Shown here in pieces: positions 1 through 64,000 of a stretch of DNA of 64,000 bases. The DNA lies in assembly GCF_000585995.1 (NCBI RefSeq), contig NZ_CP007410.1:2011430-2075429 (forward strand). Reading direction: 5' to 3'. Positions within the stretch are counted from its first letter, which is position 1. Each line of letters begins with the position of its first letter. The DNA is from Pseudomonas brassicacearum (GTDB lineage: Bacteria > Pseudomonadota > Gammaproteobacteria > Pseudomonadales > Pseudomonadaceae). Under the pieces are notes generated by a model. That model had not been told where the DNA came from, made no database searches, and saw only the letters and a program-made list of their open reading frames with translations. The position numbers and the translations under genes were made by a program.

Positions 1-387
1 AAGCTCGCCATCAAGCCTGGGAAGCCGCTGACGTTCGGGCATTTTCGTGGCGTGCCAGTGATTGGCCTGCCTGGAAATCCCGCCTCGACACTGGTGACGT
101 TCGCGCTGCTGGCACGGCCTTACCTGCTACGACGCCAGGGCGTCCAGTCCGTAACACCGCTCAAGTTCACGGTGCCGGCCGGGTTCGTCTGGCCGAAGGC
201 CGGCAGTCGACGAGAATACCTGCGAGGCCGCATGGAGAACGGTCACGCGATTATCTACCGAAACCAAAGCTCCGGTGTTCTGCGCAGCGCAGCCTGGGCT
301 GAAGGCCTGGTCGAAGTGCTCGAAGGGCAGACGCTGGTCGAGGGTGACTCGGTAGGCTTTATCCCCTTGAGCGAAGTCCTGGGCTAG
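1..387 (+). CDS. moeA: Molybdopterin molybdenumtransferase MoeA, C-terminal part (5' end outside window)
   Basis: The open frame enters from the left edge and gives 128 residues. It contains the conserved MoeA stretch GLPGNPAS (about residues 21-28 of the visible part), preceded by a KPGKPL motif, and ends with the small beta-barrel domain IV typical of the family. MoeA inserts molybdate into adenylylated molybdopterin to make molybdenum cofactor. That cofactor is needed by the nitrate reductase encoded further along in this window, although the two loci are not adjacent. The apparent GTG at 52 is internal to the frame and is not a start. A hairpin terminator follows the stop codon. Confidence 0.93.
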   Translation, partial: KLAIKPGKPLTFGHFRGVPVIGLPGNPASTLVTFALLARPYLLRRQGVQSVTPLKFTVPAGFVWPKAGSRREYLRGRMENGHAIIYRNQSSGVLRSAAWAEGLVEVLEGQTLVEGDSVGFIPLSEVLG

Positions 388-409
388 TGCTACTGCGGTA
401 ACGAGCTGC

Positions 410-436
410 GGCCCGAGTCGAATACTCGGGCCTTCT
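410..436. terminator. Bidirectional intrinsic terminator between moeA and the small membrane-protein gene
   Basis: A 9-bp perfect stem (GGCCCGAGT at 410-418 with ACTCGGGCC at 424-432) encloses a 5-nt loop and is followed by TTCT. It sits between two convergent genes, so it can serve both. The U-tract is weak. Confidence 0.6.
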
Positions 437-447
437 GTCCGTTGCCT

Positions 448-642
448 TTATCGCGTGAGTAGCATCACCAACTGATCGAAACGACTGTTCGCAATCCATC
501 CCAGCAGACCGACGACCACCGCTGCCGCGCCGGCCGAATAAGCCAGCCTGTGGCGGATCACCTTTACGTCGGTGCGGATTTCATCCATGTCTTTGCGGAT
601 GTATTTGAGGTGGGTTTCCAGTTCAACGACGCGCGGTTCCAA
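448..642 (-). CDS. Small coiled-coil / single-pass membrane protein, function unknown
   Basis: The frame stays open to 828, but the best start is the TTG at 642: a GGAGG ribosome binding site (650-654) lies 7 nt before it, and residues upstream look like non-coding filler. This gives 64 residues. About residues 1-36 are a charged heptad-like helix (VVELETHLKYIRKDMDEIR), followed by one hydrophobic segment (AAAVVVGLLGWIA). The layout resembles small membrane-anchored coiled-coil proteins of the XhlA/haemolysin-accessory size class, but I do not recognise a specific family. It is convergent with moeA and shares its terminator. It could still be spurious; the good ribosome binding site and coherent topology argue it is real. 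Confidence 0.6.
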   Translation of the reverse strand: MEPRVVELETHLKYIRKDMDEIRTDVKVIRHRLAYSAGAAAVVVGLLGWIANSRFDQLVMLLTR

Positions 643-1102
643 ATCAATTCCTCCAGTGGGATTACTGCAACTTTTGCATTCGTTTCGAGTATCGCCCCGC
701 CCACTCCCAAAGGACGGGAGCTGCGGGGTCGAGATCTTGTATTCATGGCTACGCATGGGACGCTTTGTCCCTTTGGCCATAACGGTACGAACCAATGATC
801 TGGCCCCAGCGGGCCGTGATGTATCCATTCATGAGTTAGCACATCCTTGTGTAAATGAGCGTTTTAAAGGTCCAGCACAACAGAATGCCAAGGTGTCTCA
901 ATACGGCTAGAGGGTCAATTGACCTGATTCGCCAAGTCTTGTAAGAAAATTCTTCGAATGGGTACGTATCGATCAGGTGGGTTGCTCCGCCGTTTTTCCT
1001 GGGCGTCGGATATCGTTTTTTTTTATTAAATTGAGACGAGCCGGGCTTTTTCGGTCGAATGAGCGGTCCCATTCCCAGAACCTTCCATTGACGGAGACAA
1101 CG
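643..1102. other. Intergenic region upstream of yegS
   Basis: This 460-base stretch separates the divergent small membrane-protein gene and yegS. Several short overlapping frames exist on both strands, but none has a convincing ribosome binding site or protein-like composition. One possible sigma-70 promoter pointing to yegS is TTGACC at 919-924, a 17-bp spacer and TAAGAA at 942-947. That call is weak. A T-rich run lies near 1015-1028 without a hairpin. Confidence 0.4.
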
Positions 1103-2020
1103 ATGAGCAAAGGCAAGGCGCTGATGATTTTGCATGGCAAGCAAGCGCTCAACGACGAGGTTCGCGCCGCAGTGATGCTCAAGCGCAAGCAGGGCTGGGA
1201 CCTGGCAGTGCGGTTGACCTGGGAGGCCGGTGATGCCCGGCGATGCGTCGATGAGGCGTTGGACGCTGGCTACACGCGACTGATCGCTGGTGGCGGTGAT
1301 GGGACCTTGCGGGATATCGCCGAGGCGATTGCCCACAAGTCGAGCGAGGCCAGTCTGGTGTTGCTGCCGCTGGGCACTGCCAATGATTTTGCCCGGGCGG
1401 CCGGCGTCCCGCTGGAACCGGCCCAGGCACTGGACTTGCTGGACGTTGCGCCCCAGGCCGTTGATGTGGGCGAAGTCGGCGGCCAGATTTTCCTGAACAT
1501 GGCGACAGGCGGTTTTGGCAGCCAGGTGACGGCGAACACCTCCGAGGACCTGAAGAAAGTCCTGGGAGGTGCCGCTTATCTGTTCACGGGCCTATCGCGC
1601 TTCAGTGAACTGAGTGCGGCCTATGGCGAGTTGCAGGGCCCCGGCTTCCAATGGCAGGGCGATTTGCTGGCACTGGGCATCGGCAATGGCCGGCAGGCCG
1701 GGGGCGGTCACGTGCTGTGCCCGGAGGCGCTGGCCGATGACGGATTGCTGGATATCAGCATCCTGCCAGCGCCTCAGGAAGTGGTCAGCACGTTGAAAGA
1801 CTTGCTGGCCGGTGGCCTGGGCATCGACAACATGTTTGTGCGCGCCCGCTTGCCATGGGTGGAAATCAAGGTCGCCCAAGGCCTGGATATCAACCTTGAT
1901 GGCGAACCGTTGCAGGTCGACAGTCTGCGGTTCACTGTGCGTCCAAAGGCGCTGCGTCTGCACCTGCCGTCCGATTCACCTCTGTTGGGTGCCTCGGCGA
2001 GGCTCAATCGTCCAGGCTGA
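1103..2020 (+). CDS. yegS: YegS-type lipid kinase (diacylglycerol kinase catalytic domain)
   Basis: The 305-residue product belongs to the bacterial lipid kinase family that phosphorylates phosphatidylglycerol or diacylglycerol-like lipids. Visible marks are the N-terminal ILHGK segment, the nucleotide-binding GGGDGTL motif (about residues 62-68), LLPLGTANDFAR (about 90-101) and the second-domain GGGHVLCP segment. The frame is open from 977, but ATG 1103 is preceded by GGAG (1093-1096) and starts with the family-typical MSKGKALMILHGKQ, so I use it. The 3' end overlaps the convergent response-regulator gene by 17 bp. Length and motifs match the family; its substrate here is not known. Confidence 0.9.
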   Translation: MSKGKALMILHGKQALNDEVRAAVMLKRKQGWDLAVRLTWEAGDARRCVDEALDAGYTRLIAGGGDGTLRDIAEAIAHKSSEASLVLLPLGTANDFARAAGVPLEPAQALDLLDVAPQAVDVGEVGGQIFLNMATGGFGSQVTANTSEDLKKVLGGAAYLFTGLSRFSELSAAYGELQGPGFQWQGDLLALGIGNGRQAGGGHVLCPEALADDGLLDISILPAPQEVVSTLKDLLAGGLGIDNMFVRARLPWVEIKVAQGLDINLDGEPLQVDSLRFTVRPKALRLHLPSDSPLLGASARLNRPG

Positions 2021-2663
2021 TGATCTGTTCGCGCACCGCGAACAGCACCAGCCCGGCCACGTCATGAATTTGTAGGCGCTTCATGATTTGTGCCCGGTGG
2101 GTTTCCACGGTCTTGATGCTCAGGCTCAGGCCGTTGGCAATTTCCCGGGTGGACTTGCCGCGCACGATCAGTCGCAGTATCTCCAGCTGGCGCGCGGTCA
2201 GGTTGTGGGTCTGGGCAGGGTCGGGCTGATGTTTCTGGACGCGGGTCAGCGCCTGGTTGATCACGGTGTGGGCGATGGCCGGGCTCAGGTAGCGTTCGTC
2301 ATTGCGCAACGCTTCCAGGGCATGCTCCAGCTCGGTGGGGGTCGTGTCCTTGAGCAGATAGCCATGGGCTCCAGATTCCAGGGCCTGCATGATCAACGCC
2401 GGATCGGTGTGCATCGACAGGATCAGCACCTTGCTTTGAGGGCGCGCCTGCTTGAGCTGTCGCAAGGCGTCCAGGCCACTGGTATTTTTCATGGAGATGT
2501 CCAGTAGCACGATATCGGGAACCAGTCGTTCTACCAGCTCCAGCAATTGCGTGCCGTCATTGGCTTCGCCGATGACCGCATAGCCGGGAAGGTCCATGAC
2601 CAGGGCGCGCACGCCAGCCCTGATCAGCGAGTGGTCGTCTACCAGGAGCAAATTACAAATCAA
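2004..2663 (-). CDS. NarL/FixJ-family response regulator
   Basis: The product has 219 residues in two parts. The N-terminal receiver domain shows the acidic VDDH pair, the phospho-acceptor aspartate in IVLLDISM (about residue 54) and the lysine of LLKD. The C-terminal LuxR-type helix-turn-helix is at about 150-215 (LTARQLEILRLIVRGKSTREIAN, SIKTVETHRAQIMKRL). The start is a TTG that overlaps the stop of the upstream histidine kinase gene (TTGA), so the two are translationally coupled and form one two-component system. The stimulus is not evident. The 3' end runs 17 bp into yegS on the other strand. Confidence 0.88.
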   Translation of the reverse strand: MICNLLLVDDHSLIRAGVRALVMDLPGYAVIGEANDGTQLLELVERLVPDIVLLDISMKNTSGLDALRQLKQARPQSKVLILSMHTDPALIMQALESGAHGYLLKDTTPTELEHALEALRNDERYLSPAIAHTVINQALTRVQKHQPDPAQTHNLTARQLEILRLIVRGKSTREIANGLSLSIKTVETHRAQIMKRLQIHDVAGLVLFAVREQIISLDD

Positions 2664-3553
2664 TGGAGAACCTTATTCTTACTGGCTCGTTCCAGGGCTC
2701 GGGGCGCCCAGGGAAAGCGTGCTTCGATGTGTGTGCCGTTGCCGGCCTCGCTGATCACCTTGAGGGTGCCGCCCAGTTGCTCGGCCCGCTCTGCCATTCC
2801 GGCCATGCCGCGTTGGCCTTCGCGAGCGGGGTGGCTGGCGGGGATGAATCCCTGGCCATCGTCGCTGATCAGCAGCGTCAGTCCTTCGGGTAAGCGTTGC
2901 AGGCGCACCAGCAGATTCTTCGCTTGGGCATGGCGCAAGATATTGGTGACCGCCTCCTGGGTGATTCGGAAGGCGGCGACCGTCATTTCCTCCGGAATAC
3001 CTGTCATGCGCTGCTGGCAATCGAGGCTCCATTTCACCGGGGTGTTGGCCAGGGTCTTGAGCAGGTGAGCACGCAGGCTGGCTTCAAGTCCCAGGCTGGT
3101 CAACTGTCTCGGGTTGAGGATCGCCGACACATCGCGGACCTTGTTCAGGGTTTCGTCCAGGGTCTCGCAGAGGATCGCGCATTGGCCCTGCAATGCTTCC
3201 GGCATCCGGCGCTTGAGCCATTCGCTTTGCAGTTTCGCGGCAGTCAGCAACTGGCCGATGTCGTCGTGCAATTCGCGGCTGAGTCGATGGCGCTCGTTTT
3301 CCTGGACCTCAAGTAACCGGTCGGCCAATTCCTGGGGCTGGAACTTGATGGATTTGCGCGACAATCGATGGTGGATCCAGACACAGGTCATGGCCGCGAC
3401 ATTAAGCGCCAGCAGGCTCAATGGTACCGTATGGGCAAACAGGTAAGTCAGCAGGCAGCCGAGGGCCGAGCAGATACACAATAATAATGTGAAGCGGCGG
3501 GCGTTTTCTCGGGAGGGAGGCCAGGTGATGAATGACTTGAGGCTGGCGTACAT
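2660..3553 (-). CDS. Membrane sensor histidine kinase (HisKA_3 type), partner of the adjacent NarL-type regulator
   Basis: 297 residues from ATG 3553; a TTG 15 bases upstream (3568) is an alternative and neither has a strong ribosome binding site. Two hydrophobic segments at about residues 19-60 form the membrane anchor with almost no periplasmic loop, so sensing is probably within or below the membrane. The phospho-acceptor histidine lies in the HisKA_3 motif HRLSRELHDDIGQ (about 95-108), followed by an HATPase_c domain with an asparagine box (EAVTNILRHA) and the glycine box DDGQGF. It overlaps the response-regulator gene by 4 bases. The ligand is unknown. Confidence 0.88.
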   Translation of the reverse strand: MYASLKSFITWPPSRENARRFTLLLCICSALGCLLTYLFAHTVPLSLLALNVAAMTCVWIHHRLSRKSIKFQPQELADRLLEVQENERHRLSRELHDDIGQLLTAAKLQSEWLKRRMPEALQGQCAILCETLDETLNKVRDVSAILNPRQLTSLGLEASLRAHLLKTLANTPVKWSLDCQQRMTGIPEEMTVAAFRITQEAVTNILRHAQAKNLLVRLQRLPEGLTLLISDDGQGFIPASHPAREGQRGMAGMAERAEQLGGTLKVISEAGNGTHIEARFPWAPRALERASKNKVLH

Positions 3554-3786
3554 AACGGATGGAGCCAATGAATGTTCGCTGCGGGCAAGCCGGTCAGCGC
3601 ATCTGACAGGCCGGGTCGGGTAAACGTTTTAGGTCGAAGGCATCTTCAGTTGACGGCTTTTGCGCCGCTGCCTGAAACGACTGACGCGGGAGATAGTACC
3701 ACTTCACAAATCGTTGGTCGCGCTCGGCATGGAGGCGAAAAAATCGCCATGACCAGGCACATCACCCTGAACCGACATCATAGCGA

Positions 3787-4257
3787 TCAGGCATGTTTCT
3801 GGGAGTAGGGCACCAGACCCATCGGGCGCGACGCTGGCACTGTCTCACAGGGATCCTGGCCAACCTGGACCGCAAATGCTTCGATCAGCGAAGTCTGTTC
3901 GCTGCTGTCCAGGCCGAGTTGGCCGGTGGTGTGATCGACCAGTTCCAGTTGCCAGGCCATCAGGGTGAAACAATCCTTCAGCGCGCCCAAGGCCTGATCA
4001 TGCAACTCCGCGTGGTTTTGCGCATGGCTGAGCAAGCCATGGATATGCAGCGAAAACTCCGAAACGGCTTCCAGCGCCAGGGCATCGGCCTTGTTTGCAA
4101 GCTTCAACAAGGTGCTGAGCATGCAATCGATGGCGTCCTTGTCGTTGTTGATCAGTTGCAAATGGCTCAGGCATTCCTCCGACTTGGCCAGAAGCGTTTC
4201 GGCCTCGGTCAGAAATTCAGGAAGGCGCTGACTCCAGTTCTTACGATCGTTCGGCAT
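3787..4257 (-). CDS. Small helical protein, function unknown (possibly Hpt-like)
   Basis: 156 residues from ATG 4257, chosen because GGAG lies 6 nt upstream; a GTG four codons earlier would disrupt that spacing. The composition is almost wholly alpha-helical, with regularly spaced leucines and histidines (LLAKSEECLSHLQL, FSLHIHGLLSHAQNH), and no signal peptide or membrane segment. The four-helix look and the divergent cheV neighbour suggest a histidine-phosphotransfer-like fold. However, the Hpt signature around the active histidine (AHxLKG) is not clearly present, so I do not assign that function. The C-terminal 30 residues look disordered. Confidence 0.7.
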   Translation of the reverse strand: MPNDRKNWSQRLPEFLTEAETLLAKSEECLSHLQLINNDKDAIDCMLSTLLKLANKADALALEAVSEFSLHIHGLLSHAQNHAELHDQALGALKDCFTLMAWQLELVDHTTGQLGLDSSEQTSLIEAFAVQVGQDPCETVPASRPMGLVPYSQKHA

Positions 4258-4739
4258 GCTTATCTCCACAACATCATGTCAGGCGAAAGAAAATCGCGTG
4301 TGGCGAACGGCTGGACTGCACCGCCAACAACGAACGAAGACACGTCAGCATGTCGTTGCCGTTCGGCAATGACAAAATCGCCAACGATTGCATTGACGGG
4401 ATCGGCCGAAAGGCTGGAGGTCCGAAGTCCTGCGGTCGCGCACAAAGGCCTGACTCCATTCAGCAATGAGAATGGCGTCACATTAATGGCTATTGGATAG
4501 CAGGAATATCAGGTTGGACCTGATTGTTTCTAGGGGAATCCCTTACGCAAGGGAACCTTGTACGCAAACCGAGGTCGCGCAGCGGGGAAAAATGGCAAAT
4601 GAAACCGTGAGGCCAGTAAAGCATGATGTTAATGTGACATCAATGCCCCTCGGTCATCTTTCATGTAGGGGTCAAGATCCGGCTCACGCAGCCGATAGCC
4701 CTTTATAAGATTTCATCCGAACAAGCCCAGGAGTCATCG
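4258..4739. other. Divergent intergenic region between the helical-protein gene and cheV
   Basis: 482 bases with no convincing gene. A 71-residue frame at 4493-4708 lacks a ribosome binding site and protein-like composition. The only clear signal is the FliA-like promoter near the right end, listed separately. Confidence 0.5.
4672..4698 (+). promoter_or_regulatory. Predicted FliA (sigma-28) promoter of cheV
   Basis: TCAAGATC at 4672-4679, an 11-bp spacer, then GCCGATAG at 4691-4698. The -10 matches GCCGATAA at 7 of 8 positions and the -35 begins with the TCAAG seen in Pseudomonas FliA promoters. The predicted transcript start lies about 35 bases before the cheV ATG, which fits a chemotaxis gene in the late flagellar class. 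Confidence 0.65.
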
Positions 4740-5663
4740 ATGGCCGGCATTCTCGATTCAGTAGATCAGCGAACCCAACTGGTGGGTGAGAATCGCCTGG
4801 AAATTCTCATGTTTCGCCTGGCGGGGCGACAGTTGTTCGCCATTAACGTATTCAAGGTCCAGGAAGTGCTGCAACTGCCTAAGCTGACGTTGATGCCGCA
4901 GCGCCACCCGTTCGTGTGCGGCGTGGTCAATCTGCGGGGCCAGACGCTTCCGGTGATCGATCTGTCCCAGGCCATCGGCATGCGTCCGTTGGTGCCGGGG
5001 GCCAATAGCACCATCATCGTCACTGAATACAACCGTTCGGTTCAGGCATTTTTGGTGGGCGGCGTAGACCGCATCGTCAACATGAACTGGGAAGCCATCC
5101 TGCCGCCCCCGACCAGTGCCGGCCGTGAACATTACCTGACCGCCATCAGCAAGGTGGACGATCAGTTGGTGGAAATCATCGACGTGGAAAAAGTCCTGGC
5201 CGAAATCGTGCCGTACAACGCCAAGGTCTCCCGGGACAAACTTGAAGACCCGGTGCTGGAGCGTGCCCGCGGACGTGAAGTGCTCTTGGTGGATGACTCC
5301 AACGTCGCGCTTTCCCAGCTGCGCGACACCCTGGGTCAGTTGGGGGTGAAGATGCACATCGCCAGTGACGGTCTGAAAGCCCTGAACATGCTCAAGGCCT
5401 GGGCCGATACCGGCGAGGTGATGACCGACAAATTGCTGATGATCTTCACCGACGCGGAAATGCCCGAAATGGACGGCTACCGCCTGACCACCGAGATCCG
5501 CAACGACCCGCGTCTGCGTGGGCTCTACGTGGTCCTGCACACCTCGCTGTCCGGCAGTTTCAACGATTCGATGGTCAAGAAGGTCGGCTGCGACAATTTT
5601 CTCTCCAAGTTCCAGCCGGACAAACTGGTTGATGTGGTGCGCCAGCGGTTGATGCTCGACTGA
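4740..5663 (+). CDS. cheV: CheV-type chemotaxis coupling protein (CheW domain fused to receiver domain)
   Basis: 307 residues. The N-terminal CheW-like domain (about 15-160) contains the conserved FKVQEVL and GVVNLRGQTLPVIDL segments that dock onto chemoreceptors and CheA. The C-terminal receiver domain (about 178-305) shows VDDSN, the phospho-acceptor aspartate in IFTDAEMPEMDG and the lysine in FLSKF. CheV couples receptors to CheA and is thought to adjust adaptation through phosphorylation by CheA. It stands alone, away from a che operon, as is usual for CheV paralogues in pseudomonads. An AGGAG precedes the ATG, and a FliA-like promoter lies just upstream. Confidence 0.93.
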   Translation: MAGILDSVDQRTQLVGENRLEILMFRLAGRQLFAINVFKVQEVLQLPKLTLMPQRHPFVCGVVNLRGQTLPVIDLSQAIGMRPLVPGANSTIIVTEYNRSVQAFLVGGVDRIVNMNWEAILPPPTSAGREHYLTAISKVDDQLVEIIDVEKVLAEIVPYNAKVSRDKLEDPVLERARGREVLLVDDSNVALSQLRDTLGQLGVKMHIASDGLKALNMLKAWADTGEVMTDKLLMIFTDAEMPEMDGYRLTTEIRNDPRLRGLYVVLHTSLSGSFNDSMVKKVGCDNFLSKFQPDKLVDVVRQRLMLD

Positions 5664-5734
5664 ATCCGGTGGTGGTTTGCTTCAATGGTCGGCTCGTATA
5701 AGGTGGCATTTTTTCGCCTCCAGGGAAGTTGACC

Positions 5735-6544
5735 ATGTTGCGGCTGAGTGCGCTGTATCGGTATCCGTTGAAGTCCGGCAAGGGCCAGCCCCTGCAAGGG
5801 ATTGGCCTGGATAAACTCGGGTTGGACGGTGACCGGCGCTGGATGCTGGTGGATGAGGGGACGGGCCGTTTCCTGACCCAACGCGCCGTGGCGAAGATGA
5901 GCCAACTCTCGGCCCTGTGGAATGAGGCGGGTGGCCTGACGCTCAGCGCACCAGGCCACGGCACTGTCGACGTGTCGCTGCCGGCAGACCTGCAAGAGCA
6001 GCGGCGCGGGGTGATCATCTGGCGCGACACCTTGCGTGTGCCGGATGCCGGTGACGAGGCGGCTGCCTGGGTCAGCGAATTCATCGGCCATCCTACCCGG
6101 CTGGTGCATGTACCGGTGGAACTGGCGCGTACCACCGCAGCCGGTTATGGCAAGGATGACGACAAGGTCGCCTTCGCTGACGGCTTCCCGTTGCTGCTGA
6201 TCGGCCAGGCGTCATTGGTGGACCTGTCGAATCGAGTCGGTCGTGCGCTGGAGATGCTGCGCTTTCGGCCCAACCTGGTGATCGAGGGCAGCGAGGCGTT
6301 TGCCGAGGATGGCTGGAAGCGTATCCGCATTGGCGAGGTAGAGTTTCGAGTGGTCAAGCCATGCTCGCGCTGCATCATGACCACGGTCGATCCACAAACC
6401 GGCGAGCGCGATCCGAACCGCGAGCCCTTCGCGACGTTGCAGCAGTATCGTTCGACACCGGACGGTGCGATGTTCGGCCAGAACCTGGTCAACGACGGAA
6501 ACGGTCGGCTTGAAGTCGGCATGCCGGTTGAAGTGCTCGAATAA
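5735..6544 (+). CDS. MOSC domain protein (YcbX-like molybdenum-cofactor sulfurase/reductase component)
   Basis: 269 residues from ATG 5735; a TTG two codons earlier is less well placed relative to the AGGGAAG ribosome binding site. The first half is the MOSC N-terminal beta-barrel (LYRYPLKSGKG, GLDGDRRWMLVDE). The second half is the MOSC domain with the conserved cysteine in VVKPCSRCIMTTVDP (about residue 211). Such proteins bind molybdenum cofactor and in YcbX reduce N-hydroxylated compounds. No ferredoxin-type 2Fe-2S domain follows, so an external electron donor would be needed. A strong terminator follows the stop. Confidence 0.88.
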   Translation: MLRLSALYRYPLKSGKGQPLQGIGLDKLGLDGDRRWMLVDEGTGRFLTQRAVAKMSQLSALWNEAGGLTLSAPGHGTVDVSLPADLQEQRRGVIIWRDTLRVPDAGDEAAAWVSEFIGHPTRLVHVPVELARTTAAGYGKDDDKVAFADGFPLLLIGQASLVDLSNRVGRALEMLRFRPNLVIEGSEAFAEDGWKRIRIGEVEFRVVKPCSRCIMTTVDPQTGERDPNREPFATLQQYRSTPDGAMFGQNLVNDGNGRLEVGMPVEVLE

Positions 6545-6561
6545 ACACCGCGTTCGAAATG

Positions 6562-6595
6562 AAAAATGCCCGTGTCGTTGGACACGGGCATTTTT
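6562..6595. terminator. Strong bidirectional intrinsic terminator between the MOSC gene and ppnP
   Basis: A perfect 15-bp stem (6562-6576 with 6581-6595) closes a GTTG tetraloop. The stem ends in AAAAA on the left and TTTTT on the right, giving U-tracts on both strands. It lies between two convergent genes. Confidence 0.9.
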
Positions 6596-6610
6596 ATTGG
6601 CGATGCAGAC

Positions 6611-6895
6611 TCAGCCGCGGTATTCGCACAGGTAAGCTGTGTCGACGGTCACCTTGAGCTGGAACTTGCTGTTGGCCGGTACATTGAACTGGCTGCCGGC
6701 CGCGAAGGTTTCCCAGTCGCTGCTGTCGGGCAGTTTCACGGTCAGGGCGCCGGAGACGACGTGCATGATTTCCCGCTGGGCTGTGCCGAATTCGTATTCG
6801 CCCGGTGCCATGACGCCGATAGTCGCAGGGCCGTCGGCAGTGCCAAAGGCGATCGACTTGACGGTGCCGTCGAAGTACTCGTTGACTTTAAACAT
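6611..6895 (-). CDS. ppnP: Pyrimidine/purine nucleoside phosphorylase PpnP
   Basis: The 94-residue cupin-like protein starts at ATG 6895 ([17 protein letters not shown]); the frame extends further upstream but the family begins here. PpnP (YaiE, formerly DUF1255) cleaves nucleosides with phosphate to free base and ribose-1-phosphate. The conserved stretch [12 protein letters not shown] and the following beta-rich segment match the family, and the length is the usual 93-95. It is convergent with the MOSC gene and is followed by the shared terminator. Confidence 0.92.
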
Positions 6896-6987
6896 GGGCG
6901 ATTCCTCGAAAAGGGCTGAAAAAGGCCGGCCAGTATGCACAAGGCTTCAACACACGTCATCTGCCGCACCGGGTTGTGGCCCGCGGC

Positions 6988-7530
6988 TCAACCTGGCAGC
7001 ACCAGGGGCAGTAGCCGCGCCGTATTGCGCGCATCCTCCAGGGCGCGGTGCTGTTGACCGCAGAATTGCAGGCCGGCCAGTTGCAGCGCGCCATTGAGCC
7101 CCAGCGGTCGTTCCAGGCGACGGGCCTTGGCGAAACGCTGCTTGAGGTTCATGTGCGGTAGTTGGGCGAGGACACTGTGCAACTGCTGACGCTGCCACTC
7201 CTGGAGCAGTTGCTTGCGGTCGTAATCACCCCAGCTGACCCAGCTTTCCAGGTTCGAGTGATACGGCGCCAGCCAGCGTTCGAACGCTGGCCAGACGTCG
7301 GTCAACGGCGCGGCGCTGTCGATGTTGGCTTGGGTGATGTGGGTCAGTTCGCGACAGAAAGGCGTGAGCAGCGGTCGTCTCAGGGGGCGTACGAAACGCT
7401 GGAAATGATCCACCTCACGGCCGGCACGGTTCACCAGCGTGGCGCCGATTTCGATAATTTCCATTTCGGTTACCGGCCAACCCCCTTCATCGGTGGTGGC
7501 CTCCAGATCAATCACCAGCCAGTGAGGCAT
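6988..7530 (-). CDS. DEDDh 3'-5' exonuclease (KapD/ERI-1 like)
   Basis: 180 residues from ATG 7530 (MPHWLVIDLEATTDEGG). The catalytic acidic pair is in VIDLEATT (Asp and Glu, about residues 7-9). ExoII carries the aspartate in WGDYDRKQL, and ExoIII has the histidine-aspartate pair in HRALEDARNTA (about 162-166). This is the ERI-1/KapD branch of the DnaQ fold, which trims 3' ends of single-stranded RNA or DNA; the substrate here is not known. It is divergent from the TetR gene with about 240 bp between them. Confidence 0.87.
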   Translation of the reverse strand: MPHWLVIDLEATTDEGGWPVTEMEIIEIGATLVNRAGREVDHFQRFVRPLRRPLLTPFCRELTHITQANIDSAAPLTDVWPAFERWLAPYHSNLESWVSWGDYDRKQLLQEWQRQQLHSVLAQLPHMNLKQRFAKARRLERPLGLNGALQLAGLQFCGQQHRALEDARNTARLLPLVLPG

Positions 7531-7771
7531 TGCAGGGTTCCCGGTATCGGCGTGCTGATGGGTTTGAGCGTAGTCAAAGCCGGCGCATCCGCCTAGTGCC
7601 TGTTTCGACCTGCAACAAAACCTGGCGGTGGAGTGCAGAGCCGCGCCAATGTTGCCCGGTCTTAGTCCCGAGCGCTTGCTAGGTTGCGCCGGCCAGCTTA
7701 AATTGCCCACGCCACTTCCGCGGTTTGGTGCCGTGGCCGCACGTTGATTGATCGACTGTAGGAGAGAGCGG

Positions 7772-8395
7772 GTGGACGAGCAAAAAGCCCTGAGCGTGAT
7801 GCGCGAGCTGGTCGACCACGGGCAACTGACCGACCCGGACAGCGCGCGCGGCAAACTCCTCCAGACCGCCGCTCACCTGTTTCGCAACAAAGGCTTCGAA
7901 CGCACCACGGTGCGTGACCTGGCGAGCGCCGTGGGCATTCAGTCGGGCAGCCTCTTTCACCACTTCAAAAGCAAGGACGACATCCTGCGGGCAGTGATGG
8001 AAGAAACCATCCGCTACAACACCGCATTGATGCGTGCAGCCCTGGCCGAGGCGGGCAGCGTGCGTGAGCGCGTGCTGGCATTGATCCGCTGCGAATTGCA
8101 GTCGATCATGGGCGGCAGCGGCGAGGCGATGGCAGTGTTGGTCTATGAATGGCGCTCGTTATCCCAGGAAGGGCAAAGGCAAGTGCTGGCCTTACGTGAT
8201 ATTTATGAAGACTTGTGGCTCGAGGTCTTGGGCCAGGCCAAGGATGCCGGGTATATTCGCGGTGACGTGTTCATTACTCGGCGTTTCCTCACCGGCGCGT
8301 TGTCCTGGACCACGACCTGGTTTCGCGCCGAAGGCAGCCTGAGCCTCGATGAGCTGGCCGAGCAGGCCCTGATTCTGGTGCTTGAAGAAAAATAA
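7772..8395 (+). CDS. TetR/AcrR-family transcriptional regulator
   Basis: 207 residues starting at GTG 7772, chosen for the AGGAG at 7760-7764; an upstream TTG in frame has no ribosome binding site. The helix-turn-helix is at about residues 28-70 (AAHLFRNKGFERTTVRDLASAVGIQSGSLFHHF split across helices 1-4), with the usual KSKDDIL after it. The C-terminal ligand-binding part is all helical (TetR_C-like). Its target is not evident. It is divergent from the exonuclease gene and codirectional with the next gene. Confidence 0.88.
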   Translation: MDEQKALSVMRELVDHGQLTDPDSARGKLLQTAAHLFRNKGFERTTVRDLASAVGIQSGSLFHHFKSKDDILRAVMEETIRYNTALMRAALAEAGSVRERVLALIRCELQSIMGGSGEAMAVLVYEWRSLSQEGQRQVLALRDIYEDLWLEVLGQAKDAGYIRGDVFITRRFLTGALSWTTTWFRAEGSLSLDELAEQALILVLEEK

Positions 8396-8507
8396 TAATC
8401 AAACGGCGCTTTCAAAGGGCTGTGTACTGGCTAAGCGGCTGAAACCACCTAGCTTGATCGTCGTGATGGGTACTTTTGGGGAGTGGGTTATCTTGACGTT
8501 TTCATCG

Positions 8508-9290
8508 ATGGGGATGACCTCGCGTGTTGTGCTGGCCGCACTGGCCATTTTCTTGACGTTGCCGGCTGAAGCGGCGCAACTGGTCCGGATCGGCGCAGCC
8601 CATTTTCCGCCTTACACCGTTCGCCCCGAGAATGGCGCCGACACCGGTCTGTTGCCGCAAATGGTCGAAGCCTTGAATCGATTGCAAACCGACTATCAGT
8701 TCGTGCTGGTGCCGACTTCGATCCCGCGCCGATTCAATGACTTCAAGCAAGGTCGGGTCGATTTGGCGATTTTCGAGAACCCGGACTGGGGCTGGCAGGA
8801 TGTGCCGCATACTTCTGTGGACATGGGCCTGGAAGATGCGGAGATCTTTGTCACCCAACGCCAGCCGGATCGCCAGCAAAGCTATTTCGCTGACCTGCGG
8901 GGCAAGCGCCTGGCCCTGTTCAGTGGTTACCACTACGCCTTTGCCGAATTCAACGCCGACCCCAAGTTCCTCACCGGTCAATTCAACGCCACGCTCACGT
9001 ACTCCCACGACAGCAACCTGCTGATGGTGTTGCGAGGACGAGCGGACGTTGCACTGGTGACTCGTTCGTATCTTAACGATTACGTGCTGCGCAATCCCGA
9101 GGTCGGCCCGCAGTTGCTGGTGTCTGAACGTATCGATCAGGTTTACCACCATTACGCACTGATCCGGCCGCAGGCGCCGATCTCGGCCGAAGCGTTTGGG
9201 CAGCTGCTGCAGAAACTGCGGGACAACGGCCAACTGCTGGCGATTTTCAGCCCCTACCAAATTGCCCTGGTGCCGACGCATTCTCATTGA
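8508..9290 (+). CDS. Periplasmic solute-binding-like protein (bacterial extracellular solute-binding family 3)
   Basis: 260 residues from ATG 8508. The signal peptide is clear (MTSRVVLAALAIFLTLPAEA, cleavage after AEA). The mature part reads as an SBP_bac_3 domain: VRIGAAHFPPYT, GLLPQMVEALNR, FKQGRVDLAIFENPDW and later RGKRLALFSGYHY and GRADVALVTRSYLNDY. A TTG at 8493 with a GGAG upstream, or the ATG at 8466, are alternative starts. No permease or ATPase gene is adjacent, so it may be an orphan binding protein or signalling component; many such pseudomonad proteins have no assigned ligand. Confidence 0.82.
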   Translation: MGMTSRVVLAALAIFLTLPAEAAQLVRIGAAHFPPYTVRPENGADTGLLPQMVEALNRLQTDYQFVLVPTSIPRRFNDFKQGRVDLAIFENPDWGWQDVPHTSVDMGLEDAEIFVTQRQPDRQQSYFADLRGKRLALFSGYHYAFAEFNADPKFLTGQFNATLTYSHDSNLLMVLRGRADVALVTRSYLNDYVLRNPEVGPQLLVSERIDQVYHHYALIRPQAPISAEAFGQLLQKLRDNGQLLAIFSPYQIALVPTHSH

Positions 9291-9298
9291 TGCGCCAC

Positions 9299-9322
9299 TA
9301 AATTTCCGTTCCTGGCTCACGT
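9299..9322 (+). promoter_or_regulatory. Predicted PvdS-dependent promoter (iron-starvation box) of the acyltransferase gene
   Basis: TAAAT (9299-9303), exactly 16 bases, then CGT (9320-9322): a perfect match to the TAAAT-N16-CGT iron-starvation box used by PvdS. The CGT ends 37 bases before the ATG at 9360. The same arrangement appears before pvdH, and variants appear before pvdL and mbtH. Confidence 0.75.
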
Positions 9323-9359
9323 CACACGTTGACTACCGACGAATACGCGAGCCCCTTCC

Positions 9360-10373
9360 ATGCCCAATCTCAACCACCCGACGACACTGCCCTTGCCCGG
9401 CGGTCGTCGCCTCGGTGCCGATGAAACCGAACGTCACCTGAGCCTGATGCTTGAAGGCGCGCCGCTGATCCGGTTGCGCCTGGAGCGCGGTCCCGAACTG
9501 CACGTGCACTTGCAGGAAATCAACGACCGGCCCGTCGGCCCAGCGCTATGGGCCGCCTGCTATTGGCTGTTTGCCCGCGATTGCGACTGCCAGCGCCTGA
9601 CCTGGCACCTCAACGAACGTCCTGGCGAAGCGTTGCTCAGCGGCTTGTTGACGGCCACCGAGCGTCCCGGCGAATACGCCTGTGAGCGCACGACGTTCTG
9701 GCAACTGCCGCAGCCCTGGCTGGGGGAGTCGTTCAGCGGCAGTTACCCGCAGCAGATGATCATCACCGATGGCAAGCGCCATCCGCGTCGGCCCGTGAAA
9801 CCGCGAGGGGAAGTGTATCGACGCTTCGATGCGCGGCTGGGTGCGTGGGTGTCCTTGCGCACCCTGGAAATCGAGCAGGACCTGACCCGCTTCAACCGTT
9901 GGCAGAACAGTCCCCGGGTGGCGAGTTTCTGGCAGGAGGAGGGCAGCCTGGAACAGCATCGCGAGTATTTGGGCAAGCTGCAGAGTGATCCCCGGGTCTT
10001 GACCTTGATCGGCTGCTTCGATGACCAGCCGTTCGCCTATTTCGAAGCCTATTGGGCCAAGGAAGATCGAATCGCGCCATTCTATGACGCCGGGGACTAC
10101 GATCGCGGCATCCACATGCTGGTGGGCGAAGAGCAACACCGGGGCCCGCACAAGGTGGCGAGCTGGCTGTCGGCGTTGGTGCATTTCCTGTTTCTCGACG
10201 ACCCGCGCACCCAGCGCGTGGTGGCCGAACCCCGCGCCGACAACGCCCGGATGATCGGTCATTTGCACAATCAGTGCTTCCATTGTGAAAAGGAATTCGA
10301 TTTCCCTCACAAGCGTGCGGCGTTGATGATCCTGGGGCGTGAGCGGTTTTTTGATCGGTGTGGGTTGATGTGA
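9360..10373 (+). CDS. IucB/AlcB-type siderophore acyltransferase (GNAT fold), predicted pyoverdine side-chain acylase
   Basis: 337 residues. The C-terminal half (about 145-335) is the AlcB/IucB/RhbD-type acetyltransferase domain. It shows YDRGIHMLVGEEQHRGPHK (acyl-CoA binding region), FLFLDDPRTQRVVAEPRADN and the closing NQCFHCEKEF segment. In this family the enzyme transfers an acetyl or other acyl group to an N-hydroxylated ornithine or lysine of a siderophore. A perfect PvdS box 37 bases upstream and pvdS as the convergent neighbour tie it to pyoverdine. The best guess is an N5-hydroxyornithine acetylase of the PvdYII kind, but the acyl donor is not visible in the sequence. The N-terminal half lacks a recognised motif. 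Confidence 0.83.
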   Translation: MPNLNHPTTLPLPGGRRLGADETERHLSLMLEGAPLIRLRLERGPELHVHLQEINDRPVGPALWAACYWLFARDCDCQRLTWHLNERPGEALLSGLLTATERPGEYACERTTFWQLPQPWLGESFSGSYPQQMIITDGKRHPRRPVKPRGEVYRRFDARLGAWVSLRTLEIEQDLTRFNRWQNSPRVASFWQEEGSLEQHREYLGKLQSDPRVLTLIGCFDDQPFAYFEAYWAKEDRIAPFYDAGDYDRGIHMLVGEEQHRGPHKVASWLSALVHFLFLDDPRTQRVVAEPRADNARMIGHLHNQCFHCEKEFDFPHKRAALMILGRERFFDRCGLM

Positions 10374-10394
10374 GGGTAGGGGGCGGTCATCAGG

Positions 10395-10495
10395 CCGCCA
10401 TCGCGAGCAAGCTCGCTCCCACAAGGGATTTGGGTGTTCACAACGTTGGTGTTCACAAATCCCTGTGGGAGCGAGCTTGCTCGCGATGAGGCCGG
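10395..10495. repeat. REP inverted pair (REPIN), type GTGGGAGCGAGCTTGCTCGC
   Basis: An inverted copy at 10398-10422 faces a direct copy at 10463-10491. The spacer also folds back (AGGGATTT with AAATCCCT), so the whole element can form one long hairpin. It lies between the convergent acyltransferase and pvdS genes. Confidence 0.9.
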
Positions 10496-10510
10496 CAAAA
10501 CCACCGCAAG

Positions 10511-11059
10511 TTACCGCCGGGCGAACGTATCCCCCCGAACCCCCGACACCTTGCGGCAATGCACCAGGGCGTCGCGGATCATGAAGTTCACCAGTGTCGG
10601 CGAGACCCCCAGTTCCTTGGCGATGTCTTTCTGGGGCACGCCGTGCAGGCGGTACATCTCGAAGGCGTAGCGGGTGCGGCTGGGCAATTCGGTCAGCGCA
10701 TCGGCGATGTGCTCCAGCGTGGAAAAGTTGATGTGGGAGGTTTCTGGCGAAGCACCCTGGATCACCACGTTCAACCCTTCCTCTTCCGGGCCCGAGTATT
10801 TCTGTTCCAGCGCCTGCTTGCGGTAGTGGTCGATCGCCAGGTTGCGCACGATCTGGAACAGATAGCTGAGCTGAGCCTTGAACGAAGAGGTGATCTGTGG
10901 CGCCGATTGCAGCCGGAAAAAAGCGTCCTGCACCACATCTTCTGCTCGGGACCGGCAACCGGTGATGCGTGCCGCGATTTTGACCAGGATCATTCGGTTA
11001 TCGACGAATGCCTGAAGTAGCGGTGAGTCGCACCTGCTTGTGGATACTTGTTCCGTCAT
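10511..11059 (-). CDS. pvdS: Extracytoplasmic-function sigma factor PvdS (iron-starvation sigma)
   Basis: 182 residues from ATG 11059, with an AAGGTG ribosome binding site 6 nt upstream; the GTG three codons earlier has none. Region 2 is at about 16-85 (DVVQDAFFRL, LSYLFQIVRNLAIDHYRK) and region 4 at about 118-170 (LPSRTRYAFEMYRLHGVPQKDIAKELGVS). PvdS directs RNA polymerase to pyoverdine genes and is held by the anti-sigma FpvR in P. aeruginosa; no anti-sigma gene is seen here. It is divergent from pvdL across 271 bp. A Fur-like box overlaps its sigma-70 promoter, which gives the expected iron repression. Confidence 0.95.
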   Translation of the reverse strand: MTEQVSTSRCDSPLLQAFVDNRMILVKIAARITGCRSRAEDVVQDAFFRLQSAPQITSSFKAQLSYLFQIVRNLAIDHYRKQALEQKYSGPEEEGLNVVIQGASPETSHINFSTLEHIADALTELPSRTRYAFEMYRLHGVPQKDIAKELGVSPTLVNFMIRDALVHCRKVSGVRGDTFARR

Positions 11060-11129
11060 GGAATTCACCTTGCTGCAAAGAGTTGGGAGGACGACCGAAC
11101 TGTCGGGCTCGTCCTACGCATCGAGCGAC

Positions 11130-11158
11130 AAATTAGGCTGAATGATAATGATTGTCAA
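11130..11158 (-). promoter_or_regulatory. Sigma-70 promoter of pvdS
   Basis: On the minus strand: TTGACA (11158-11153, perfect -35), a 17-bp spacer, TAATTT (11135-11130). The predicted start is near 11123, giving a 5' leader of about 64 nt before pvdS. The Fur-like box covers the -35 and spacer. Confidence 0.65.
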
Positions 11159-11162
11159 TTGA
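11144..11162. promoter_or_regulatory. Fur box upstream of pvdS
   Basis: GATAATGATTGTCAATTGA compared with the consensus GATAATGATAATCATTATC: the first nine bases match and the second half is partly conserved. It overlaps the -35 and spacer of the pvdS promoter, so bound Fe-Fur should block polymerase. Confidence 0.75.
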
Positions 11163-11260
11163 GAAGAAGAATTATTGATGTGCAGAAGTCCAGCATGACG
11201 TATGCGACCCGTTGCCGCGGCGCATTGCCGTCAAAGGGGCTGGCGCGGGTGGCCGCTGAC

Positions 11261-11284
11261 TAATTATTTGTCGGCGATATCCGT
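11261..11284 (+). promoter_or_regulatory. Predicted PvdS-dependent promoter of pvdL (TAATT variant)
   Basis: TAATT (11261-11265), 16 bases, CGT (11282-11284). One base differs from TAAAT. The CGT ends 46 bases before the pvdL ATG. The identical variant precedes mbtH. Confidence 0.65.
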
Positions 11285-11330
11285 TCCCATGGGTGACCAC
11301 TTGCAAGTCGAATTTCAGGCAGGAAACCCC

Positions 11331-14300
11331 ATGACCGACGCGTTTGAACTCCCCAGCACCCTGGCTCACGCCCTCCAGCGCCGCGCCGCGTTGACGCCGG
11401 ACCGAGTGGCCTTGCGCTTCCTTGCCGACACCCCGGAGCAGGGTGTGGTGTTGAGTTATCGCGACCTGGACCTGGGCGCCCGGACCATCGCCGCCGCCTT
11501 GCAGGCCGAAGCGGCATTTGGCGAGCGCGCGGTGTTGCTGTTCCCCAGCGGCCCGGATTACGTCGCGGCGTTTTTTGGCTGCCTCTACGCTGGGGTGATC
11601 GCCGTGCCGGCCTATCCTCCAGAGTCCGCCCGTCGCCATCATCAGGAACGCCTGCTGTCGATCATCGCCGACGCCGAACCGCGCCTGCTGCTGACCAGCA
11701 GCGATCTGCGCGCGCCCTTGCAAGCCATCGAGTCGGCCCCGCCGGTGTTGTGCGTCGACACCCTCGACCCAGCCATCGCCGGGCAATGGGTGTTGCCGAC
11801 GCTGCAAGACGATGACATCGCCTTCCTGCAATACACCTCCGGCTCCACCGCGTTGCCCAAGGGTGTGCAGGTCAGCCACGGCAACCTGGTGGCCAACGAA
11901 TTGTTGATTCGCCACGGCTTTGGCATCGACCTGAACCCCGACGACGTGATCGTCAGCTGGCTGCCGCTGTACCACGACATGGGCTTGATTGGCGGCTTGT
12001 TGCAGCCGGTGTTCAGTGGCGTACCGTGCGTGCTGATGTCGCCCGCGTATTTCCTCGCCCGGCCACTGCGTTGGCTCGAAGCGATCAGCGAGTACGGCGG
12101 CACCATCAGCGGCGGCCCGGATTTCGCCTATCGGTTGTGCAGCGAGCGCGTCAGCGATTCAGCCCTGGCGCGTCTTGATCTGAGCGGCTGGCGCGTGGCC
12201 TATTCCGGCTCCGAGCCGATCCGCCTCGACACCCTGGAGCGCTTCGCCGAGAAGTTCGCCCCGTGCGGCTTCACGCCGGACAACTTCATGGCTTCCTATG
12301 GCCTGGCCGAAGCGACGTTGTTCGTGGCCGGCACGCCGCGCCGCCATGGCATTCCTTCGCTGCGGGTGGACGACGCGGCACTGGCGCAAAACCGCGCCGA
12401 GTCGGGGCAGGGCAGTGCGATGATGAGTTGCGGTGTCAGCCAGCCCGGGCACGCGGTGTTGATTGTCGAGCCCAATACCTTGCAGGCGCTGGCGGACAAT
12501 CGGGTCGGCGAAGTCTGGGCCACCGGGCCAAGCATCGCCCACGGCTACTGGCACAACCCCGAGGCCACGGCCAAGACCTTTGTCCTGCACGATGGCCGCA
12601 CCTGGCTGCGCACCGGCGACCTGGGGTTCCTGCGCGACGGTGAGCTGTTCATCACCGGGCGCCTGAAGGACTTGCTGATCGTGCGTGGTCACAACCTTTA
12701 TCCCCAGGACATCGAGCAAACCATCGAACGCGAAGTGGAGGTGGTGCGCAAAGGCCGGGTGGCGGCATTCGCGGTCGATGAGGGGGGCGAGGAAGGCATT
12801 GGCATCGCCGCGGAAATCAGCCGCAGCGTGCAGAAAATCCTGCCGCCCGAGGCCTTGATCAGAGCCATTCGCCAAGCTGTGGCCGAGGCCTGCCAGCAAG
12901 CCCCGAGCGTGGTGGTGCTGCTCAATCCCGGCGCGTTACCCAAGACTTCCAGTGGCAAGTTGCAGCGTTCGGCCTGCCGTTCCCGATTGGCGGACGGCAG
13001 TCTCGACAGTTATGCGCTGTTCCCGTCGGCCGAGCGTGAGGACACTCGTGAGGCGGGCCCATCATCGGCGCTGCAAACGCTGATCGGCCAAGTCTGGTGC
13101 GAGCACTTGCAGGTCGAACAGGTCCAGGCCGACGATCACTTCTTCCTGCTGGGCGGTAACTCCATCGCCGCCACCCAAGTGATCGCGCGACTGCGGGACC
13201 AGCTGGGTCTGGCGCTCAATGTGCGCCTGCTGTTCGAAGCCCCGACCCTGGCGGCTTTCGCGGCGGCGGTGGCGAGCCAGCAACAGGACGGCGACCAGGC
13301 CCAAGGCGCGATCAGCGTCTTGCCGCGCCACGAAGCGCTGCCGCAATCCCTGGCCCAGAACCGTCTGTGGATCACTTGGCGGCTCGATCCCGCCAGCCGC
13401 GCCTACAACATTCCCGGCGCCCTGCATTTGCGCGGTGAGCTGGACGAAGACGCTTTGCGCGCCAGCTTCCAACAACTGGTCGAGCGCCACGAATCCCTGC
13501 GCACGCGGTTCCTGGAACGTGATGGGGTGGCCCTGCAACAGGTCGATCCGGCTGCTGGGTTCAACCTGCAAGTGCTCGACCTCAGCGAGGTGCCTGCCGA
13601 CCAGCGCGAAGCCCGGGCGCGGCAGGTTCGAGACGAGGACGCGGCCACGCCGTTCGACCTGGAAAAGGGGCCGCTGCTGCGGGTCACCTTGCTGCGCCTC
13701 GATGAAGACGATCATCAACTGCTGGTGACCCTGCACCACATCATCGCCGACGGCTGGTCGATGAATGTGTTGATCGAAGAGTTCTCGCGGCTGTACGCCG
13801 CCGCCCGCCAAGGGCAGGTTGCCGAGCTGGCGCCGCTGCCCTTGCAATACGCCGACTACGGCAGCTGGCAGCGCCAATGGCTGGCCCAAGGGGAGGCCGA
13901 ACGCCAACGGGTGTACTGGAAACAGCAATTGGGTGGCGAGCATCCGACCTTGGCCCTCAGCACGGATCATCCGCGCAGTGCACAACACCATCGCAGTGCC
14001 GCGCGTCATAGCCTGCGCCTGGACAAAGGCCTCGGCGATGCCTTGCGTCGAGTGGCCCAGGCCCATGACGCGACGCTGTTCATGCTGTTGCTGGCGGCGT
14101 TCCAGGCATTGTTGCAGCGCTATACCGGCCAATCCGACATCCGCATCGGTGTGCCCAACGCGAACCGTCCGCGCCTGGAAACCCAGGGTCTGATCGGTTT
14201 CTTCATCAACACCCAGGTGCTGCGCGGGCAGGTCGATCCGCGGCAAGCGTTCACCGCGCTGCTGGCCCAGGCCCGGGAAGCCACCCTCGGTGCCCAGGCC

Positions 14301-17300
14301 CATCAGGACTTGCCGTTCGAACAGTTGCTCGAAGCGTTTCCCCAAGCTCGGGAGCATGGCCTGTTCCAGGTGATGTTCAACCACCAGCAACGTGACCTGG
14401 GGGCCTTGCGGCGCCTGCCGGGGTTGTTGGCCGATGAGTTGCCATGGCACAGCCGCGAAGCCAAGTTCGACCTGCAACTGCACAGCGAAGAGGATCGCAA
14501 CGGCCGGCTGACGCTGTCGTTCGACTACGCCGACGAGCTGTTCGAGACGGCGACTATCGCCCGCCTGGCCGAGCATTACTGCAACCTGTTGCGCGCCGTT
14601 TGTGTCGATCCCCAACAAGCCATCGGCGATGTGCCGTTGTTGACCGCCGAGGAACATGCGCGGCAGCAGCAGTGGAGCGGGGCCCCGTGTGCGCCGGCCA
14701 GCCAGTGGTTGCCGGAACTGTTGAACGAACAGGCCCGGCGCACGCCACAACGTACCGCCCTGCTGTGGGACGGCGGGCAGCTGGACTACGCCGAGCTGCA
14801 CTCCCAGGCCAATCGCCTTGCCCATTACCTGCGCGACAAAGGCGTCGGCCCGGACGTGTGCGTGGCGATTGCCGCCGAACGCTCACCGCAGTTGCTCATC
14901 GGCGTGCTGGCGATCATCAAGGCCGGTGGCGCCTACGTGCCGCTGGATGCCGATTACCCGGCTGAGCGCTTGGCCTACATGCTCCAGGACAGTGGCGTCG
15001 ATTTGCTGCTGACCCAAACGGGGTTGCTTGAACGTTTGCCGGCCTGCGAGGGCGTCAGCGTCATCGCCATGGACGCCCTGCATCTGGAGCAATGGCCGAG
15101 CAATCCGCCGGGCTTGCACCTGCACGGCGAGCACCTGGCCTACGTGATTTACACCTCCGGTTCCACCGGCCAGCCCAAGGGCGTCGGCAACACCCACGCC
15201 GCCCTGGCCGAGCGCCTGCAATGGATGCAGGCCGCCTACGGGTTAGATGAAAGCGATGTGCTGATGCAAAAAGCCCCCATCAGTTTTGACGTGTCGGTGT
15301 GGGAGTGCTTCTGGCCGCTGATCACCGGCAGCCAACTGCTGCTCGCCGGCCCCGGTGAACATCGCGACCCGCATCGCATCGCCCAGTTGGTGCAACAGTT
15401 CGGCGTGACCACGCTGCACTTCGTGCCGCCGCTGCTCAGCCTGTTTATCGACGAACCCTTGAGCGCCCGATGCACCAGCCTGCGCCGGGTGTTTTCCGGC
15501 GGCGAAGCCTTGCCGGCCGAGCTGCGCAACCGCGTGCTGGCGCAACTGCCGTCGGCGCAATTGCACAACCGCTATGGCCCGACCGAAACCGCGATCAACG
15601 TCACCCATTGGCACTGCAGCGAGGCCGATGGCGAACGCTCGCCAATCGGCCGTCCCCTGGGCAACGTGCTGTGCCGTGTGCTCGACAGCGAACTCAACCC
15701 GGTACCGGCCGGTGTGTCGGGCGAGTTGTGCATCGGCGGCCTGGGCCTGGCCCGGGGTTACCTCGGCCGTCCGGGCCTGAGCGCCGAGCGTTTCGTCGCC
15801 GATCCAATGGGGGCGGCCGGGGCGCGGCTGTACCGCACCGGCGACCGGGCCCGCTGGACCGCCGACGGTGTGATCGAATACCTCGGCCGTCTCGATCAGC
15901 AGGTCAAGCTGCGCGGTTTTCGGGTCGAACCGCAGGAAATCGAAGCGCGCCTGTTGGCCCAGGACGGCATCGCCCAAGTGGCGGTGCTGGTACGCGACAC
16001 CGCAGCGGGCCCACAACTGATCGGCTATTACACCGCCCCCGATGTGGCGGAGGATCAGGACGCGCTGAACACCCGACTCAACGCCGCCCTGGCCGCCGAA
16101 CTACCCGACTACATGGTGCCCGCTCAGTTACTGCGCCTGGGCACCATGCCCCTGAGCCCGAGTGGCAAACTCGATCGCCGTGCCTTGCCCGAGCCGCAGT
16201 GGCAGGTGCGTGAGCACGTCGAGCCGGTCAGCGCCCTTGAGCAGCAGATCGCCGGCATCTGGCGCGACGTATTGGGGCTTGCGCGCATCGGCCTGCGGGA
16301 CGATTTCTTTGCCTTGGGCGGCCATTCGCTGCTGGCGACCCAGATCATTTCTCGCACCCGCCAGGCGTGCGACGTCGAGCTGCCGTTGCGGACGTTGTTC
16401 GAGGCCAGTGAACTGGGGGCGTTCTGCGAACAGGTGCGCTTGATCCAGGCCAGCGGCCAGACCAACCGGCAGCCACCGATCGCCACGGTCGATCGTAGCC
16501 AACCGGTGCCGCTGTCGTATTCCCAGCAACGCATGTGGTTTCTCTGGCAGATGGAGCCGGACAGTCCGGCCTACAACGTTGGCGGCATGGCGCGCCTGCG
16601 CGGGGTGCTGGATGTCGGGCGCTTCGAAGCGGCCTTGATGGCGTTGATCCTGCGCCACGAAACCCTGCGCACCACCTTCCCCAGCGTCGACGGCGTGGCC
16701 CGGCAACAGGTGCACACCGAAACGGGCCTACGCATGGACTGGAAGGACTTCTCCAGGCTGGCCGCCGATGTTCGCGAGCAGCGAGTGCAGCAATTGGCCG
16801 ACAGCGAGGCGCACAAGCCCTTCGACCTGGAAACCGGGCCGCTGCTGCGGGCCTGCCTGGTCAAGACCGCCGAGCAGGAACATTACTTGGTGCTGACCCT
16901 GCACCACATCGTCACCGAAGGCTGGGCGATGGACATTTTCGCCCGCGAACTGAGCGCGCTCTACGAAGCCTTTATCGACGATCGCGAATCGCCCCTGGAG
17001 CCCTTGCCGGTGCAATACCTGGACTACAGCGTCTGGCAGCGTCAGTGGCTGGAATCCGGTGAGCGTCAACGGCAACTGGATTACTGGACCGCGCAACTGG
17101 GCCGCGAGCATCCGCTACTGGAATTGCCGAGCGACCGTCCGCGTCCGCCGGTGCAAAGCCACCGCGGCGAACTGTTCCGTTTCGACCTCAGCGATGATTT
17201 GGCCGCGCGAGTCCGCCACTTCAACGCTGAACAGGGCTTGACCCTGTTCATGACCATGACCGCCGCCTTGGCCGTGCTGCTCTATCGCTACAGCGGCCAA

Positions 17301-20300
17301 ACCGACCTGCGCATCGGCGCGCCGGTGGCCAACCGCATCCGCCCGGAAAGCGAGGGCCTGATCGGCGCGTTCCTCAACACCCAGGTATTGCGTTGCCAGC
17401 TCGACGGGCAAATGTCGGTGGGCGAACTGTTCGAGCAGGTGCGCCATACCGTGATCGAAGGCCAGTCCCATCAGGACCTGCCGTTCGATCATCTGGTGGA
17501 AGCCCTGCAACCGCCGCGCAGTGCGGCGTACAACCCGCTGTTCCAAGTGATGTGCAACGTGCAGCGTTGGGAGTTCCAGCAGAGCCGTACGCTGGCTGGC
17601 ATGACCGTCGAATACCTGGTCAACGACGCCCGGGCCACCAAGTTCGACCTGAACCTGGAGGTCACCGACCTGGACCATCGCCTGGGTTGCTGCCTGACCT
17701 ACAGCACCGACCTGTTCGACGAACCGCGCATCGCCCGCATGGCCGGGCACTGGCGCAATCTGTTGGAAGCGCTGTTGGCCGATCCCGCTCGACGGTTGAG
17801 CGAGCTGCCTCTGCTGGAAGCCGGCGAGCAGCAACAGATGCTCGACAGCCTGGGTGTCGAACCCGGTGAGCATCGCCTGGACCAATGCCTCCACGAACTG
17901 TTTGGCGAACAAGCCCGGGGGCGTCTCGACGCACCGGCCTTGACCTTCGCCGGGCAGACCCTGACCTACGGTGAACTCGACAACCGAGCCAATCGCCTGG
18001 CCTGGATGTTGCGCGAACGCGGTGTCGGGCCGCAGGTGCGGGTGGGCCTGGCCCTGGAGCGTTCGCTGGAAATGGTCATCGGCCTGCTGGCGATCCTCAA
18101 GGCCGGCGGCGCCTACGTACCGCTGGACCCGGAGTACCCGCTGGACCGTTTGCATTACATGATCGAAGACAGCGGTGTAGGGCTGCTGATCAGTGATCGG
18201 GCGATGTTCCAGGCCTTGGGGCCATTGCCGGATGGCATCGAGCGCTGGTGCCTGGAAGATGATTCGGCGGCACTGGCGCATTACCCGGACCAGGCACTGC
18301 CGCTGATCAATCTGCCGCAACACCAGGCCTACCTGATCTACACCTCCGGTTCCACCGGCAAGCCCAAGGGCGTGGTGGTGTCCCACGGTGAAATCGCCAT
18401 GCACTGCCAGGCGGTGATCAGGCGTTTCGGCATGCGCCCGGACGATTGCGAGCTGCATTTCTATTCCATCAACTTCGACGCTGCCACCGAGCGTCTGCTG
18501 GTGCCGTTGCTCAGTGGCGCCCACGTGGTGCTGCGGGCCCAGGGCCAGTGGGACGCCGAGGAAATCTGCGAGCTGATTCGCCAACATCGCATCAACATCC
18601 TCGGCTTCACCCCCAGCTACGGCAGCCAGTTGGCGCAGTGGCTGGCGACCCAGGGGCAGACCCTGCCGGTGCGCATGTGCATCACCGGCGGCGAAGCCTT
18701 GACCGGTGAGCACCTGCAACGGATTCGCGCCGCGTTCAGCCCGAGTCTGTTCTTCAACGCTTATGGCCCGACCGAAACCGTGGTCATGCCGCTGGCGAGC
18801 CTGGCCCCGGAGCACCTGGAGGAGGGGGCGGCCAGTGTGCCGATTGGCAGTGTGATCGGTGCCCGGGTGGCCTACATTCTCGACGCCGACCTGGCCTTGG
18901 TGCCCCAGGGCGCCACAGGCGAGTTGTATGTTGGCGGCGCCGGATTGGCTCAGGGGTATCACCAGCGTCCGGGCATGACCGCCGAGCGTTTCGTCGCCGA
19001 CCCGTTTGCCGCCGAGGGCGGGCGCCTCTATCGCACCGGGGACCTGGTGCGTCAGCGTGCCGACGGTCTGGTGGAGTACCTGGGACGGATCGACCATCAG
19101 GTGAAGATCCGTGGTTTCCGCATCGAACTGGGGGAAATCGAAACCCGCCTGCTGGAACACGACGGGGTGCGCGAGGCGGTGGTGTTGGCCCTCGACACGC
19201 CAGGGGGCAAGCAACTGGCCGGTTACCTGGTGACCGAGGTCGCCGAGCAGGATGCCGAGCAACAGGCGGCCCTGCGCGACGCCTTGAAAAACCACCTCAA
19301 GGCACAGCTGCCCGACTACATGGTGCCCGCGCACCTGATCCTGCTGGCGAGCATGCCGCTGACCGCCAACGGCAAGCTTGACCGCCGCGCCTTGCCGATG
19401 CCGGATCCTGAATTCAATCGTCAACACTACGTGGCGCCGAGCAACGCCCTGGAGCAGACCCTGGCGACGATCTGGTGCGATGTGCTGAACGTGGGCCAGG
19501 TGGGCCTTAACGACAATTTCTTCGAGCTGGGCGGTGATTCAATCCTGTCCATCCAGGTGGTCAGCCGTGCCCGGCAGCAGGGCATTCATTTCACTCCCCG
19601 CGACCTGTTCCAGCACCAGACCGTACAGACCCTGGCCGCTGTCGCTACCCACAGCCAGCAGATAAGCGTCGAGCAGGGCCTGTTGCACGGGGAATCCGGG
19701 CTGACGCCGATCCAGCATTGGTTCTTCGACAGTCCGATCCCCAACCGTCATCACTGGAACCAGGCGCTGTTGCTGGAGCCGGCCATCACTCTGGACCCGT
19801 TAGCTCTGGAGCAGGCACTGCACGCCGTCTTCCAACACCACGATGCCTTGCGCCTGGGCTTTGACGAGTCCGCCGGGCACTGGCGCGCCGAGCATCGGCC
19901 ATTGTCCGAGGCGGCGCTGTTGCAACAGGTGTCCGTGGAGGGCGTGGAGACCTGTGAGCGTGTATTCGCCGAGGCCCAGCGCAGCCTGGATCTTTCTACC
20001 GGCCCTCTGCTGCGTGCCGTGTTGGCGCAGATGCCTGGTGGACCACAACGGCTGCTGATCGTCATTCATCACTTGGTGGTCGACGGGGTGTCGTGGCGGG
20101 TGCTGATGGACGATCTGCAAACCGTCTACCGTCAGCTCACGGCCGGGCAAGACGCCCAACTACCGGCCAAGACCAGTCCGTTGCGTGACTGGGCCGCGCG
20201 CTTGCAGGCTTACGCCAGCAGCGAATCCCTGCGCGAAGAACTGGATGACTGGCAAGCGCAATTGAGCGGCCCGCAGGTGACGTTGCCGTGTGCGCGCCCT

Positions 20301-23300
20301 GAGGGTGGGTGCCAGGAGCGTCACGCGCAAACGCTCAGCGTGCGCCTCGACGCCGAGCGCACCCGGCAGCTGCTGCAACAGGCCCCGAGTGCCTACCGCA
20401 CCCAGGTCAACGACCTGTTGCTCACGGCGCTGGCTCGGGTGCTGTGTCGTTCAAGCGGCCATGCTTCGGCCTTGGTCCAGCTCGAAGGCCATGGCCGCGA
20501 GGCATTGTTCGATGACATCGACCTGACCCGCACCGTGGGCTGGTTCACCAGCGTTTATCCGGTGCGCCTGAGCCCATCGGGTGAAGACTTCAGCGCGTCG
20601 ATCAAGGCCATCAAGGAGCAACTGCGCGCGGTGCCCCACAAGGGCCTCGGCTATGGCGTGCTGCGCTATTTGACTGACCCGGCGACTCGCCAGGCAATGG
20701 CCGGCCTGCCGCAAGCGGCGATCACCTTCAACTACCTCGGTCAACTGGACCAGACCCTCGGCCAGGACGCGCTGTTCCGGCCGCTGGATGCACCACTGGG
20801 CGCCATCCACGACCCTGACGCGCCATTGCCCAACGACCTGAGCATCGACAGCCAGGTCAGCGGCGGCGAGCTGGTACTGCGCTGGACCTTCAGCCGCGAA
20901 CGCCATGACAAGCAGGTCATCGCTGCCTTGGCCGATGCTTACCTCGATGAGCTGCAACGCCTGATCGAACATTGCCTGACGGAGGAGGCGGGCGGCCTGA
21001 CGCCGTCGGATTTCCCCCTGGCGAAACTGACCCAGGACCAGCTCGATAACCTGCCGGTGCCGGCCGCGCAGATCGAAGACGTCTACCCGCTGACGCCGAT
21101 GCAGGAAGGCATGCTGCTGCACACCCTGCTGGAGCCGGGCACCGGCCTGTACTACATGCAGGATCGCTACCGCATCAACAGCGAGCTGGAGCCGCAGCGT
21201 TTCGCCCAGGCCTGGCAGGCGGTCATCGCCCGGCATGAAGCCTTGCGTGCGTCGTTCTGCTGGAACGTCGGCGAAGACATGCTGCAGATCATCCACAAGC
21301 CCGGCAGCACGCCAGTGGATTATCTGGATTGGTCTGAAGTGCCTGAAGACGCCCAGGAAGCCAAGCTTCAGACGCTGCTCAAAGACGAGCGCGAGGCCGG
21401 TTTCGATCTGTTGAACCAAGCGCCGTTCCACCTGCGATTGATCCGGGTTGGCGCAGCCCGCTACTGGTTCATGATGAGCAACCACCACATCCTGATCGAT
21501 GCCTGGTGCCGCTCGCTGCTGATGGATGATTTCTTCGAGATCTACACCGCCCTGGGCGAACAGCGCGAGGCGCAACTGGCCGTGCCGCCGCGCTATCGCG
21601 ACTACATCGGCTGGCTGCAACACCAGAGCCTGGCCGAAGCCCGGCAATGGTGGAAGGGCAATCTGCAAGGCTTCGAGCGGACCACGCCGATCCCTGGCGA
21701 CCGGCCGTTCCTGCGCGAACACGCCGGTGACAGCGGTGGCATGATCGTCGGCGACTGCTACACCCGCCTCGACGTACGTGACGGTGCCCGCTTGCGCGAA
21801 TTGGCCCAGGCCCACCAACTGACCATCAACACTTTCGCCCAGGCGGCGTGGGCGCTGGTGCTACGACGGGTGAGCGGCGACCGGGACGTGCTGTTCGGCG
21901 TCACCGTCGCCGGGCGTCCGGTGGAACTGCCGCAGATGCAACGCACGGTGGGGTTGTTCATCAACAGCGTCGCGCTGCGGGTGCAGATGCCCGAGGACAG
22001 CCAGCCTTGCAGTGTGCGCCAATGGCTCAGCGGCTTGCTGGACAGCAACATGCAACTGCGCGAGTACGAATACCTTCCACTGGTGAGCATCCAGGAAGTC
22101 AGTGAACTGCCCAAGGGCCAACCGCTGTTCGACAGCCTTTTCGTGTTCGAGAACGCGCCGGTGGAAGTCTCGGTACTGGACCGCGCCCAAAGCCTCAACG
22201 CCACCTCGGACTCGGGCCGCACCCACACCAACTTCCCGCTGACGGCGGTCTGCTACCCGGGGGATGACCTGGGACTGCATCTTTCCTATGACCAGCGCTA
22301 CTTTGATGAGTCCACCGTCCAAGGGCTGCTGGGCGAGTTCAAGCGCTTGTTGCTGGCGCTGATGGAGGGTTTCCACGGTGACATGGCCGAGCTGCCGCTG
22401 ATTGGCGCCGAGGAACAGGTGTTCCTGGTCGACGGCTGCAACCAGAGCGAGCGGGCCTATCCGATGGAGCAGAGCTATGTCGCGCTGTTCGAGTCGCGGG
22501 TCGCGGCCCATCCGCAACGCATCGCCGTCAGTTGTCTGGACACCTGCTACAGCTATGCCGAGTTGAATGCCCGCAGCAACCGCCTGGGCCATGCCTTGAT
22601 CGCCTCCGGTGTCGGGCTCGATCAACCGGTGGCGCTGCTGGCCGAACGGGATGCAGATCTACTGGGCATGATCATCGGCAGCTTCAAGGCCGGCGCCGGT
22701 TACCTGCCGCTGGACCCCGGCCTGCCGAGCCAGCGCCTGAGTCGCATCATCGAACTGAGCCGCACACCGCTGCTGGTCTGCACCCAGGCCTGTCACGCCC
22801 AGGCGCTGGCGCTGCTGGATGCGTTCGCCTGTTCCGGGCGGCCGAGGGTGCTGGTGTGGGAGGACGTCCAGGCCAGTGATGTCTCGCTGGAAAACCCTGG
22901 CGTCTACAGCGGCCCGGACAACCTGGCCTACGTGATCTACACCTCCGGTTCCACCGGGCTGCCCAAAGGCGTGATGGTCGAACAGCGGGGCATGCTCAAC
23001 AACCAGCTCAGCAAGGTGCCTTACCTGGCGCTGAGCGAGGCGGATGTGATCGCGCAGACGGCGTCCCAGAGCTTCGATATTTCGGTCTGGCAGTTCCTCG
23101 CGGCGCCGTTGTTCGGCGCCCGGGTGGACATCGTGCCCAACGCCATCGCCCACGATCCCCAGGGGCTGCTGGAGCATGTGCAGCAGCAGGGCATCACCGT
23201 GCTGGAAAGCGTACCGTCACTGATCCAGGGCATGCTCGCCCAGGAGCGTATCGGCCTGGACGGCCTGCGCTGGATGCTGCCCACCGGCGAAGCGATGCCG

Positions 23301-24317
23301 CCGGAACTGGCCCATCAATGGTTGCTGCGCTACCCGGACATCGGCCTGGTGAATGCCTACGGGCCGGCGGAATGCTCCGATGACGTGGCGTTCTTCCGGG
23401 TCGACATGGCCTCGACCCGCGGCACTTACCTGCCGATTGGCACGCCCACCGACAACAACCGTCTGTACCTGCTCGATGGCGCGCTGGACCTGGTGCCGCT
23501 GGGCGCCGTCGGCGAGTTGTGCGTGGCGGGCACCGGGGTTGGCCGCGGTTACGTCGGCGATCCCCTGCGCACCGCTCCAGTGTTCGTGCCGAACCCGTTC
23601 GGCGCGCCAGGGGAGCGGCTGTACCGCACCGGCGACCTGGCGCGGCGCCGTAGCGATGGAGTGCTGGAGTATGTCGGGCGCATCGACCACCAGGTGAAGA
23701 TCCGTGGCTACCGCATCGAACTGGGGGAAATCGAAGCGCGGCTGCACGAACAACCCGAGGTGCGCGATGGTGCGGTGGCTGTGCAGGAAGGCACCAATGG
23801 CAAGCATCTGGTGGGCTACCTGGTTGCCACCGACTCGGCGCTGAAGCCGAGCGAACGCCTGGAGCGCATCAAGCAACGCTTGCGCAGCGAGCTGCCGGAA
23901 TACATGGTGCCGCTGCACTGGCTATGGCTCGACCGCTTGCCGCTCAACGCCAACGGCAAACTCGACCGCAAGGCCTTGCCGGCCCTGGAGATCGGCCAGT
24001 TGCACAGCCAGGACTACCAGGCCCCCGGCAATGCGCTGGAGCAGACCCTGGCGGACATCTGGGCTCAAGTACTGAAAGTCGAGCGGGTGGGGGTGCGGGA
24101 CAACTTCTTTGAACTGGGCGGGCATTCGTTGCTGGCGACGCAAATTGCCTCGCGGGTGCAAAAGGCCCTGCAACGCAACGTACCGCTGCGGGCGATGTTC
24201 GAGTGCAGCACGGTGCAGGAACTGGCTGAGTACATCGACGGGCTCGCGGCCAGTGACATCACCGAGGAGAAGGTGGATCGGCTGAATGATCTGATGGCGG
24301 AGTTGGAGGGGCTGTAG
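11331..24317 (+). CDS. pvdL: Pyoverdine chromophore non-ribosomal peptide synthetase PvdL
   Basis: The start is ATG 11331 (AGGAAAC upstream), giving 4328 residues, close to the 4342 of P. aeruginosa PvdL. Domain order: acyl-AMP ligase (1-560), carrier (Ser611), condensation (HHIIADG, 802), adenylation 1 (about 1130-1620), carrier (Ser1666), condensation (HHIVTEG, 1858), adenylation 2 (2190-2690), carrier of the pre-epimerase GGDS type (Ser2737), epimerase (HHLVVDG, 2913), condensation (HHILIDA, 3385), adenylation 3 (3719-4200), carrier (Ser4266). No thioesterase follows, as expected for a first-in-line synthetase. By orthology it activates a fatty acid, then L-Glu, D-Tyr and L-Dab to make the chromophore precursor. 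In adenylation 3 I read D-I-W-E-L-T-A-D-D at the specificity positions, in keeping with Dab; adenylation 1 reads D-V-W-H-F-G-R-I-N. PvdH, which makes Dab, is encoded downstream. Confidence 0.96.
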
Positions 24318-24333
24318 TTTTACAGTGCCCGTG

Positions 24334-24420
24334 GCGGCCTCATCGCGAGCAAGCTCGCTCCCACAGGGTTTGTGATCGACACAAATCCAATGTAGGAGCG
24401 AGCTTGCTCGCGATAGCGTC
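24334..24420. repeat. REP inverted pair after pvdL
   Basis: An inverted copy at 24340-24366 faces a direct copy at 24391-24418, the latter with GTAGGAGC instead of GTGGGAGC. It lies between the codirectional pvdL and hydrolase genes and may separate or stabilise their transcripts. Confidence 0.88.
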
Positions 24421-24511
24421 AGCCCCGACACCACGAAGCCCAAGGTTGACGCCTCGCCCTGCACGGCTCAGGCTCCCCAGGGCTTTCCACACTCAAACCA
24501 GGAGGTTATCG

Positions 24512-25318
24512 ATGCCCTTTGCAACCATTGACGGACAAACGCTGCATTACCTGGACCAGGGCCAAGGCCCGGTGGTGCTGCTGGGCAGCAGCTATTTGTG
24601 GGACCACACCATGTGGGCACCGCAGATCGAAGCCTTGTCCTGCCATTATCGGGTGATCGCCCTGGACCTATGGGGCCACGGCCAATCCGGGCGCTTGCCT
24701 GAGGGCATGACCTCGCTGGACGACTTGGCCCGCCAAGCGCTGGCGCTGATGGATCACCTGGACATCGACTGCTTCAACCTGGTGGGGCTCTCGGTGGGTG
24801 GGATGTGGGGCGCCCGGCTGGCGCTGGCGGCGCCGAAACGACTCACGTCCCTTGTGCTGATGGACACCTACGTGGGCGTCGAGCCGGAGCCGACTCGCCA
24901 GTATTACTTCTCGCTGTTCGACAAGATCGAAGCCAGCGGCAGCATTCCCGAACCTTTGCTGGACATCGTCGTGCCGATTTTCTTTCGGCCGGGCATCGAT
25001 CCGCAGTCAGCGCTGTACCAGCAGTTCCGCGCCTCGCTGGCCGCACTGCCGACCGACCGCCTGCGCGACAGCATCGTACCGTTGGGGCGGATCATTTTCG
25101 GGCGGGACGATATCCTGCCGCGCCTGCATGAACTGGATGCCGAGCGCACGATCGTGCTCTGCGGCGACCAGGACAAACCGCGTCCACCGTCCGAGGCCCA
25201 GGAGATGGCCGAGCTGGTGGGTTGCCCGTGTCGGTTGATCCCGGAAGCGGGGCATATCTCCAACCTGGAGAGTCCAGAATTCGTGACCAGTGCACTGCTT
25301 GAGTTTTTGCGCCGCTGA
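24512..25318 (+). CDS. Alpha/beta-hydrolase, function unknown
   Basis: 268 residues from ATG 24512, preceded by a perfect AGGAGG at 24500-24505. The fold signature is clear: GQGPVVLLGSSYLWDHTMW (oxyanion region), DLWGHGQSG, nucleophile elbow GLSVGG (Ser about residue 93), acid in the LCGDQDKP strand, and the histidine in PEAGHISNLESP. It is not a GrsT-type editing thioesterase (the PvdG class), so a role in pyoverdine cannot be assumed from position alone. No PvdS box was found in the 195 bp upstream, and a REP pair separates it from pvdL. Confidence 0.87.
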   Translation: MPFATIDGQTLHYLDQGQGPVVLLGSSYLWDHTMWAPQIEALSCHYRVIALDLWGHGQSGRLPEGMTSLDDLARQALALMDHLDIDCFNLVGLSVGGMWGARLALAAPKRLTSLVLMDTYVGVEPEPTRQYYFSLFDKIEASGSIPEPLLDIVVPIFFRPGIDPQSALYQQFRASLAALPTDRLRDSIVPLGRIIFGRDDILPRLHELDAERTIVLCGDQDKPRPPSEAQEMAELVGCPCRLIPEAGHISNLESPEFVTSALLEFLRR

Positions 25319-25319
25319 C

Positions 25320-25481
25320 CCATCGCGAGCAAGCTCGCTCCCACACTGGTTTTGTGGTGACTAGTGGATCTAAAACCACCGCAAACCCTTGTGGGAGCGA
25401 GCTTGCTCGCGAAGACGGCGGCACAGTCAACATCACTGTCAACTGACCCACCGCTTTTGTGAGCAAGCCCACTCCCACAAG
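25320..25481. repeat. REP cluster, two full copies plus a degenerate third
   Basis: Inverted copy 25320-25346, direct copy 25389-25416 and a decayed inverted copy at about 25450-25481 that has lost part of its palindrome. It fills the gap between the convergent hydrolase and dsbG genes. Confidence 0.85.
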
Positions 25482-25499
25482 GTTTTCAGTGAACGTCTG

Positions 25500-26267
25500 T
25501 CACTTCGGCCCGAGAATCTTCACCAGTTTGTCCGGTGAGGGTGCGCCTTGCTGTTGTTGCAGGTCGCCCTTGTCATCCAGATAGAAAATCGCCGGGGTGG
25601 CGGAGAGTTCCAGTTCGTCCATCAACCGCTGGTTGGCGTCCAGTTTTGCCTGGATGGCCGGCGGTATGTCCTTCAGCGGCTTGAGGGCGCTGCCCTTGCC
25701 AGCCTTTTCATGGGTTTCCAGGGCTTTTTCCGGGTCCTTGGCGGCCAGCAGCGCGGCGGATTTGGCCGGGCTGTCTTCGCGGATGATGCCCACCATGATG
25801 TGGCGCAACTGCACTTTACCGGCCTTGACCCATGGCCGTGCCTGTTCCCAGAACATGTTGCAGTACGGGCAGTTCGGGTCACTGAACAGGTACACGGTGC
25901 GCGGAGCGTCCTTGTTGCCGTCGGCGATCCAATTGCTGGCTTGCATCTTCGCCCAGACTTCCTTGGCCATCGGGGCGTACACCAGCTTTTGCAGCGGCTC
26001 TGCGCTCAAGTCCTTGCCGTCGGCATCGTACAGATTGCCTAGCAGGACGTGCTGGCCATCCGGCGTCAGATACAACGCCATACCACGATTCTGGTATTGC
26101 GCCGCGTAACCGCGCAAGCCATCCGGGGCCTCGAAGGTGCCGATGATCTTCGCGCCCTTGGCTTCGATTTTCTTGATAGCCGCAGGCAGTTCTTCGGCCT
26201 GTAGCAACGGTGCCTGCAGCAGTGCGCTGGCGAACGCCAGCGTCAGCAGACGGTGGAGGCGGGGCAT
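25500..26267 (-). CDS. dsbG: Thiol:disulfide interchange protein DsbG
   Basis: 255 residues from ATG 26267 (AAGGAAA upstream); longer frames upstream are not supported. A signal peptide (LLTLAFASALLQAPLLQA) leads into the dimerisation domain (about 25-90) and a thioredoxin domain with the CPYC active site in DPNCPYCNMFW (about residue 132). The cis-proline loop is ELSATPAIFY. DsbG is a periplasmic isomerase/reductase that keeps lone cysteines reduced; its electrons come from DsbD, encoded two genes upstream. The start lies inside the end of the tlpA-like gene (25-bp overlap), so translation is probably coupled. Confidence 0.93.
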   Translation of the reverse strand: MPRLHRLLTLAFASALLQAPLLQAEELPAAIKKIEAKGAKIIGTFEAPDGLRGYAAQYQNRGMALYLTPDGQHVLLGNLYDADGKDLSAEPLQKLVYAPMAKEVWAKMQASNWIADGNKDAPRTVYLFSDPNCPYCNMFWEQARPWVKAGKVQLRHIMVGIIREDSPAKSAALLAAKDPEKALETHEKAGKGSALKPLKDIPPAIQAKLDANQRLMDELELSATPAIFYLDDKGDLQQQQGAPSPDKLVKILGPK

Positions 26268-27112
26268 GGCGGTTTCCTTGTGGCAGGGTGGGACGCCGTG
26301 GTCGAACCCGGCGTTTCGAAGTTTTCCAGGGCATGGGCCAGGCTCGCTTCCGACAATTCGCCCAGGTGGCTGCCCAACAGACGGCCGTCGGCGCTGTAGA
26401 ACAGTGTGGTCGGCAAGGCCATGGAGCCGACGGCCTGGCCGAGGCGACCACTGCCATCGAACAGCACGTTGTCCAGGCTCAAACCCTGGGTGGCGAGGTA
26501 AGTGCTGACGCTTTGCATGCTTTCGGCCTGGTTGACGAACAGGAACGTCAGGTCCGGGCGCTGCTGCTGGGCTTCTTCCAGCACCGGCATTTCCCGTCGG
26601 CAGGGCGGGCACCAGGTGGCCCAGAGGTTGATCACCAGGGGCCCGCCCTGATAATCGGTGAGTTTCACGGTCTCACCGTCGGCGGTGCGCAGGGAGATGT
26701 CCGGCAACCGGGTGCCTTGCTCATAGATCGTCAACGACATAGTCGCCGCCAGCCAGAACAGCAGGCCACTGCCGACGCCGAAACCCAATGGCCGGCGCAG
26801 GGCCGGTCGGCGCCGTGCCCAGAACAGCGCGCCGATCACCAGCGCCAGCACGCCCGGCCAGGCCAGGAAACCGCCGTCGCGCAGATCGACGATCTGCCAT
26901 GGGTCGTCCTGGTAATGGCTCCAGTAGGCCGCGACAAAACCGATCCGCGCCACCAACAGGCCCAGCAAAAACAGCACGAACAGCACCGACTCGGGATTTT
27001 CGCCACCGCGCTTGGCCACTCGCCAGCCGACGAAAGTCGCCAGTGCGAGGGCGCTGATCAGCAACAGATGATTAAGGGCGATGGCAAAGGTGCCGAGGGT
27101 GAACGTCAGCAT
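26243..27112 (-). CDS. TlpA-family thiol:disulfide reductase with N-terminal membrane domain
   Basis: 289 residues. The N-terminal 125 residues hold about four membrane helices and resemble the Lgt-like fold sometimes fused to TlpA proteins. The periplasmic thioredoxin domain follows, with WCPPC in NLWATWCPPCRREMPVLEE (about residues 168-172) and a cis-proline in MALPTTLF. It overlaps dsbD by ATGA and dsbG by 25 bp, so the three genes form one tight operon. It probably passes electrons from DsbD to specific periplasmic thiols. Gene order dsbG-this-dsbD-regulator-sensor matches P. aeruginosa PA2476-PA2480 from memory. Confidence 0.9.
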   Translation of the reverse strand: MLTFTLGTFAIALNHLLLISALALATFVGWRVAKRGGENPESVLFVLFLLGLLVARIGFVAAYWSHYQDDPWQIVDLRDGGFLAWPGVLALVIGALFWARRRPALRRPLGFGVGSGLLFWLAATMSLTIYEQGTRLPDISLRTADGETVKLTDYQGGPLVINLWATWCPPCRREMPVLEEAQQQRPDLTFLFVNQAESMQSVSTYLATQGLSLDNVLFDGSGRLGQAVGSMALPTTLFYSADGRLLGSHLGELSEASLAHALENFETPGSTTASHPATRKPPCPASTVC

Positions 27113-28842
27113 CAGCGCGCGTCCCGGATGAGGTTCCAGCGCTCCAGGAACACCTTGGCGTCGACTTCTCCGGTGATCCGCTGGCTGCGCCGTTCTTCAC
27201 CGTCGGCGCCGATCCACAGCAGGCTTGGCGGCCCAGGTACCTGGTAACGGCCGAGCAGTTCGCGGCTGGCGGGATTGTCGGCGGTTACGTCCAGACGCAG
27301 CAGGCGCACGTCTTTCAGGGCGTCCAGCACCTCGGTGCGGCCGAACACCTGTTTTTCCATGATCTTGCAGGACACGCACCAGTCGGCGTAATAGTCCAGC
27401 AGCACCCATTGACCCTGGGCCTTGGCCGCGTCCAGTTGCCGTTGCAAGGCAGCGGGCTCGCTGACCGTGACGAAAGCCTCGTGGGCACTGACGGCCCCGC
27501 TGCCTTCGGTGCTGGCATACACCTTCAAGGGCTGGAAGAAATCGTCGCCGCCGCCCGCCGCGCCAATCACCAGCAGGCTGCCCCACAGGCCGAACAGCAG
27601 CGAGGCGCTGCCGCAGACATAGGCGATGCGGCCGAAGCCTTCGGTCTGGCGCCAGGCGCTGTAGGCGGCAATCAATAACAGCACGCCCCATAGGCCGAGC
27701 CACAACGAACCGTCGATGACCGGGCGAACCAGCAGCAATGCAGTGCCCAGGAACAGGAAACCGAACACGCCCTTGACCAGGTTCATCCAGGCGCCGGGCT
27801 TGGGCAGGAAGCGATTGCCCACGGTCACCAGCAGTAATAGCGGCAGGCCCATGCCGATGCCCATGGTGAACAGGATCAGCCCGCCGTGCAGCGCATTGCC
27901 GCTCTGGGCGATGTACAGCAGCGCGCCAGCCAGCGGGGCGGTCATGCACGGACCCACCAGCAGGCCAGACAGCGCCCCGAGGATTCCGGCGCCCATCAGG
28001 CTGCCGCCGCGCCGCTGGTTCCCGGCGTTTTCCAGTCGGTCACGCAGGGCGGCGGGTAACTGCAATTCGAAGAAGCCGAACATAGGCAGCGCCAGCAACA
28101 CGAATACCGCCGCGAAGGTCCCCAGCAGCCAGGGTTGTTGCAGCAGTGCCTGGAGGTTGGCCCCCAGCAGCGCGGCGAGCACGCCCATGGCGGCGTAGAC
28201 CAAGGCCATGCTGATCACGTAACTGCCGGCCAAGGCCAGCCCGCGCCGAGGCCCGGCGCCGCTGCCCACCACCAGCCCGGCCAGGATCGGCAACATAGGC
28301 AGGGAGCACGGCGTGAACGCCAGCAACAGTCCCAGGCCGAAGAACACCAGCAGGCTCCAGCCCAATGCCCGTTGTTGCAGGCCGCTGGCCAGGGCCTGGT
28401 CCGGCGCCTCGCCAGTGGTTGTCGCGGTTGCACTGCTGCCCCCCAGGTCCACCACTTGAGTCTGGGGTGGATAGCACAAGCCCGCGTCGGCACAGCCCTG
28501 GAAGCCGACTTTGATCTTGCCGGTGGCGCCGGCCGGAATCTTCAGCTCCAGCGCCTGGCGATAGACCTGCTGGTCGCCGAAAAACTCGTCGCTGTGGGCT
28601 TCGCCCTCGGGCAGTTGCGGTTTTTGCGCCTCGGCAAGCCCGTCGAACCTGAGCCGTTTCTGGTACAGGTAATAGCCATCGGCGATCTGCCAGAACAGCT
28701 GGGTTTCACCGGAGTCCAGGCGTTCGGAAGTGAACACGAACGCCTTTTCCACCGGCAGGAAATCGGGTTTGGTCTCGAAGGGATTGGCGGCCTGGGCCAG
28801 GCCCGAAATCAGGAGCAGCCACAGCAAAAACAATCGACGCAT
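27112..28842 (-). CDS. dsbD: Thiol:disulfide interchange protein DsbD
   Basis: 576 residues from ATG 28842; the frame runs further upstream but the signal peptide (LFLLWLLLISGLAQA) begins here. The three redox modules are all present: the N-terminal immunoglobulin-like domain with GCADAGLCYPP, a membrane domain of about eight helices with cysteines in TPCSLPMLP and GPCMTAPLAG, and a C-terminal thioredoxin domain with DWCVSCK (about residue 485). DsbD moves electrons from cytoplasmic thioredoxin to periplasmic DsbG/TlpA-like partners. It is the first gene of the operon and diverges from the response-regulator gene, with a tandem repeat in the shared promoter region. Confidence 0.94.
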   Translation of the reverse strand: MRRLFLLWLLLISGLAQAANPFETKPDFLPVEKAFVFTSERLDSGETQLFWQIADGYYLYQKRLRFDGLAEAQKPQLPEGEAHSDEFFGDQQVYRQALELKIPAGATGKIKVGFQGCADAGLCYPPQTQVVDLGGSSATATTTGEAPDQALASGLQQRALGWSLLVFFGLGLLLAFTPCSLPMLPILAGLVVGSGAGPRRGLALAGSYVISMALVYAAMGVLAALLGANLQALLQQPWLLGTFAAVFVLLALPMFGFFELQLPAALRDRLENAGNQRRGGSLMGAGILGALSGLLVGPCMTAPLAGALLYIAQSGNALHGGLILFTMGIGMGLPLLLLVTVGNRFLPKPGAWMNLVKGVFGFLFLGTALLLVRPVIDGSLWLGLWGVLLLIAAYSAWRQTEGFGRIAYVCGSASLLFGLWGSLLVIGAAGGGDDFFQPLKVYASTEGSGAVSAHEAFVTVSEPAALQRQLDAAKAQGQWVLLDYYADWCVSCKIMEKQVFGRTEVLDALKDVRLLRLDVTADNPASRELLGRYQVPGPPSLLWIGADGEERRSQRITGEVDAKVFLERWNLIRDAR

Positions 28843-28889
28843 GGATAAAGCCTTAGAACGAAGCAAGTGGAAAGCACAATGGCGACTGG

Positions 28890-28909
28890 CGATTAACCGT
28901 CGATTAACC
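28890..28909. promoter_or_regulatory. Tandem CGATTAACC repeat, candidate response-regulator binding site
   Basis: CGATTAACC occurs at 28890-28898 and again at 28901-28909, an 11-bp period that places both copies on the same DNA face (TTAA-N7-TTAA). It lies in the 175-bp divergent region between dsbD and the OmpR-type regulator gene, the classic layout for a dimer of such a regulator. Confidence 0.6.
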
Positions 28910-29017
28910 CGACGACGACCGGTGGGCCGCAATGATCGCCCATGTTTGCCGTACTCGTCGCATAATGTCGGCTTAATCGGCCAGCGGCCTAATGTACCTT
29001 TTTCCACGGGGCTTACC

Positions 29018-29698
29018 ATGCACGTACTGGTCTGCGAAGACGATGAGCTGATCGCCAGCGGGATCGTTGCCGGGCTCACGGCCCAGGGCCTGACCGTCGA
29101 ACACGTCGCCACGGCATCGGCGGCACGGGCGATGGTCGGCGTGGCCGAATTTGACGTCATGGTGCTGGACCTGGGGTTGCCCGACGAGGACGGCCTGAAA
29201 TTGCTCAAGCAACTGCGCCAGCAAGGCCTGGAGATACCGGTGCTGATCCTCACGGCCCGGGATTCGGTGACCGATCGGGTCGATGGCCTGCAGGCCGGTG
29301 CCGATGACTATTTGCTCAAGCCCTTCGACCTGCGCGAACTCGCGGCGCGCCTGCACACGCTGCTGCGGCGGGTGGCGGGGCGCAGCGTCAATCTGATCGA
29401 GCACGGCCGCCTGACTTACGATCCCAGCAGCCGGGAAACCACATTGGCTGGCCAGCCGGTGGATCTGTCCCGTCGGGAGCAGTCGCTGTTGCAAGCGCTG
29501 CTGCACAACCGTGGCCGGGTGCTGTCCACCGAGCAACTCAAGGACAGTGTCTATGGGTTCAATGACGAGCTGGAAAGCAACGCCCTCAACGTCCATATCC
29601 ATCACCTGCGACGCAAACTGGGTAACGGAATCGTCGAGACCGTGCGCGGGCTTGGTTATCGGTTGGGACCGGCCGACGGCGGGGAATCTTCCAAGTGA
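29018..29698 (+). CDS. dsbR: OmpR/PhoB-family response regulator (DsbR-like)
   Basis: 226 residues from ATG 29018. Receiver domain: EDDEL, phospho-acceptor aspartate in VMVLDLGLPDEDG (about residue 51), LLKPFDLREL. Winged-helix domain: about 128-220 with LSRREQSLLQALL and NALNVHIHHLRRKLG, ending in the RGLGYRL wing. It ends in TGATG with the histidine kinase gene. Position next to dsbD-tlpA-dsbG matches the PA2479-PA2480 system of P. aeruginosa, which I recall as DsbRS, a copper-responsive activator of dsb genes. The name rests on synteny, not on a search. Confidence 0.85.
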   Translation: MHVLVCEDDELIASGIVAGLTAQGLTVEHVATASAARAMVGVAEFDVMVLDLGLPDEDGLKLLKQLRQQGLEIPVLILTARDSVTDRVDGLQAGADDYLLKPFDLRELAARLHTLLRRVAGRSVNLIEHGRLTYDPSSRETTLAGQPVDLSRREQSLLQALLHNRGRVLSTEQLKDSVYGFNDELESNALNVHIHHLRRKLGNGIVETVRGLGYRLGPADGGESSK

Positions 29699-31020
29699 TG
29701 AGTCTGCGACTGCGCCTGAGCCTGACCCTCGGCGCGGCCTTCGCCCTGATCTGGGCCCTGGCCGCGGCGTGGATGCTCAGCGATCTGCGCAACCAGATGA
29801 TGTTCTCCCTCGACCAGCGTCTGGTGGCCTCGGCGCGCATGGTCGCCGGGTTGCTGGAACAGTTGCCACCACTGCCCAGCAAGGGCGAAGGCACGCATTT
29901 CAGCGCCGAGCAATTGAGCATTCCCGGCGGCATGGCCTGCCAGGTCAGCTCCTTGCGTGGCGAGATTCTGGCCCGCAGCCACGGCACGCCAGAGCAAGCC
30001 TTGGAAGCCGAGAAGATGGGGTTTCACGACCAGATGATCGACGGTGCGCCCTGGCGCAGCTTCACCTTGGCCCGAGGTGATCTGCGCATCACCACCGCCG
30101 ACCGCCAGATTGAACGCGAAGCCTTGAACATGTCGATCCTGCTGGCGGCCTCGGTGCCGGTTGGCGTGGCGCTGCTTGGTTGCCTGTGCTTGCTTTGGCT
30201 GGGCATCGGCCAGGGCCTGGCACCGCTCAATCGCATGCGCGACGCGCTGATGCGGCGCAATGCCGACTCTCTTGAACCCTTGCAGATCCATCCGCTGCCC
30301 AGTGAGCTGCGGCCCTTGCTGGAAACCCAGAACCAGCTGTTCCAGCGCATTGGCAAGACCATCGAGCGCGAGCGTCGGCTGACCGGCGATGCCGCCCACG
30401 AACTGCGCAGCCCACTGACCGCCATCAAGACCCACCTGCAAGTGGCGCGAATGACCGAAGGCGCCGCCCGCGATCAATCCCTGGCCCGGGCCGAGGAGGG
30501 TGCCGATCGCTTGCACCGCACGCTCGAACAGTTGCTGCTGCTGGCTCGGGTAGAGGGCAGCCTGTCGTTCGACGATGGCGTGCACTGCAACGCCGAGCAG
30601 GTTGCCCGACTGGCGATCCAGGACGCGGCCAGCAGTGATTCGCGACGGATCAAGCTGAAAATATCGCCGGGACTGTCCGACGCACCCGTGCAGATGCCGG
30701 CGGTGCTTTCCATCGCTGCTCTGCGCAACCTATTGGATAATGCGCTGCGCCATACGCCGGACGATACCGATGTGGAGCTGAGCCTGGAGATGATCGGCCA
30801 GCGCGTGCGTTTCCAGGTACGTGACCACGGTCCCGGCATTGCCGCCGACGATATCCAGCACCTGACCCAACGCTTCTGGCGCAACGGCCAGAGCACCGGC
30901 TGCGGGCTGGGGTTGGCGATCGTCCAGGCCATCGTCCAGCGTTGCGGCTGCGGCCTGCACTTCGATAGCCGTCCGGACGGGCTGCGGGTCGAATTGACGA
31001 TGCCGGTGGGGGCCCGCTAG
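29698..31020 (+). CDS. dsbS: Sensor histidine kinase (DsbS-like)
   Basis: 440 residues from ATG 29698, overlapping the regulator stop by one base (a GTG one codon earlier is possible). One membrane helix at about 5-28, a periplasmic loop of about 120 residues, a second helix at about 145-170, a HAMP-like linker, the histidine box DAAHELRSPLTAIK (about residue 235) and an HATPase_c domain (NLLDNALRHT, DHGPGI, GCGLGLAIV). The periplasmic loop carries a cysteine (GMACQVSS) and several histidines and methionines, suitable for metal or thiol sensing; that is inference. Coupled to the upstream response regulator. Confidence 0.85.
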   Translation: MSLRLRLSLTLGAAFALIWALAAAWMLSDLRNQMMFSLDQRLVASARMVAGLLEQLPPLPSKGEGTHFSAEQLSIPGGMACQVSSLRGEILARSHGTPEQALEAEKMGFHDQMIDGAPWRSFTLARGDLRITTADRQIEREALNMSILLAASVPVGVALLGCLCLLWLGIGQGLAPLNRMRDALMRRNADSLEPLQIHPLPSELRPLLETQNQLFQRIGKTIERERRLTGDAAHELRSPLTAIKTHLQVARMTEGAARDQSLARAEEGADRLHRTLEQLLLLARVEGSLSFDDGVHCNAEQVARLAIQDAASSDSRRIKLKISPGLSDAPVQMPAVLSIAALRNLLDNALRHTPDDTDVELSLEMIGQRVRFQVRDHGPGIAADDIQHLTQRFWRNGQSTGCGLGLAIVQAIVQRCGCGLHFDSRPDGLRVELTMPVGAR

Positions 31021-31145
31021 CGGGCAGCTACAAGCGACAAGATGGACCGCTTGAAGCTTGAAGCTACAACTTCCCATTGGCGCGCCCACCTTGTCCGGGT
31101 CTATGTTTTTTTCAGCTTGACTCAAGGACTGAGGAAAACCGCGCC

Positions 31146-31667
31146 ATGGACACTTTCATCGAAATCTGCACGGCCACGCCCAGCGATGCCGGCATCATCA
31201 GCCGGATCGCCGAACGCTCCATCCGGGTCGGTTGTGCCGTCGCACACCGTAATGACCCGCGCATCGTGGAGGCCTGGGTCCGCAATAACACCCTCACACA
31301 TGTACGGCCCTGGCTGGCTGATCCTCGGCTGCGCCTGACCCTGGCGCGTTTGCAGGGGCGGCCGGTGGGCACTGCCATGGCCTCGGTCGATGGCCGGATC
31401 GCGTTTTGCTACGTGCAACCGGAATGGTTTCGTCGTGGCGCCGGGCAGGCGCTGGTGTGCGACATCGAGGCGTGGCTGCGCGAGCGCGGGGTCGTCCAGG
31501 TACGACTCAACAGCACGAGCACCAGCCAGGCGTTCTATCGGCACCTGGGGTTCGAGCAAAGTACCGAGGCCTTCACCATCGACGGTGTCACGGCCATTGC
31601 GATGCACAAACCACTGATCGAGCCCGCAGGGAAAGTTCGGCCCGAGAGTAAATCCTTGCCGCGCTGA
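31146..31667 (+). CDS. GNAT-family N-acetyltransferase, substrate unknown
   Basis: 173 residues from ATG 31146 (GAGGAAAA upstream). The GNAT core is visible: a central strand with GRIAFCYVQPEW, the acetyl-CoA pyrophosphate loop FRRGAGQAL (R-x-x-G-x-G/A), a helix DIEAWLRERG, and the closing NSTSTSQAFYRHLGFEQ. The C-terminal 15 residues are basic and probably disordered. The PvdS box for pvdH begins inside its last codons, so the downstream promoter overlaps this gene. No evidence connects it to pyoverdine. Confidence 0.82.
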   Translation: MDTFIEICTATPSDAGIISRIAERSIRVGCAVAHRNDPRIVEAWVRNNTLTHVRPWLADPRLRLTLARLQGRPVGTAMASVDGRIAFCYVQPEWFRRGAGQALVCDIEAWLRERGVVQVRLNSTSTSQAFYRHLGFEQSTEAFTIDGVTAIAMHKPLIEPAGKVRPESKSLPR

Positions 31668-31672
31668 TGCGT
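31649..31672 (+). promoter_or_regulatory. Predicted PvdS-dependent promoter of pvdH
   Basis: TAAAT (31649-31653), 16 bases, CGT (31670-31672), a perfect iron-starvation box. It begins inside the preceding GNAT gene, whose stop is at 31665-31667, and ends 97 bases before the pvdH ATG. Confidence 0.75.
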
Positions 31673-31769
31673 TTCCACAACAGGAAACCTGCACGTGCGC
31701 CCGACCGGGTGCGCACCTGCCCGGTGTGCCATTTGGGTCACTACTTACAGTGGATTGCGGGGTCGAGAG

Positions 31770-33182
31770 ATGTCAGTCGCCAACAGCCTTATCGAAGCAC
31801 AGCCGGCGCGGGCCAACGTCGCGCCGGCCGAGACGCTCTATCAATTCAATGAGTCGCCACTGCTGGCTCGCCAGAATCGGCAGGAGTCCAACGCCCGCAG
31901 CTATCCGCGGCGTATTCCCCTGGCGCTCAAGCGCGCCAGGGGACTGTATGTCGAGGACGTCGAAGGCCGGACCTTCATTGACTGCCTGGCCGGTGCCGGC
32001 ACGCTGGCGCTGGGGCATAACCACCCGGTGGTGATCGAGGCGATCCAGCAAGTGCTGGCCGATGAGCTGCCCTTGCATACCCTGGACTTGACCACGCCGG
32101 TCAAGGACCGCTTCGTCCAGGACCTGTTCGGCCTATTGCCGGCGCAACTGGCCGCCGAGGCGAAGATCCAGTTCTGCGGCCCCACCGGCACCGACGCGGT
32201 GGAAGCCGCCCTCAAGCTGGTGCGCACCGCCACCGGACGCAGCACCGTGCTGTCGTTCCAGGGCGGTTATCACGGCATGAGCCAGGGCGCGTTGAGCCTG
32301 ATGGGCAGTCTTGGGCCGAAGAAACCCTTGGGGGCCTTGCTCAGCAGCGGTGTGCAATTCATGCCATACCCCTACGATTACCGCTGCCCGTTCGGGTTGG
32401 GTGGTGCCGAGGGCGTGAAGGCCAACCTGCATTACCTGGAAAACCTGCTGAACGATCCCGAGGCCGGCGTGCAATTGCCAGCAGCGGTAATTGTCGAGGT
32501 GGTGCAGGGTGAGGGCGGCGTGATCCCGGCTGATCTTGATTGGCTGCGCGGCTTGCGGCGCATTACCGAGCAGGCCGGCGTGGCGCTGATCGTCGACGAA
32601 ATCCAGAGCGGTTTCGGCCGCACCGGCAAAATGTTCGCGTTCGAGCATGCCGGGATCATTCCGGACGTCGTCGTGCTGTCCAAAGCCATCGGCGGCAGCC
32701 TGCCGCTGGCGGTGGTGGTGTATCGCGACTGGCTCGACACCTGGTTGCCGGGTGCCCATGCCGGGACCTTCCGTGGCAATCAAATGGCCATGGCCGCCGG
32801 TTCCGCGGTGATGCGCTATCTGGTGGAGCACAACCTGCCGGCCCATGCCGCCGCTATGGGCGAGCGCTTGCGCGAACACCTGCTCATCCTGCAGCGGGAC
32901 TTCCCGGAGCTGGGTGATATCCGTGGTCGTGGGCTGATGCTCGGTGTCGAACTGGTGGACCTGACAGGTAAGCCGGACGCCCTGGGCCATCTGCCGGTGC
33001 ATGCGCGCCTGGCGCCACGGCTGCAGCGTGAATGCCTCAAGCGCGGGTTGATCCTGGAATTGGGTGGCCGGCAGGGCGGCGTGGTGCGTTTCCTGCCGCC
33101 ACTGATCATTACCGCGGCAGAAATCGACCGGGTCGCCGAGATTTTCGGACGCGCCTTGAAGGCGGCCGTGGCCGACAGCTAA
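31770..33182 (+). CDS. pvdH: L-2,4-diaminobutyrate:2-oxoglutarate aminotransferase PvdH
   Basis: 470 residues from ATG 31770, matching the 469 of P. aeruginosa PvdH. Class III aminotransferase features: CGPTGTDAVEAALK and GGYHG for PLP phosphate, LIVDEIQSGFGRTG with the PLP-contact aspartate, and the Schiff-base lysine in VVLSKAIGG (about residue 309). The enzyme turns aspartate semialdehyde into L-2,4-diaminobutyrate with glutamate as donor, supplying the third residue added by PvdL. It lies in a two-gene block with mbtH; each has its own iron-starvation box. Confidence 0.94.
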   Translation: MSVANSLIEAQPARANVAPAETLYQFNESPLLARQNRQESNARSYPRRIPLALKRARGLYVEDVEGRTFIDCLAGAGTLALGHNHPVVIEAIQQVLADELPLHTLDLTTPVKDRFVQDLFGLLPAQLAAEAKIQFCGPTGTDAVEAALKLVRTATGRSTVLSFQGGYHGMSQGALSLMGSLGPKKPLGALLSSGVQFMPYPYDYRCPFGLGGAEGVKANLHYLENLLNDPEAGVQLPAAVIVEVVQGEGGVIPADLDWLRGLRRITEQAGVALIVDEIQSGFGRTGKMFAFEHAGIIPDVVVLSKAIGGSLPLAVVVYRDWLDTWLPGAHAGTFRGNQMAMAAGSAVMRYLVEHNLPAHAAAMGERLREHLLILQRDFPELGDIRGRGLMLGVELVDLTGKPDALGHLPVHARLAPRLQRECLKRGLILELGGRQGGVVRFLPPLIITAAEIDRVAEIFGRALKAAVADS

Positions 33183-33203
33183 TTTTCACCTGGCCCCGTA
33201 CGT
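33180..33203 (+). promoter_or_regulatory. Predicted PvdS-dependent promoter of mbtH (TAATT variant)
   Basis: TAATT (33180-33184, overlapping the pvdH stop codon), 16 bases, CGT (33201-33203). It ends 63 bases before the mbtH ATG. The same one-base variant precedes pvdL. Confidence 0.6.
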
Positions 33204-33266
33204 TCCTTTCATATCCTGGCTGCGCATGTGCCGCAGCGAACCTCGAGCAAAGATGGAGAGACACCC

Positions 33267-33494
33267 ATGACTTCAGTATTCGACCGCGAGGACATCGTCT
33301 TTCAGGTCGTGGTCAACCACGAAGAACAGTATTCGATCTGGCCAGACTACAAAGCGATTCCCGAAGGCTGGCGCACCGTTGGCAAAAGCGGATTCAAGAA
33401 GGAATGCCTGGCCTACATCGAAGAAACCTGGACCGACATGCGCCCGTTGAGCCTGCGCAAGAAAATGGATGAGCAGGCGGCTGTGGCTCATTGA
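33267..33494 (+). CDS. mbtH: MbtH-like protein of pyoverdine biosynthesis
   Basis: 75 residues from ATG 33267. The family signature is complete: [10 protein letters not shown] near the N-terminus, [12 protein letters not shown] and the tryptophans of [13 protein letters not shown]. MbtH proteins bind NRPS adenylation domains and are needed for their solubility or activity; the obvious client is PvdL with the other pyoverdine synthetases. It sits next to pvdH, as PA2412 does next to PA2413 in P. aeruginosa. Confidence 0.95.
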
Positions 33495-33519
33495 TACAGA
33501 ACCTGTGAGCCCCGAACTC

Positions 33520-33612
33520 CTGTGGGAGCGGGCTTGCTCGCGAAAGCGGTGTGTCAGCTAACACTTGATTGACAGATAAGCCGCCTTCGCGAGCAAGCCC
33601 GCTCCCACAGGG
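33520..33612. repeat. REP inverted pair, GGGCTTGCTCGCGAA subtype
   Basis: Direct copy 33520-33548, inverted copy 33581-33610, between convergent mbtH and ppsR. This subtype has GAGCGGGCTTGC in place of GAGCGAGCTTGC; the pair at 61892-61983 has the same change. Confidence 0.88.
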
Positions 33613-33631
33613 TTTTTGGCTTGCCGTTAGT

Positions 33632-34450
33632 TCACTTGAACCGCCGCTCCACCCCTTTCTCCACCAGAATCTTCGCCGAAATCTCCTCCACGGAAAAATG
33701 CGTGGAATTGATATGCGGTATGTTCTCCCGCCGGAACAGATTTTCCACCTCGCGCACTTCGAACTCGCACTGGGCATAGCTCGAATAGCGGCTGTTGGGC
33801 TTGCGCTCGTTGCGGATCGCGGTGAGGCGGTCCGGGTCGATGGTCAGGCCGAACAACTTGTGATGATGGGCGCGCAGGGCGCTGGGCAGTTGAAGGCGCT
33901 CCATGTCGTCTTCGGTCAACGGATAGTTGGCCGCGCGGATGCCGAATTGCATCGCCATGTACAGACACGTCGGCGTCTTACCACAGCGCGACACCCCCAC
34001 TAGGATCAGGTCGGCCTTGTCGTAATAATGCGTGCGCGCGCCGTCATCGTTGTCCAGCGCGAAGTTGACCGCCTCGATCCGCTCCATGTAATTGGAGTTG
34101 TGGCCGATGGAGTGGGACTTGCCGACCGAGTAGGACGAATGCTCGCTCAGTTCCTGCTCCAACGGCGCCAGGAACGTGGAAAAAATGTCGATCATGAAAC
34201 CATTGGACGTTGCGAGAATCTCACGGATGTCCTGATTGACGATGGTATCGAAGATAATCGGGCGAAAACCGTCGGTTTCGGCGGCTTTATTGATTTGCTG
34301 TACCATGGCCCGCGCTTTGTCGACGTTGTCGATGTACGGACGTATGAACTTGGCGAAGGTTATGTTTTCGAATTGCGCCAACAGGCTTTGGCCTAGCGTC
34401 TCGGCCGTGATGCCGGTGCCGTCGGAGATAAAGAAAGCAGATCGTTTCAT
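33632..34450 (-). CDS. ppsR: PEP synthase regulatory protein (kinase/pyrophosphorylase, DUF299)
   Basis: 272 residues from ATG 34450 ([18 protein letters not shown]). The nucleotide-binding P-loop-like motif [15 protein letters not shown] is at about 152-166, and the conserved [12 protein letters not shown] is at the start. PpsR inactivates PEP synthase by ADP-dependent phosphorylation of a threonine and reactivates it by phosphorolysis. It is divergent from its target ppsA across 176 bp, the usual arrangement. Confidence 0.95.
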
Positions 34451-34626
34451 TTGCGCCTTGGGCCTTAAGCTAGTGACGATTCTTGGATATGATAGGCGCG
34501 ATTTGCCGGCCGCCAGTGGCCCGCATTCTCACTTATTTTCCAGGTCCAGGCCATATCGCCGACAATCGCTCCCCTGGAGCCGTCGGTGCCTTGAGCTTTT
34601 CCAACACAGTTAGTGGAGAGATCACC

Positions 34627-37002
34627 TTGGTAGAGTACGTAGTTTCCCTCGATAAGCTCGGCGTCCATGATGTAGAGCATGTGGGGGGCAAGAACGCATC
34701 CCTGGGCGAGATGATCAGTAACCTCGCCGGTGCCGGCGTATCGGTGCCAGGTGGCTTCGCCACGACCGCTCAGGCTTATCGTGATTTCCTGGAACTGAGT
34801 GGGCTGAACCAGCAGATCCACGATGCACTCGATGCCCTGGACGTCGATGACGTCAATGCCCTGGCCAAGACCGGCGCCCAGATCCGCCAATGGATCATGG
34901 AAGCCGAGTTCCCCGAGAAACTGAACGCCGAGATCCGTACTGCCTTCGCCAAACTGTCCGAAGGCAATCCTGACGTCGCCGTCGCCGTACGTTCCTCGGC
35001 CACCGCCGAAGACCTGCCGGACGCCTCCTTCGCCGGCCAGCAGGAAACCTTCCTGAACATCCGCGGCGTGGAAAACGTCATCCGCGCGGCCAAGGAAGTC
35101 TTCGCCTCTCTTTTTAACGACCGTGCCATTTCCTACCGCGTTCACCAGGGCTTCGACCATAAGCTGGTCGCCCTGTCCGCGGGTGTGCAGCGCATGGTCC
35201 GCTCCGAAACCGGCACCGCCGGTGTGATGTTCACCCTCGACACCGAGTCGGGTTTCCGTGACGTGGTGTTCATCACCGGCGCCTACGGCCTGGGTGAGAC
35301 CGTGGTCCAGGGCGCGGTGAACCCGGATGAGTTCTATGTCCACAAAGGCACGCTGGAAGCCGGTCGCCCGGCCATCCTGCGCCGCAACCTGGGCAGCAAG
35401 GCCATCAAGATGATCTACGGCGACGAAGCCAAGGCCGGTCGTTCGGTGAAGACCGTCGACGTGGACAAGGCCGAACGCGCGCGTTTTTGCCTGAGCGACG
35501 CCGAAGTCAGCGAGCTGGCCAAGCAGGCGATGATCATCGAAAAGCACTACAAGTGCCCGATGGACATCGAATGGGCCAAGGACGGTGACGACGGCAAGCT
35601 GTACATCGTGCAGGCCCGTCCGGAAACCGTGAAGAGCCGCACCCAGGCCAACGTCATGGAGCGCTACCTGCTCAAGGAAACCGGCACCGTGCTGGTGGAA
35701 GGCCGTGCCATTGGCCAGCGCATCGGCGCCGGCAAGGTACGGATCATCAAGGACGTCTCGGAGATGGACAAGGTCCAGGCCGGCGACGTACTGGTTTCCG
35801 ACATGACCGACCCGGACTGGGAACCGGTGATGAAACGCGCCAGCGCCATCGTCACCAACCGTGGCGGGCGTACTTGCCACGCGGCGATCATCGCCCGTGA
35901 ACTGGGTATCCCGGCCGTGGTGGGTTGCGGCAACGCCACTCAACTGCTCAAGGACGGCCAGGGCGTGACTGTTTCCTGCGCCGAAGGCGATACCGGCTAC
36001 ATCTTCGAAGGCGAACTGGGCTTCGACATCAAGAAGAACTCCGTGGACGCCATGCCGGACCTGCCGTTCAAGATCATGATGAACGTCGGCAATCCGGACC
36101 GCGCCTTTGACTTCGCCCAATTGCCGAACGCCGGTGTGGGCCTGGCCCGCCTGGAGTTCATCATCAACCGCATGATCGGCGTGCACCCCAAGGCGCTGCT
36201 CAACTACGACGGCCTGCCGTCGGAGATCAAGGACAGCGTCGACAAGCGCATTGCTGGCTACGACGATCCGGTCGGTTTCTACGTCGAGAAGCTGGTGGAA
36301 GGCATCAGCACCCTGGCGGCGGCGTTCTGGCCGAAAAAGGTCATCGTGCGCCTGTCGGACTTCAAGTCCAACGAATACGCCAACCTGATCGGCGGCAAGC
36401 TCTATGAGCCGGAAGAAGAAAACCCGATGCTGGGTTTCCGTGGGGCCTCGCGCTACATCAGCGAAGCGTTCCGTGACTGCTTCGAACTCGAGTGCCGCGC
36501 CCTCAAGCGCGTGCGCAACGAGATGGGCCTGACCAACGTCGAGATCATGGTGCCGTTCGTCCGGACCCTGGGCGAAGCGAGCCAGGTCGTCGACCTGCTC
36601 GCGGAAAACGGCCTGGCCCGTGGCGACAATGGCCTGCGCGTGATCATGATGTGCGAGCTGCCGTCCAATGCAATCCTGGCTGAAGAATTCCTCGAGTTCT
36701 TCGACGGTTTCTCCATCGGCTCCAACGACCTGACCCAGTTGACCCTGGGCCTGGACCGTGACTCCGGGATCATCGCGCACCTGTTCGACGAGCGGAATCC
36801 GGCGGTCAAGAAGCTGCTGGCCAATGCCATCGCTGCCTGCAATAAGGCTGGCAAGTACATCGGCATCTGCGGCCAGGGGCCTTCGGACCACCCGGACCTG
36901 GCCAAGTGGCTGATGGAGCAGGGCATCGAAAGCGTTTCGTTGAACCCGGACTCCGTGCTGGAAACCTGGTTCTTCCTGGCTGAGGGTCAGGCAGCGGTCT
37001 GA
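34627..37002 (+). CDS. ppsA: Phosphoenolpyruvate synthase
   Basis: The 791-residue length and the family-typical N-terminus ([24 protein letters not shown]) point to the TTG at 34627 as start, with GGAG 8 nt before it; the frame continues upstream without a better start. Order: ATP-grasp pyruvate phosphate dikinase domain (about 15-350), the phosphohistidine domain with [15 protein letters not shown] (catalytic His about 419), and the PEP-utilising barrel with the catalytic cysteine in [11 protein letters not shown] (about 750). It makes PEP from pyruvate and ATP for gluconeogenesis. A REP pair follows. Confidence 0.97.
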
Positions 37003-37045
37003 TCGAGTGAAGGGGCCTCACCGGTAATGTAGGCCGGGTAACCTT

Positions 37046-37135
37046 TGTGGGAGCGAGCTTGCTCGCGATAGCGGAGTGTCAGCCAAGATTATTTTGCTGA
37101 TCCACCGCAATCGCGAGCAAGTTCGCTCCCACAGT
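37046..37135. repeat. REP inverted pair between ppsA and estX
   Basis: Direct copy 37046-37074, inverted copy 37103-37134; the second has a point change (AAGTTCGCTCC). The genes on either side are codirectional. Confidence 0.88.
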
Positions 37136-37159
37136 CGTCTTTTTTTGTGCAAGAGCATT

Positions 37160-38149
37160 ATGCAAAGCAGCAGCAACCTTTTTCCTGTCGCCCTGATCAG
37201 CGCCGAGCGGCGCGGCGATCTGTGCGAAGACGTCTATCGCTTGAAACCCGGCAACAGCCCGGACTACAGCGTCGAACTCGCCGTCACCCGGCTGGGCATG
37301 GCCGACGCCACCGAAACCCGTGGCGTTCCCGTGATCCTGTTGCATGGCAGCTTTTCCAACCGGCGCTTCTGGTATTCGCCCAAGGGTTTGGGCCTGGGGG
37401 CGTACCTGACGCGCCTGGGGTTCGATGTCTGGATACCCGAGATGCGCGGCCATGGGCTGTCCCAGCGCAACCAGGGCTATCGCAACAATCGCGTGGCCGA
37501 CTACGCCCGTTACGACTTGCCGGCCATCGGTGCCTTCGTGCGGGAGCAGAGCGGGCAAGTGCCGCACTGGATCGGCCATTCCCTGGGGGGCATCACCCTG
37601 GCGGCAGCCTTGGGCGGCCACTACCTGGGGGCGCCGGCCGTGGCTTCGGCGGCGTTCTTTGGCACCCAGGTCAGCCGCACCTACTGGCCGCTGAAGATCC
37701 CCCCGCTGGAGTGGAGCGGTCGGTTCATCCTCAAGCGTTTCGCCCAATTGTCCGGCGCAAGGCTCAAGCGCGGCCCCGAGGACGAGCCCATCGGCCTGGC
37801 CTTGGAGAGCATGCGTTGGTACGGCCTGTTCGGGCGTTTCGGCGATGCCGAGAAGAACTGGTGGGCGGGCCTTGCCGATGTGCAGGTGCCGGTGCTGGCG
37901 GTGAGTGCAGCGGGTGATCACCAGGACCCGACCTGGGCCTGCCGCAAACTCTTCGAGCAGATCGGTTCCGAGCACAAGCAGTTTGTCTGCCTGGGCCGCA
38001 AGCAGGGTTTCAGTGACGATTTCGGCCATGTCGAAATGCTGGTCAGCAAAGCCGCGCACACGGAGGTCTGGCCTCTGGTGGCGCGTTGGCTGGAGGATCA
38101 GCACGCTCCGTTGCTGGAAAATCTGCCGGTCCTGGCCGAGGCGGTTTGA
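37160..38149 (+). CDS. estX: Alpha/beta-hydrolase, EstX-like esterase
   Basis: 329 residues from ATG 37160. HGSFSNRRFW forms the oxyanion region, EMRGHGLSQRN follows strand 4, and the nucleophile serine is in WIGHSLGG (about residue 138). A late histidine lies in FGHVEMLV. The name is by position: in P. aeruginosa PA1771 lies between ppsA (PA1770) and the RraA gene (PA1772), as here. Substrate unknown. Confidence 0.83.
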   Translation: MQSSSNLFPVALISAERRGDLCEDVYRLKPGNSPDYSVELAVTRLGMADATETRGVPVILLHGSFSNRRFWYSPKGLGLGAYLTRLGFDVWIPEMRGHGLSQRNQGYRNNRVADYARYDLPAIGAFVREQSGQVPHWIGHSLGGITLAAALGGHYLGAPAVASAAFFGTQVSRTYWPLKIPPLEWSGRFILKRFAQLSGARLKRGPEDEPIGLALESMRWYGLFGRFGDAEKNWWAGLADVQVPVLAVSAAGDHQDPTWACRKLFEQIGSEHKQFVCLGRKQGFSDDFGHVEMLVSKAAHTEVWPLVARWLEDQHAPLLENLPVLAEAV

Positions 38150-38275
38150 GCGAAAGGCTCTGACAGGGGCATTTCGCTCTGGTCGGCTTGCGGCTAAGAT
38201 ATGACGCGTTGCGCTGTTGCGGTCATAAACGGTTGTTCATTCAACCTGACGTTCAAGCCCTACAGGAGTTGTTCG

Positions 38276-38767
38276 ATGAACCATTACCTCACGCCCGACC
38301 TGTGCGACGCCTACCCGGAGTTGGTGCAGGTGTTGGAGCCGATGTTCAGCAATTTCGGCGGCCGCGATTCCTTTGGCGGCGAAATCGTGACCATCAAGTG
38401 CTTCGAGGACAACTCGCGGGTCAAGGAGCAGGTTGAACTCCAGGGCAACGGCAAGGTGTTGGTGGTCGATGGCGGTGGCTCCCTGCGCCGGGCACTGCTG
38501 GGCGACATGCTGGCGGAAAAAGCCGCGAAAAACGGCTGGGAAGGGCTGGTGGTCTACGGTTGCATCCGCGACGTCGACGTCATCGCCCAGACGGACCTAG
38601 GGGTCCAGGCCCTCGCCAGCCACCCGATGAAAACCGACCGGCGTGGTGTCGGCGAGCTCAATGTGCCGGTGACCTTTGCCGGCGTGACGTTTCGTCCGGG
38701 CGAGTATGTCTATGCGGATAACAACGGCGTGATCGTCTCGCCAAGCCCGCTGAAAATGCCTGAATGA
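38276..38767 (+). CDS. rraA: RraA-family protein (regulator of RNase E activity A or 4-hydroxy-4-methyl-2-oxoglutarate aldolase type)
   Basis: 163 residues from ATG 38276 (AGGAG 8 nt upstream). Conserved features: [17 protein letters not shown] at the start, [20 protein letters not shown] (metal and phosphate binding region) and [20 protein letters not shown]. RraA proteins bind RNase E and damp its activity; close relatives have class II aldolase activity, and the G-D-x20-R-D residues needed for it (GDMLAE and CIRD) are present, so both remain possible. Confidence 0.9.
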
Positions 38768-38792
38768 AGTGCCACAGCCATAAGGGATGAGG

Positions 38793-39788
38793 ATGTTCGA
38801 GGAAGAAAACGCGCAATGGGGGCTGGTGCATGCCCTGGTGCTGGACGGTAAAGGCGGCGCGCGTTCCATAGCCCGGACCGAACTCGACGATTTGCAGTTG
38901 CAGGCGCACGAAAGCCTGTGGCTGCACTGGGATCGCAGTCATCCGCAAACCCATACCTGGCTGCGCAAATCCAGTGGCCTGAGCGAATTCAACTGCGACC
39001 TGTTGCTCGAAGAGAACACCCGGCCGCGGCTGTTGCCGTTGCCTAACGCTGAGCTGCTGCTGTTCCTCAGGGGGATCAACCTCAACCCGGGCGCCGAGCC
39101 GGAAGACATGGTGTCGGTGCGGATCTTTGCGTCCGCCCAACGCGTGATCTCCCTGCGCCTGCGTCCACTGCGTGCCACCGATGAGCTGCTGGCGCAATTG
39201 GCTGAGGGGAAGGGGCCGAAAAGTGCGTCGGAGCTCATCCTTTATATGGCGCAATACCTCACCAATAAGGTGCAGGATCTGGTCACCTGCCTCTCTGAAA
39301 TCGTCGATGGCGAGGAAGAGAAGCTCGATACTGACGAACGGTATACTCCCGAGCACGACGCCATTTTGCATATCCGTCGAAGGGCGGCCGGGCTGAAGCG
39401 ATTCCTGGCCCCACAGCGGGACATCTTCGGTCAGATGACACGGCTTAAACTGCCATGGTTCGTCGACGACGACGGTGACTACTGGAATGAATTGAACAAC
39501 AGCCTGACCCGTTACCTCGAGGAGCTGGAATTGACCCGAGAGCGCGTGGGCCTTGTGCTGGAGGCCGAGGATCGGCGTCTTTCGGTGCGTATGAACCGCA
39601 CCATGTATCGCTTTGGCATCATCACCGGGATTTTCCTGCCGATGAGTTTTCTCACCGGCCTTTTGGGCATTAACGTCGGCGGCATTCCGTTTTCCGATAG
39701 CGCTTACGGCTTCCTGGTTGCCTGCCTGCTGATGGTCTGCGTGGCGCTGGGGCAGTGGTGGTTATTCCGCCGTTTGCGCTGGGTGTGA
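38793..39788 (+). CDS. cmaX: CorA/ZntB-like metal transporter (CmaX)
   Basis: 331 residues from ATG 38793, 6 nt after AAGGG; an in-frame ATG two codons earlier is too close to it. A large cytoplasmic N-terminal domain is followed by two C-terminal membrane helices (FGIITGIFLPMSFLTGLLG and FLVACLLMVCVALG). The pore signature is GINVGG rather than the GMN of magnesium CorA, as in ZntB-type zinc carriers. In P. aeruginosa the orthologous position (PA1773, cmaX) heads the cmaX-crfX-cmpX-sigX cluster, which is induced by envelope stress. Confidence 0.88.
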   Translation: MFEEENAQWGLVHALVLDGKGGARSIARTELDDLQLQAHESLWLHWDRSHPQTHTWLRKSSGLSEFNCDLLLEENTRPRLLPLPNAELLLFLRGINLNPGAEPEDMVSVRIFASAQRVISLRLRPLRATDELLAQLAEGKGPKSASELILYMAQYLTNKVQDLVTCLSEIVDGEEEKLDTDERYTPEHDAILHIRRRAAGLKRFLAPQRDIFGQMTRLKLPWFVDDDGDYWNELNNSLTRYLEELELTRERVGLVLEAEDRRLSVRMNRTMYRFGIITGIFLPMSFLTGLLGINVGGIPFSDSAYGFLVACLLMVCVALGQWWLFRRLRWV

Positions 39789-39852
39789 AGAAGGCTTCAT
39801 GTGACCCGACGAAATTTGACCGCGTCTCCCACAGACATCACGAGAGGTGCGT

Positions 39853-40098
39853 ATGCACGATCCGTTCGAACAGTCTTTGCGTGACATGCTCAGGGCTTCG
39901 CCATCCAGCCGGGACGACGATGCATGTCTGGGGCGTGTACTGAAAACCGCCAACCGCCAGGTCGGCGCCGGCGATCTGTTCAGCCTGCTGGGCCGCTGGC
40001 TGCCCGCGCTGATGATCGCCTTGAATAACGGGTCGGCCCACGTCTCGCCGGTGTCCCGTCGTAAACCTGTTACTCGCACCGCTGATAAGGCTGATTGA
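39853..40098 (+). CDS. crfX: CrfX protein (function unknown, sigX cluster)
   Basis: 81 residues from ATG 39853 with GAGAGG 5 nt upstream; a GTG two codons earlier is less likely. The small soluble protein (HDPFEQSLRDMLRASPSSRDDDACL, split here by a flexible region) has a central hydrophobic helix (FSLLGRWLPALMIALNNG) and a basic tail. It is recognised by its place between cmaX and cmpX; no biochemical role is known to me. Its stop is 2 bases before the cmpX start, so the two are coupled. Confidence 0.85.
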   Translation: MHDPFEQSLRDMLRASPSSRDDDACLGRVLKTANRQVGAGDLFSLLGRWLPALMIALNNGSAHVSPVSRRKPVTRTADKAD

Positions 40099-40100
40099 AT

Positions 40101-40925
40101 ATGGAACTTAATCTCTGGACCCAGAGCCTCGTCACGGCAATGACTGCGTTGTGGACCAAAGTGGCTAACTTTATCCCCAACCTTTTTGGCGCGCTGGTCG
40201 TGCTGTTGTTGGGTTTCGTCGTCGCCAAGCTGCTGGACACGCTGCTTTCCAAGCTGCTCGCCAAACTGGGGCTCGACCGCTTGATGGGCGGCACCGGCCT
40301 GACCAAGCTGCTGTCCCGGGGTGGCATCCAGGTACCGATTTCGACCCTGATCGGCAAGATCGTCTATTGGTTCGTGCTGTTGATTTTTCTGGTTTCCGCG
40401 GCAGAATCCCTTGGTCTTGAGCGAGTTTCAGCTACGCTCGATATGCTTGCACTGTATTTGCCGAAGGTCTTCGGGGCTGCGCTGGTGTTGCTGGTGGGCG
40501 TCCTGCTGGCGCAACTGGCCAACGGGCTGGTGCGCGGCGCGGCCGAGGGCGTAGGGCTCGATTACGCCCAGGGCCTGGGCAGAATTGCCCAGGGCCTGGT
40601 GATCATCATCAGTATTTCGGTCGCGATCAGCCAGTTGGAGGTCAAGACTGACCTGCTCAACCATGTGATTGTGATCGTCTTGATTACCGTTGGTCTGGCG
40701 GTTGCGCTGGCCATGGGCTTGGGAAGCCGGGAAATCGCCGGTCAGATTCTTGCGGGAATCTATGTGCGTGAGCTGTATGAGGTTGGGCAACAAGTGCGTG
40801 TTGGCGAGGTCGAAGGCCAGATCGAAGAGATCGGCACGGTGAAGACCACATTGCTGACCGAGGAGGGCGAACTGGTGTCGCTCTCCAATCGGATCCTGCT
40901 GGAGCAGCATGTGAGTAGCCGCTAA
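40101..40925 (+). CDS. cmpX: CmpX, mechanosensitive-channel-like inner-membrane protein
   Basis: 274 residues from ATG 40101. Four or more hydrophobic segments (NLFGALVVLLLGFVVAKLL, VYWFVLLIFLVSAAESL, FGAALVLLVGVLLAQLA, VIVIVLITVGLAVALAMGLG) are followed by a soluble end with YVRELYEVGQQVRVGEVEGQIEEIG, which resembles the MscS beta-domain. It contains paired conserved TM helices (TM_helix family). It is the gene before sigX, as in other pseudomonads; the product affects membrane stress and SigX activity in P. aeruginosa. Confidence 0.9.
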   Translation: MELNLWTQSLVTAMTALWTKVANFIPNLFGALVVLLLGFVVAKLLDTLLSKLLAKLGLDRLMGGTGLTKLLSRGGIQVPISTLIGKIVYWFVLLIFLVSAAESLGLERVSATLDMLALYLPKVFGAALVLLVGVLLAQLANGLVRGAAEGVGLDYAQGLGRIAQGLVIIISISVAISQLEVKTDLLNHVIVIVLITVGLAVALAMGLGSREIAGQILAGIYVRELYEVGQQVRVGEVEGQIEEIGTVKTTLLTEEGELVSLSNRILLEQHVSSR

Positions 40926-41016
40926 CCCGGCAAACCCTGCTAATGTATGCCGCCGCAAAATGCCCGTTATCGCAGGCTGCGGCGCACATTGACCTAGACT
41001 GTCGGCCCGACTTGTT

Positions 41017-41607
41017 TTGAACAAACCCCAATCGCTATCTACGCGCTACGACCCCCGTGATCTCTCCGATGAGGAGTTGGTCGCGCGCGCGCATACGGAG
41101 CTGTTTCACGTAACACGCGCTTACGAAGAGTTGATGCGGCGTTACCAGAGAACATTATTTAACGTTTGTGCACGATATCTTGGGAACGATCGCGATGCTG
41201 ACGATGTCTGTCAGGAGGTGATGTTGAAGGTGCTGTATGGCCTGAAGAACTTCGAGGGGAAATCGAAGTTCAAGACATGGCTCTATAGCATCACGTACAA
41301 CGAATGCATCACGCAGTATCGCAAGGAACGGCGAAAGCGTCGCTTGATGGACGCTTTGAGCCTGGACCCTCTCGAGGAAGCGTCTGAAGAAAAGGCGCCC
41401 AAGCCCGAGGAAAAGGGTGGACTCGATCGCTGGCTGGTCTATGTGAACCCGATCGACCGGGAAATTCTGGTGCTACGATTTGTCGCAGAACTGGAATTCC
41501 AAGAGATCGCAGACATAATGCACATGGGTTTGAGCGCGACAAAAATGCGCTACAAGCGCGCTCTTGACAAATTGCGTGAGAAATTTGCAGGCATTGCTGA
41601 AACTTAG
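41017..41607 (+). CDS. sigX: Extracytoplasmic-function sigma factor SigX
   Basis: 196 residues starting at TTG 41017 (MNKPQSLSTRYDPRDLSDEEL), the same length as P. aeruginosa SigX. Region 2: RYQRTLFNVCARYLGNDRDADDVCQEV and KFKTWLYSITYNECI, here in parts. Region 4: PIDREILVLRFVAELEFQEIADIMHMGLSATKMR. SigX drives oprF transcription and membrane-homeostasis genes. oprF follows 107 bp downstream. The two lysine/arginine-rich blocks (RKERRKRR) are typical of this sigma. Confidence 0.96.
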   Translation: MNKPQSLSTRYDPRDLSDEELVARAHTELFHVTRAYEELMRRYQRTLFNVCARYLGNDRDADDVCQEVMLKVLYGLKNFEGKSKFKTWLYSITYNECITQYRKERRKRRLMDALSLDPLEEASEEKAPKPEEKGGLDRWLVYVNPIDREILVLRFVAELEFQEIADIMHMGLSATKMRYKRALDKLREKFAGIAET

Positions 41608-41633
41608 TTTGGCGCAAATATCTCTTACGTGTA

Positions 41634-41655
41634 GGCAAGTTCTGATAGACTTGCC
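41634..41655 (+). other. Hairpin in the sigX-oprF gap
   Basis: GGCAAGT (41634-41640) pairs with ACTTGCC (41649-41655) over an 8-nt loop. No U-tract follows, so it is not an intrinsic terminator; it may be part of the oprF promoter or leader structure. Confidence 0.45.
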
Positions 41656-41714
41656 GCCGAGTTGTCCCCCGGTTTGCGGGACTGCTTCACAATCACCAGA
41701 TGGGGATTTAACGG

Positions 41715-42749
41715 ATGAAACTGAAAAACACCTTGGGCTTTGCCATTGGTTCTCTTATTGCTGCCACTTCGTTCGGCGCTCTGGCACAAGGCCAAGGCGC
41801 AGTTGAAATCGAAGGCTTCGCCAAGAAAGAGCAATTCGACAGCGCTCGTAACTTCAAGAACAACGGCAACCTGTTCGGCGGTTCGGTTGGTTACTTCCTG
41901 ACCGACGACGTTGAACTGCGTCTGGCCTACGACGAAGTGCACAACGCACGTACCGACGACGGCACGAACGTCAAGGGCGCCAACACCGCTCTGGACGCTC
42001 TGTACCACTTCAACAACCCAGGTGACATGCTGCGTCCTTACGTCTCTGCCGGTTTCTCCGACCAGAGCATCGACCAGAATGGCAGCAACGGTCGTAACCG
42101 TTCCACCTTTGCTAACGTTGGTGGCGGCGCCAAGCTGTATTTCACCGAGAACTTCTACGCCCGTGCTGGCGTTGAAGCTCAGTACAACATCGACCAAGGC
42201 GACACCGAGTGGGCGCCAAGCGTCGGTATCGGTGTGAACTTCGGTGGCGGCTCCAAGCCTGCTGCTGCTCCAGTTCCAGCTCCGGCTGAAGTCTGCTCCG
42301 ACAGCGACAACGATGGCGTGTGCGACAACGTCGACAAGTGCCCTGACACCCCAGCCAACGTAACCGTTGACGCTGATGGCTGCCCAGCAGTTGCTGAAGT
42401 TGTACGTGTTGAGCTGGACGTCAAGTTCGACTTCGACAAGTCGGTCGTTAAAGAAAACAGCTACGGCGACATCAAGAACCTGGCTGATTTCATGAAGCAG
42501 TACCCATCCACCAGCACCACTGTTGAAGGTCACACTGACTCCGTCGGTCCTGACGCTTACAACCAGAAACTGTCTGAGCGTCGTGCAAACGCCGTTAAGC
42601 AAGTTCTGACCAACCAGTACGGTGTTGAATCGTCCCGCGTTCAGTCTGTTGGCTACGGCGAATCCCGCCCAGTTGCTGACAACAAGACTGAAGCTGGTCG
42701 CGCAGTTAACCGTCGCGTAGAAGCGCAGGTTGAAGCTCAAGGCAAGTAA
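41715..42749 (+). CDS. oprF: Major outer-membrane porin OprF
   Basis: 344 residues with a signal peptide (IGSLIAATSFGALA). An N-terminal eight-stranded barrel (about 25-185) is followed by a proline/alanine hinge (AAAPVPAPAEV), a four-cysteine calcium-type segment (CSDSDNDGVCDNVDKCPD, DADGCP) and an OmpA-like peptidoglycan-binding domain with VEGHTDSVG and LSERRANAVKQVL. It links outer membrane and cell wall and forms a slow porin. Codon use (many GCT, GGT, CGT, AAC) differs from pvdL and fits very high expression. A strong terminator follows. Confidence 0.98.
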   Translation: MKLKNTLGFAIGSLIAATSFGALAQGQGAVEIEGFAKKEQFDSARNFKNNGNLFGGSVGYFLTDDVELRLAYDEVHNARTDDGTNVKGANTALDALYHFNNPGDMLRPYVSAGFSDQSIDQNGSNGRNRSTFANVGGGAKLYFTENFYARAGVEAQYNIDQGDTEWAPSVGIGVNFGGGSKPAAAPVPAPAEVCSDSDNDGVCDNVDKCPDTPANVTVDADGCPAVAEVVRVELDVKFDFDKSVVKENSYGDIKNLADFMKQYPSTSTTVEGHTDSVGPDAYNQKLSERRANAVKQVLTNQYGVESSRVQSVGYGESRPVADNKTEAGRAVNRRVEAQVEAQGK

Positions 42750-42764
42750 TTAGCCCGAAGCTGT

Positions 42765-42796
42765 AGAAAAGCCCGGCTTAGGCCGGGCTTTTCTTT
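42765..42796 (+). terminator. Intrinsic terminator of oprF
   Basis: A 13-bp perfect stem (42765-42777 with 42782-42794) closes a TTAG loop and ends in TTTTCTTT. It begins 15 bases after the oprF stop. Confidence 0.92.
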
Positions 42797-42842
42797 GCCT
42801 GCGATTTATGGGAGATGGAGGATGTGTCAGGCAAAGCAAAAC

Positions 42843-42933
42843 CTGTGGGAGCGAGCTTGCTTGCGATAGCGGTGGGTCTGCATCCTTGATGTTGACTGAT
42901 ACGCCGCCATCGCGAGCAAGCTCGCTCCCACAG
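42843..42933. repeat. REP inverted pair between oprF and cobA
   Basis: Direct copy 42843-42872 (with GCTTGCTTGCGAT, one change) and inverted copy 42903-42933, just after the oprF terminator and before the convergent cobA stop. Confidence 0.88.
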
Positions 42934-42948
42934 GTTCGGTGTTGTTTG

Positions 42949-43704
42949 TTACAGCGCTGAAGCCTGGACCCACGCAGGCTGCGATCCTGCAAGTTCAGCG
43001 GCCGCTGCCACCGCACCAATCACCAGGATGGCCGGGCTCTTGAGCTGGAACGCACTGGCATCGGCTTCCATCGAGGCCAGGTCGCTGCGGCAGTCACGTT
43101 GATGGGGCAGGGAAGCGTTTTCAATCATGGCCACCGGGGTGTCCGCCGCCAAGCCACCGGCCAACAGTTGCTCGCGGATTTCGCTCAGTTTCGCCACGCC
43201 CATGTACACCACCAGCGTCGTGCCGCTTTGGGCCAGGGCTTGCCAGTTCAAGCTGCTGCCGTCCTGGGTGTGGGCGGTCACCAGTGTCACGCCACGGGCA
43301 ATCCCACGCAGGGTCAGCGGAATATCGCACTGGGTGGCGCCTGCAAGCCCCGCGGTGATGCCATTGACCAGCTCCACTTCGACGCCATGCTCACGCAGCC
43401 ACTGCGCCTCTTCACCGCCCCGGCCGAAGATGCACGGATCGCCACCCTTGAGACGCACCACGCATTTGCCTTGGCGGGCATAACGCAGCATCAACCGATG
43501 GATAAAGGCTTGTGGCGTGGACCGGCATCCGCCGCGTTTGCCCACGGCAATGATGCGAGCGGTGGGGCAATGCTCAAGCACGGCGCTATTGACCAGATCG
43601 TCGATCAGCACCACGTCGGCTTCGCCCAAGGCGCGCACGGCTTTGAGGGTCAATAATTCAGGGTCACCGGGACCCGCACCCACCAGCCAGACTTTTGCGT
43701 TCAT
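42949..43704 (-). CDS. cobA: Uroporphyrinogen-III C-methyltransferase (SUMT)
   Basis: 251 residues from ATG 43704. SUMT motifs: VWLVGAGPGDPELLTL at the N-terminus, VRLKGGDPCIFGRGGEEA (SAM and substrate loop) and GITAGLAGATQCDIPLTLRG. It makes precorrin-2, the precursor of siroheme. Siroheme is the cofactor of NirB encoded two genes upstream, which explains its place as last gene of the nirB-nirD-nitrate reductase-cobA operon. The gap to the reductase gene is 11 bases. Confidence 0.95.
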   Translation of the reverse strand: MNAKVWLVGAGPGDPELLTLKAVRALGEADVVLIDDLVNSAVLEHCPTARIIAVGKRGGCRSTPQAFIHRLMLRYARQGKCVVRLKGGDPCIFGRGGEEAQWLREHGVEVELVNGITAGLAGATQCDIPLTLRGIARGVTLVTAHTQDGSSLNWQALAQSGTTLVVYMGVAKLSEIREQLLAGGLAADTPVAMIENASLPHQRDCRSDLASMEADASAFQLKSPAILVIGAVAAAAELAGSQPAWVQASAL

Positions 43705-43715
43705 AGTGTTTTTCC

Positions 43716-46433
43716 TCACGAGATAACGGCCACCGGTTGCGCAGTGGCAACCAGTAGGCGCTTGATTTCCGGTACACAGGAGCCGCATTGCGTGCCGCAA
43801 CCCAGTTCCTTTTTCAACCCCTGCAGATCCAGGCCACGTTCAATGCCCGCACAGACCGCACGCTGGCTGACGTTCATGCAGTTGCACAGCGTTTTGCTGC
43901 CTTTGAGCGAAGTGCCGACATTGCCCGGCGGCGCGCTCAAAGGCGCCAGCAGCCAGCGGCGCAATTGCTCATCGGCACGACCTTCCTGCCACAGATTCTG
44001 CAACCAGTGTCGGGCCAGGGTTTCGCCGGCCAGGCGAATGGCGGTGATGCGACCGTTTTCGATGCGCACCCGTTTACCAATGGAGCGCCGTGGATCGTCA
44101 TAGGCCAGAACCGGCCCATCGATCAGCCCCAATTGCGCGTCAATCGCCTGGAGCAGTTGCGGTTCGGGGGCGATGGCGCTGGCAGCGCGAATCAGCAATG
44201 CGGGACGTTCACGACCGGTCAGACTCAGGCTGACGTAGGAAAACGCCTCACACAGCGGTCGTAGCGTCTCCAGATGCTGTTGAACATCGCCTTCGATCAA
44301 GGCGAAAAGCTGCCAGGGCAGGTTTACCGGATCCAGGCGCACGCCACTGTGTTTGAGTTCCGGTTGCTTCGATAGCGGGTCGAAGGCCGGCTGGGTCAGG
44401 GTATTGACCCCACCCTTGAGGAACCGGTCGCCCCAGTGCATGGGCAGGAACGCTTGGCCGGGGCGCACGCTTTCGTCGCTTTCCACCGCCACGATCACGG
44501 CACCGCGACGGCTTTTGAGGCTGACCAGGTCGCCGGCTTGCAGGCGATGGCGCTGCATTTCGTCGGGATGCAGGCTGAGCACGGCTTCGTTCACATGGCC
44601 GAACAATTGCGCGGCGGTGCCGGTACGGCTCATGCCGTGCCACTGATCGCGCAGCCGACCGGTGTTGAGGGTCAGCGGGTAGCGGGCGTCACGCAGTTCC
44701 TTGGCGGCGCGATACGGGTCGGCCACGAACCGGGCGCGGCCGCTGTCGGTGGGAAAAATCCCGTCCACATACAGGCGCGCCGTCCCAACGGTCGCACCTT
44801 CCGGGAAGGGCCATTGTTGCGGGCCGAGTTGATCGATCAGTTCATGGCTGATGCCGGACAAGTCCAGGTCGCGACCCCGGGTCAGCTGTTTGTATTCATC
44901 GAACAGTTGGGCTGGGGTTTCAAAGGCGAACAGGCTGGGCTGGCCGGGCCGCAGGCGTTTCTCCAAGCGTTGTGCGAAATCTACCGTGATTGCCCAGTCC
45001 GCCCGCGCTTCACCCGGTGCGCCGATCGCCCGGCGGACGTGGGAAATGCGCCGTTCGGAGTTGGTTACCGAACCTTCTTTCTCACCCCAGCTGGCCGCCG
45101 GCAGCAGCAGGTCGGCAAACGCGGCGGTTTCGGTGGTCCGGAAAGCCTCCTGCAACACCACGAATGGGCAGGCTTGCAGCGCTTCACGTACCGCCGCCTG
45201 GTCTGGCATCGATTGGGCCGGGTTGGTGCAGGCGATCCACAAGGCCTTGATCTTGCCGCTGCGAACCTGCTCGAACAATTCGATGGCGCTCAAGCCGGTG
45301 GTGGCGGGCAATTGCTCGACACCCCAGTAACGGGCGACTTCGGCGCGATGCTCCGGGTTGGCTGCTTCGCGATGGCCTGGCAGCAGGTTTGACAGGCTGC
45401 CGGTTTCCCGTCCGCCCATGGCATTGGGCTGGCCGGTCAGTGAGAAAGGTCCCGCACCCGGCCGGCCGATTTGCCCGGTGGCCAGATGCAAATTGATCAA
45501 TGCGCTGTTCTTGGCGCTGCCAGCGGTGGACTGATTCAAGCCCATGCACCACAGCGACAGGAAACTCGGCGACGTGCCGACCCATTCGGCGCACTGGTGC
45601 AGTTGCTCGACGCTGATACCGCACAGTTGGGCGACCATGCTCGGTGTGTAGTCGCGGACCAGGTTTTTCAGGTCTGCCAGGCCTTCGGTGTGGGCCTTGA
45701 TGAAGTCGCGGTCGACCCAGTCTTCCCACAGCAGCAGGTGCAAAATCCCATGGAACAAGGCGACATCGGTGCCGGGCAGGATCGCCAGGTGCAGGTCCGC
45801 CAGGTCGCAGGTGTCGGTGCGCCGAGGGTCGATGACGATGATCTTCATCTGCGGCCGACGGGATTTGGCTTCCTCGAGGCGGCGAAACAGGATGGGGTGG
45901 GCGTAGGCCATGTTACTGCCGACGATCATCACGCAGTCGCTCAGCTCCAGGTCTTCATAGCTGCAGGGCGGGGCATCGGCACCGAGGCTGCGCTTGTAGC
46001 CCACCACGGCGGAGGACATGCACAGCCGGGAATTGCTGTCGATGTTGTTGGTGCCCACCAACGCCCGGGCGAGTTTGTTGAAGGCGTAGTAATCCTCGGT
46101 CAGCAGCTGCCCGGAGATGTAGAACGCCACGCTGTCGGGGCCGTGTTCGGCAAGGGTATCGGCGAACACGCTGGCAGCGTGATCCAGGGCACTGTCCCAG
46201 TCGGTGCGGGCCCGGGCCAGGCCTTTGCCCAGGCGCAGCTCCGGGTACAGGGCCCGTGCGGCGAGGTCGCCGGTCAAGTGCAGGGTGGAGCCCTTGCTGC
46301 ACAGTTTGCCGAAGTTGGCCGGATGGGCGGGATCGCCACTGACGCCGAGGATGCGCTCGTCGTCATGCTCGATCAGCACGCCGCAACCGACCCCGCAATA
46401 ACAGCAGGTCGAGGCAGTGGTCTGGCGGTTCAT
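43716..46433 (-). CDS. nasC: Assimilatory nitrate reductase, catalytic subunit
   Basis: 905 residues. The N-terminal 4Fe-4S site is CCYCGVGCGV with a fourth cysteine in GKLCSKGS; this is followed by the molybdopterin oxidoreductase domains (IVIDPRRTDTCDLADLHL, GRPGAGPFSLTGQPNAMGGRE) and the molydopterin dinucleotide-binding domain. A C-terminal BFD-like 2Fe-2S domain (CNCMNVSQRAVC, CGTQCGSC) extends the protein, as in the Klebsiella NasA type, so electrons can enter through that site. It reduces nitrate to nitrite in the cytoplasm. Its start overlaps the nirD stop by one base. Names nasA and nasC are both used for this gene in the literature. Confidence 0.95.
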   Translation of the reverse strand: MNRQTTASTCCYCGVGCGVLIEHDDERILGVSGDPAHPANFGKLCSKGSTLHLTGDLAARALYPELRLGKGLARARTDWDSALDHAASVFADTLAEHGPDSVAFYISGQLLTEDYYAFNKLARALVGTNNIDSNSRLCMSSAVVGYKRSLGADAPPCSYEDLELSDCVMIVGSNMAYAHPILFRRLEEAKSRRPQMKIIVIDPRRTDTCDLADLHLAILPGTDVALFHGILHLLLWEDWVDRDFIKAHTEGLADLKNLVRDYTPSMVAQLCGISVEQLHQCAEWVGTSPSFLSLWCMGLNQSTAGSAKNSALINLHLATGQIGRPGAGPFSLTGQPNAMGGRETGSLSNLLPGHREAANPEHRAEVARYWGVEQLPATTGLSAIELFEQVRSGKIKALWIACTNPAQSMPDQAAVREALQACPFVVLQEAFRTTETAAFADLLLPAASWGEKEGSVTNSERRISHVRRAIGAPGEARADWAITVDFAQRLEKRLRPGQPSLFAFETPAQLFDEYKQLTRGRDLDLSGISHELIDQLGPQQWPFPEGATVGTARLYVDGIFPTDSGRARFVADPYRAAKELRDARYPLTLNTGRLRDQWHGMSRTGTAAQLFGHVNEAVLSLHPDEMQRHRLQAGDLVSLKSRRGAVIVAVESDESVRPGQAFLPMHWGDRFLKGGVNTLTQPAFDPLSKQPELKHSGVRLDPVNLPWQLFALIEGDVQQHLETLRPLCEAFSYVSLSLTGRERPALLIRAASAIAPEPQLLQAIDAQLGLIDGPVLAYDDPRRSIGKRVRIENGRITAIRLAGETLARHWLQNLWQEGRADEQLRRWLLAPLSAPPGNVGTSLKGSKTLCNCMNVSQRAVCAGIERGLDLQGLKKELGCGTQCGSCVPEIKRLLVATAQPVAVIS

Positions 46434-46750
46434 CAGCTTGCGTCCCGCAGGGCCAGCATCACCCGGCCGTTCTCGACTCGCGCCGAATGATGATGGGCAC
46501 AGCCCACGTCCGGGGCCTGGGCCTGGCCGCTTTCCAGGTCGATCTGCCAGTTATGCAGCGGGCAGGCCACGCGCTTGCCGTACACCAAGCCTTGTGACAG
46601 CGGTCCACCCTTGTGAGGGCAACGGTCATCCAGGGCGAACACCTCATCATCGCTGGTACGAAAAATCGCGATATCGCCTTTCGGGCCATTGATGATGCGC
46701 GACCCGAGGATATTGATCTCTTCCAGTGCGCAGATATCCAGCCAGTTCAT
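46433..46750 (-). CDS. nirD: Nitrite reductase (NADH) small subunit NirD
   Basis: 105 residues from ATG 46750, which overlaps the nirB stop by 4 bases (ATGA). A Rieske-like fold with CPHKGGPLSQG and ACPLHNW carries the Cys-His pairs (many NirD proteins lack some of these ligands; here both CPH and CPLH are kept, so a 2Fe-2S cluster could bind). It partners NirB in reducing nitrite to ammonium. Confidence 0.93.
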   Translation of the reverse strand: MNWLDICALEEINILGSRIINGPKGDIAIFRTSDDEVFALDDRCPHKGGPLSQGLVYGKRVACPLHNWQIDLESGQAQAPDVGCAHHHSARVENGRVMLALRDAS

Positions 46751-49200
46751 GCCAGCACCTCCAGAGTCTTCACGGGAATGACCTCGAACTCTTTTTTCAG
46801 CTGGGGTTGTTCCAGGCGTTGTTTCCACGGGTCCTGTTCCAGCGACAGGGAAAATTTCAGGCGTTCGTGAAGAGCTTTGCGCCGCTCCGGGTCTTCGAGC
46901 ACGGCCTTCTTGATGTGCTCCATGCCGACCCGCTGCATGTAGTGCACGGTGCGTTCGAGGTAGAAGGCTTCTTCGCGGTACAGCTGCAGGAAGGCGCCGT
47001 TGTATTCACGCACTTCTTCGGCGGTCTTGAGTTTGACGAAGAATTCGGCGACCTCGGTCTTGATCCCGCCGTTGCCACCGATGTACATCTCCCAGCCGGA
47101 GTCGACGCCGATGATGCCGACGTCCTTGATGCCGGCCTCCGAGCAGTTGCGCGGGCAACCGGAGACGGCCAGCTTGACCTTGTGGGGCGACCACATGTTG
47201 AACAGGTCGTGCTCCAGCTCGATGCCCAGTTGGGTCGAGTTTTGCGTGCCGAAGCGGCAGAACTCACTGCCCACGCAGGTTTTCACGGTGCGGATGGACT
47301 TGCCGTAGGCGTGGCCGGACGGCATGTCGAGGTCTTTCCAGACCCCCGGCAGGTCTTGCTTCTTGATGCCCAGCAGGTCGATACGCTGGCCGCCGGTGAC
47401 CTTGACCATGGGCACGTTGTATTTGTCGGCCACGTCGGCAATGCGCCGCAGTTCCGAAGGATTGGTCACGCCACCCCACATCCGCGGGACGACCGAGTAG
47501 GTGCCGTCTTTCTGGATGTTGGCGTGGGCACGTTCGTTGATCAGCCGCGACTGCGGGTCGTCCTGGGCTTCGCCGGGCCAGCTGGAGATCAGGTAGTAGT
47601 TCAGCGCCGGGCGGCAGGTGGCGCAGCCGTTCGGGGTGCGCCAGTTCAGGTAACTCATGGTCCCGGCTATGGTCAGCAGGTGCTGGTCGCGGATCGCCTG
47701 GCGGATCTGGCCGTGGTTGAGGTCGCTGCAACCGCAGATGGCTTTTTCGCTTTTCGGCTTGACGTCCGCCGCGCCGCCCACGGTATTGATCAGGATCTGT
47801 TCCACCAGGCCGGCGCAGGAACCGCAGGAGCTGGCGGCCTTGGTGTGTTTTTTCACGTCATCGACGCTGAACAGGCCATGTTCCTGGATCGCCTTGACGA
47901 TGGTGCCCTTGCACACGCCGTTGCAGCCGCAGACTTCGGCGCTGTCGGCCATGCTCATGGCTTTGTCCTGGCCTTGGTGACCGACGTCGCCCAAGGCGTT
48001 CTCGCCAAACATCAGGTGATCGCGGATCTCGCTGATGGCATGGTTTTCACGGATCTGGCGGAAATACCAGCCACCATCCGCCGTATCGCCGTACAGGCAG
48101 GCACCGACCAATACGTCGTCCTTGATCACCAGCTTTTTGTAGACGCCGCCGATCGGGTCGGAAAGGGTGATGGTTTCGGTGCCTTCGCCGCCCATGAAGT
48201 CCCCGGCGGAGAACAGGTCAATGCCGGTGACTTTGAGTTTGGTCGAGGTCACTGAGCCCTTGTAAGTGGCGAAACCCAGTTGCGCGAGGTGGTTGGCGCA
48301 GACCTTGGCCTGTTCGAACAACGGTGCGACCAGACCATAGGCGGTGCCGCGATGGCTGGCGCATTCACCGATGGCGTAGATGCGCGGGTCGTAGGTTTGC
48401 ATCGTGTCGTTGACCAGGATCCCGCGGTTGCAAGGAATGCCGGATTTTTCCGCCAGTTCGGTGTTGGGACGGATGCCGGCCGCCATCACCACCAGGTCGG
48501 CGGGGATGATGTCGCCATTCTTGAACTGGACCGAGCCGACCCGGCCGTTGCCGGCGTCGTGCAGGGCTTGGGTCTGTTCGCTGAGGCGGAATTTCAGGCC
48601 ACGGTTTTCCAGGGCGGTTTGCAGCAACTGGCCGCTGGTTTTGTCCAGTTGCCGCTCCAGCAGCCACTCGCCCAAGTGCACCACGGTCACGTCCATGCCC
48701 CGTAGCTTCAAGCCATTGGCGGCTTCCAGGCCCAGCAGGCCACCGCCGATCACCACGGCGTGTTTGTGGGTCTTGGCGGTGTTGATCATCGCCTGGGTGT
48801 CGGCGATGTCGCGGTAGCCGATCACGCCCTCCAGGGTGTTGCCGGGAATCGGCAGGATGAACGGGGTGGAGCCGGTGGCGATCAGCAGGCGGTCGTATTC
48901 GGCTTCGCTGCCGTCTTCGGCGATGACCCGGCGCTTGATCCGGTCGATCTCCACCACCTTGCGATTGAGCAGCAACTTGATGTTGTTGTCCAGGTACCAG
49001 CTCAGGTCGTTGAGCACGATCTCTTCGAACGTCTGCTCACCGGCCAGCACCGGCGAGAGCAGGATGCGGTTGTAGTTGGTGTGGGGCTCGGCACCGAACA
49101 CCGTGATGTCGTAAAGCTCATTGCTCAACTTGAGCAGTTCTTCGAGGGTTCGAACCCCGGCCATGCCGTTGCCGATCATTACCAGTTTGAGTTTTTTCAT
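46747..49200 (-). CDS. nirB: Nitrite reductase (NADH) large subunit NirB
   Basis: 817 residues from ATG 49200 (GGAGAA upstream); five codons of open frame before it are not needed. Order: FAD/NAD(P)H domains (VMIGNGMAGVRTLEEL, HAVVIGGGLLGLEAANGL), a BFD-like 2Fe-2S domain with CGCNGVCKGTI (about residue 422), a second cysteine-rich repeat near CGSC, ferredoxin-like sulfite/nitrite reductase half-domain, and the siroheme/4Fe-4S cysteines in CVGSEFCRFG and CPRNCSEAG (about 640-685). It carries out the six-electron reduction of nitrite to ammonium with NADH. First gene of its operon, behind a sigma-54 promoter and an ANTAR-type leader. Confidence 0.96.
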   Translation of the reverse strand: MKKLKLVMIGNGMAGVRTLEELLKLSNELYDITVFGAEPHTNYNRILLSPVLAGEQTFEEIVLNDLSWYLDNNIKLLLNRKVVEIDRIKRRVIAEDGSEAEYDRLLIATGSTPFILPIPGNTLEGVIGYRDIADTQAMINTAKTHKHAVVIGGGLLGLEAANGLKLRGMDVTVVHLGEWLLERQLDKTSGQLLQTALENRGLKFRLSEQTQALHDAGNGRVGSVQFKNGDIIPADLVVMAAGIRPNTELAEKSGIPCNRGILVNDTMQTYDPRIYAIGECASHRGTAYGLVAPLFEQAKVCANHLAQLGFATYKGSVTSTKLKVTGIDLFSAGDFMGGEGTETITLSDPIGGVYKKLVIKDDVLVGACLYGDTADGGWYFRQIRENHAISEIRDHLMFGENALGDVGHQGQDKAMSMADSAEVCGCNGVCKGTIVKAIQEHGLFSVDDVKKHTKAASSCGSCAGLVEQILINTVGGAADVKPKSEKAICGCSDLNHGQIRQAIRDQHLLTIAGTMSYLNWRTPNGCATCRPALNYYLISSWPGEAQDDPQSRLINERAHANIQKDGTYSVVPRMWGGVTNPSELRRIADVADKYNVPMVKVTGGQRIDLLGIKKQDLPGVWKDLDMPSGHAYGKSIRTVKTCVGSEFCRFGTQNSTQLGIELEHDLFNMWSPHKVKLAVSGCPRNCSEAGIKDVGIIGVDSGWEMYIGGNGGIKTEVAEFFVKLKTAEEVREYNGAFLQLYREEAFYLERTVHYMQRVGMEHIKKAVLEDPERRKALHERLKFSLSLEQDPWKQRLEQPQLKKEFEVIPVKTLEVLA

Positions 49201-49265
49201 CAGGGTTCTCCGCAAGCCAGGCCCGTTTCATCACGGCGATCGGACTGGCTCGGCAATTTTTACGA

Positions 49266-49310
49266 AAACAAAAAAAGGCGTCCCGCTAGCAAGCTAGCGA
49301 GGACGCCTTT
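49266..49310 (-). terminator. Leader terminator of the nirB operon
   Basis: On the minus strand, a 10-bp outer stem (49274-49283 with 49301-49310), a one-base bulge and a further inner stem are followed by a T-rich tract (TTTTTTGTTTTT). It lies 66 bases before the nirB start and directly after the two hexaloop hairpins, so it should stop transcription unless antitermination occurs. Confidence 0.85.
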
Positions 49311-49317
49311 GTCCTGG

Positions 49318-49362
49318 TCCCGTTCTCTCGGGAAGCACCGCCTTCATCGTTGGAGGCGTTGC
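49318..49362 (-). promoter_or_regulatory. ANTAR (NasT) RNA target in the nirB leader: two A-N-N-G-N-N hexaloop hairpins
   Basis: On the minus strand, hairpin P1 (49362-49335) has loop AACGAT (49351-49346) closed by C-G. Hairpin P2 (49333-49318) has a 5-bp stem TCCCG/CGGGA and loop AGAGAA (49328-49323). Both loops have A at position 1 and G at position 4, the recognition rule for ANTAR proteins. One base separates the hairpins. NasT, an ANTAR protein, is encoded 3.7 kb away. Confidence 0.82.
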
Positions 49363-49385
49363 TTTATGTATGGTGAGAGAGGTTA

Positions 49386-49402
49386 TGCAGTGGTTGTGCC
49401 AA
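49386..49402 (-). promoter_or_regulatory. Predicted sigma-54 promoter of the nirB operon
   Basis: TTGGCAC-AACCA-CTGCA on the minus strand; GG and GC are 10 bases apart and only one core base differs from TTGGCAC-N5-TTGCA. The expected start near 49375 puts hairpin P1 about 12 bases into the transcript. Confidence 0.75.
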
Positions 49403-49466
49403 GTGGCTTGAAGGCGCGGATTTATTGGGGGCAAGCGTGGGGTGGGGAGGGTGGAGGGGGATTTAT

Positions 49467-49483
49467 TGCACCGAATCAAAGCG
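49467..49483. promoter_or_regulatory. Possible NtrC site upstream of the nirB promoter
   Basis: TGCACC-N5-AAAGCG: one half matches the NtrC palindrome TGCACC-N5-GGTGCA and the other is degenerate. It lies about 65 bp upstream of the sigma-54 -24 element, in the usual enhancer range. Confidence 0.35.
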
Positions 49484-49516
49484 TGTTGCCCGGTAATGGA
49501 GCGCTGTCGAGCTTTA

Positions 49517-49610
49517 TGTGGCGAGGGAGCTTGCTCCCGCTCGAGCGCGAAGCGGTCGCAAGTTCTTGGGTCTGCTTCGCAGCCCAGCGGGAGCAAGCTC
49601 CCTCGCCACA
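49517..49610. repeat. Long inverted repeat of the GTGGCGAGGGAGCTTGCTCC type
   Basis: The left arm begins at 49517 and its inverted copy ends at 49610; the arms match over more than 20 bases, with further pairing inside (GCTGGGCT-like and GAAGC segments). It differs in sequence from the GTGGGAGCGAGC palindromes and follows the stop of the kinase gene. Confidence 0.85.
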
Positions 49611-49615
49611 GGTCA

Positions 49616-51286
49616 TTACGAATGGAACACCAAAAACAGCAGCACAATGTTTACCACCAAAGACACCAGCGCCAAGGTCCGCCAGACCTTCAGCGGTTCA
49701 CGCTCCAGCAACGGCCGGGGCCTTACGCTCAAGCTACGGCGTTCGCCCTGTTCCAGCAGCAACAACCACTCCTCAGCCGTTTCAAAGCGTTGCTCCGGAT
49801 CTGCGGCGACGGCGCGTTCCAGGCTTTGCCCGAGCCATTCGGCCAGGTCCGGTCGATAGCGACTGGCGCTGACCGGCACGCCAAAGCGTGGGCGCTGGAA
49901 CGCTTCGATTTCGCCGTAGGGATAATGCCCGGTCAGCAGGAAGTACAAGGTCACGCCGACCGAGTACAGGTCCTGTTGCGCGGTCGGCGCCGTGCCGGCG
50001 AAGGCTTCCGGGGCGATGTAGCTGGGCGTGCCGGGCAACACGTTGGCCTGGTCCTCGGACAGGCCTGGGCAGTAAGCCAGACCGAAATCCAGCAGGCGCA
50101 ATTCCCCGTCATCCCCCAGGTGCAGGTTTTCCGGCTTGATGTCGCGGTGGTAGATCTGCCTTCGATGCAGCAGGCCCACCGCCCGCACCAGTCGTTGCGC
50201 CAGGTCCAGCCACTGGGCCAAAGGTAGCGGCCCGCCCTGGTTGAACAACTCGGCCAGGGTCATGCCCGAATACTCGCGCATCACATAGTACAAATGCTGG
50301 CGCTGGGGAGCACCATGGACCTCGGGAAACTGCCGCCCGGCGACCCGCTTGAGAAACCATTCTTCCGACAGCAAAGCCTGTCCGGCACGGCTGTCGTCCC
50401 GCAGCTGCCCTGGCAAGGTTTTCAGCAGCCAGGGCTGGCCCTGACCGTCGTGTACCCGGTAGAGCAACGATTGCTGGCTCTGGCCGAGCAGGCCTTCGAT
50501 CTGCCAGCCTTCGAACACCTGGCCGGGTTTCAGTGCCGGGGGAAGGGGCCATTGTTGCAACTGGATCAGCGCATCGCCGATGCTCGCTTCACCCACCGCA
50601 TCGACCCGCACCAACAGGGCGCTGGCGTTGTCCTGGCTGCCGGCCAGGTGCGCGGCATTGACCAGGGTCTGGGCGGCGAGGTCCAGGTCCGGTTGGTCGC
50701 GCAGGATGCCGGCGATGGCCGTGTCGCCCAGGACCGCCCAGACCCCGTCGCTGAGCAGTACGAAGGTTTCGTCGGTGCGCAGTTCGCCGTCAAGGAAATC
50801 CAGGATCAGGTGTTGATCCAGCCCCAGGGCGCGCTTGAGCACATGTTGCATGCCTTGCTGTTCCCAGACGTGGTCTTCGCTGACCCGTTGCAGGTGCTCG
50901 GCGTGCCAGCGATAGACCCGGCAATCACCGACATGCGCGAGGGTAAAGCGTCGGCCCCGCAGGACCAGGGCGCTGACGGTGGTGAGCAGCGGTTGCCCAC
51001 CACCGTTGGCCTGCAGCCAGCGATTCTGTGCCAGCAACAGCCGGTCCAGTGCCTGGGCCACGCCCCAGGTTTGCGGCGTGGAGTAGTAGTCCAGGGCCAG
51101 GGCCTGCAAGGTCGAACGGGCGGCCAGTCCGCCATCGGCGCATTGGCTCACGCCGTCGGCGATGGCGAACAGGTATCCCTTGCTGGCGGCCAGGGCCGGC
51201 GCCGGAGTGACCAGGCGCAGGGCGTCCTGGTTTTCTTCCCGCGGGCCGATGGCACTGGCTTCGGCGAAACTCAGTTGCAGACTCAT
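49616..51286 (-). CDS. PP2C-type phosphatase fused to a Ser/Thr protein kinase, membrane anchored
   Basis: 556 residues. N-terminal PP2C domain (about 1-235): metal aspartates in REENQDA, FAIADGVSQCADGG, AHVGDCRVY, LLSDGVW and GSQDNASALL. Kinase domain (about 255-520): catalytic lysine in WLLKTLPG, HRDIKPENLHL, LLDFGLAYC and GTPSYIAPEAF, so both activities look intact, though the glycine-rich loop is weak. A C-terminal membrane helix (LALVSLVVNIVLLFLVF) ends the protein. The gene follows the nitrate transporter by 9 bases and precedes the nirB leader; the same position holds PA1782 in P. aeruginosa. Its targets are unknown, but placement suggests control of nitrate uptake or reduction. Confidence 0.92.
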   Translation of the reverse strand: MSLQLSFAEASAIGPREENQDALRLVTPAPALAASKGYLFAIADGVSQCADGGLAARSTLQALALDYYSTPQTWGVAQALDRLLLAQNRWLQANGGGQPLLTTVSALVLRGRRFTLAHVGDCRVYRWHAEHLQRVSEDHVWEQQGMQHVLKRALGLDQHLILDFLDGELRTDETFVLLSDGVWAVLGDTAIAGILRDQPDLDLAAQTLVNAAHLAGSQDNASALLVRVDAVGEASIGDALIQLQQWPLPPALKPGQVFEGWQIEGLLGQSQQSLLYRVHDGQGQPWLLKTLPGQLRDDSRAGQALLSEEWFLKRVAGRQFPEVHGAPQRQHLYYVMREYSGMTLAELFNQGGPLPLAQWLDLAQRLVRAVGLLHRRQIYHRDIKPENLHLGDDGELRLLDFGLAYCPGLSEDQANVLPGTPSYIAPEAFAGTAPTAQQDLYSVGVTLYFLLTGHYPYGEIEAFQRPRFGVPVSASRYRPDLAEWLGQSLERAVAADPEQRFETAEEWLLLLEQGERRSLSVRPRPLLEREPLKVWRTLALVSLVVNIVLLFLVFHS

Positions 51287-51295
51287 GGAGGCTAT

Positions 51296-52507
51296 TTATA
51301 CCCGAGCCGCGGTGACGGCGGCCGAACCCCAAGTGGTCCTCCAGCGACGCTTGACGCCGTGCAGGCCGAACCAGGCCAGGACACCGAGGCTGGCGAACAA
51401 CCACAGCGCCAGTTGATAGCTGCCGGTGCTCTGCTTGATCGCACCCATGCCCGCCGCGAGGGCAAAACCCCCGATACCGCCGGCCATGCCGATCAGCCCA
51501 GTCATCACGCCGATTTCGCGGCGGAAGCGTTGTGGCACCAGTTGGAACACCGCGCCGTTGCCCGCACCCAAGCCGAGCATGGTGCAAACGAACAGGGCCA
51601 GGGCCGCATAGGAGCTTGGCAGGTTGAAACCCACCGCCGCGATGCAGACGGCCGCCACGGTGTACATGCCCAGTAATGTGCGGATGCCGCCGAAACGATC
51701 CGCCAGGGCGCCGCCCAGGGGGCGCATCAGGCTGCCACCGAAGACGCAGGCGGCGGTGTAGTAGCCGGCGGTGACCGGGCTCAGGCCGTATTGGTCGTTG
51801 AAGTAGCCGGGCAGGGCGCTGGCCAGGCCGATGAAGCCGCCGAAGGTCACGCTGTAGAAGAACATGAACCACCAGCTGTCACGGTCGCCCAGGGCCTTGA
51901 GGTAGTCGGCCATGGATTTGGCTTTCGGCCGCTCGGGAGCGTTCTTGGCCAGCCAGGCGAAGAGCACCAAGGTCAGCACCAGCGGGATCAGTGCAAAGCC
52001 GAAGACGTTGGTCCAACCGAATGCCACCGCCATCACCGGCGCGATCAATGCAGCGAGCACGGTGCCCGAGTTACCGGCACCGGCAATGCCCATGGCCTTG
52101 CCCTGGTGTTGTGGCGGATACCACTGGGACGCCAGCGGCAGGGCCACGGCGAACGACGCGCCGGCCACGCCCAGGAACAGGCCCAGCAACAGGGCTTGCT
52201 CGTAGCTGTGGATGCCGAGTTTCCAGGCGCAGAACAGCGCACCGATCACAATCACCTGGCCCACCATGCCGGCGGTCTTTGGCGAAATCCGATCGGCCAG
52301 CAGGCCCATGAACAGACGCAGTACGGCACCGGCCAGGATCGGCGTCGCTACCATCAGGCCGCGTTGCTGGGTGGTCAGGTGCAGGTCGGCAGAGATCTGT
52401 ACCGCCAGTGGACCGAGCAGGTACCAGACCATGAAGCTCAGGTCGAAGTAGAGGAAGGCCGCGAACAGTGTCGGGGTGTGGCCGGATTTCCAGAAGCTTG
52501 AATTCAT
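51296..52507 (-). CDS. nasA: Nitrate/nitrite transporter (MFS, NarK/NasA family)
   Basis: 403 residues from ATG 52507 (GAGGTG upstream). About 12 membrane helices. The nitrate-signature motifs are present: the first in GVAGASFAVALPLASQWYP and GMAGAGNSGTVLAAL, the second in MLGLGAGNGAVFQLVP and GLIGMAGGIGGFALAAG. It brings nitrate in for the reductase encoded nearby. The gene sits behind a sigma-54 promoter and an ANTAR-type leader, and shares a transcript with the phosphatase-kinase gene. Confidence 0.94.
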   Translation of the reverse strand: MNSSFWKSGHTPTLFAAFLYFDLSFMVWYLLGPLAVQISADLHLTTQQRGLMVATPILAGAVLRLFMGLLADRISPKTAGMVGQVIVIGALFCAWKLGIHSYEQALLLGLFLGVAGASFAVALPLASQWYPPQHQGKAMGIAGAGNSGTVLAALIAPVMAVAFGWTNVFGFALIPLVLTLVLFAWLAKNAPERPKAKSMADYLKALGDRDSWWFMFFYSVTFGGFIGLASALPGYFNDQYGLSPVTAGYYTAACVFGGSLMRPLGGALADRFGGIRTLLGMYTVAAVCIAAVGFNLPSSYAALALFVCTMLGLGAGNGAVFQLVPQRFRREIGVMTGLIGMAGGIGGFALAAGMGAIKQSTGSYQLALWLFASLGVLAWFGLHGVKRRWRTTWGSAAVTAARV

Positions 52508-52601
52508 CGCGCACCTCAGCTGTAAAAGTCTCGAGAAATGAGTCAGTGCTTTGAGCAGTGCGCCGCCTGTGGTCGCACCACCGGCCCCAAAGGGCCAAAA
52601 C

Positions 52602-52652
52602 AAAAAAACGCCGCAACCCGGATTGCCAGAGAGGCAAGGAGGGTATGCGACG
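52602..52652 (-). terminator. Leader terminator of the nitrate transporter operon
   Basis: On the minus strand, an outer stem of about 11 bp (CGTCGCA-ACCC with GGGTTGCGGCG, one bulge and one G-T pair) encloses an inner hairpin TTGCC-TCTCT-GGCAA. Seven T residues follow. Its 5' arm shares five bases (52648-52652) with hairpin P2, so the two structures exclude each other. Confidence 0.8.
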
Positions 52653-52688
52653 TCTTTGTCGTAGGTGGGGCAACCGCCGTTGGTTACC
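52648..52688 (-). promoter_or_regulatory. ANTAR (NasT) RNA target in the nitrate transporter leader
   Basis: On the minus strand, P1 (52688-52669) is a 7-bp stem with loop AACGGC (GGTAACC/GGTTGCC). P2 (52661-52648) is CGAC-AAAGAC-GTCG. Both hexaloops carry A1 and G4. Seven bases separate them. P2 overlaps the 5' arm of the terminator that follows. Confidence 0.85.
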
Positions 52689-52702
52689 TGTGGGATTGCT
52701 TA

Positions 52703-52719
52703 AGCGAGATCTGTGCCAA
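52703..52719 (-). promoter_or_regulatory. Predicted sigma-54 promoter of the nitrate transporter operon
   Basis: TTGGCAC-AGATC-TCGCT on the minus strand, with the GG-N10-GC spacing and one core mismatch to TTGGCAC-N5-TTGCT. The expected start near 52692 puts P1 at the very 5' end of the transcript. Confidence 0.78.
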
Positions 52720-52747
52720 CAGTAGGGATCGGAGGTGTCCTCTGAAC

Positions 52748-52886
52748 CTGTGGGAGCGAGCTTGCTCGCGATGACGGTGGGTCAGTCGATATTGATGTCG
52801 GAAGTTAGATTGCTATCGCGAGCAAGCTCGCTCCCACAATGGATCCGCAGTGGCCGCAGAGCCTGTGGGAGCTTGCTCGCGATGGC
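52748..52886. repeat. REP cluster, inverted pair plus a truncated third copy
   Basis: Direct copy 52748-52777, inverted copy 52811-52839, and at 52863-52886 a direct copy that lacks the internal GAGC (GGGAGCTTGCTCGCGAT). The cluster sits between the nasT stop and the sigma-54 promoter of the transporter. Confidence 0.87.
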
Positions 52887-52910
52887 GCCAGGCCAGGCGC
52901 TACAAGGCTT

Positions 52911-53486
52911 TCAGCCGAGCAACTCGTTCATCGCGATGATCTGCTCCGCCACCTGGATCAGCTTCTGCTGGCGGCTCATGGCCTGGCGGCGCATCAGGGT
53001 GTAGGCCTGTTCTTCATTGCATTCTTTCATCTTCATCAGCATGCCCTTGGCCAGTTCGATGCGCTTGCGCTCGGCCAGTTGCTGGTCGCGGGCCAGGAGC
53101 TGGGCGCGCAGGGCCTGGTCGCTTTCGAAGCGGGCCATGGCCACGTCGAGGATCGGTTGCAGGCGTGCGGCGTGGATGCCTTCGACGATGTAGGCGCTGA
53201 CGCCTGACTTGATCGCCTGGCGCATGACATCCGGGTCGTGCTCGTCGGTAAACATGACGATCGGTCGTGGCTGGTCGCGACTGACCAGCACCACTTGTTC
53301 CATGACATCGCGTCCGGGTGACTCGGTATCGATCAGGATCACGTCCGGACGCACCGTTTCGACGCGCGCCGGCAGGTCGATGGTCAATCCGGATTCATCG
53401 ATGACTTCGAATCCGGCTTCAATCAGGGCGGCTTTGAGGCGGCCGACTTTTTTCGCGGTGTCGTTGATCAGCAGGATACGCAGCAT
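52911..53486 (-). CDS. nasT: Nitrate-responsive antiterminator NasT (ANTAR-domain response regulator)
   Basis: 191 residues from ATG 53486 (AGGAG 8 nt upstream). The N-terminal receiver-like domain (about 1-120) keeps IDTESPG near the usual phospho-site. The C-terminal ANTAR domain (about 125-190) shows LAERKRIELAKGMLM, EEQAYTLMRRQAM and AEQIIAMNELL. NasT binds paired hexaloop hairpins in nitrate leader RNAs and prevents termination; NasS holds it inactive without nitrate. Two such leaders lie in this window. The gap to nasS is 14 bases. Confidence 0.95.
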   Translation of the reverse strand: MLRILLINDTAKKVGRLKAALIEAGFEVIDESGLTIDLPARVETVRPDVILIDTESPGRDVMEQVVLVSRDQPRPIVMFTDEHDPDVMRQAIKSGVSAYIVEGIHAARLQPILDVAMARFESDQALRAQLLARDQQLAERKRIELAKGMLMKMKECNEEQAYTLMRRQAMSRQQKLIQVAEQIIAMNELLG

Positions 53487-53500
53487 GGTCGAGGCTCCTG

Positions 53501-54712
53501 TCAGCGGCTGGCGAAAAGGGGAGCCGCATCGCTCAAGGCGTGCAGTTTGAAGCTGCGGGCATACTTGGCCGGGTCCGAACCGTCCCAGATGGTGCCATCG
53601 ATCAACTGGCTGCTGCGCATGTCCTGGCGCGGGGACACGATGCCCAGTGCGCCAGCGGCTTCGCGGTACAGCTTGAGCTGCTGGACGTCCTGGGCCACGG
53701 CCAGGTAATCCGGGTCTTCGCGCAACAGCCCCCAGCGGCGGAACTGGGTCATGAACCACATGCCGTCGGACAGGTACGGCAGGTTGACCTCGCCATTGCC
53801 GTGGAACCGCATGGCGTGGGGATCCTGCCAACTGTTGCCCAAGCCATCGGCGTAGATCCCCAGCAACCGGGGTTCGATGCAGTCCAAGGGGGCGTCGAGG
53901 TATTCAGGCGCACTCAACAGTTGCGCGGTGCTGCGACGGTTTTCGCTGCTTTGTTCAATGAAGCGGCTGGCTTCGAGGATCGCCATCACCAGGGCCCGGG
54001 CGGTATTGGGGTGCTGCTCGACGAATGCGCGGGTGCAGCCCAGGACTTTTTCCGGGTGATCAGGCCAGATGGTCTGGGTGGTCGCCAGGGTGAAGCCCAG
54101 GTTCTGTTTCACCGCGCTGGCGCACCAGGGCTCGCCGACGCAAAAACCGTCGATACGCCCGGCTTGCAGGTGCGCGATCATTTGTGGCGGTGGCACCACC
54201 ACGCTGTCGACATCCGACAACGGATGGATGCCTTGGGCGGCGAGCCAGTAATAGAGCCACATGGCATGGGTGCCGGTGGGGAAGGTCTGGGCGAAGGTCA
54301 GTTTCGGGCGAGTTTGGTGCACGTGCTGTTCCAGTGCCTCAGGACTGGTCACGCCCAAGGCCTGCAGGCCATGGGACAGGTTGATGCTCTGGCCGTTCTG
54401 GTTCAGGCCCATCAGCACGGCCATGTCGGTCGGCGCGACACCGCCGATGCCCAGGTGCACGGCGTAGATCAGGCCGTACAGGCTGTGGGCGGCATCGATT
54501 TCACCGCTGACCAGCTTGTCCCGCAGGTTGGCCCAGGACGTCTGGCGCTTGAGGTTCAGGGTCAGGCCGTAGGGTTGGGCGAAGCCCTGGGTGGCGGCTA
54601 CCACCAGCGGGGCGCAGTCACTCAAGGCCATGAAGCCCAGGTTGATTGCGCTCTTTTCCGGGGCATCGCTGCCGTTGACCCAAGCCAGGGGGTTGGCTGG
54701 AACTTCATTCAT
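53501..54712 (-). CDS. nasS: Nitrate sensor NasS (NrtA/CmpA-type binding protein, cytoplasmic)
   Basis: 403 residues from ATG 54712 (AAGGTGATG upstream). It is related to the periplasmic nitrate-binding protein NrtA but has no signal peptide, as expected for the cytoplasmic sensor. Conserved segments are LGFMALSDCAPLVVAATQGF, VSGEIDAAHSLYGLIYA and GFCVGEPWCASAVK. In other proteobacteria NasS binds nitrate or nitrite and then releases NasT. It heads the nasS-nasT operon. Confidence 0.94.
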   Translation of the reverse strand: MNEVPANPLAWVNGSDAPEKSAINLGFMALSDCAPLVVAATQGFAQPYGLTLNLKRQTSWANLRDKLVSGEIDAAHSLYGLIYAVHLGIGGVAPTDMAVLMGLNQNGQSINLSHGLQALGVTSPEALEQHVHQTRPKLTFAQTFPTGTHAMWLYYWLAAQGIHPLSDVDSVVVPPPQMIAHLQAGRIDGFCVGEPWCASAVKQNLGFTLATTQTIWPDHPEKVLGCTRAFVEQHPNTARALVMAILEASRFIEQSSENRRSTAQLLSAPEYLDAPLDCIEPRLLGIYADGLGNSWQDPHAMRFHGNGEVNLPYLSDGMWFMTQFRRWGLLREDPDYLAVAQDVQQLKLYREAAGALGIVSPRQDMRSSQLIDGTIWDGSDPAKYARSFKLHALSDAAPLFASR

Positions 54713-54966
54713 CGCGCATCACCTTCCACGTAAAAAAAGCGCCGTACCCAGCGCTTGCCGGGGCAGGCCGGATGACGACGCCGTTGTCCTTTAAAACAGT
54801 GTGGCACTCATTCCGCCATTGGCATGGGCGCCGATGAACGAAAAGGGTGCAAGGCATATGCCAGTGCGTGCCTCATCACCTTTCCCAAAGCCAGGGTTCT
54901 CGCCGGTCGCCCTCCTGCCCGGTATAATCCCGTCACTTTTTATCGCCCAGAGAGTCAAACCCGCCC

Positions 54967-55986
54967 ATGTACACCCTGGCCCGTCAGCTGTTGTTCAAAC
55001 TTTCCCCGGAAACCTCTCACGATCTGTCCCTGGACCTGATCGGCGCGGGTGGGCGTCTGGGACTTAACAGCTTGCTGTGCAAGGCCCCGGCGAAAGTGCC
55101 GGTGACGGTCATGGGTCTGGAGTTCCCCAACCCGGTCGGATTGGCGGCAGGCCTGGACAAGAATGGCGCGGCCATCGACGGGTTCGCCCAGCTGGGATTC
55201 GGTTTCGTGGAAATCGGTACCGTCACGCCGCGCCCGCAGCCGGGTAATCCCAAGCCACGGCTTTTCCGCCTGCCCCAAGCCGAGGCGATCATCAACCGCA
55301 TGGGCTTCAACAACCTGGGGGTCGATCACTTGCTGGCTCGGGTGGCCGCCGCCAAGTACAAGGGCGTGCTGGGCATCAACATCGGCAAGAATTTCGACAC
55401 CCCGGTGGAGCGCGCCGTCGACGATTACCTGATCTGCCTGGACAAGGTCTACGCCCATGCCAGCTATGTGACCGTCAACGTCAGCTCGCCGAACACCCCG
55501 GGGCTGCGCAGCCTGCAGTTCGGTGATTCCCTCAAGCAACTGCTGGCCGACTTGGCCCGGCGGCGCGCCGAGCTGGCGGTGGTGCATGGCCGGCATGTGC
55601 CGCTGGCGATCAAGATTGCCCCGGACATGACCGACGAAGAAACCACCCAGGTTGCCCAGGCCCTGATCGAGACGGGCATGGACGCGGTGATCGCCACCAA
55701 CACGACGTTGGGTCGCGAAGGTGTCGAGGGGCTGGAGCACGGTGATGAGGCGGGTGGGTTGTCTGGCGCGCCGGTGCGTGACAAGAGCACCCACACCGTG
55801 AAGGTCCTGGCCGCCGAACTGGCGGGGCGCTTGCCGATCATCGCGGCGGGCGGGATTACCGAAGGCCGGCATGCCGCCGAGAAAATCACCGCCGGGGCGA
55901 GCCTGGTGCAGATTTATTCGGGCTTTATCTATAAAGGGCCGGCGTTGATTCGTGAGTCGGTGGATGCTATCGCGGCGTTGCGTTGA
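54967..55986 (+). CDS. pyrD: Dihydroorotate dehydrogenase (quinone), class 2
   Basis: 339 residues from ATG 54967. An N-terminal membrane-contact helix ([21 protein letters not shown], shortened here) precedes an FMN barrel with [39 protein letters not shown], the catalytic serine in [15 protein letters not shown] and [10 protein letters not shown]. It oxidises dihydroorotate with quinone in pyrimidine synthesis. It is divergent from nasS across 254 bp, and a long inverted repeat follows its stop. Confidence 0.96.
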
Positions 55987-56004
55987 TTGATCTTTGGAAA
56001 TCCA

Positions 56005-56160
56005 TGGTGGCGAGGGGATTTATCTGTGGCGAGGGGATTTATCCCCGTTGGGCTGCGCAGCAGCCCCCCGAAAGAACACCTACCCGATCAACCTGACACA
56101 CCGAGGCGGTAGTTATAGGGGCTGCTGCGCAGCCCAGCGGGGATAAATCCCCTCGCCACA
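56005..56160. repeat. Long inverted repeat of the GTGGCGAGGGGATTTATCCCC type with a partial tandem copy
   Basis: A 43-base arm at 56024-56066 is matched by its inverted copy at 56118-56160. Just before the left arm, 56005-56023 repeats its first 18 or so bases in tandem. It sits between pyrD and the convergent rmf gene and is a third palindrome type, distinct from the GTGGGAGCGAGC and GTGGCGAGGGAGC types. Confidence 0.88.
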
Positions 56161-56210
56161 ACTGTGTTCACAGCTCCGGTAGGAGTGGTGTTTATCAGAA
56201 TCCAGGCATT

Positions 56211-56235
56211 AAAAAGGGCTCCTCGAAGGAGCCCC
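56211..56235 (-). terminator. Intrinsic terminator of rmf
   Basis: An 8-bp stem (GGGCTCCT with AGGAGCCC) with a triloop is followed on the minus strand by five T (56215-56211). It lies 90 bases after the rmf stop. Confidence 0.75.
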
Positions 56236-56325
56236 CTGGGCCGTAGCCCGCCGTCCGGGTGGGACGCGCGTGGTTAAATCAATGTGGATATCAAATTGTC
56301 GAGTTCTTGAGTGTTTAGCCCTGTG

Positions 56326-56541
56326 TCAGCCGACGGCGTGAAGTTCGTTGAGTCTATGGATACCCGCAGTGCCGGTCATACCGTCCCAGTTGTCGCCGCG
56401 TCCTTCTCGCCAGCCATTGATCCAGGCTTGACGTACTGACGGTAGAGTAAAGGGGCAAAGCTCACGGGATTTACCACCAACGCCATATTGGTAACCGCGT
56501 AAAAATGCTCTTTCCAACGGATCACGCTTAAGTCTTCTCAT
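56326..56541 (-). CDS. rmf: Ribosome modulation factor
   Basis: 71 residues from ATG 56541. The basic protein matches Rmf throughout: RRLKRDPLERAFLRGYQYGVGGKSRELCPF, here only partly cited, then RQAWINGWREGRGDNWDGMTG. Rmf binds 70S ribosomes in stationary phase and drives formation of inactive 100S dimers. It is followed by an intrinsic terminator. Position between pyrD and rlmKL is as in P. aeruginosa (PA3050, PA3049, PA3048). Confidence 0.95.
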   Translation of the reverse strand: MRRLKRDPLERAFLRGYQYGVGGKSRELCPFTLPSVRQAWINGWREGRGDNWDGMTGTAGIHRLNELHAVG

Positions 56542-57072
56542 AGGGTGTTGCCCTCACTTGTTGACTGTTGCTTAGCGTCGACCTCTATCGAGGCCGGGGC
56601 AGAATCATTCTGCCGTTGGTGGCTCGTTGCCGGCGTGACGAGCCGAGGTGTTGACGCCGTTGCGACGTCAACCTGTGTTGAGTTCTAACCAAAGCGTCAC
56701 ATGGATGGAATGATCGTTTTGTCATAAGCACGTAACGATAAAGATGTTAGGGCGATAAGTAACTTCATGTTCGTTGACCGCTTTTGAGCAAGACCCCTGT
56801 ATGATCGGCCCTGCGCCAAAGGGGACCGGCTTTCCTTGAATGAGAATGTCCTCCCGTTGCACTCGGGTACTATTCGACGAAAGGGGCGAGTTTTCACAAT
56901 TTGTTGCACAGAATTTTTTATCTGCCCTCGCATCTAAGCTCTTTTAACCTGAGCGGCGAGGGCGGCACGGCACACATTCGTGCCACACGGGTGCTCTTGA
57001 GAAAAGCACCTGATTGAACCCGGCCCGGCAATGCGTTGCCCGGTCCACTTAGCCAAAGGCTCTGGAAATCCC
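56542..57072. other. Divergent region between rmf and rlmKL
   Basis: 531 bases without a convincing gene; a 78-residue minus-strand frame (56697-56933) has no ribosome binding site and atypical composition. The right part (56924-57045) is rich in hairpins and is listed separately. A possible sigma-70 promoter for it is TTCACA at 56893-56898, 17 bp, TTTTAT at 56916-56921. Confidence 0.45.
56924..57045 (+). other. Chain of hairpins upstream of rlmKL, possible structured leader or small RNA
   Basis: Four stems follow one another: GCCCTCGC (56924-56931) with GCGAGGGC (56956-56963), with an inner GCTC/GAGC; GGCAC/GTGCC (56969-56984); GGTGCT...AGCACC (56990-57010); and CCCGGCAA/TTGCCCGG just before the ribosome binding region of rlmKL. 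None ends in a U-tract. The predicted promoter start falls at the first stem. Confidence 0.4.
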
Positions 57073-59343
57073 ATGTCCGATCGTTTCGAACTCTTCCTCA
57101 CTTGCCCCAAGGGCCTCGAAGGCCTGCTCATCGAGGAAGCCGTCGGGCTTGGCCTTGAAGAGGCGCGCGAGCACACTTCGGCGGTGCGCGGCATGGCCGA
57201 CATGGAGACGGCGTATCGCCTGTGCCTGTGGTCGCGCCTGGCCAACCGCGTGTTGCTGGTCCTCAAGCGTTTTCCAATGAAGGACGCCGAAGACCTGTAC
57301 CACGGTGTGCTGGATGTCGACTGGCAAGACCACATGCTGGCCGATGGCACCCTGGCGGTGGAGTTCAGCGGGCACGGCTCGGGCATCGATAACACCCATT
57401 TCGGCGCCTTGAAGGTCAAGGACGCCATCGTCGACAAGCTGCGCACCCCGACGGGCGAGCGGCCGTCCATCGACAAGCTCAACCCGGACTTGCGCATTCA
57501 CCTGCGCCTGGACCGTGGCGAAGCCATTCTCTCCCTGGACCTCTCCGGCCACAGCCTGCACCAGCGCGGCTATCGCCTGCAGCAAGGCGCCGCGCCGCTG
57601 AAGGAAAACCTCGCCGCGGCGATCCTGATCCGCGCCGGCTGGCCGCGCATTGCCGCTGAAGGCGGGGCACTGGCCGACCCGATGTGCGGTGTGGGCACGT
57701 TCCTGGTGGAAGCCGGGATGATCGCCGCCGACATGGCGCCGAACCTGCGTCGCCAGCAGTGGGGCTTCACCGCCTGGCTCGGCCACGTGCCGGCGCTGTG
57801 GAAGAAGCTCCATGAAGAAGCCACCGCCCGCGCTGACGCCGGGTTGGCCAAGCCACCGTTGTGGATTCGCGGCTACGAAGCCGATCCACGGCTGATCCAG
57901 CCGGGCCGTAATAACGTCGAGCGTGCGGGCCTGAGCGAGTGGATCAAAATCTATCAAGGCGAAGTCGCCACGTTCGAGCCGCGTCCGGACCAGAACCAGA
58001 AGGGCCTGGTGATCTGCAACCCGCCGTACGGCGAGCGTCTGGGCGACGAAGCCAGCCTGCTTTACCTCTATCAGAACCTCGGCGAGCGTCTGCGCCAGGC
58101 GTGCCTGAACTGGGAAGCGGCGGTGTTCACCGGCGCTCCGGACCTGGGCAAGCGCATGGGCATTCGCAGTCACAAGCAGTATTCGTTCTGGAACGGTGCC
58201 TTGCCCTGCAAGCTGTTGCTAATCAAAGTGCTGCCGGATCAGTTCGTGACCGGCGAGCGTCGTAGCCCGGAACAGCGTCAGGCCGAGCGTGAGCAGGCTG
58301 CCTATGATCAGGCGCCTGAAGTCCCGCAAGAGCGCCAGTACAACAAGAACGGCAACCCGATCAAACCGACTCCGGCACCGGCCCCCGTTGTGGAGCAGGC
58401 GCGGTTGAGCGAAGGCGGGCAGATGTTCGCCAATCGCCTGCAAAAAAACCTCAAGTTGCTGAGTAAGTGGGCCAAGCGTGAAGGTGTGGATTGCTACCGG
58501 GTCTACGATGCCGACATGCCGGAATATTCCATGGCCATCGACCTGTACCACGATTGGGTACACGTCCAGGAATACGTCGCGCCAAAATCCATCGACCCGG
58601 AAAAGGCCTCGGCCCGGCTGTTCGACGCCTTGGCGGCGATTCCCCAGGCCCTGAACATCGACAAGAACCGCGTGGTGATCAAGCGTCGCGAGCGTCAGAG
58701 CGGCACCAAGCAGTACGAGCGCCAGAGCGCCCAGGGCAAGTTCACCGAGGTCAACGAAGGCGGCGTGAAACTGCTGGTCAACCTCACCGATTACCTGGAC
58801 ACCGGGCTGTTTCTCGACCACCGGCCGATGCGCCTGCGGATCCAGAAAGAAGCGGCCGGCAAGCGCTTCCTCAACCTGTTCTGCTACACCGCGACCGCCA
58901 GCGTCCACGCCGCCAAGGGCGGTGCGCGCAGCACCACCAGCGTCGACTTGTCGAAAACCTATCTGGATTGGGCCCGACGCAACCTGTCGCTCAACGGGTT
59001 TTCCGACAAAAACCGCCTGGAGCAGGGCGATGTGATGGCCTGGCTCGACGCCAGCCGTGACGAGTACGACCTGATCTTCATCGACCCGCCGACCTTCTCC
59101 AACTCCAAGCGCATGGAGGGGGTGTTCGACGTGCAGCGCGACCATGTCCAACTGCTGGACTTGGCCATGGCTCGCCTGGCGCCGGGCGGCGTGCTGTATT
59201 TCTCCAACAACTTCCGCAAGTTCCAGCTCGAGGACAACCTCGGCGAGCGCTACGCAGTGGAAGAGATCACCGCCAAGACCATTGATCCGGATTTTGCCCG
59301 CAACGGCAAGATTCATCGAGCCTGGAAGATCATGGCGCGTTGA
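57073..59343 (+). CDS. rlmL: Bifunctional 23S rRNA methyltransferase RlmKL (G2069 m7G / G2445 m2G)
   Basis: 756 residues from ATG 57073 (MSDRFELFLTCPKGLEG). N-terminal THUMP domain (about 45-155), the first methyltransferase (RlmL) with DPMCGVGTFLVEA and the catalytic NPPYGERLG (about residue 316), a proline-rich linker, and the second methyltransferase (RlmK) with LNLFCYTATASVHAA and IDPPTFSNSKRM (about 675). It methylates two guanines of 23S rRNA. A weak hairpin (59365-59387, 9-bp stem without a U-tract) follows the stop. Confidence 0.96.
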   Translation: MSDRFELFLTCPKGLEGLLIEEAVGLGLEEAREHTSAVRGMADMETAYRLCLWSRLANRVLLVLKRFPMKDAEDLYHGVLDVDWQDHMLADGTLAVEFSGHGSGIDNTHFGALKVKDAIVDKLRTPTGERPSIDKLNPDLRIHLRLDRGEAILSLDLSGHSLHQRGYRLQQGAAPLKENLAAAILIRAGWPRIAAEGGALADPMCGVGTFLVEAGMIAADMAPNLRRQQWGFTAWLGHVPALWKKLHEEATARADAGLAKPPLWIRGYEADPRLIQPGRNNVERAGLSEWIKIYQGEVATFEPRPDQNQKGLVICNPPYGERLGDEASLLYLYQNLGERLRQACLNWEAAVFTGAPDLGKRMGIRSHKQYSFWNGALPCKLLLIKVLPDQFVTGERRSPEQRQAEREQAAYDQAPEVPQERQYNKNGNPIKPTPAPAPVVEQARLSEGGQMFANRLQKNLKLLSKWAKREGVDCYRVYDADMPEYSMAIDLYHDWVHVQEYVAPKSIDPEKASARLFDALAAIPQALNIDKNRVVIKRRERQSGTKQYERQSAQGKFTEVNEGGVKLLVNLTDYLDTGLFLDHRPMRLRIQKEAAGKRFLNLFCYTATASVHAAKGGARSTTSVDLSKTYLDWARRNLSLNGFSDKNRLEQGDVMAWLDASRDEYDLIFIDPPTFSNSKRMEGVFDVQRDHVQLLDLAMARLAPGGVLYFSNNFRKFQLEDNLGERYAVEEITAKTIDPDFARNGKIHRAWKIMAR

Positions 59344-59488
59344 CCCGTAGCTGATTGGATCCACGAAGCCTTGTAATTCAAGGCTTCTGGCCTTGTCAGG
59401 GGGCTGGCCAAAGTGATGGCGAATAGCTATAACTTAGGCTGTGTCCAGGGCTGTGCCTATGCCTGGCTCCTTTCCCTGAGTTGTATTT

Positions 59489-61876
59489 ATGGCATTGCAT
59501 CAGGTACGCCCCAGAATCCTGGGCTTTATCAGCGAAGACGTATCGGCCTGGCTGGTGGCTTCGTTGGTCTTGCTGGCCGGTACGTTCCTGACCGGCTTGC
59601 TGGCCTGGGCGATGATGAACCTGTCCCAACAGCAGTTAAGCCAGCGCTTCGAGTTGCAAGCCGAAGAGCGCTTCAGTCGCCTTGAGGAGCGTTTCGAGGG
59701 GCAGGAGCAACGCCTCGACAGCCTCAGGCGTTTCTTTGCTAACTCGCAAGGGGTTTCCAACGATGAATTCCGCGGCTACGCCGACGCGCTGTTGCGGCGT
59801 ACCCGCGCCTTCGTCTGGGCGCCGAGGGTGCTTCGGGGCGAACGGCAATCGTTTGAACAGCTGGCACGGGCCGAAGGGGCAGACAGCTTTGCTATCCGTG
59901 AGGCCGATGACACCGGTGGTTTGCGGCAAGCCGCTGAGCGGGACGAATACGCGCCAATGCTCTATATCCAGAGCCAGGCGTCCTCCGGGTCATTGTTGGG
60001 GTTGGATCTACTGGCCGACCCATTACGCCGTGCCACGCTCGAGCGGGCTCGCCAGCGTGGCGCTCTGGTGGTCTCGCAGCCATTGGATCTGATGGGCGGC
60101 GACCCGGGCTTTACGCGTGGAGTTTTGCTGGTTGCACCGGTCACCAGGGCATCGGCGAAGGAGCCGTTCGGCTACGTGGTGGCGGCCATCAGCATGCGCC
60201 AGTTGGTCGGTGATGGCCTGCCGGAGTCCGGTCATGACAACCTTTCGATGCGTGTCCTGGATTTGTCCACGGATGATCGGGAGGAAATACTGTTCGAGTC
60301 CCCCGACCCAGCGGCCGACAGCGATTTGTCGGCGACCCGTCTGTTACGTCTGGCCGATCATGACTTTCGGGTGGAGTTGCGGCCCAGCAGCACCTTTCTG
60401 GCGACCAACCATTCCACCGCAATGAGCCTGGTGGTGCTGGGCAGTTTGCTCAGCCTGTTGCTCAGCGCCTTGCTCTACGTGTTGGTCAGCCAGCGGCAAC
60501 GGGCCCTGAAACTGGTGGAGCAACGGACCCAAGAACTGCGCGCCCGTGAACAAGAGTTGCGCGGTACCCATGGGCAGTTGCGGGGCGTGCTGGATGCCGC
60601 GACCCAAGTCGCGATCATCGCCACGGACCTGCGCGGTGTCATCACCACGTTCAATGCCGGCGCTGAACAGATGCTCGGCTATGACAGCAGTGAGGTCCTG
60701 CACAGCATGACGCTCGAGGGCCTGCACGTTCCGCGCGAACTCCAGGCCCGGGCCGCGCAGCTCGGCGCGCGTTATGGCAAACCGATCCCTACGTGCCACG
60801 CCATGTTGGTCGAAGGGGGCGAGCAGGGTGGCCAACAGGCCCGGGAATGGACGCTGGTGCGTCGCGATGGCAGCCACTTGACCGTGAACATGCTGGCCAC
60901 GCCGATGCTCGATGACCAGGGGCTGTGGGTCGGGCATCTGGCGATCTGCATCGATATCACCGAACGCAAGCGCGTCCACGAGGCCCTGGCCGCCCGGGAC
61001 CTGTTGTTGAAAAAACTCAGCGCCCACGTTCCCGGCGGTATTTATCAGTTCAAAATGGATTTCAATGGCCGCTTCAGCGTGATCTATGCCAGTGACGGCA
61101 TTCGCGAGATCTACGAGCTGGAGCCCGATGTGTTGGTGGCAAACGCCGAAGCAGTGTTCTTGCGCATTCACCCGCTGGACAACGCCCGGGTTCGCGCCTC
61201 GATTCGTGCTTCGGCCGATACCTTGAGCCCGTGGCGGGAGGAGTACCGTGTGCAGTTGCCCCTGCGTGGCCTGCGATGGGTGCGCGGCGAGGCCACGCCT
61301 GAGGAGTTGCCCGGCGGTGGAGTTCTGTGGCACGGCTATATCTCGGATATTTCCGATCTCAAGCGGGTGGAAGAGGAGCTGCGGGCCTTGTCGGTGACCG
61401 ATGCCTTGACCGGCATCCGCAACCGGCGCTATTTCCAGGAGCGCCTGACCTCGGAAATGCTCCGGGTCGAACGCGGCTCTGGCGAGCTGGCGGTCATCAT
61501 GCTCGACATCGATCACTTCAAGCGTATCAATGATCAGCACGGCCATGCCGTGGGCGACCGCGTATTGCAGGCGGTTTGCCAGCGCATTGCCCAGCGGCTC
61601 AGGCGTACCGACGTGTTCTGCCGGCTGGGCGGGGAGGAGTTCGTGGTGCTGTGCCCTGACACCGACGGTACCAGCGCCTATGCATTGGCCATTGGCCTGT
61701 GGGAAGGCCTGCGCGGTGCGCCGATCGATGACGTGGGTATCGTCACCGCCAGTTTTGGTATTGCCAGTTGGCGTGTCGGGGAGGGCGCGGATGCGTTGCT
61801 GTTGCGGGCTGACTCAGGCGTGTATGCGGCCAAGCAGGCCGGACGGGATCGGGTCGAGTCGCAGCCGGGGGCGTAG
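59489..61876 (+). CDS. Membrane diguanylate cyclase with CHASE, two PAS and GGDEF domains
   Basis: 795 residues. Membrane helix at about 20-45, periplasmic CHASE-type sensor (about 50-300, with YADALLRRTRAFVWAPRV), second helix at about 310-335, coiled coil, PAS 1 (about 360-490, ending CIDITERKR), PAS 2 (about 505-625, ISDISDLKRVEEEL) and GGDEF (about 630-790). The active site GGEEF is at residues 714-718 and is intact. The inhibitory site RRTD lies five residues before it, so product feedback is likely. No EAL domain follows, so it should only make cyclic di-GMP. The signal bound by the CHASE domain is unknown. Confidence 0.93.
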   Translation: MALHQVRPRILGFISEDVSAWLVASLVLLAGTFLTGLLAWAMMNLSQQQLSQRFELQAEERFSRLEERFEGQEQRLDSLRRFFANSQGVSNDEFRGYADALLRRTRAFVWAPRVLRGERQSFEQLARAEGADSFAIREADDTGGLRQAAERDEYAPMLYIQSQASSGSLLGLDLLADPLRRATLERARQRGALVVSQPLDLMGGDPGFTRGVLLVAPVTRASAKEPFGYVVAAISMRQLVGDGLPESGHDNLSMRVLDLSTDDREEILFESPDPAADSDLSATRLLRLADHDFRVELRPSSTFLATNHSTAMSLVVLGSLLSLLLSALLYVLVSQRQRALKLVEQRTQELRAREQELRGTHGQLRGVLDAATQVAIIATDLRGVITTFNAGAEQMLGYDSSEVLHSMTLEGLHVPRELQARAAQLGARYGKPIPTCHAMLVEGGEQGGQQAREWTLVRRDGSHLTVNMLATPMLDDQGLWVGHLAICIDITERKRVHEALAARDLLLKKLSAHVPGGIYQFKMDFNGRFSVIYASDGIREIYELEPDVLVANAEAVFLRIHPLDNARVRASIRASADTLSPWREEYRVQLPLRGLRWVRGEATPEELPGGGVLWHGYISDISDLKRVEEELRALSVTDALTGIRNRRYFQERLTSEMLRVERGSGELAVIMLDIDHFKRINDQHGHAVGDRVLQAVCQRIAQRLRRTDVFCRLGGEEFVVLCPDTDGTSAYALAIGLWEGLRGAPIDDVGIVTASFGIASWRVGEGADALLLRADSGVYAAKQAGRDRVESQPGA

Positions 61877-61891
61877 GCGGGTACTCGGTCA

Positions 61892-61983
61892 ACTGTGGGA
61901 GCGGGCTTGCTCGCGAAGGCGGTGTTACATCCAACAATTTCGTTGACTGACACACTGTCTTCGCGAGCAAGCCCGCTCCCACA
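61892..61983. repeat. REP inverted pair, GGGCTTGCTCGCGAA subtype
   Basis: Direct copy 61892-61922 and inverted copy 61955-61983 between the convergent cyclase and dacB genes. Same subtype as 33520-33612. Confidence 0.88.
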
Positions 61984-62024
61984 TGGGGTCTCTGGTCGCC
62001 GCTAACCTTTGGCGAATCGAGAAC

Positions 62025-63491
62025 TCAGAGCACCGAAGCCGTCTGCGGCAATTTTGGCTGGCGGTACAGGTCCAGCAGCACCTGGTCCAGCACCGACGAA
62101 GCGCCCCAGGGTTTCGGGTCGTTGAGGATTGCCACCACCGCCCAGGTGTTGCCATTGATGTCACGGCTGAAGCCGGCGATGGCGCGGACGGTGTTCAGGG
62201 TGCCGGTCTTGACGTGGGCTTCACCGGCCATGGCGGTGGTCTTCAGGCGTTTGCGCATGGTGCCGTCGGTGCCGGCAATCGGCATCGAACTGATGAACTC
62301 CGCCGAATATGGGCTGCGCCAGGCGGCCTGCAGCATCGCGGCCATTTCCCGGGCGCTGACCCGCTCGGCGCGGGACAGGCCGGAGCCGTTCTCCATCACC
62401 AGGTGCGGCGCGGTGATGCCTTTCTTGGCCAGCCACTGACGCACCACCCGTTGCGCCGCCTTGGCGTCGTCACCGTCGGCTTCGTTGCGGAACTGCGCGC
62501 CGAGGCTCAGGAACAATTGCTGCGCCATGGTGTTGTTACTGTATTTGTTGATGTCGCGGATGATCTCCGCCAGGTCCGGCGAGAACGCCCGGGCCAGCAC
62601 CTTGGCGCTGCTCGGGGTCGGGGCCAGGCGGTCCTTGCCCTGGATGCTGCCACCCAGTTCTTTCCAGATCGCCCGCACCGCACCGGCGGTGTAGGTGGCG
62701 TGGTCCAGCAGCGACAGGTAGGTCTGGGAGCTGCAACCGTCACCCAGCTGGCCGCCGACGGTCACGGTCACGCTGCCGTCCGCCTGGGGCACCGGGTTGT
62801 AGCGTACGCCGCCGGTGCATTGCTTGGAGTTGACCGCCTTGACCTGGTTTTCGATACGGATGCTGGCAATCGGCGGTTCCACCGACACCAGCACGCGGCC
62901 GCCGTCATTGCGGGCGACGAAGCGCAGGGCCTTGAGGTTGACCAGCAGCGAGTCGGGCTTGACCAGGAACGGTTTGTTTTCGTCGTTGCCGTCGTCATTG
63001 AACTCGGGCAATTGCGGCTGGATGAAAAAACCGCGGTCGAGCACCAGGTCGCCGGTGACTTGCTGCACGCCGTTGGCCCGCAGGTCACGCATCAGCAGCC
63101 AGAGCTTTTCCATGTTCAGCTTGGGGTCGCCGCCACCCTTGAGGTACAGGTTGCCGTTGAGAATGCCACCGCTGAGGGTGCCGTCGGTGTAGAACTCGGT
63201 TTTCCACTGGTGATTGGGGCCGAGCATTTCCAGGGCTGCGTAGGTGGTCACCAGTTTCATGGTGGACGCCGGGTTCACCGAGACATCGGCGTTGTGCAGG
63301 GTCGGGGTGCCGGGGCCGTTGAGCGGGATCATCACCAGGGACAGGGCATCGTCTTGCAGCTTGCTGGCCTTGAGGGCTTTTTGCACGTTGGGCGACAGGG
63401 CGGTGTTGATCGTGGCGGCGCTGGTGGTGACAGGGAGGGCCAAGGGAAGGAGAAGGCTGGCCAGAAGCAGTGGACGCAAAGATTTGATCAT
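62025..63491 (-). CDS. dacB: D-alanyl-D-alanine carboxypeptidase/endopeptidase (PBP4, DacB)
   Basis: 488 residues from ATG 63491. A signal peptide (LLLASLLLPLALPVTTSAA) is followed by a class C penicillin-binding protein fold. The three active-site motifs are all present: STMK (about residue 76, nucleophile serine), SNN in KYSNNTMAQQ (about 312) and KTG in HVKTGTLN (about 427). It trims peptidoglycan cross-links in the periplasm; loss of PBP4 induces AmpC in P. aeruginosa. Confidence 0.96.
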   Translation of the reverse strand: MIKSLRPLLLASLLLPLALPVTTSAATINTALSPNVQKALKASKLQDDALSLVMIPLNGPGTPTLHNADVSVNPASTMKLVTTYAALEMLGPNHQWKTEFYTDGTLSGGILNGNLYLKGGGDPKLNMEKLWLLMRDLRANGVQQVTGDLVLDRGFFIQPQLPEFNDDGNDENKPFLVKPDSLLVNLKALRFVARNDGGRVLVSVEPPIASIRIENQVKAVNSKQCTGGVRYNPVPQADGSVTVTVGGQLGDGCSSQTYLSLLDHATYTAGAVRAIWKELGGSIQGKDRLAPTPSSAKVLARAFSPDLAEIIRDINKYSNNTMAQQLFLSLGAQFRNEADGDDAKAAQRVVRQWLAKKGITAPHLVMENGSGLSRAERVSAREMAAMLQAAWRSPYSAEFISSMPIAGTDGTMRKRLKTTAMAGEAHVKTGTLNTVRAIAGFSRDINGNTWAVVAILNDPKPWGASSVLDQVLLDLYRQPKLPQTASVL

Positions 63492-63603
63492 GTGAAATAA
63501 AACCCTACGGGCGAGGGGAAAAAAACGAGGACATGGAAATGAACGCCCTCAACGGTCACGAAAGTGTCGGCATTATGCCCCAAGGTGCGACGGCTTGTGC
63601 CGT

Positions 63604-63632
63604 GCCTGAGCCCTTCCAGGCGCTATTTTTTT
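63604..63632 (+). terminator. Terminator-like hairpin between dacB and yggL
   Basis: GCCTG (63604-63608) pairs with CAGGC (63617-63621), followed by GCTA and seven T residues. It points with yggL, but no plus-strand gene precedes it, so it would end an unannotated short RNA or regulate a leader. Confidence 0.4.
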
Positions 63633-63724
63633 ACCGACGGTAGGTCGACGCACCCGATCAGTCGGGCAATCGACGCACCAAACTGGTAAAGTGCCGGCCG
63701 TTATTACTTATGAGGATTGTTCCA

Positions 63725-64000
63725 ATGGCGACTAACCGTTCCCAGCGTCTGCGCAAAAAACTGTGCGTGGATGAATTTCAAGAGCTGGGTTTCGAACTGA
63801 ACCTGGATTTCAAAGAAGATCTGGCCGATGAGGCTATTGACGCTTTCCTCGACGCTTTCCTGAAAGAAGCCATGGAAGCCAATGGCCTGGGCTATGTCGG
63901 CGGCGACGACTACGGTCTGGTTTGCCTGCAGAAGCGTGGCTCGGTGACCCAAGAGCAGCGTGCAGCCGTTGAGGCCTGGCTCAAGGCGCGTCCTGAGCTG
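63725..64000 (+). CDS. yggL: YggL-family ribosome-associated protein (3' end outside window)
   Basis: The frame runs off the right edge; 92 residues from ATG 63725 are visible, with GAGG upstream. The start ATNRSQRLRKKLCVDEFQEL and the segment GYVGGDDYGLVCLQKRGSVT match the DUF469 (YggL) family, which binds the 50S ribosomal subunit. The usual length is about 110 residues, so little is missing. It diverges from dacB; P. aeruginosa has the same pair (PA3047-PA3046). Confidence 0.9.
   Translation, partial: MATNRSQRLRKKLCVDEFQELGFELNLDFKEDLADEAIDAFLDAFLKEAMEANGLGYVGGDDYGLVCLQKRGSVTQEQRAAVEAWLKARPEL

Follow-up and report, generated by a model that had tools for sequence, protein, structure and literature searches.

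The window, a 64-kb stretch of DNA taken from a single-contig genome of 6.65 Mb, carries on its minus strand the genes nasS, nasT, nasA, a PP2C-kinase fusion, nirB, a Rieske-like open reading frame and an assimilatory-type nitrate reductase, in that order; all genes and leader elements described below lie on this strand. The first gene, nasS (53501..54712; PF13379), encodes an NMT1-like nitrate/nitrite sensor, a function assigned by homology, and is followed by nasT (52911..53486), which encodes a receiver-like and ANTAR antiterminator. Directly downstream of nasT is nasA (51296..52507), which encodes a NarK-family nitrate transporter (TIGR00886, 311.9 bits against a cut-off of 311.7). Among the best 80 of 576 confirmed matches, the nearest named relatives of NasA were those of Pseudomonas zanjanensis SWRI12 and P. 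frederiksbergensis SI8, each with 100% identity. A PP2C phosphatase-Ser/Thr kinase fusion gene (49616-51286) is located between nasA and the leader of nirB (46747-49200), and beyond nirB lie a small open reading frame (46433-46828) that looks Rieske-like by eye and occupies the nirD position, and the nitrate reductase (43716-46433). We also observed an Rfam rmf RNA (RF01755, 110 bits; 56560-56692, minus strand) and REP-like inverted repeats (TGTGGGAGCGAGCTTGCTCGCGAT), which occupy the nasT-nasA gap (52726-52902) and recur upstream of the nirB leader (49513-49613). Similar repeats were found at the nasT-nasA spot in many of the relatives inspected. Matches to microRNA families at 49513-49613 and 52743-52843 were rejected, as they scored far under the gathering scores and coincide with the REP-like repeats.

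A two-hairpin leader upstream of nasA

Upstream of nasA we read directly from the sequence a sigma-54 -24/-12 element, TTGGCAC-N5-TCGCT (52703..52719), with the correct GG-N10-GC spacing. It is followed by hairpin P1 (52669..52688), a 7-bp stem (GGTAACC/GGTTGCC) with the hexaloop AACGGC, by hairpin P2 (52648..52661), a 4-bp stem (CGAC/GTCG) with the hexaloop AAAGAC and the putative antiterminator, and by an intrinsic terminator (52602..52654), the 5' arm of which starts at position 4 of the P2 loop and the U-tract of which is seven T (52608-52602). Both hexaloops have A as their first and G as their fourth base (A1/G4) and are closed by C-G, as in the two-hairpin ANTAR motif. These four elements had been proposed in an earlier note made from the sequence, and each was confirmed by sequence and folding, with covariation in addition for P1. 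The Rfam narK RNA (RF03032) matched here over its whole 72-position model (52647..52717; 83 bits against a gathering score of 43.2). That model opens with GGCaCAgcucUUGCU, the -24/-12 sigma-54 element, and its structure draws P1 alone, with the P2 segment unpaired and the terminator absent.

As the earlier note had suggested, we folded the leader with and without its terminator. Without the terminator, the leader folded exactly to P1 and P2 (-14.5 kcal/mol; 3 of 200 shuffles were as good). With it, P1 was kept and P2 gave way to the terminator (energy -44.2 kcal/mol; z -5.28; none of 200 shuffles as good), and in a longer leader reaching to the ATG the predicted optimum lost P1 as well; these energies leave co-transcriptional kinetics out of account. 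The competition between P2 and terminator proposed in the earlier note thus held up by folding, in which the two are mutually exclusive, and by comparison, as the 3' arm of P2 lies entirely inside the terminator in 76 of the 80 related nasA loci scorable by script. Forcing P2 to form at the related loci cost 9.0-13.6 kcal/mol. The overlap is larger than the five bases first suggested, because the terminator 5' arm takes the whole four-base 3' arm of P2 in addition to positions 4-6 of its loop.

We also searched the window with a descriptor consisting of two C-ANNGNN-G hexaloop hairpins and a terminator arm built on the second. With both strands of the 64-kb window searched, it matched the nasA leader only, and 60 shuffles of the first-order Markov type yielded no match. 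Taken without the terminator, a pair of such hexaloops is ordinary (1 in the window versus 0.43 per shuffle). This stringent descriptor misses the nirB and nasS leaders of the same window, which are described below.

Conservation of the nasA leader

We assembled 121 leaders: that of the window, those of 80 nasA loci from named Pseudomonas, which were the best 80 among 576 confirmed matches, and those at 40 narK-RNA sites in further genomes of the family, hand-picked from the listed matches for genus spread. In 119 of them, both P1 and P2 were recovered by script with A1/G4. The other two, L022 and L038, have P1 and keep the P2 5' arm CGAC, with the P2 loop GAAGAC (G1 for A1). Such loops constitute a natural test of the A1 rule. 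In the 119 leaders, P1 pairs were mostly retained, with changes. P2 pairs 1, 3 and 4 were invariant, most of these letters being fixed by the search pattern itself, and pair 2 was A-T in 117 leaders and A-C in 2. This A-C, the sole change in P2, breaks P2 and preserves the terminator. The P2 5' arm CGAC, which is part of the search pattern and is unused by the counted terminator pairs, was retained in all 119. Eight pairs join P2 loop positions 4-6, the P2 3' arm and one further base to the terminator 3' arm; all eight were present in 116 leaders and seven in the remaining 3. P2 loop position 5 and its terminator partner were A-T in 91 leaders and G-C in 28, and were never mixed.

Covariation was scored in an alignment of 63 of the 117 distinct leaders (the window, 25 of 77 close and 37 of 39 distant ones), against shuffles that ignore relatedness, so that related sequences can beat them without structure. 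Six of the seven P1 pairs showed two-sided changes, and the joint covariation score of P1 and P2 was reached by none of 500 shuffles. The P2 helix was without covariation, three of its four pairs never varying. The terminator helix contained one two-sided pair (A-U in 38 leaders, G-C in 25). This helix outdid all shuffles in three of five measures (pairing, two-sided cells and covariation score) but not in the other two, the number of two-sided pairs and the pair types; sliding the helix by one column left 24 two-sided cells and 33% pairing.

The case for P2 as an antiterminator rests on its conserved 5' arm and loop and on the precedent of ANTAR systems. The absence of compensatory change in P2 pairs would also suit an arrangement in which P1 alone is the essential NasT site, P2 is merely part of the terminator and NasT acts otherwise than by holding P2. 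Mutation of HI in Paracoccus severely cut nasA transcription and HII mattered little on nitrate, according to the available text of PMC5424462, but HII may correspond to the terminator rather than to P2. NasR is reported to require both hairpins for full affinity (PMC7496416, available text), and the 5' arm and A1/G4 loop of P2 are conserved beyond the need of the counted terminator pairs. We consider it unlikely that P1 suffices, and prefer the reading in which NasT would hold P2.

The putative sigma-54 promoter upstream of nasA

When a stricter pattern was applied, the sigma-54 box of the nasA leader was still recognised in 114 of the 119 (all but L151, L152, L154, L155 and L162), and in the 63 aligned leaders its GG is invariant and its GC at least 90% conserved. 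We infer from this consensus that the nasA RNA starts here. The consensus for NtrC is GCAC-N7-GTGC, and our enhancer scan used this pattern only. Within 300 nt of the narK promoter, an NtrC-like box occurred in 1 of 73 loci, versus 5 of 73 in a coding control; within 1000 nt, such boxes were found in 7 of 73 loci and were scattered, with none recognisable as an enhancer site.

Published mutants point in both directions. An rpoN mutant of P. putida retained nasA induction (12.43-fold versus 14.64-fold in the wild type), and its nasT induction was 4.00 (not significant) versus 7.25 (PMC7801951, available parts). In P. stutzeri, nasA, nasS and nasT all decreased in an ntrC mutant (PMC8443478, available parts). 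For Paracoccus, the accessible part of PMC5424462 describes an NtrC site at nasT and calls that for nasA as yet unidentified. The box could accordingly be a promoter that is not in use, with nasA transcribed from another and the attenuator alone mattering. The rpoN result, the absence of an NtrC box near the narK promoter, the similar situation of Paracoccus nasA and the crowding of the upstream space by REP-like repeats or nasT coding sequence, in the window and the loci inspected, would fit such an arrangement; the conservation of the box and the P. stutzeri ntrC mutant speak against it, and we regard it as improbable. The sigma-54 promoter of the earlier note stands as to consensus and spacing, and is weakened by the missing NtrC box and the rpoN mutant.

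Co-occurrence with an ANTAR regulator

The product of nasT carries the sole ANTAR match found in the genome (Pfam ANTAR, 59.4 bits), which bears out the neighbouring ANTAR protein, NasT, of the earlier note. The PDB entries closest to it in sequence comprise a putative antiterminator as well as a response regulator of the same architecture; AmiR and NasR, the nitrate regulatory protein, rank further down. Of 298 Pseudomonadaceae genomes, 236 had narK RNA (at E <= 0.001) and 250 had an ANTAR match. Both occurred in 235 genomes, the RNA alone in 1, which is 71% complete, an ANTAR match alone in 15 and neither in 47; these genomes are related rather than independent, and an ANTAR match need not be NasT. 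In the class, 16 of 369 genomes had a narK RNA match, 3 of them over the cut-off. Rfam types narK as a cis-regulatory RNA under a name and type that give neither ligand nor protein, which would allow a small-molecule riboswitch in place of a protein-bound leader, but two tiny hairpins with the ANTAR loop signature, the near-perfect co-occurrence with an ANTAR match and a promoter that falls inside the Rfam model make this highly implausible.

The P2 core GACAAAGRCGTC occurs five times in the genome, and a control pattern gave three matches. Two of the five belong to the narK and P11 leaders, and the remaining three were rejected as NasT targets, since neither a terminator nor a run of at least five T lies within 80 nt on either side. 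This search is blind to the nasS leader, whose core differs, and further variant leaders are possible.

The nirB leader

The leader upstream of nirB matched Rfam P11 (RF00625) at 129.3 bits (49277..49413), and the narK model matched the same place weakly (20.8 bits, under the cut-off). The leader contains a sigma-54 element, TTGGCACAACCACTGC (49387..49402), a P1 with the loop AACGAT and one C.A mismatch in its stem (49340..49357), a P2 that reads AGGAC-AAAGGC-GTCCT (49300..49315), and a terminator (49270..49307) whose 5' arm overlaps the P2 loop and 3' arm. The P11 model includes TTGGCAC-N5-CTGC, and even pairs promoter letters. Upstream of the promoter are two weak NtrC-like boxes with two mismatches each (49468..49502); matches of this quality are common throughout the stretch scanned, and the support for these boxes is their position in relatives.

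We surveyed P11 in 131 sources, comprising the window, the 80 loci and 50 further loci (L172 is the same genome). The core GGAC-AAAGG[CT]-GTCC followed by a T-run was present in 116. The remaining 15 were four short loci and eleven without such a core downstream of nasA. Pairing of the P2 loop and 3' arm with the terminator was complete at 7 of 7 positions in 113 of these leaders and reached 6 of 7 in the other 3, which is why we conclude that, as far as the sequences indicate, P11 shares the P2/terminator design of the nasA leader, with a P2 that is missing from the Rfam structure. By script, 112 of 116 leaders had a P1 loop of the type AACG or AATG with a C-G closing pair, and in L190 one was seen by eye. 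The other three (L211, L215 and L216) keep the P2/terminator core and have no recognisable A1/G4 P1. In each of these three genomes, the one ANTAR match lies in an open frame of 432-452 aa, which is perhaps a NasR-type protein. The sigma-54 box was found in 112 of 116 leaders. Of the 95 with 300 nt in reach, 48 had an NtrC-like box with at most one mismatch, mostly 61-100 nt before the promoter.

P11 also has a middle hairpin, which in the window is CCCG-AGAGAA-CGGG and thus again has an A1/G4 hexaloop, closed by G-C and not by C-G. It was present with A1/G4 in 95 of 116 leaders; in 20 no middle hairpin was matched, and one lacked G4. Among 31 such loops from the 50 further loci, positions 1, 4 and 5 (A1, G4 and A5) were invariant and positions 2, 3 and 6 varied. 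By its sequence, this hairpin may serve as a spacer or offer NasT a third contact.

A similar leader upstream of nasS-nasT

The earlier note missed that the nasA leader is one of three such leaders in the cluster. The third, unannotated, extends from 54863 to 54732 (minus strand). It begins with a sigma-54 element, TGGCATATGCCTTGC (54849..54863), and contains a P1-like hairpin with the loop AATGGC and two 1x1 stem mismatches (54803..54832), a P2-like hairpin of 3 bp, GAC-AACGGC-GTC (54777..54788), and a terminator, GCGUCGU/ACGGCGC and U7 (54732..54781), whose 5' arm begins within the P2 loop and whose seven T end just before the nasS ATG. An Rfam scan of the genome reported one narK RNA only and missed this leader. 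Its fold keeps P1 and the terminator and is ordinary compared with shuffles (z -1.06; 32 of 200 shuffles were as good), so folding energy alone gives no support. The support for this candidate leader is its conservation.

With nasS in reach in 78 of the 80 loci, and with the window, 79 close loci could be compared. The promoter, P2 and terminator were found together in 75, with 8 of 8 terminator pairs in 70 and 7 of 8 in 5. P2 is 3 bp in all 75, and the sigma-54 element is identical in all 75 and in the 4 loci without P2. The P1 loop was at its expected place in 66 of 75, its stem pair 3 being standard in 21 of these 66 and the other pairs in 40 to 66. The four loci without P2 by pattern (L003, L005, L007 and L065) retain the promoter; in L007 a degenerate P2-like core is left. 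The attenuator seems lost in L003, L005 and L065; the NasA of L003 is identical to that of the window.

We extended this comparison to 20 further genomes chosen from the listed ANTAR matches, 12 of the window's genus and 8 from five other genera. A sigma-54-like box was found upstream of nasS in all 20, and P1, P2 and terminator in 11. Here P1 varies with its pairing largely kept, and in some of these relatives its stem is better paired than in the window, as in UUUCC/GGAAA (L225), CGCUCC/GGAGCG (L239) and AAGUGCC/GGCAUUU (L241). The other nine have the sigma-54-like box only, seven of them with the -24 element 49-63 nt from the start. The exact promoter 16-mer occurred in 2 of 119 genomes of the family, the window's included.

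If NasT acts at nasS as at nasA, the nasS-nasT operon is positively autoregulated. From the sequence evidence we think it reasonably likely that NasT antiterminates its own operon through a sigma-54 promoter and a two-hexaloop attenuator, giving nitrate-gated positive autoregulation, and that this attenuator is a removable module, given the box without attenuator in nine of 20 further genomes and an attenuator that is gone or degenerate in three or four of 79 loci. Since AmiR is encoded behind its own leader in the same transcript, autoregulation by an ANTAR protein would have a precedent. Searching the literature accessible to us, with most subscription journals outside it, returned no claim of nasST autoregulation, and within that literature the nasS-nasT leader looks undescribed.

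Discussion

Judged from its sequence, the nasA leader is real, conserved and of a known kind, and the model first read from it is right in outline. Taking sequence, folding and analogy together, we hold it very probable that it is a NasT-dependent transcription-attenuation/antitermination leader of the published ANTAR two-hairpin kind, with the same logic at nirB and most probably at nasS-nasT. RNA polymerase would start at the sigma-54 promoter indicated by the consensus. Without NasT bound, the nascent RNA is predicted, from folding and covariation, to fold first into P1 and next into the terminator, at the expense of the P2 loop and 3' arm. Nitrate or nitrite would cause NasS to release NasT, as is known in Paracoccus, and by ANTAR precedent the ANTAR domains of the released NasT would bind the A1/G4 hexaloops of P1 and P2. 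P2 held in this way would keep the terminator from forming. The cluster appears to reuse this logic twice, at nirB (P11/NalA) and, most probably, at nasS-nasT. The mechanistic model of the earlier note thus keeps its outline at the sequence level, with a weaker sigma-54 part; its mechanism is not new, since leaders of this ANTAR two-hairpin kind are already published. Counting against the NasT model are the lack of P2 covariation, the two terminator-helix measures that stay within the shuffles, the G1 loops of L022 and L038, the lack of a narK NtrC box and the nasA induction retained by the P. putida rpoN mutant. The Bradyrhizobium narK-bjgb-flp genes, with predicted NasT hairpins, also go against the model, as their expression was higher, not lower, without NasT (PMC6759348, available text).

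This reading links the narK RNA, whose regulator is unnamed in the Rfam listing, to a regulator; our search found no paper on narK RNA or RF03032. Both Rfam models, narK and P11, seem to start with promoter DNA and to omit the antiterminator hairpin; should the sigma-54 boxes indeed be promoters, each family would open with untranscribed DNA. The reading further predicts that the operon of the regulator is subject to nitrate-gated feedback, for which natural nasS leaders with and without the attenuator provide a ready comparison of switches with and without feedback.

The ANTAR two-hairpin mechanism has been described for EutV/eut, NasR/nasF and AmiR/amiE, with matches already noted in Pseudomonas and ahead of genes for nitrate transporters and nitrite reductase (Ramesh 2012, PMC3369931, available parts). 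Like these systems, the nasA leader has two short A1/G4 hexaloop hairpins, the second overlapping an intrinsic terminator, and an ANTAR regulator (PMC3369931, available parts). It differs in its regulator, NasT, and in the sigma-54-type promoter directly upstream; its terminator takes part of the P2 loop as well as the 3' arm. In Pseudomonas, a review in the part available to us describes NalA with sigma-54, NtrC and NasT antitermination, and c-di-GMP as weakening the binding of NasT to NalA (PMC12830290). The nasA leader resembles this NalA/P11 leader of nirBD in its proposed NasT antitermination, its sigma-54 promoter and its place in the same gene cluster (PMC12830290, same part). The narK and P11 leaders share the P2 core ACAAAGRCGTC overlapping the terminator. 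The narK leader lacks two features of P11, namely the additional hairpin that often separates P1 from P2 and the NtrC-like boxes present in part of the relatives. A delta-nasT mutant of P. putida is reported to be unable to use nitrate (PMC7261876, available text). In Paracoccus denitrificans, NasS and NasT dissociate and NasT binds the nasA leader (PMC3795266, available text), and HI of that leader is needed for nitrate expression and the nasT promoter has an NtrC site (PMC5424462, available text). We found no mention of a two-hexaloop leader on nasT in the available parts of those two papers; the Paracoccus denitrificans system, as described there, also differs in its gene order, nasTS.
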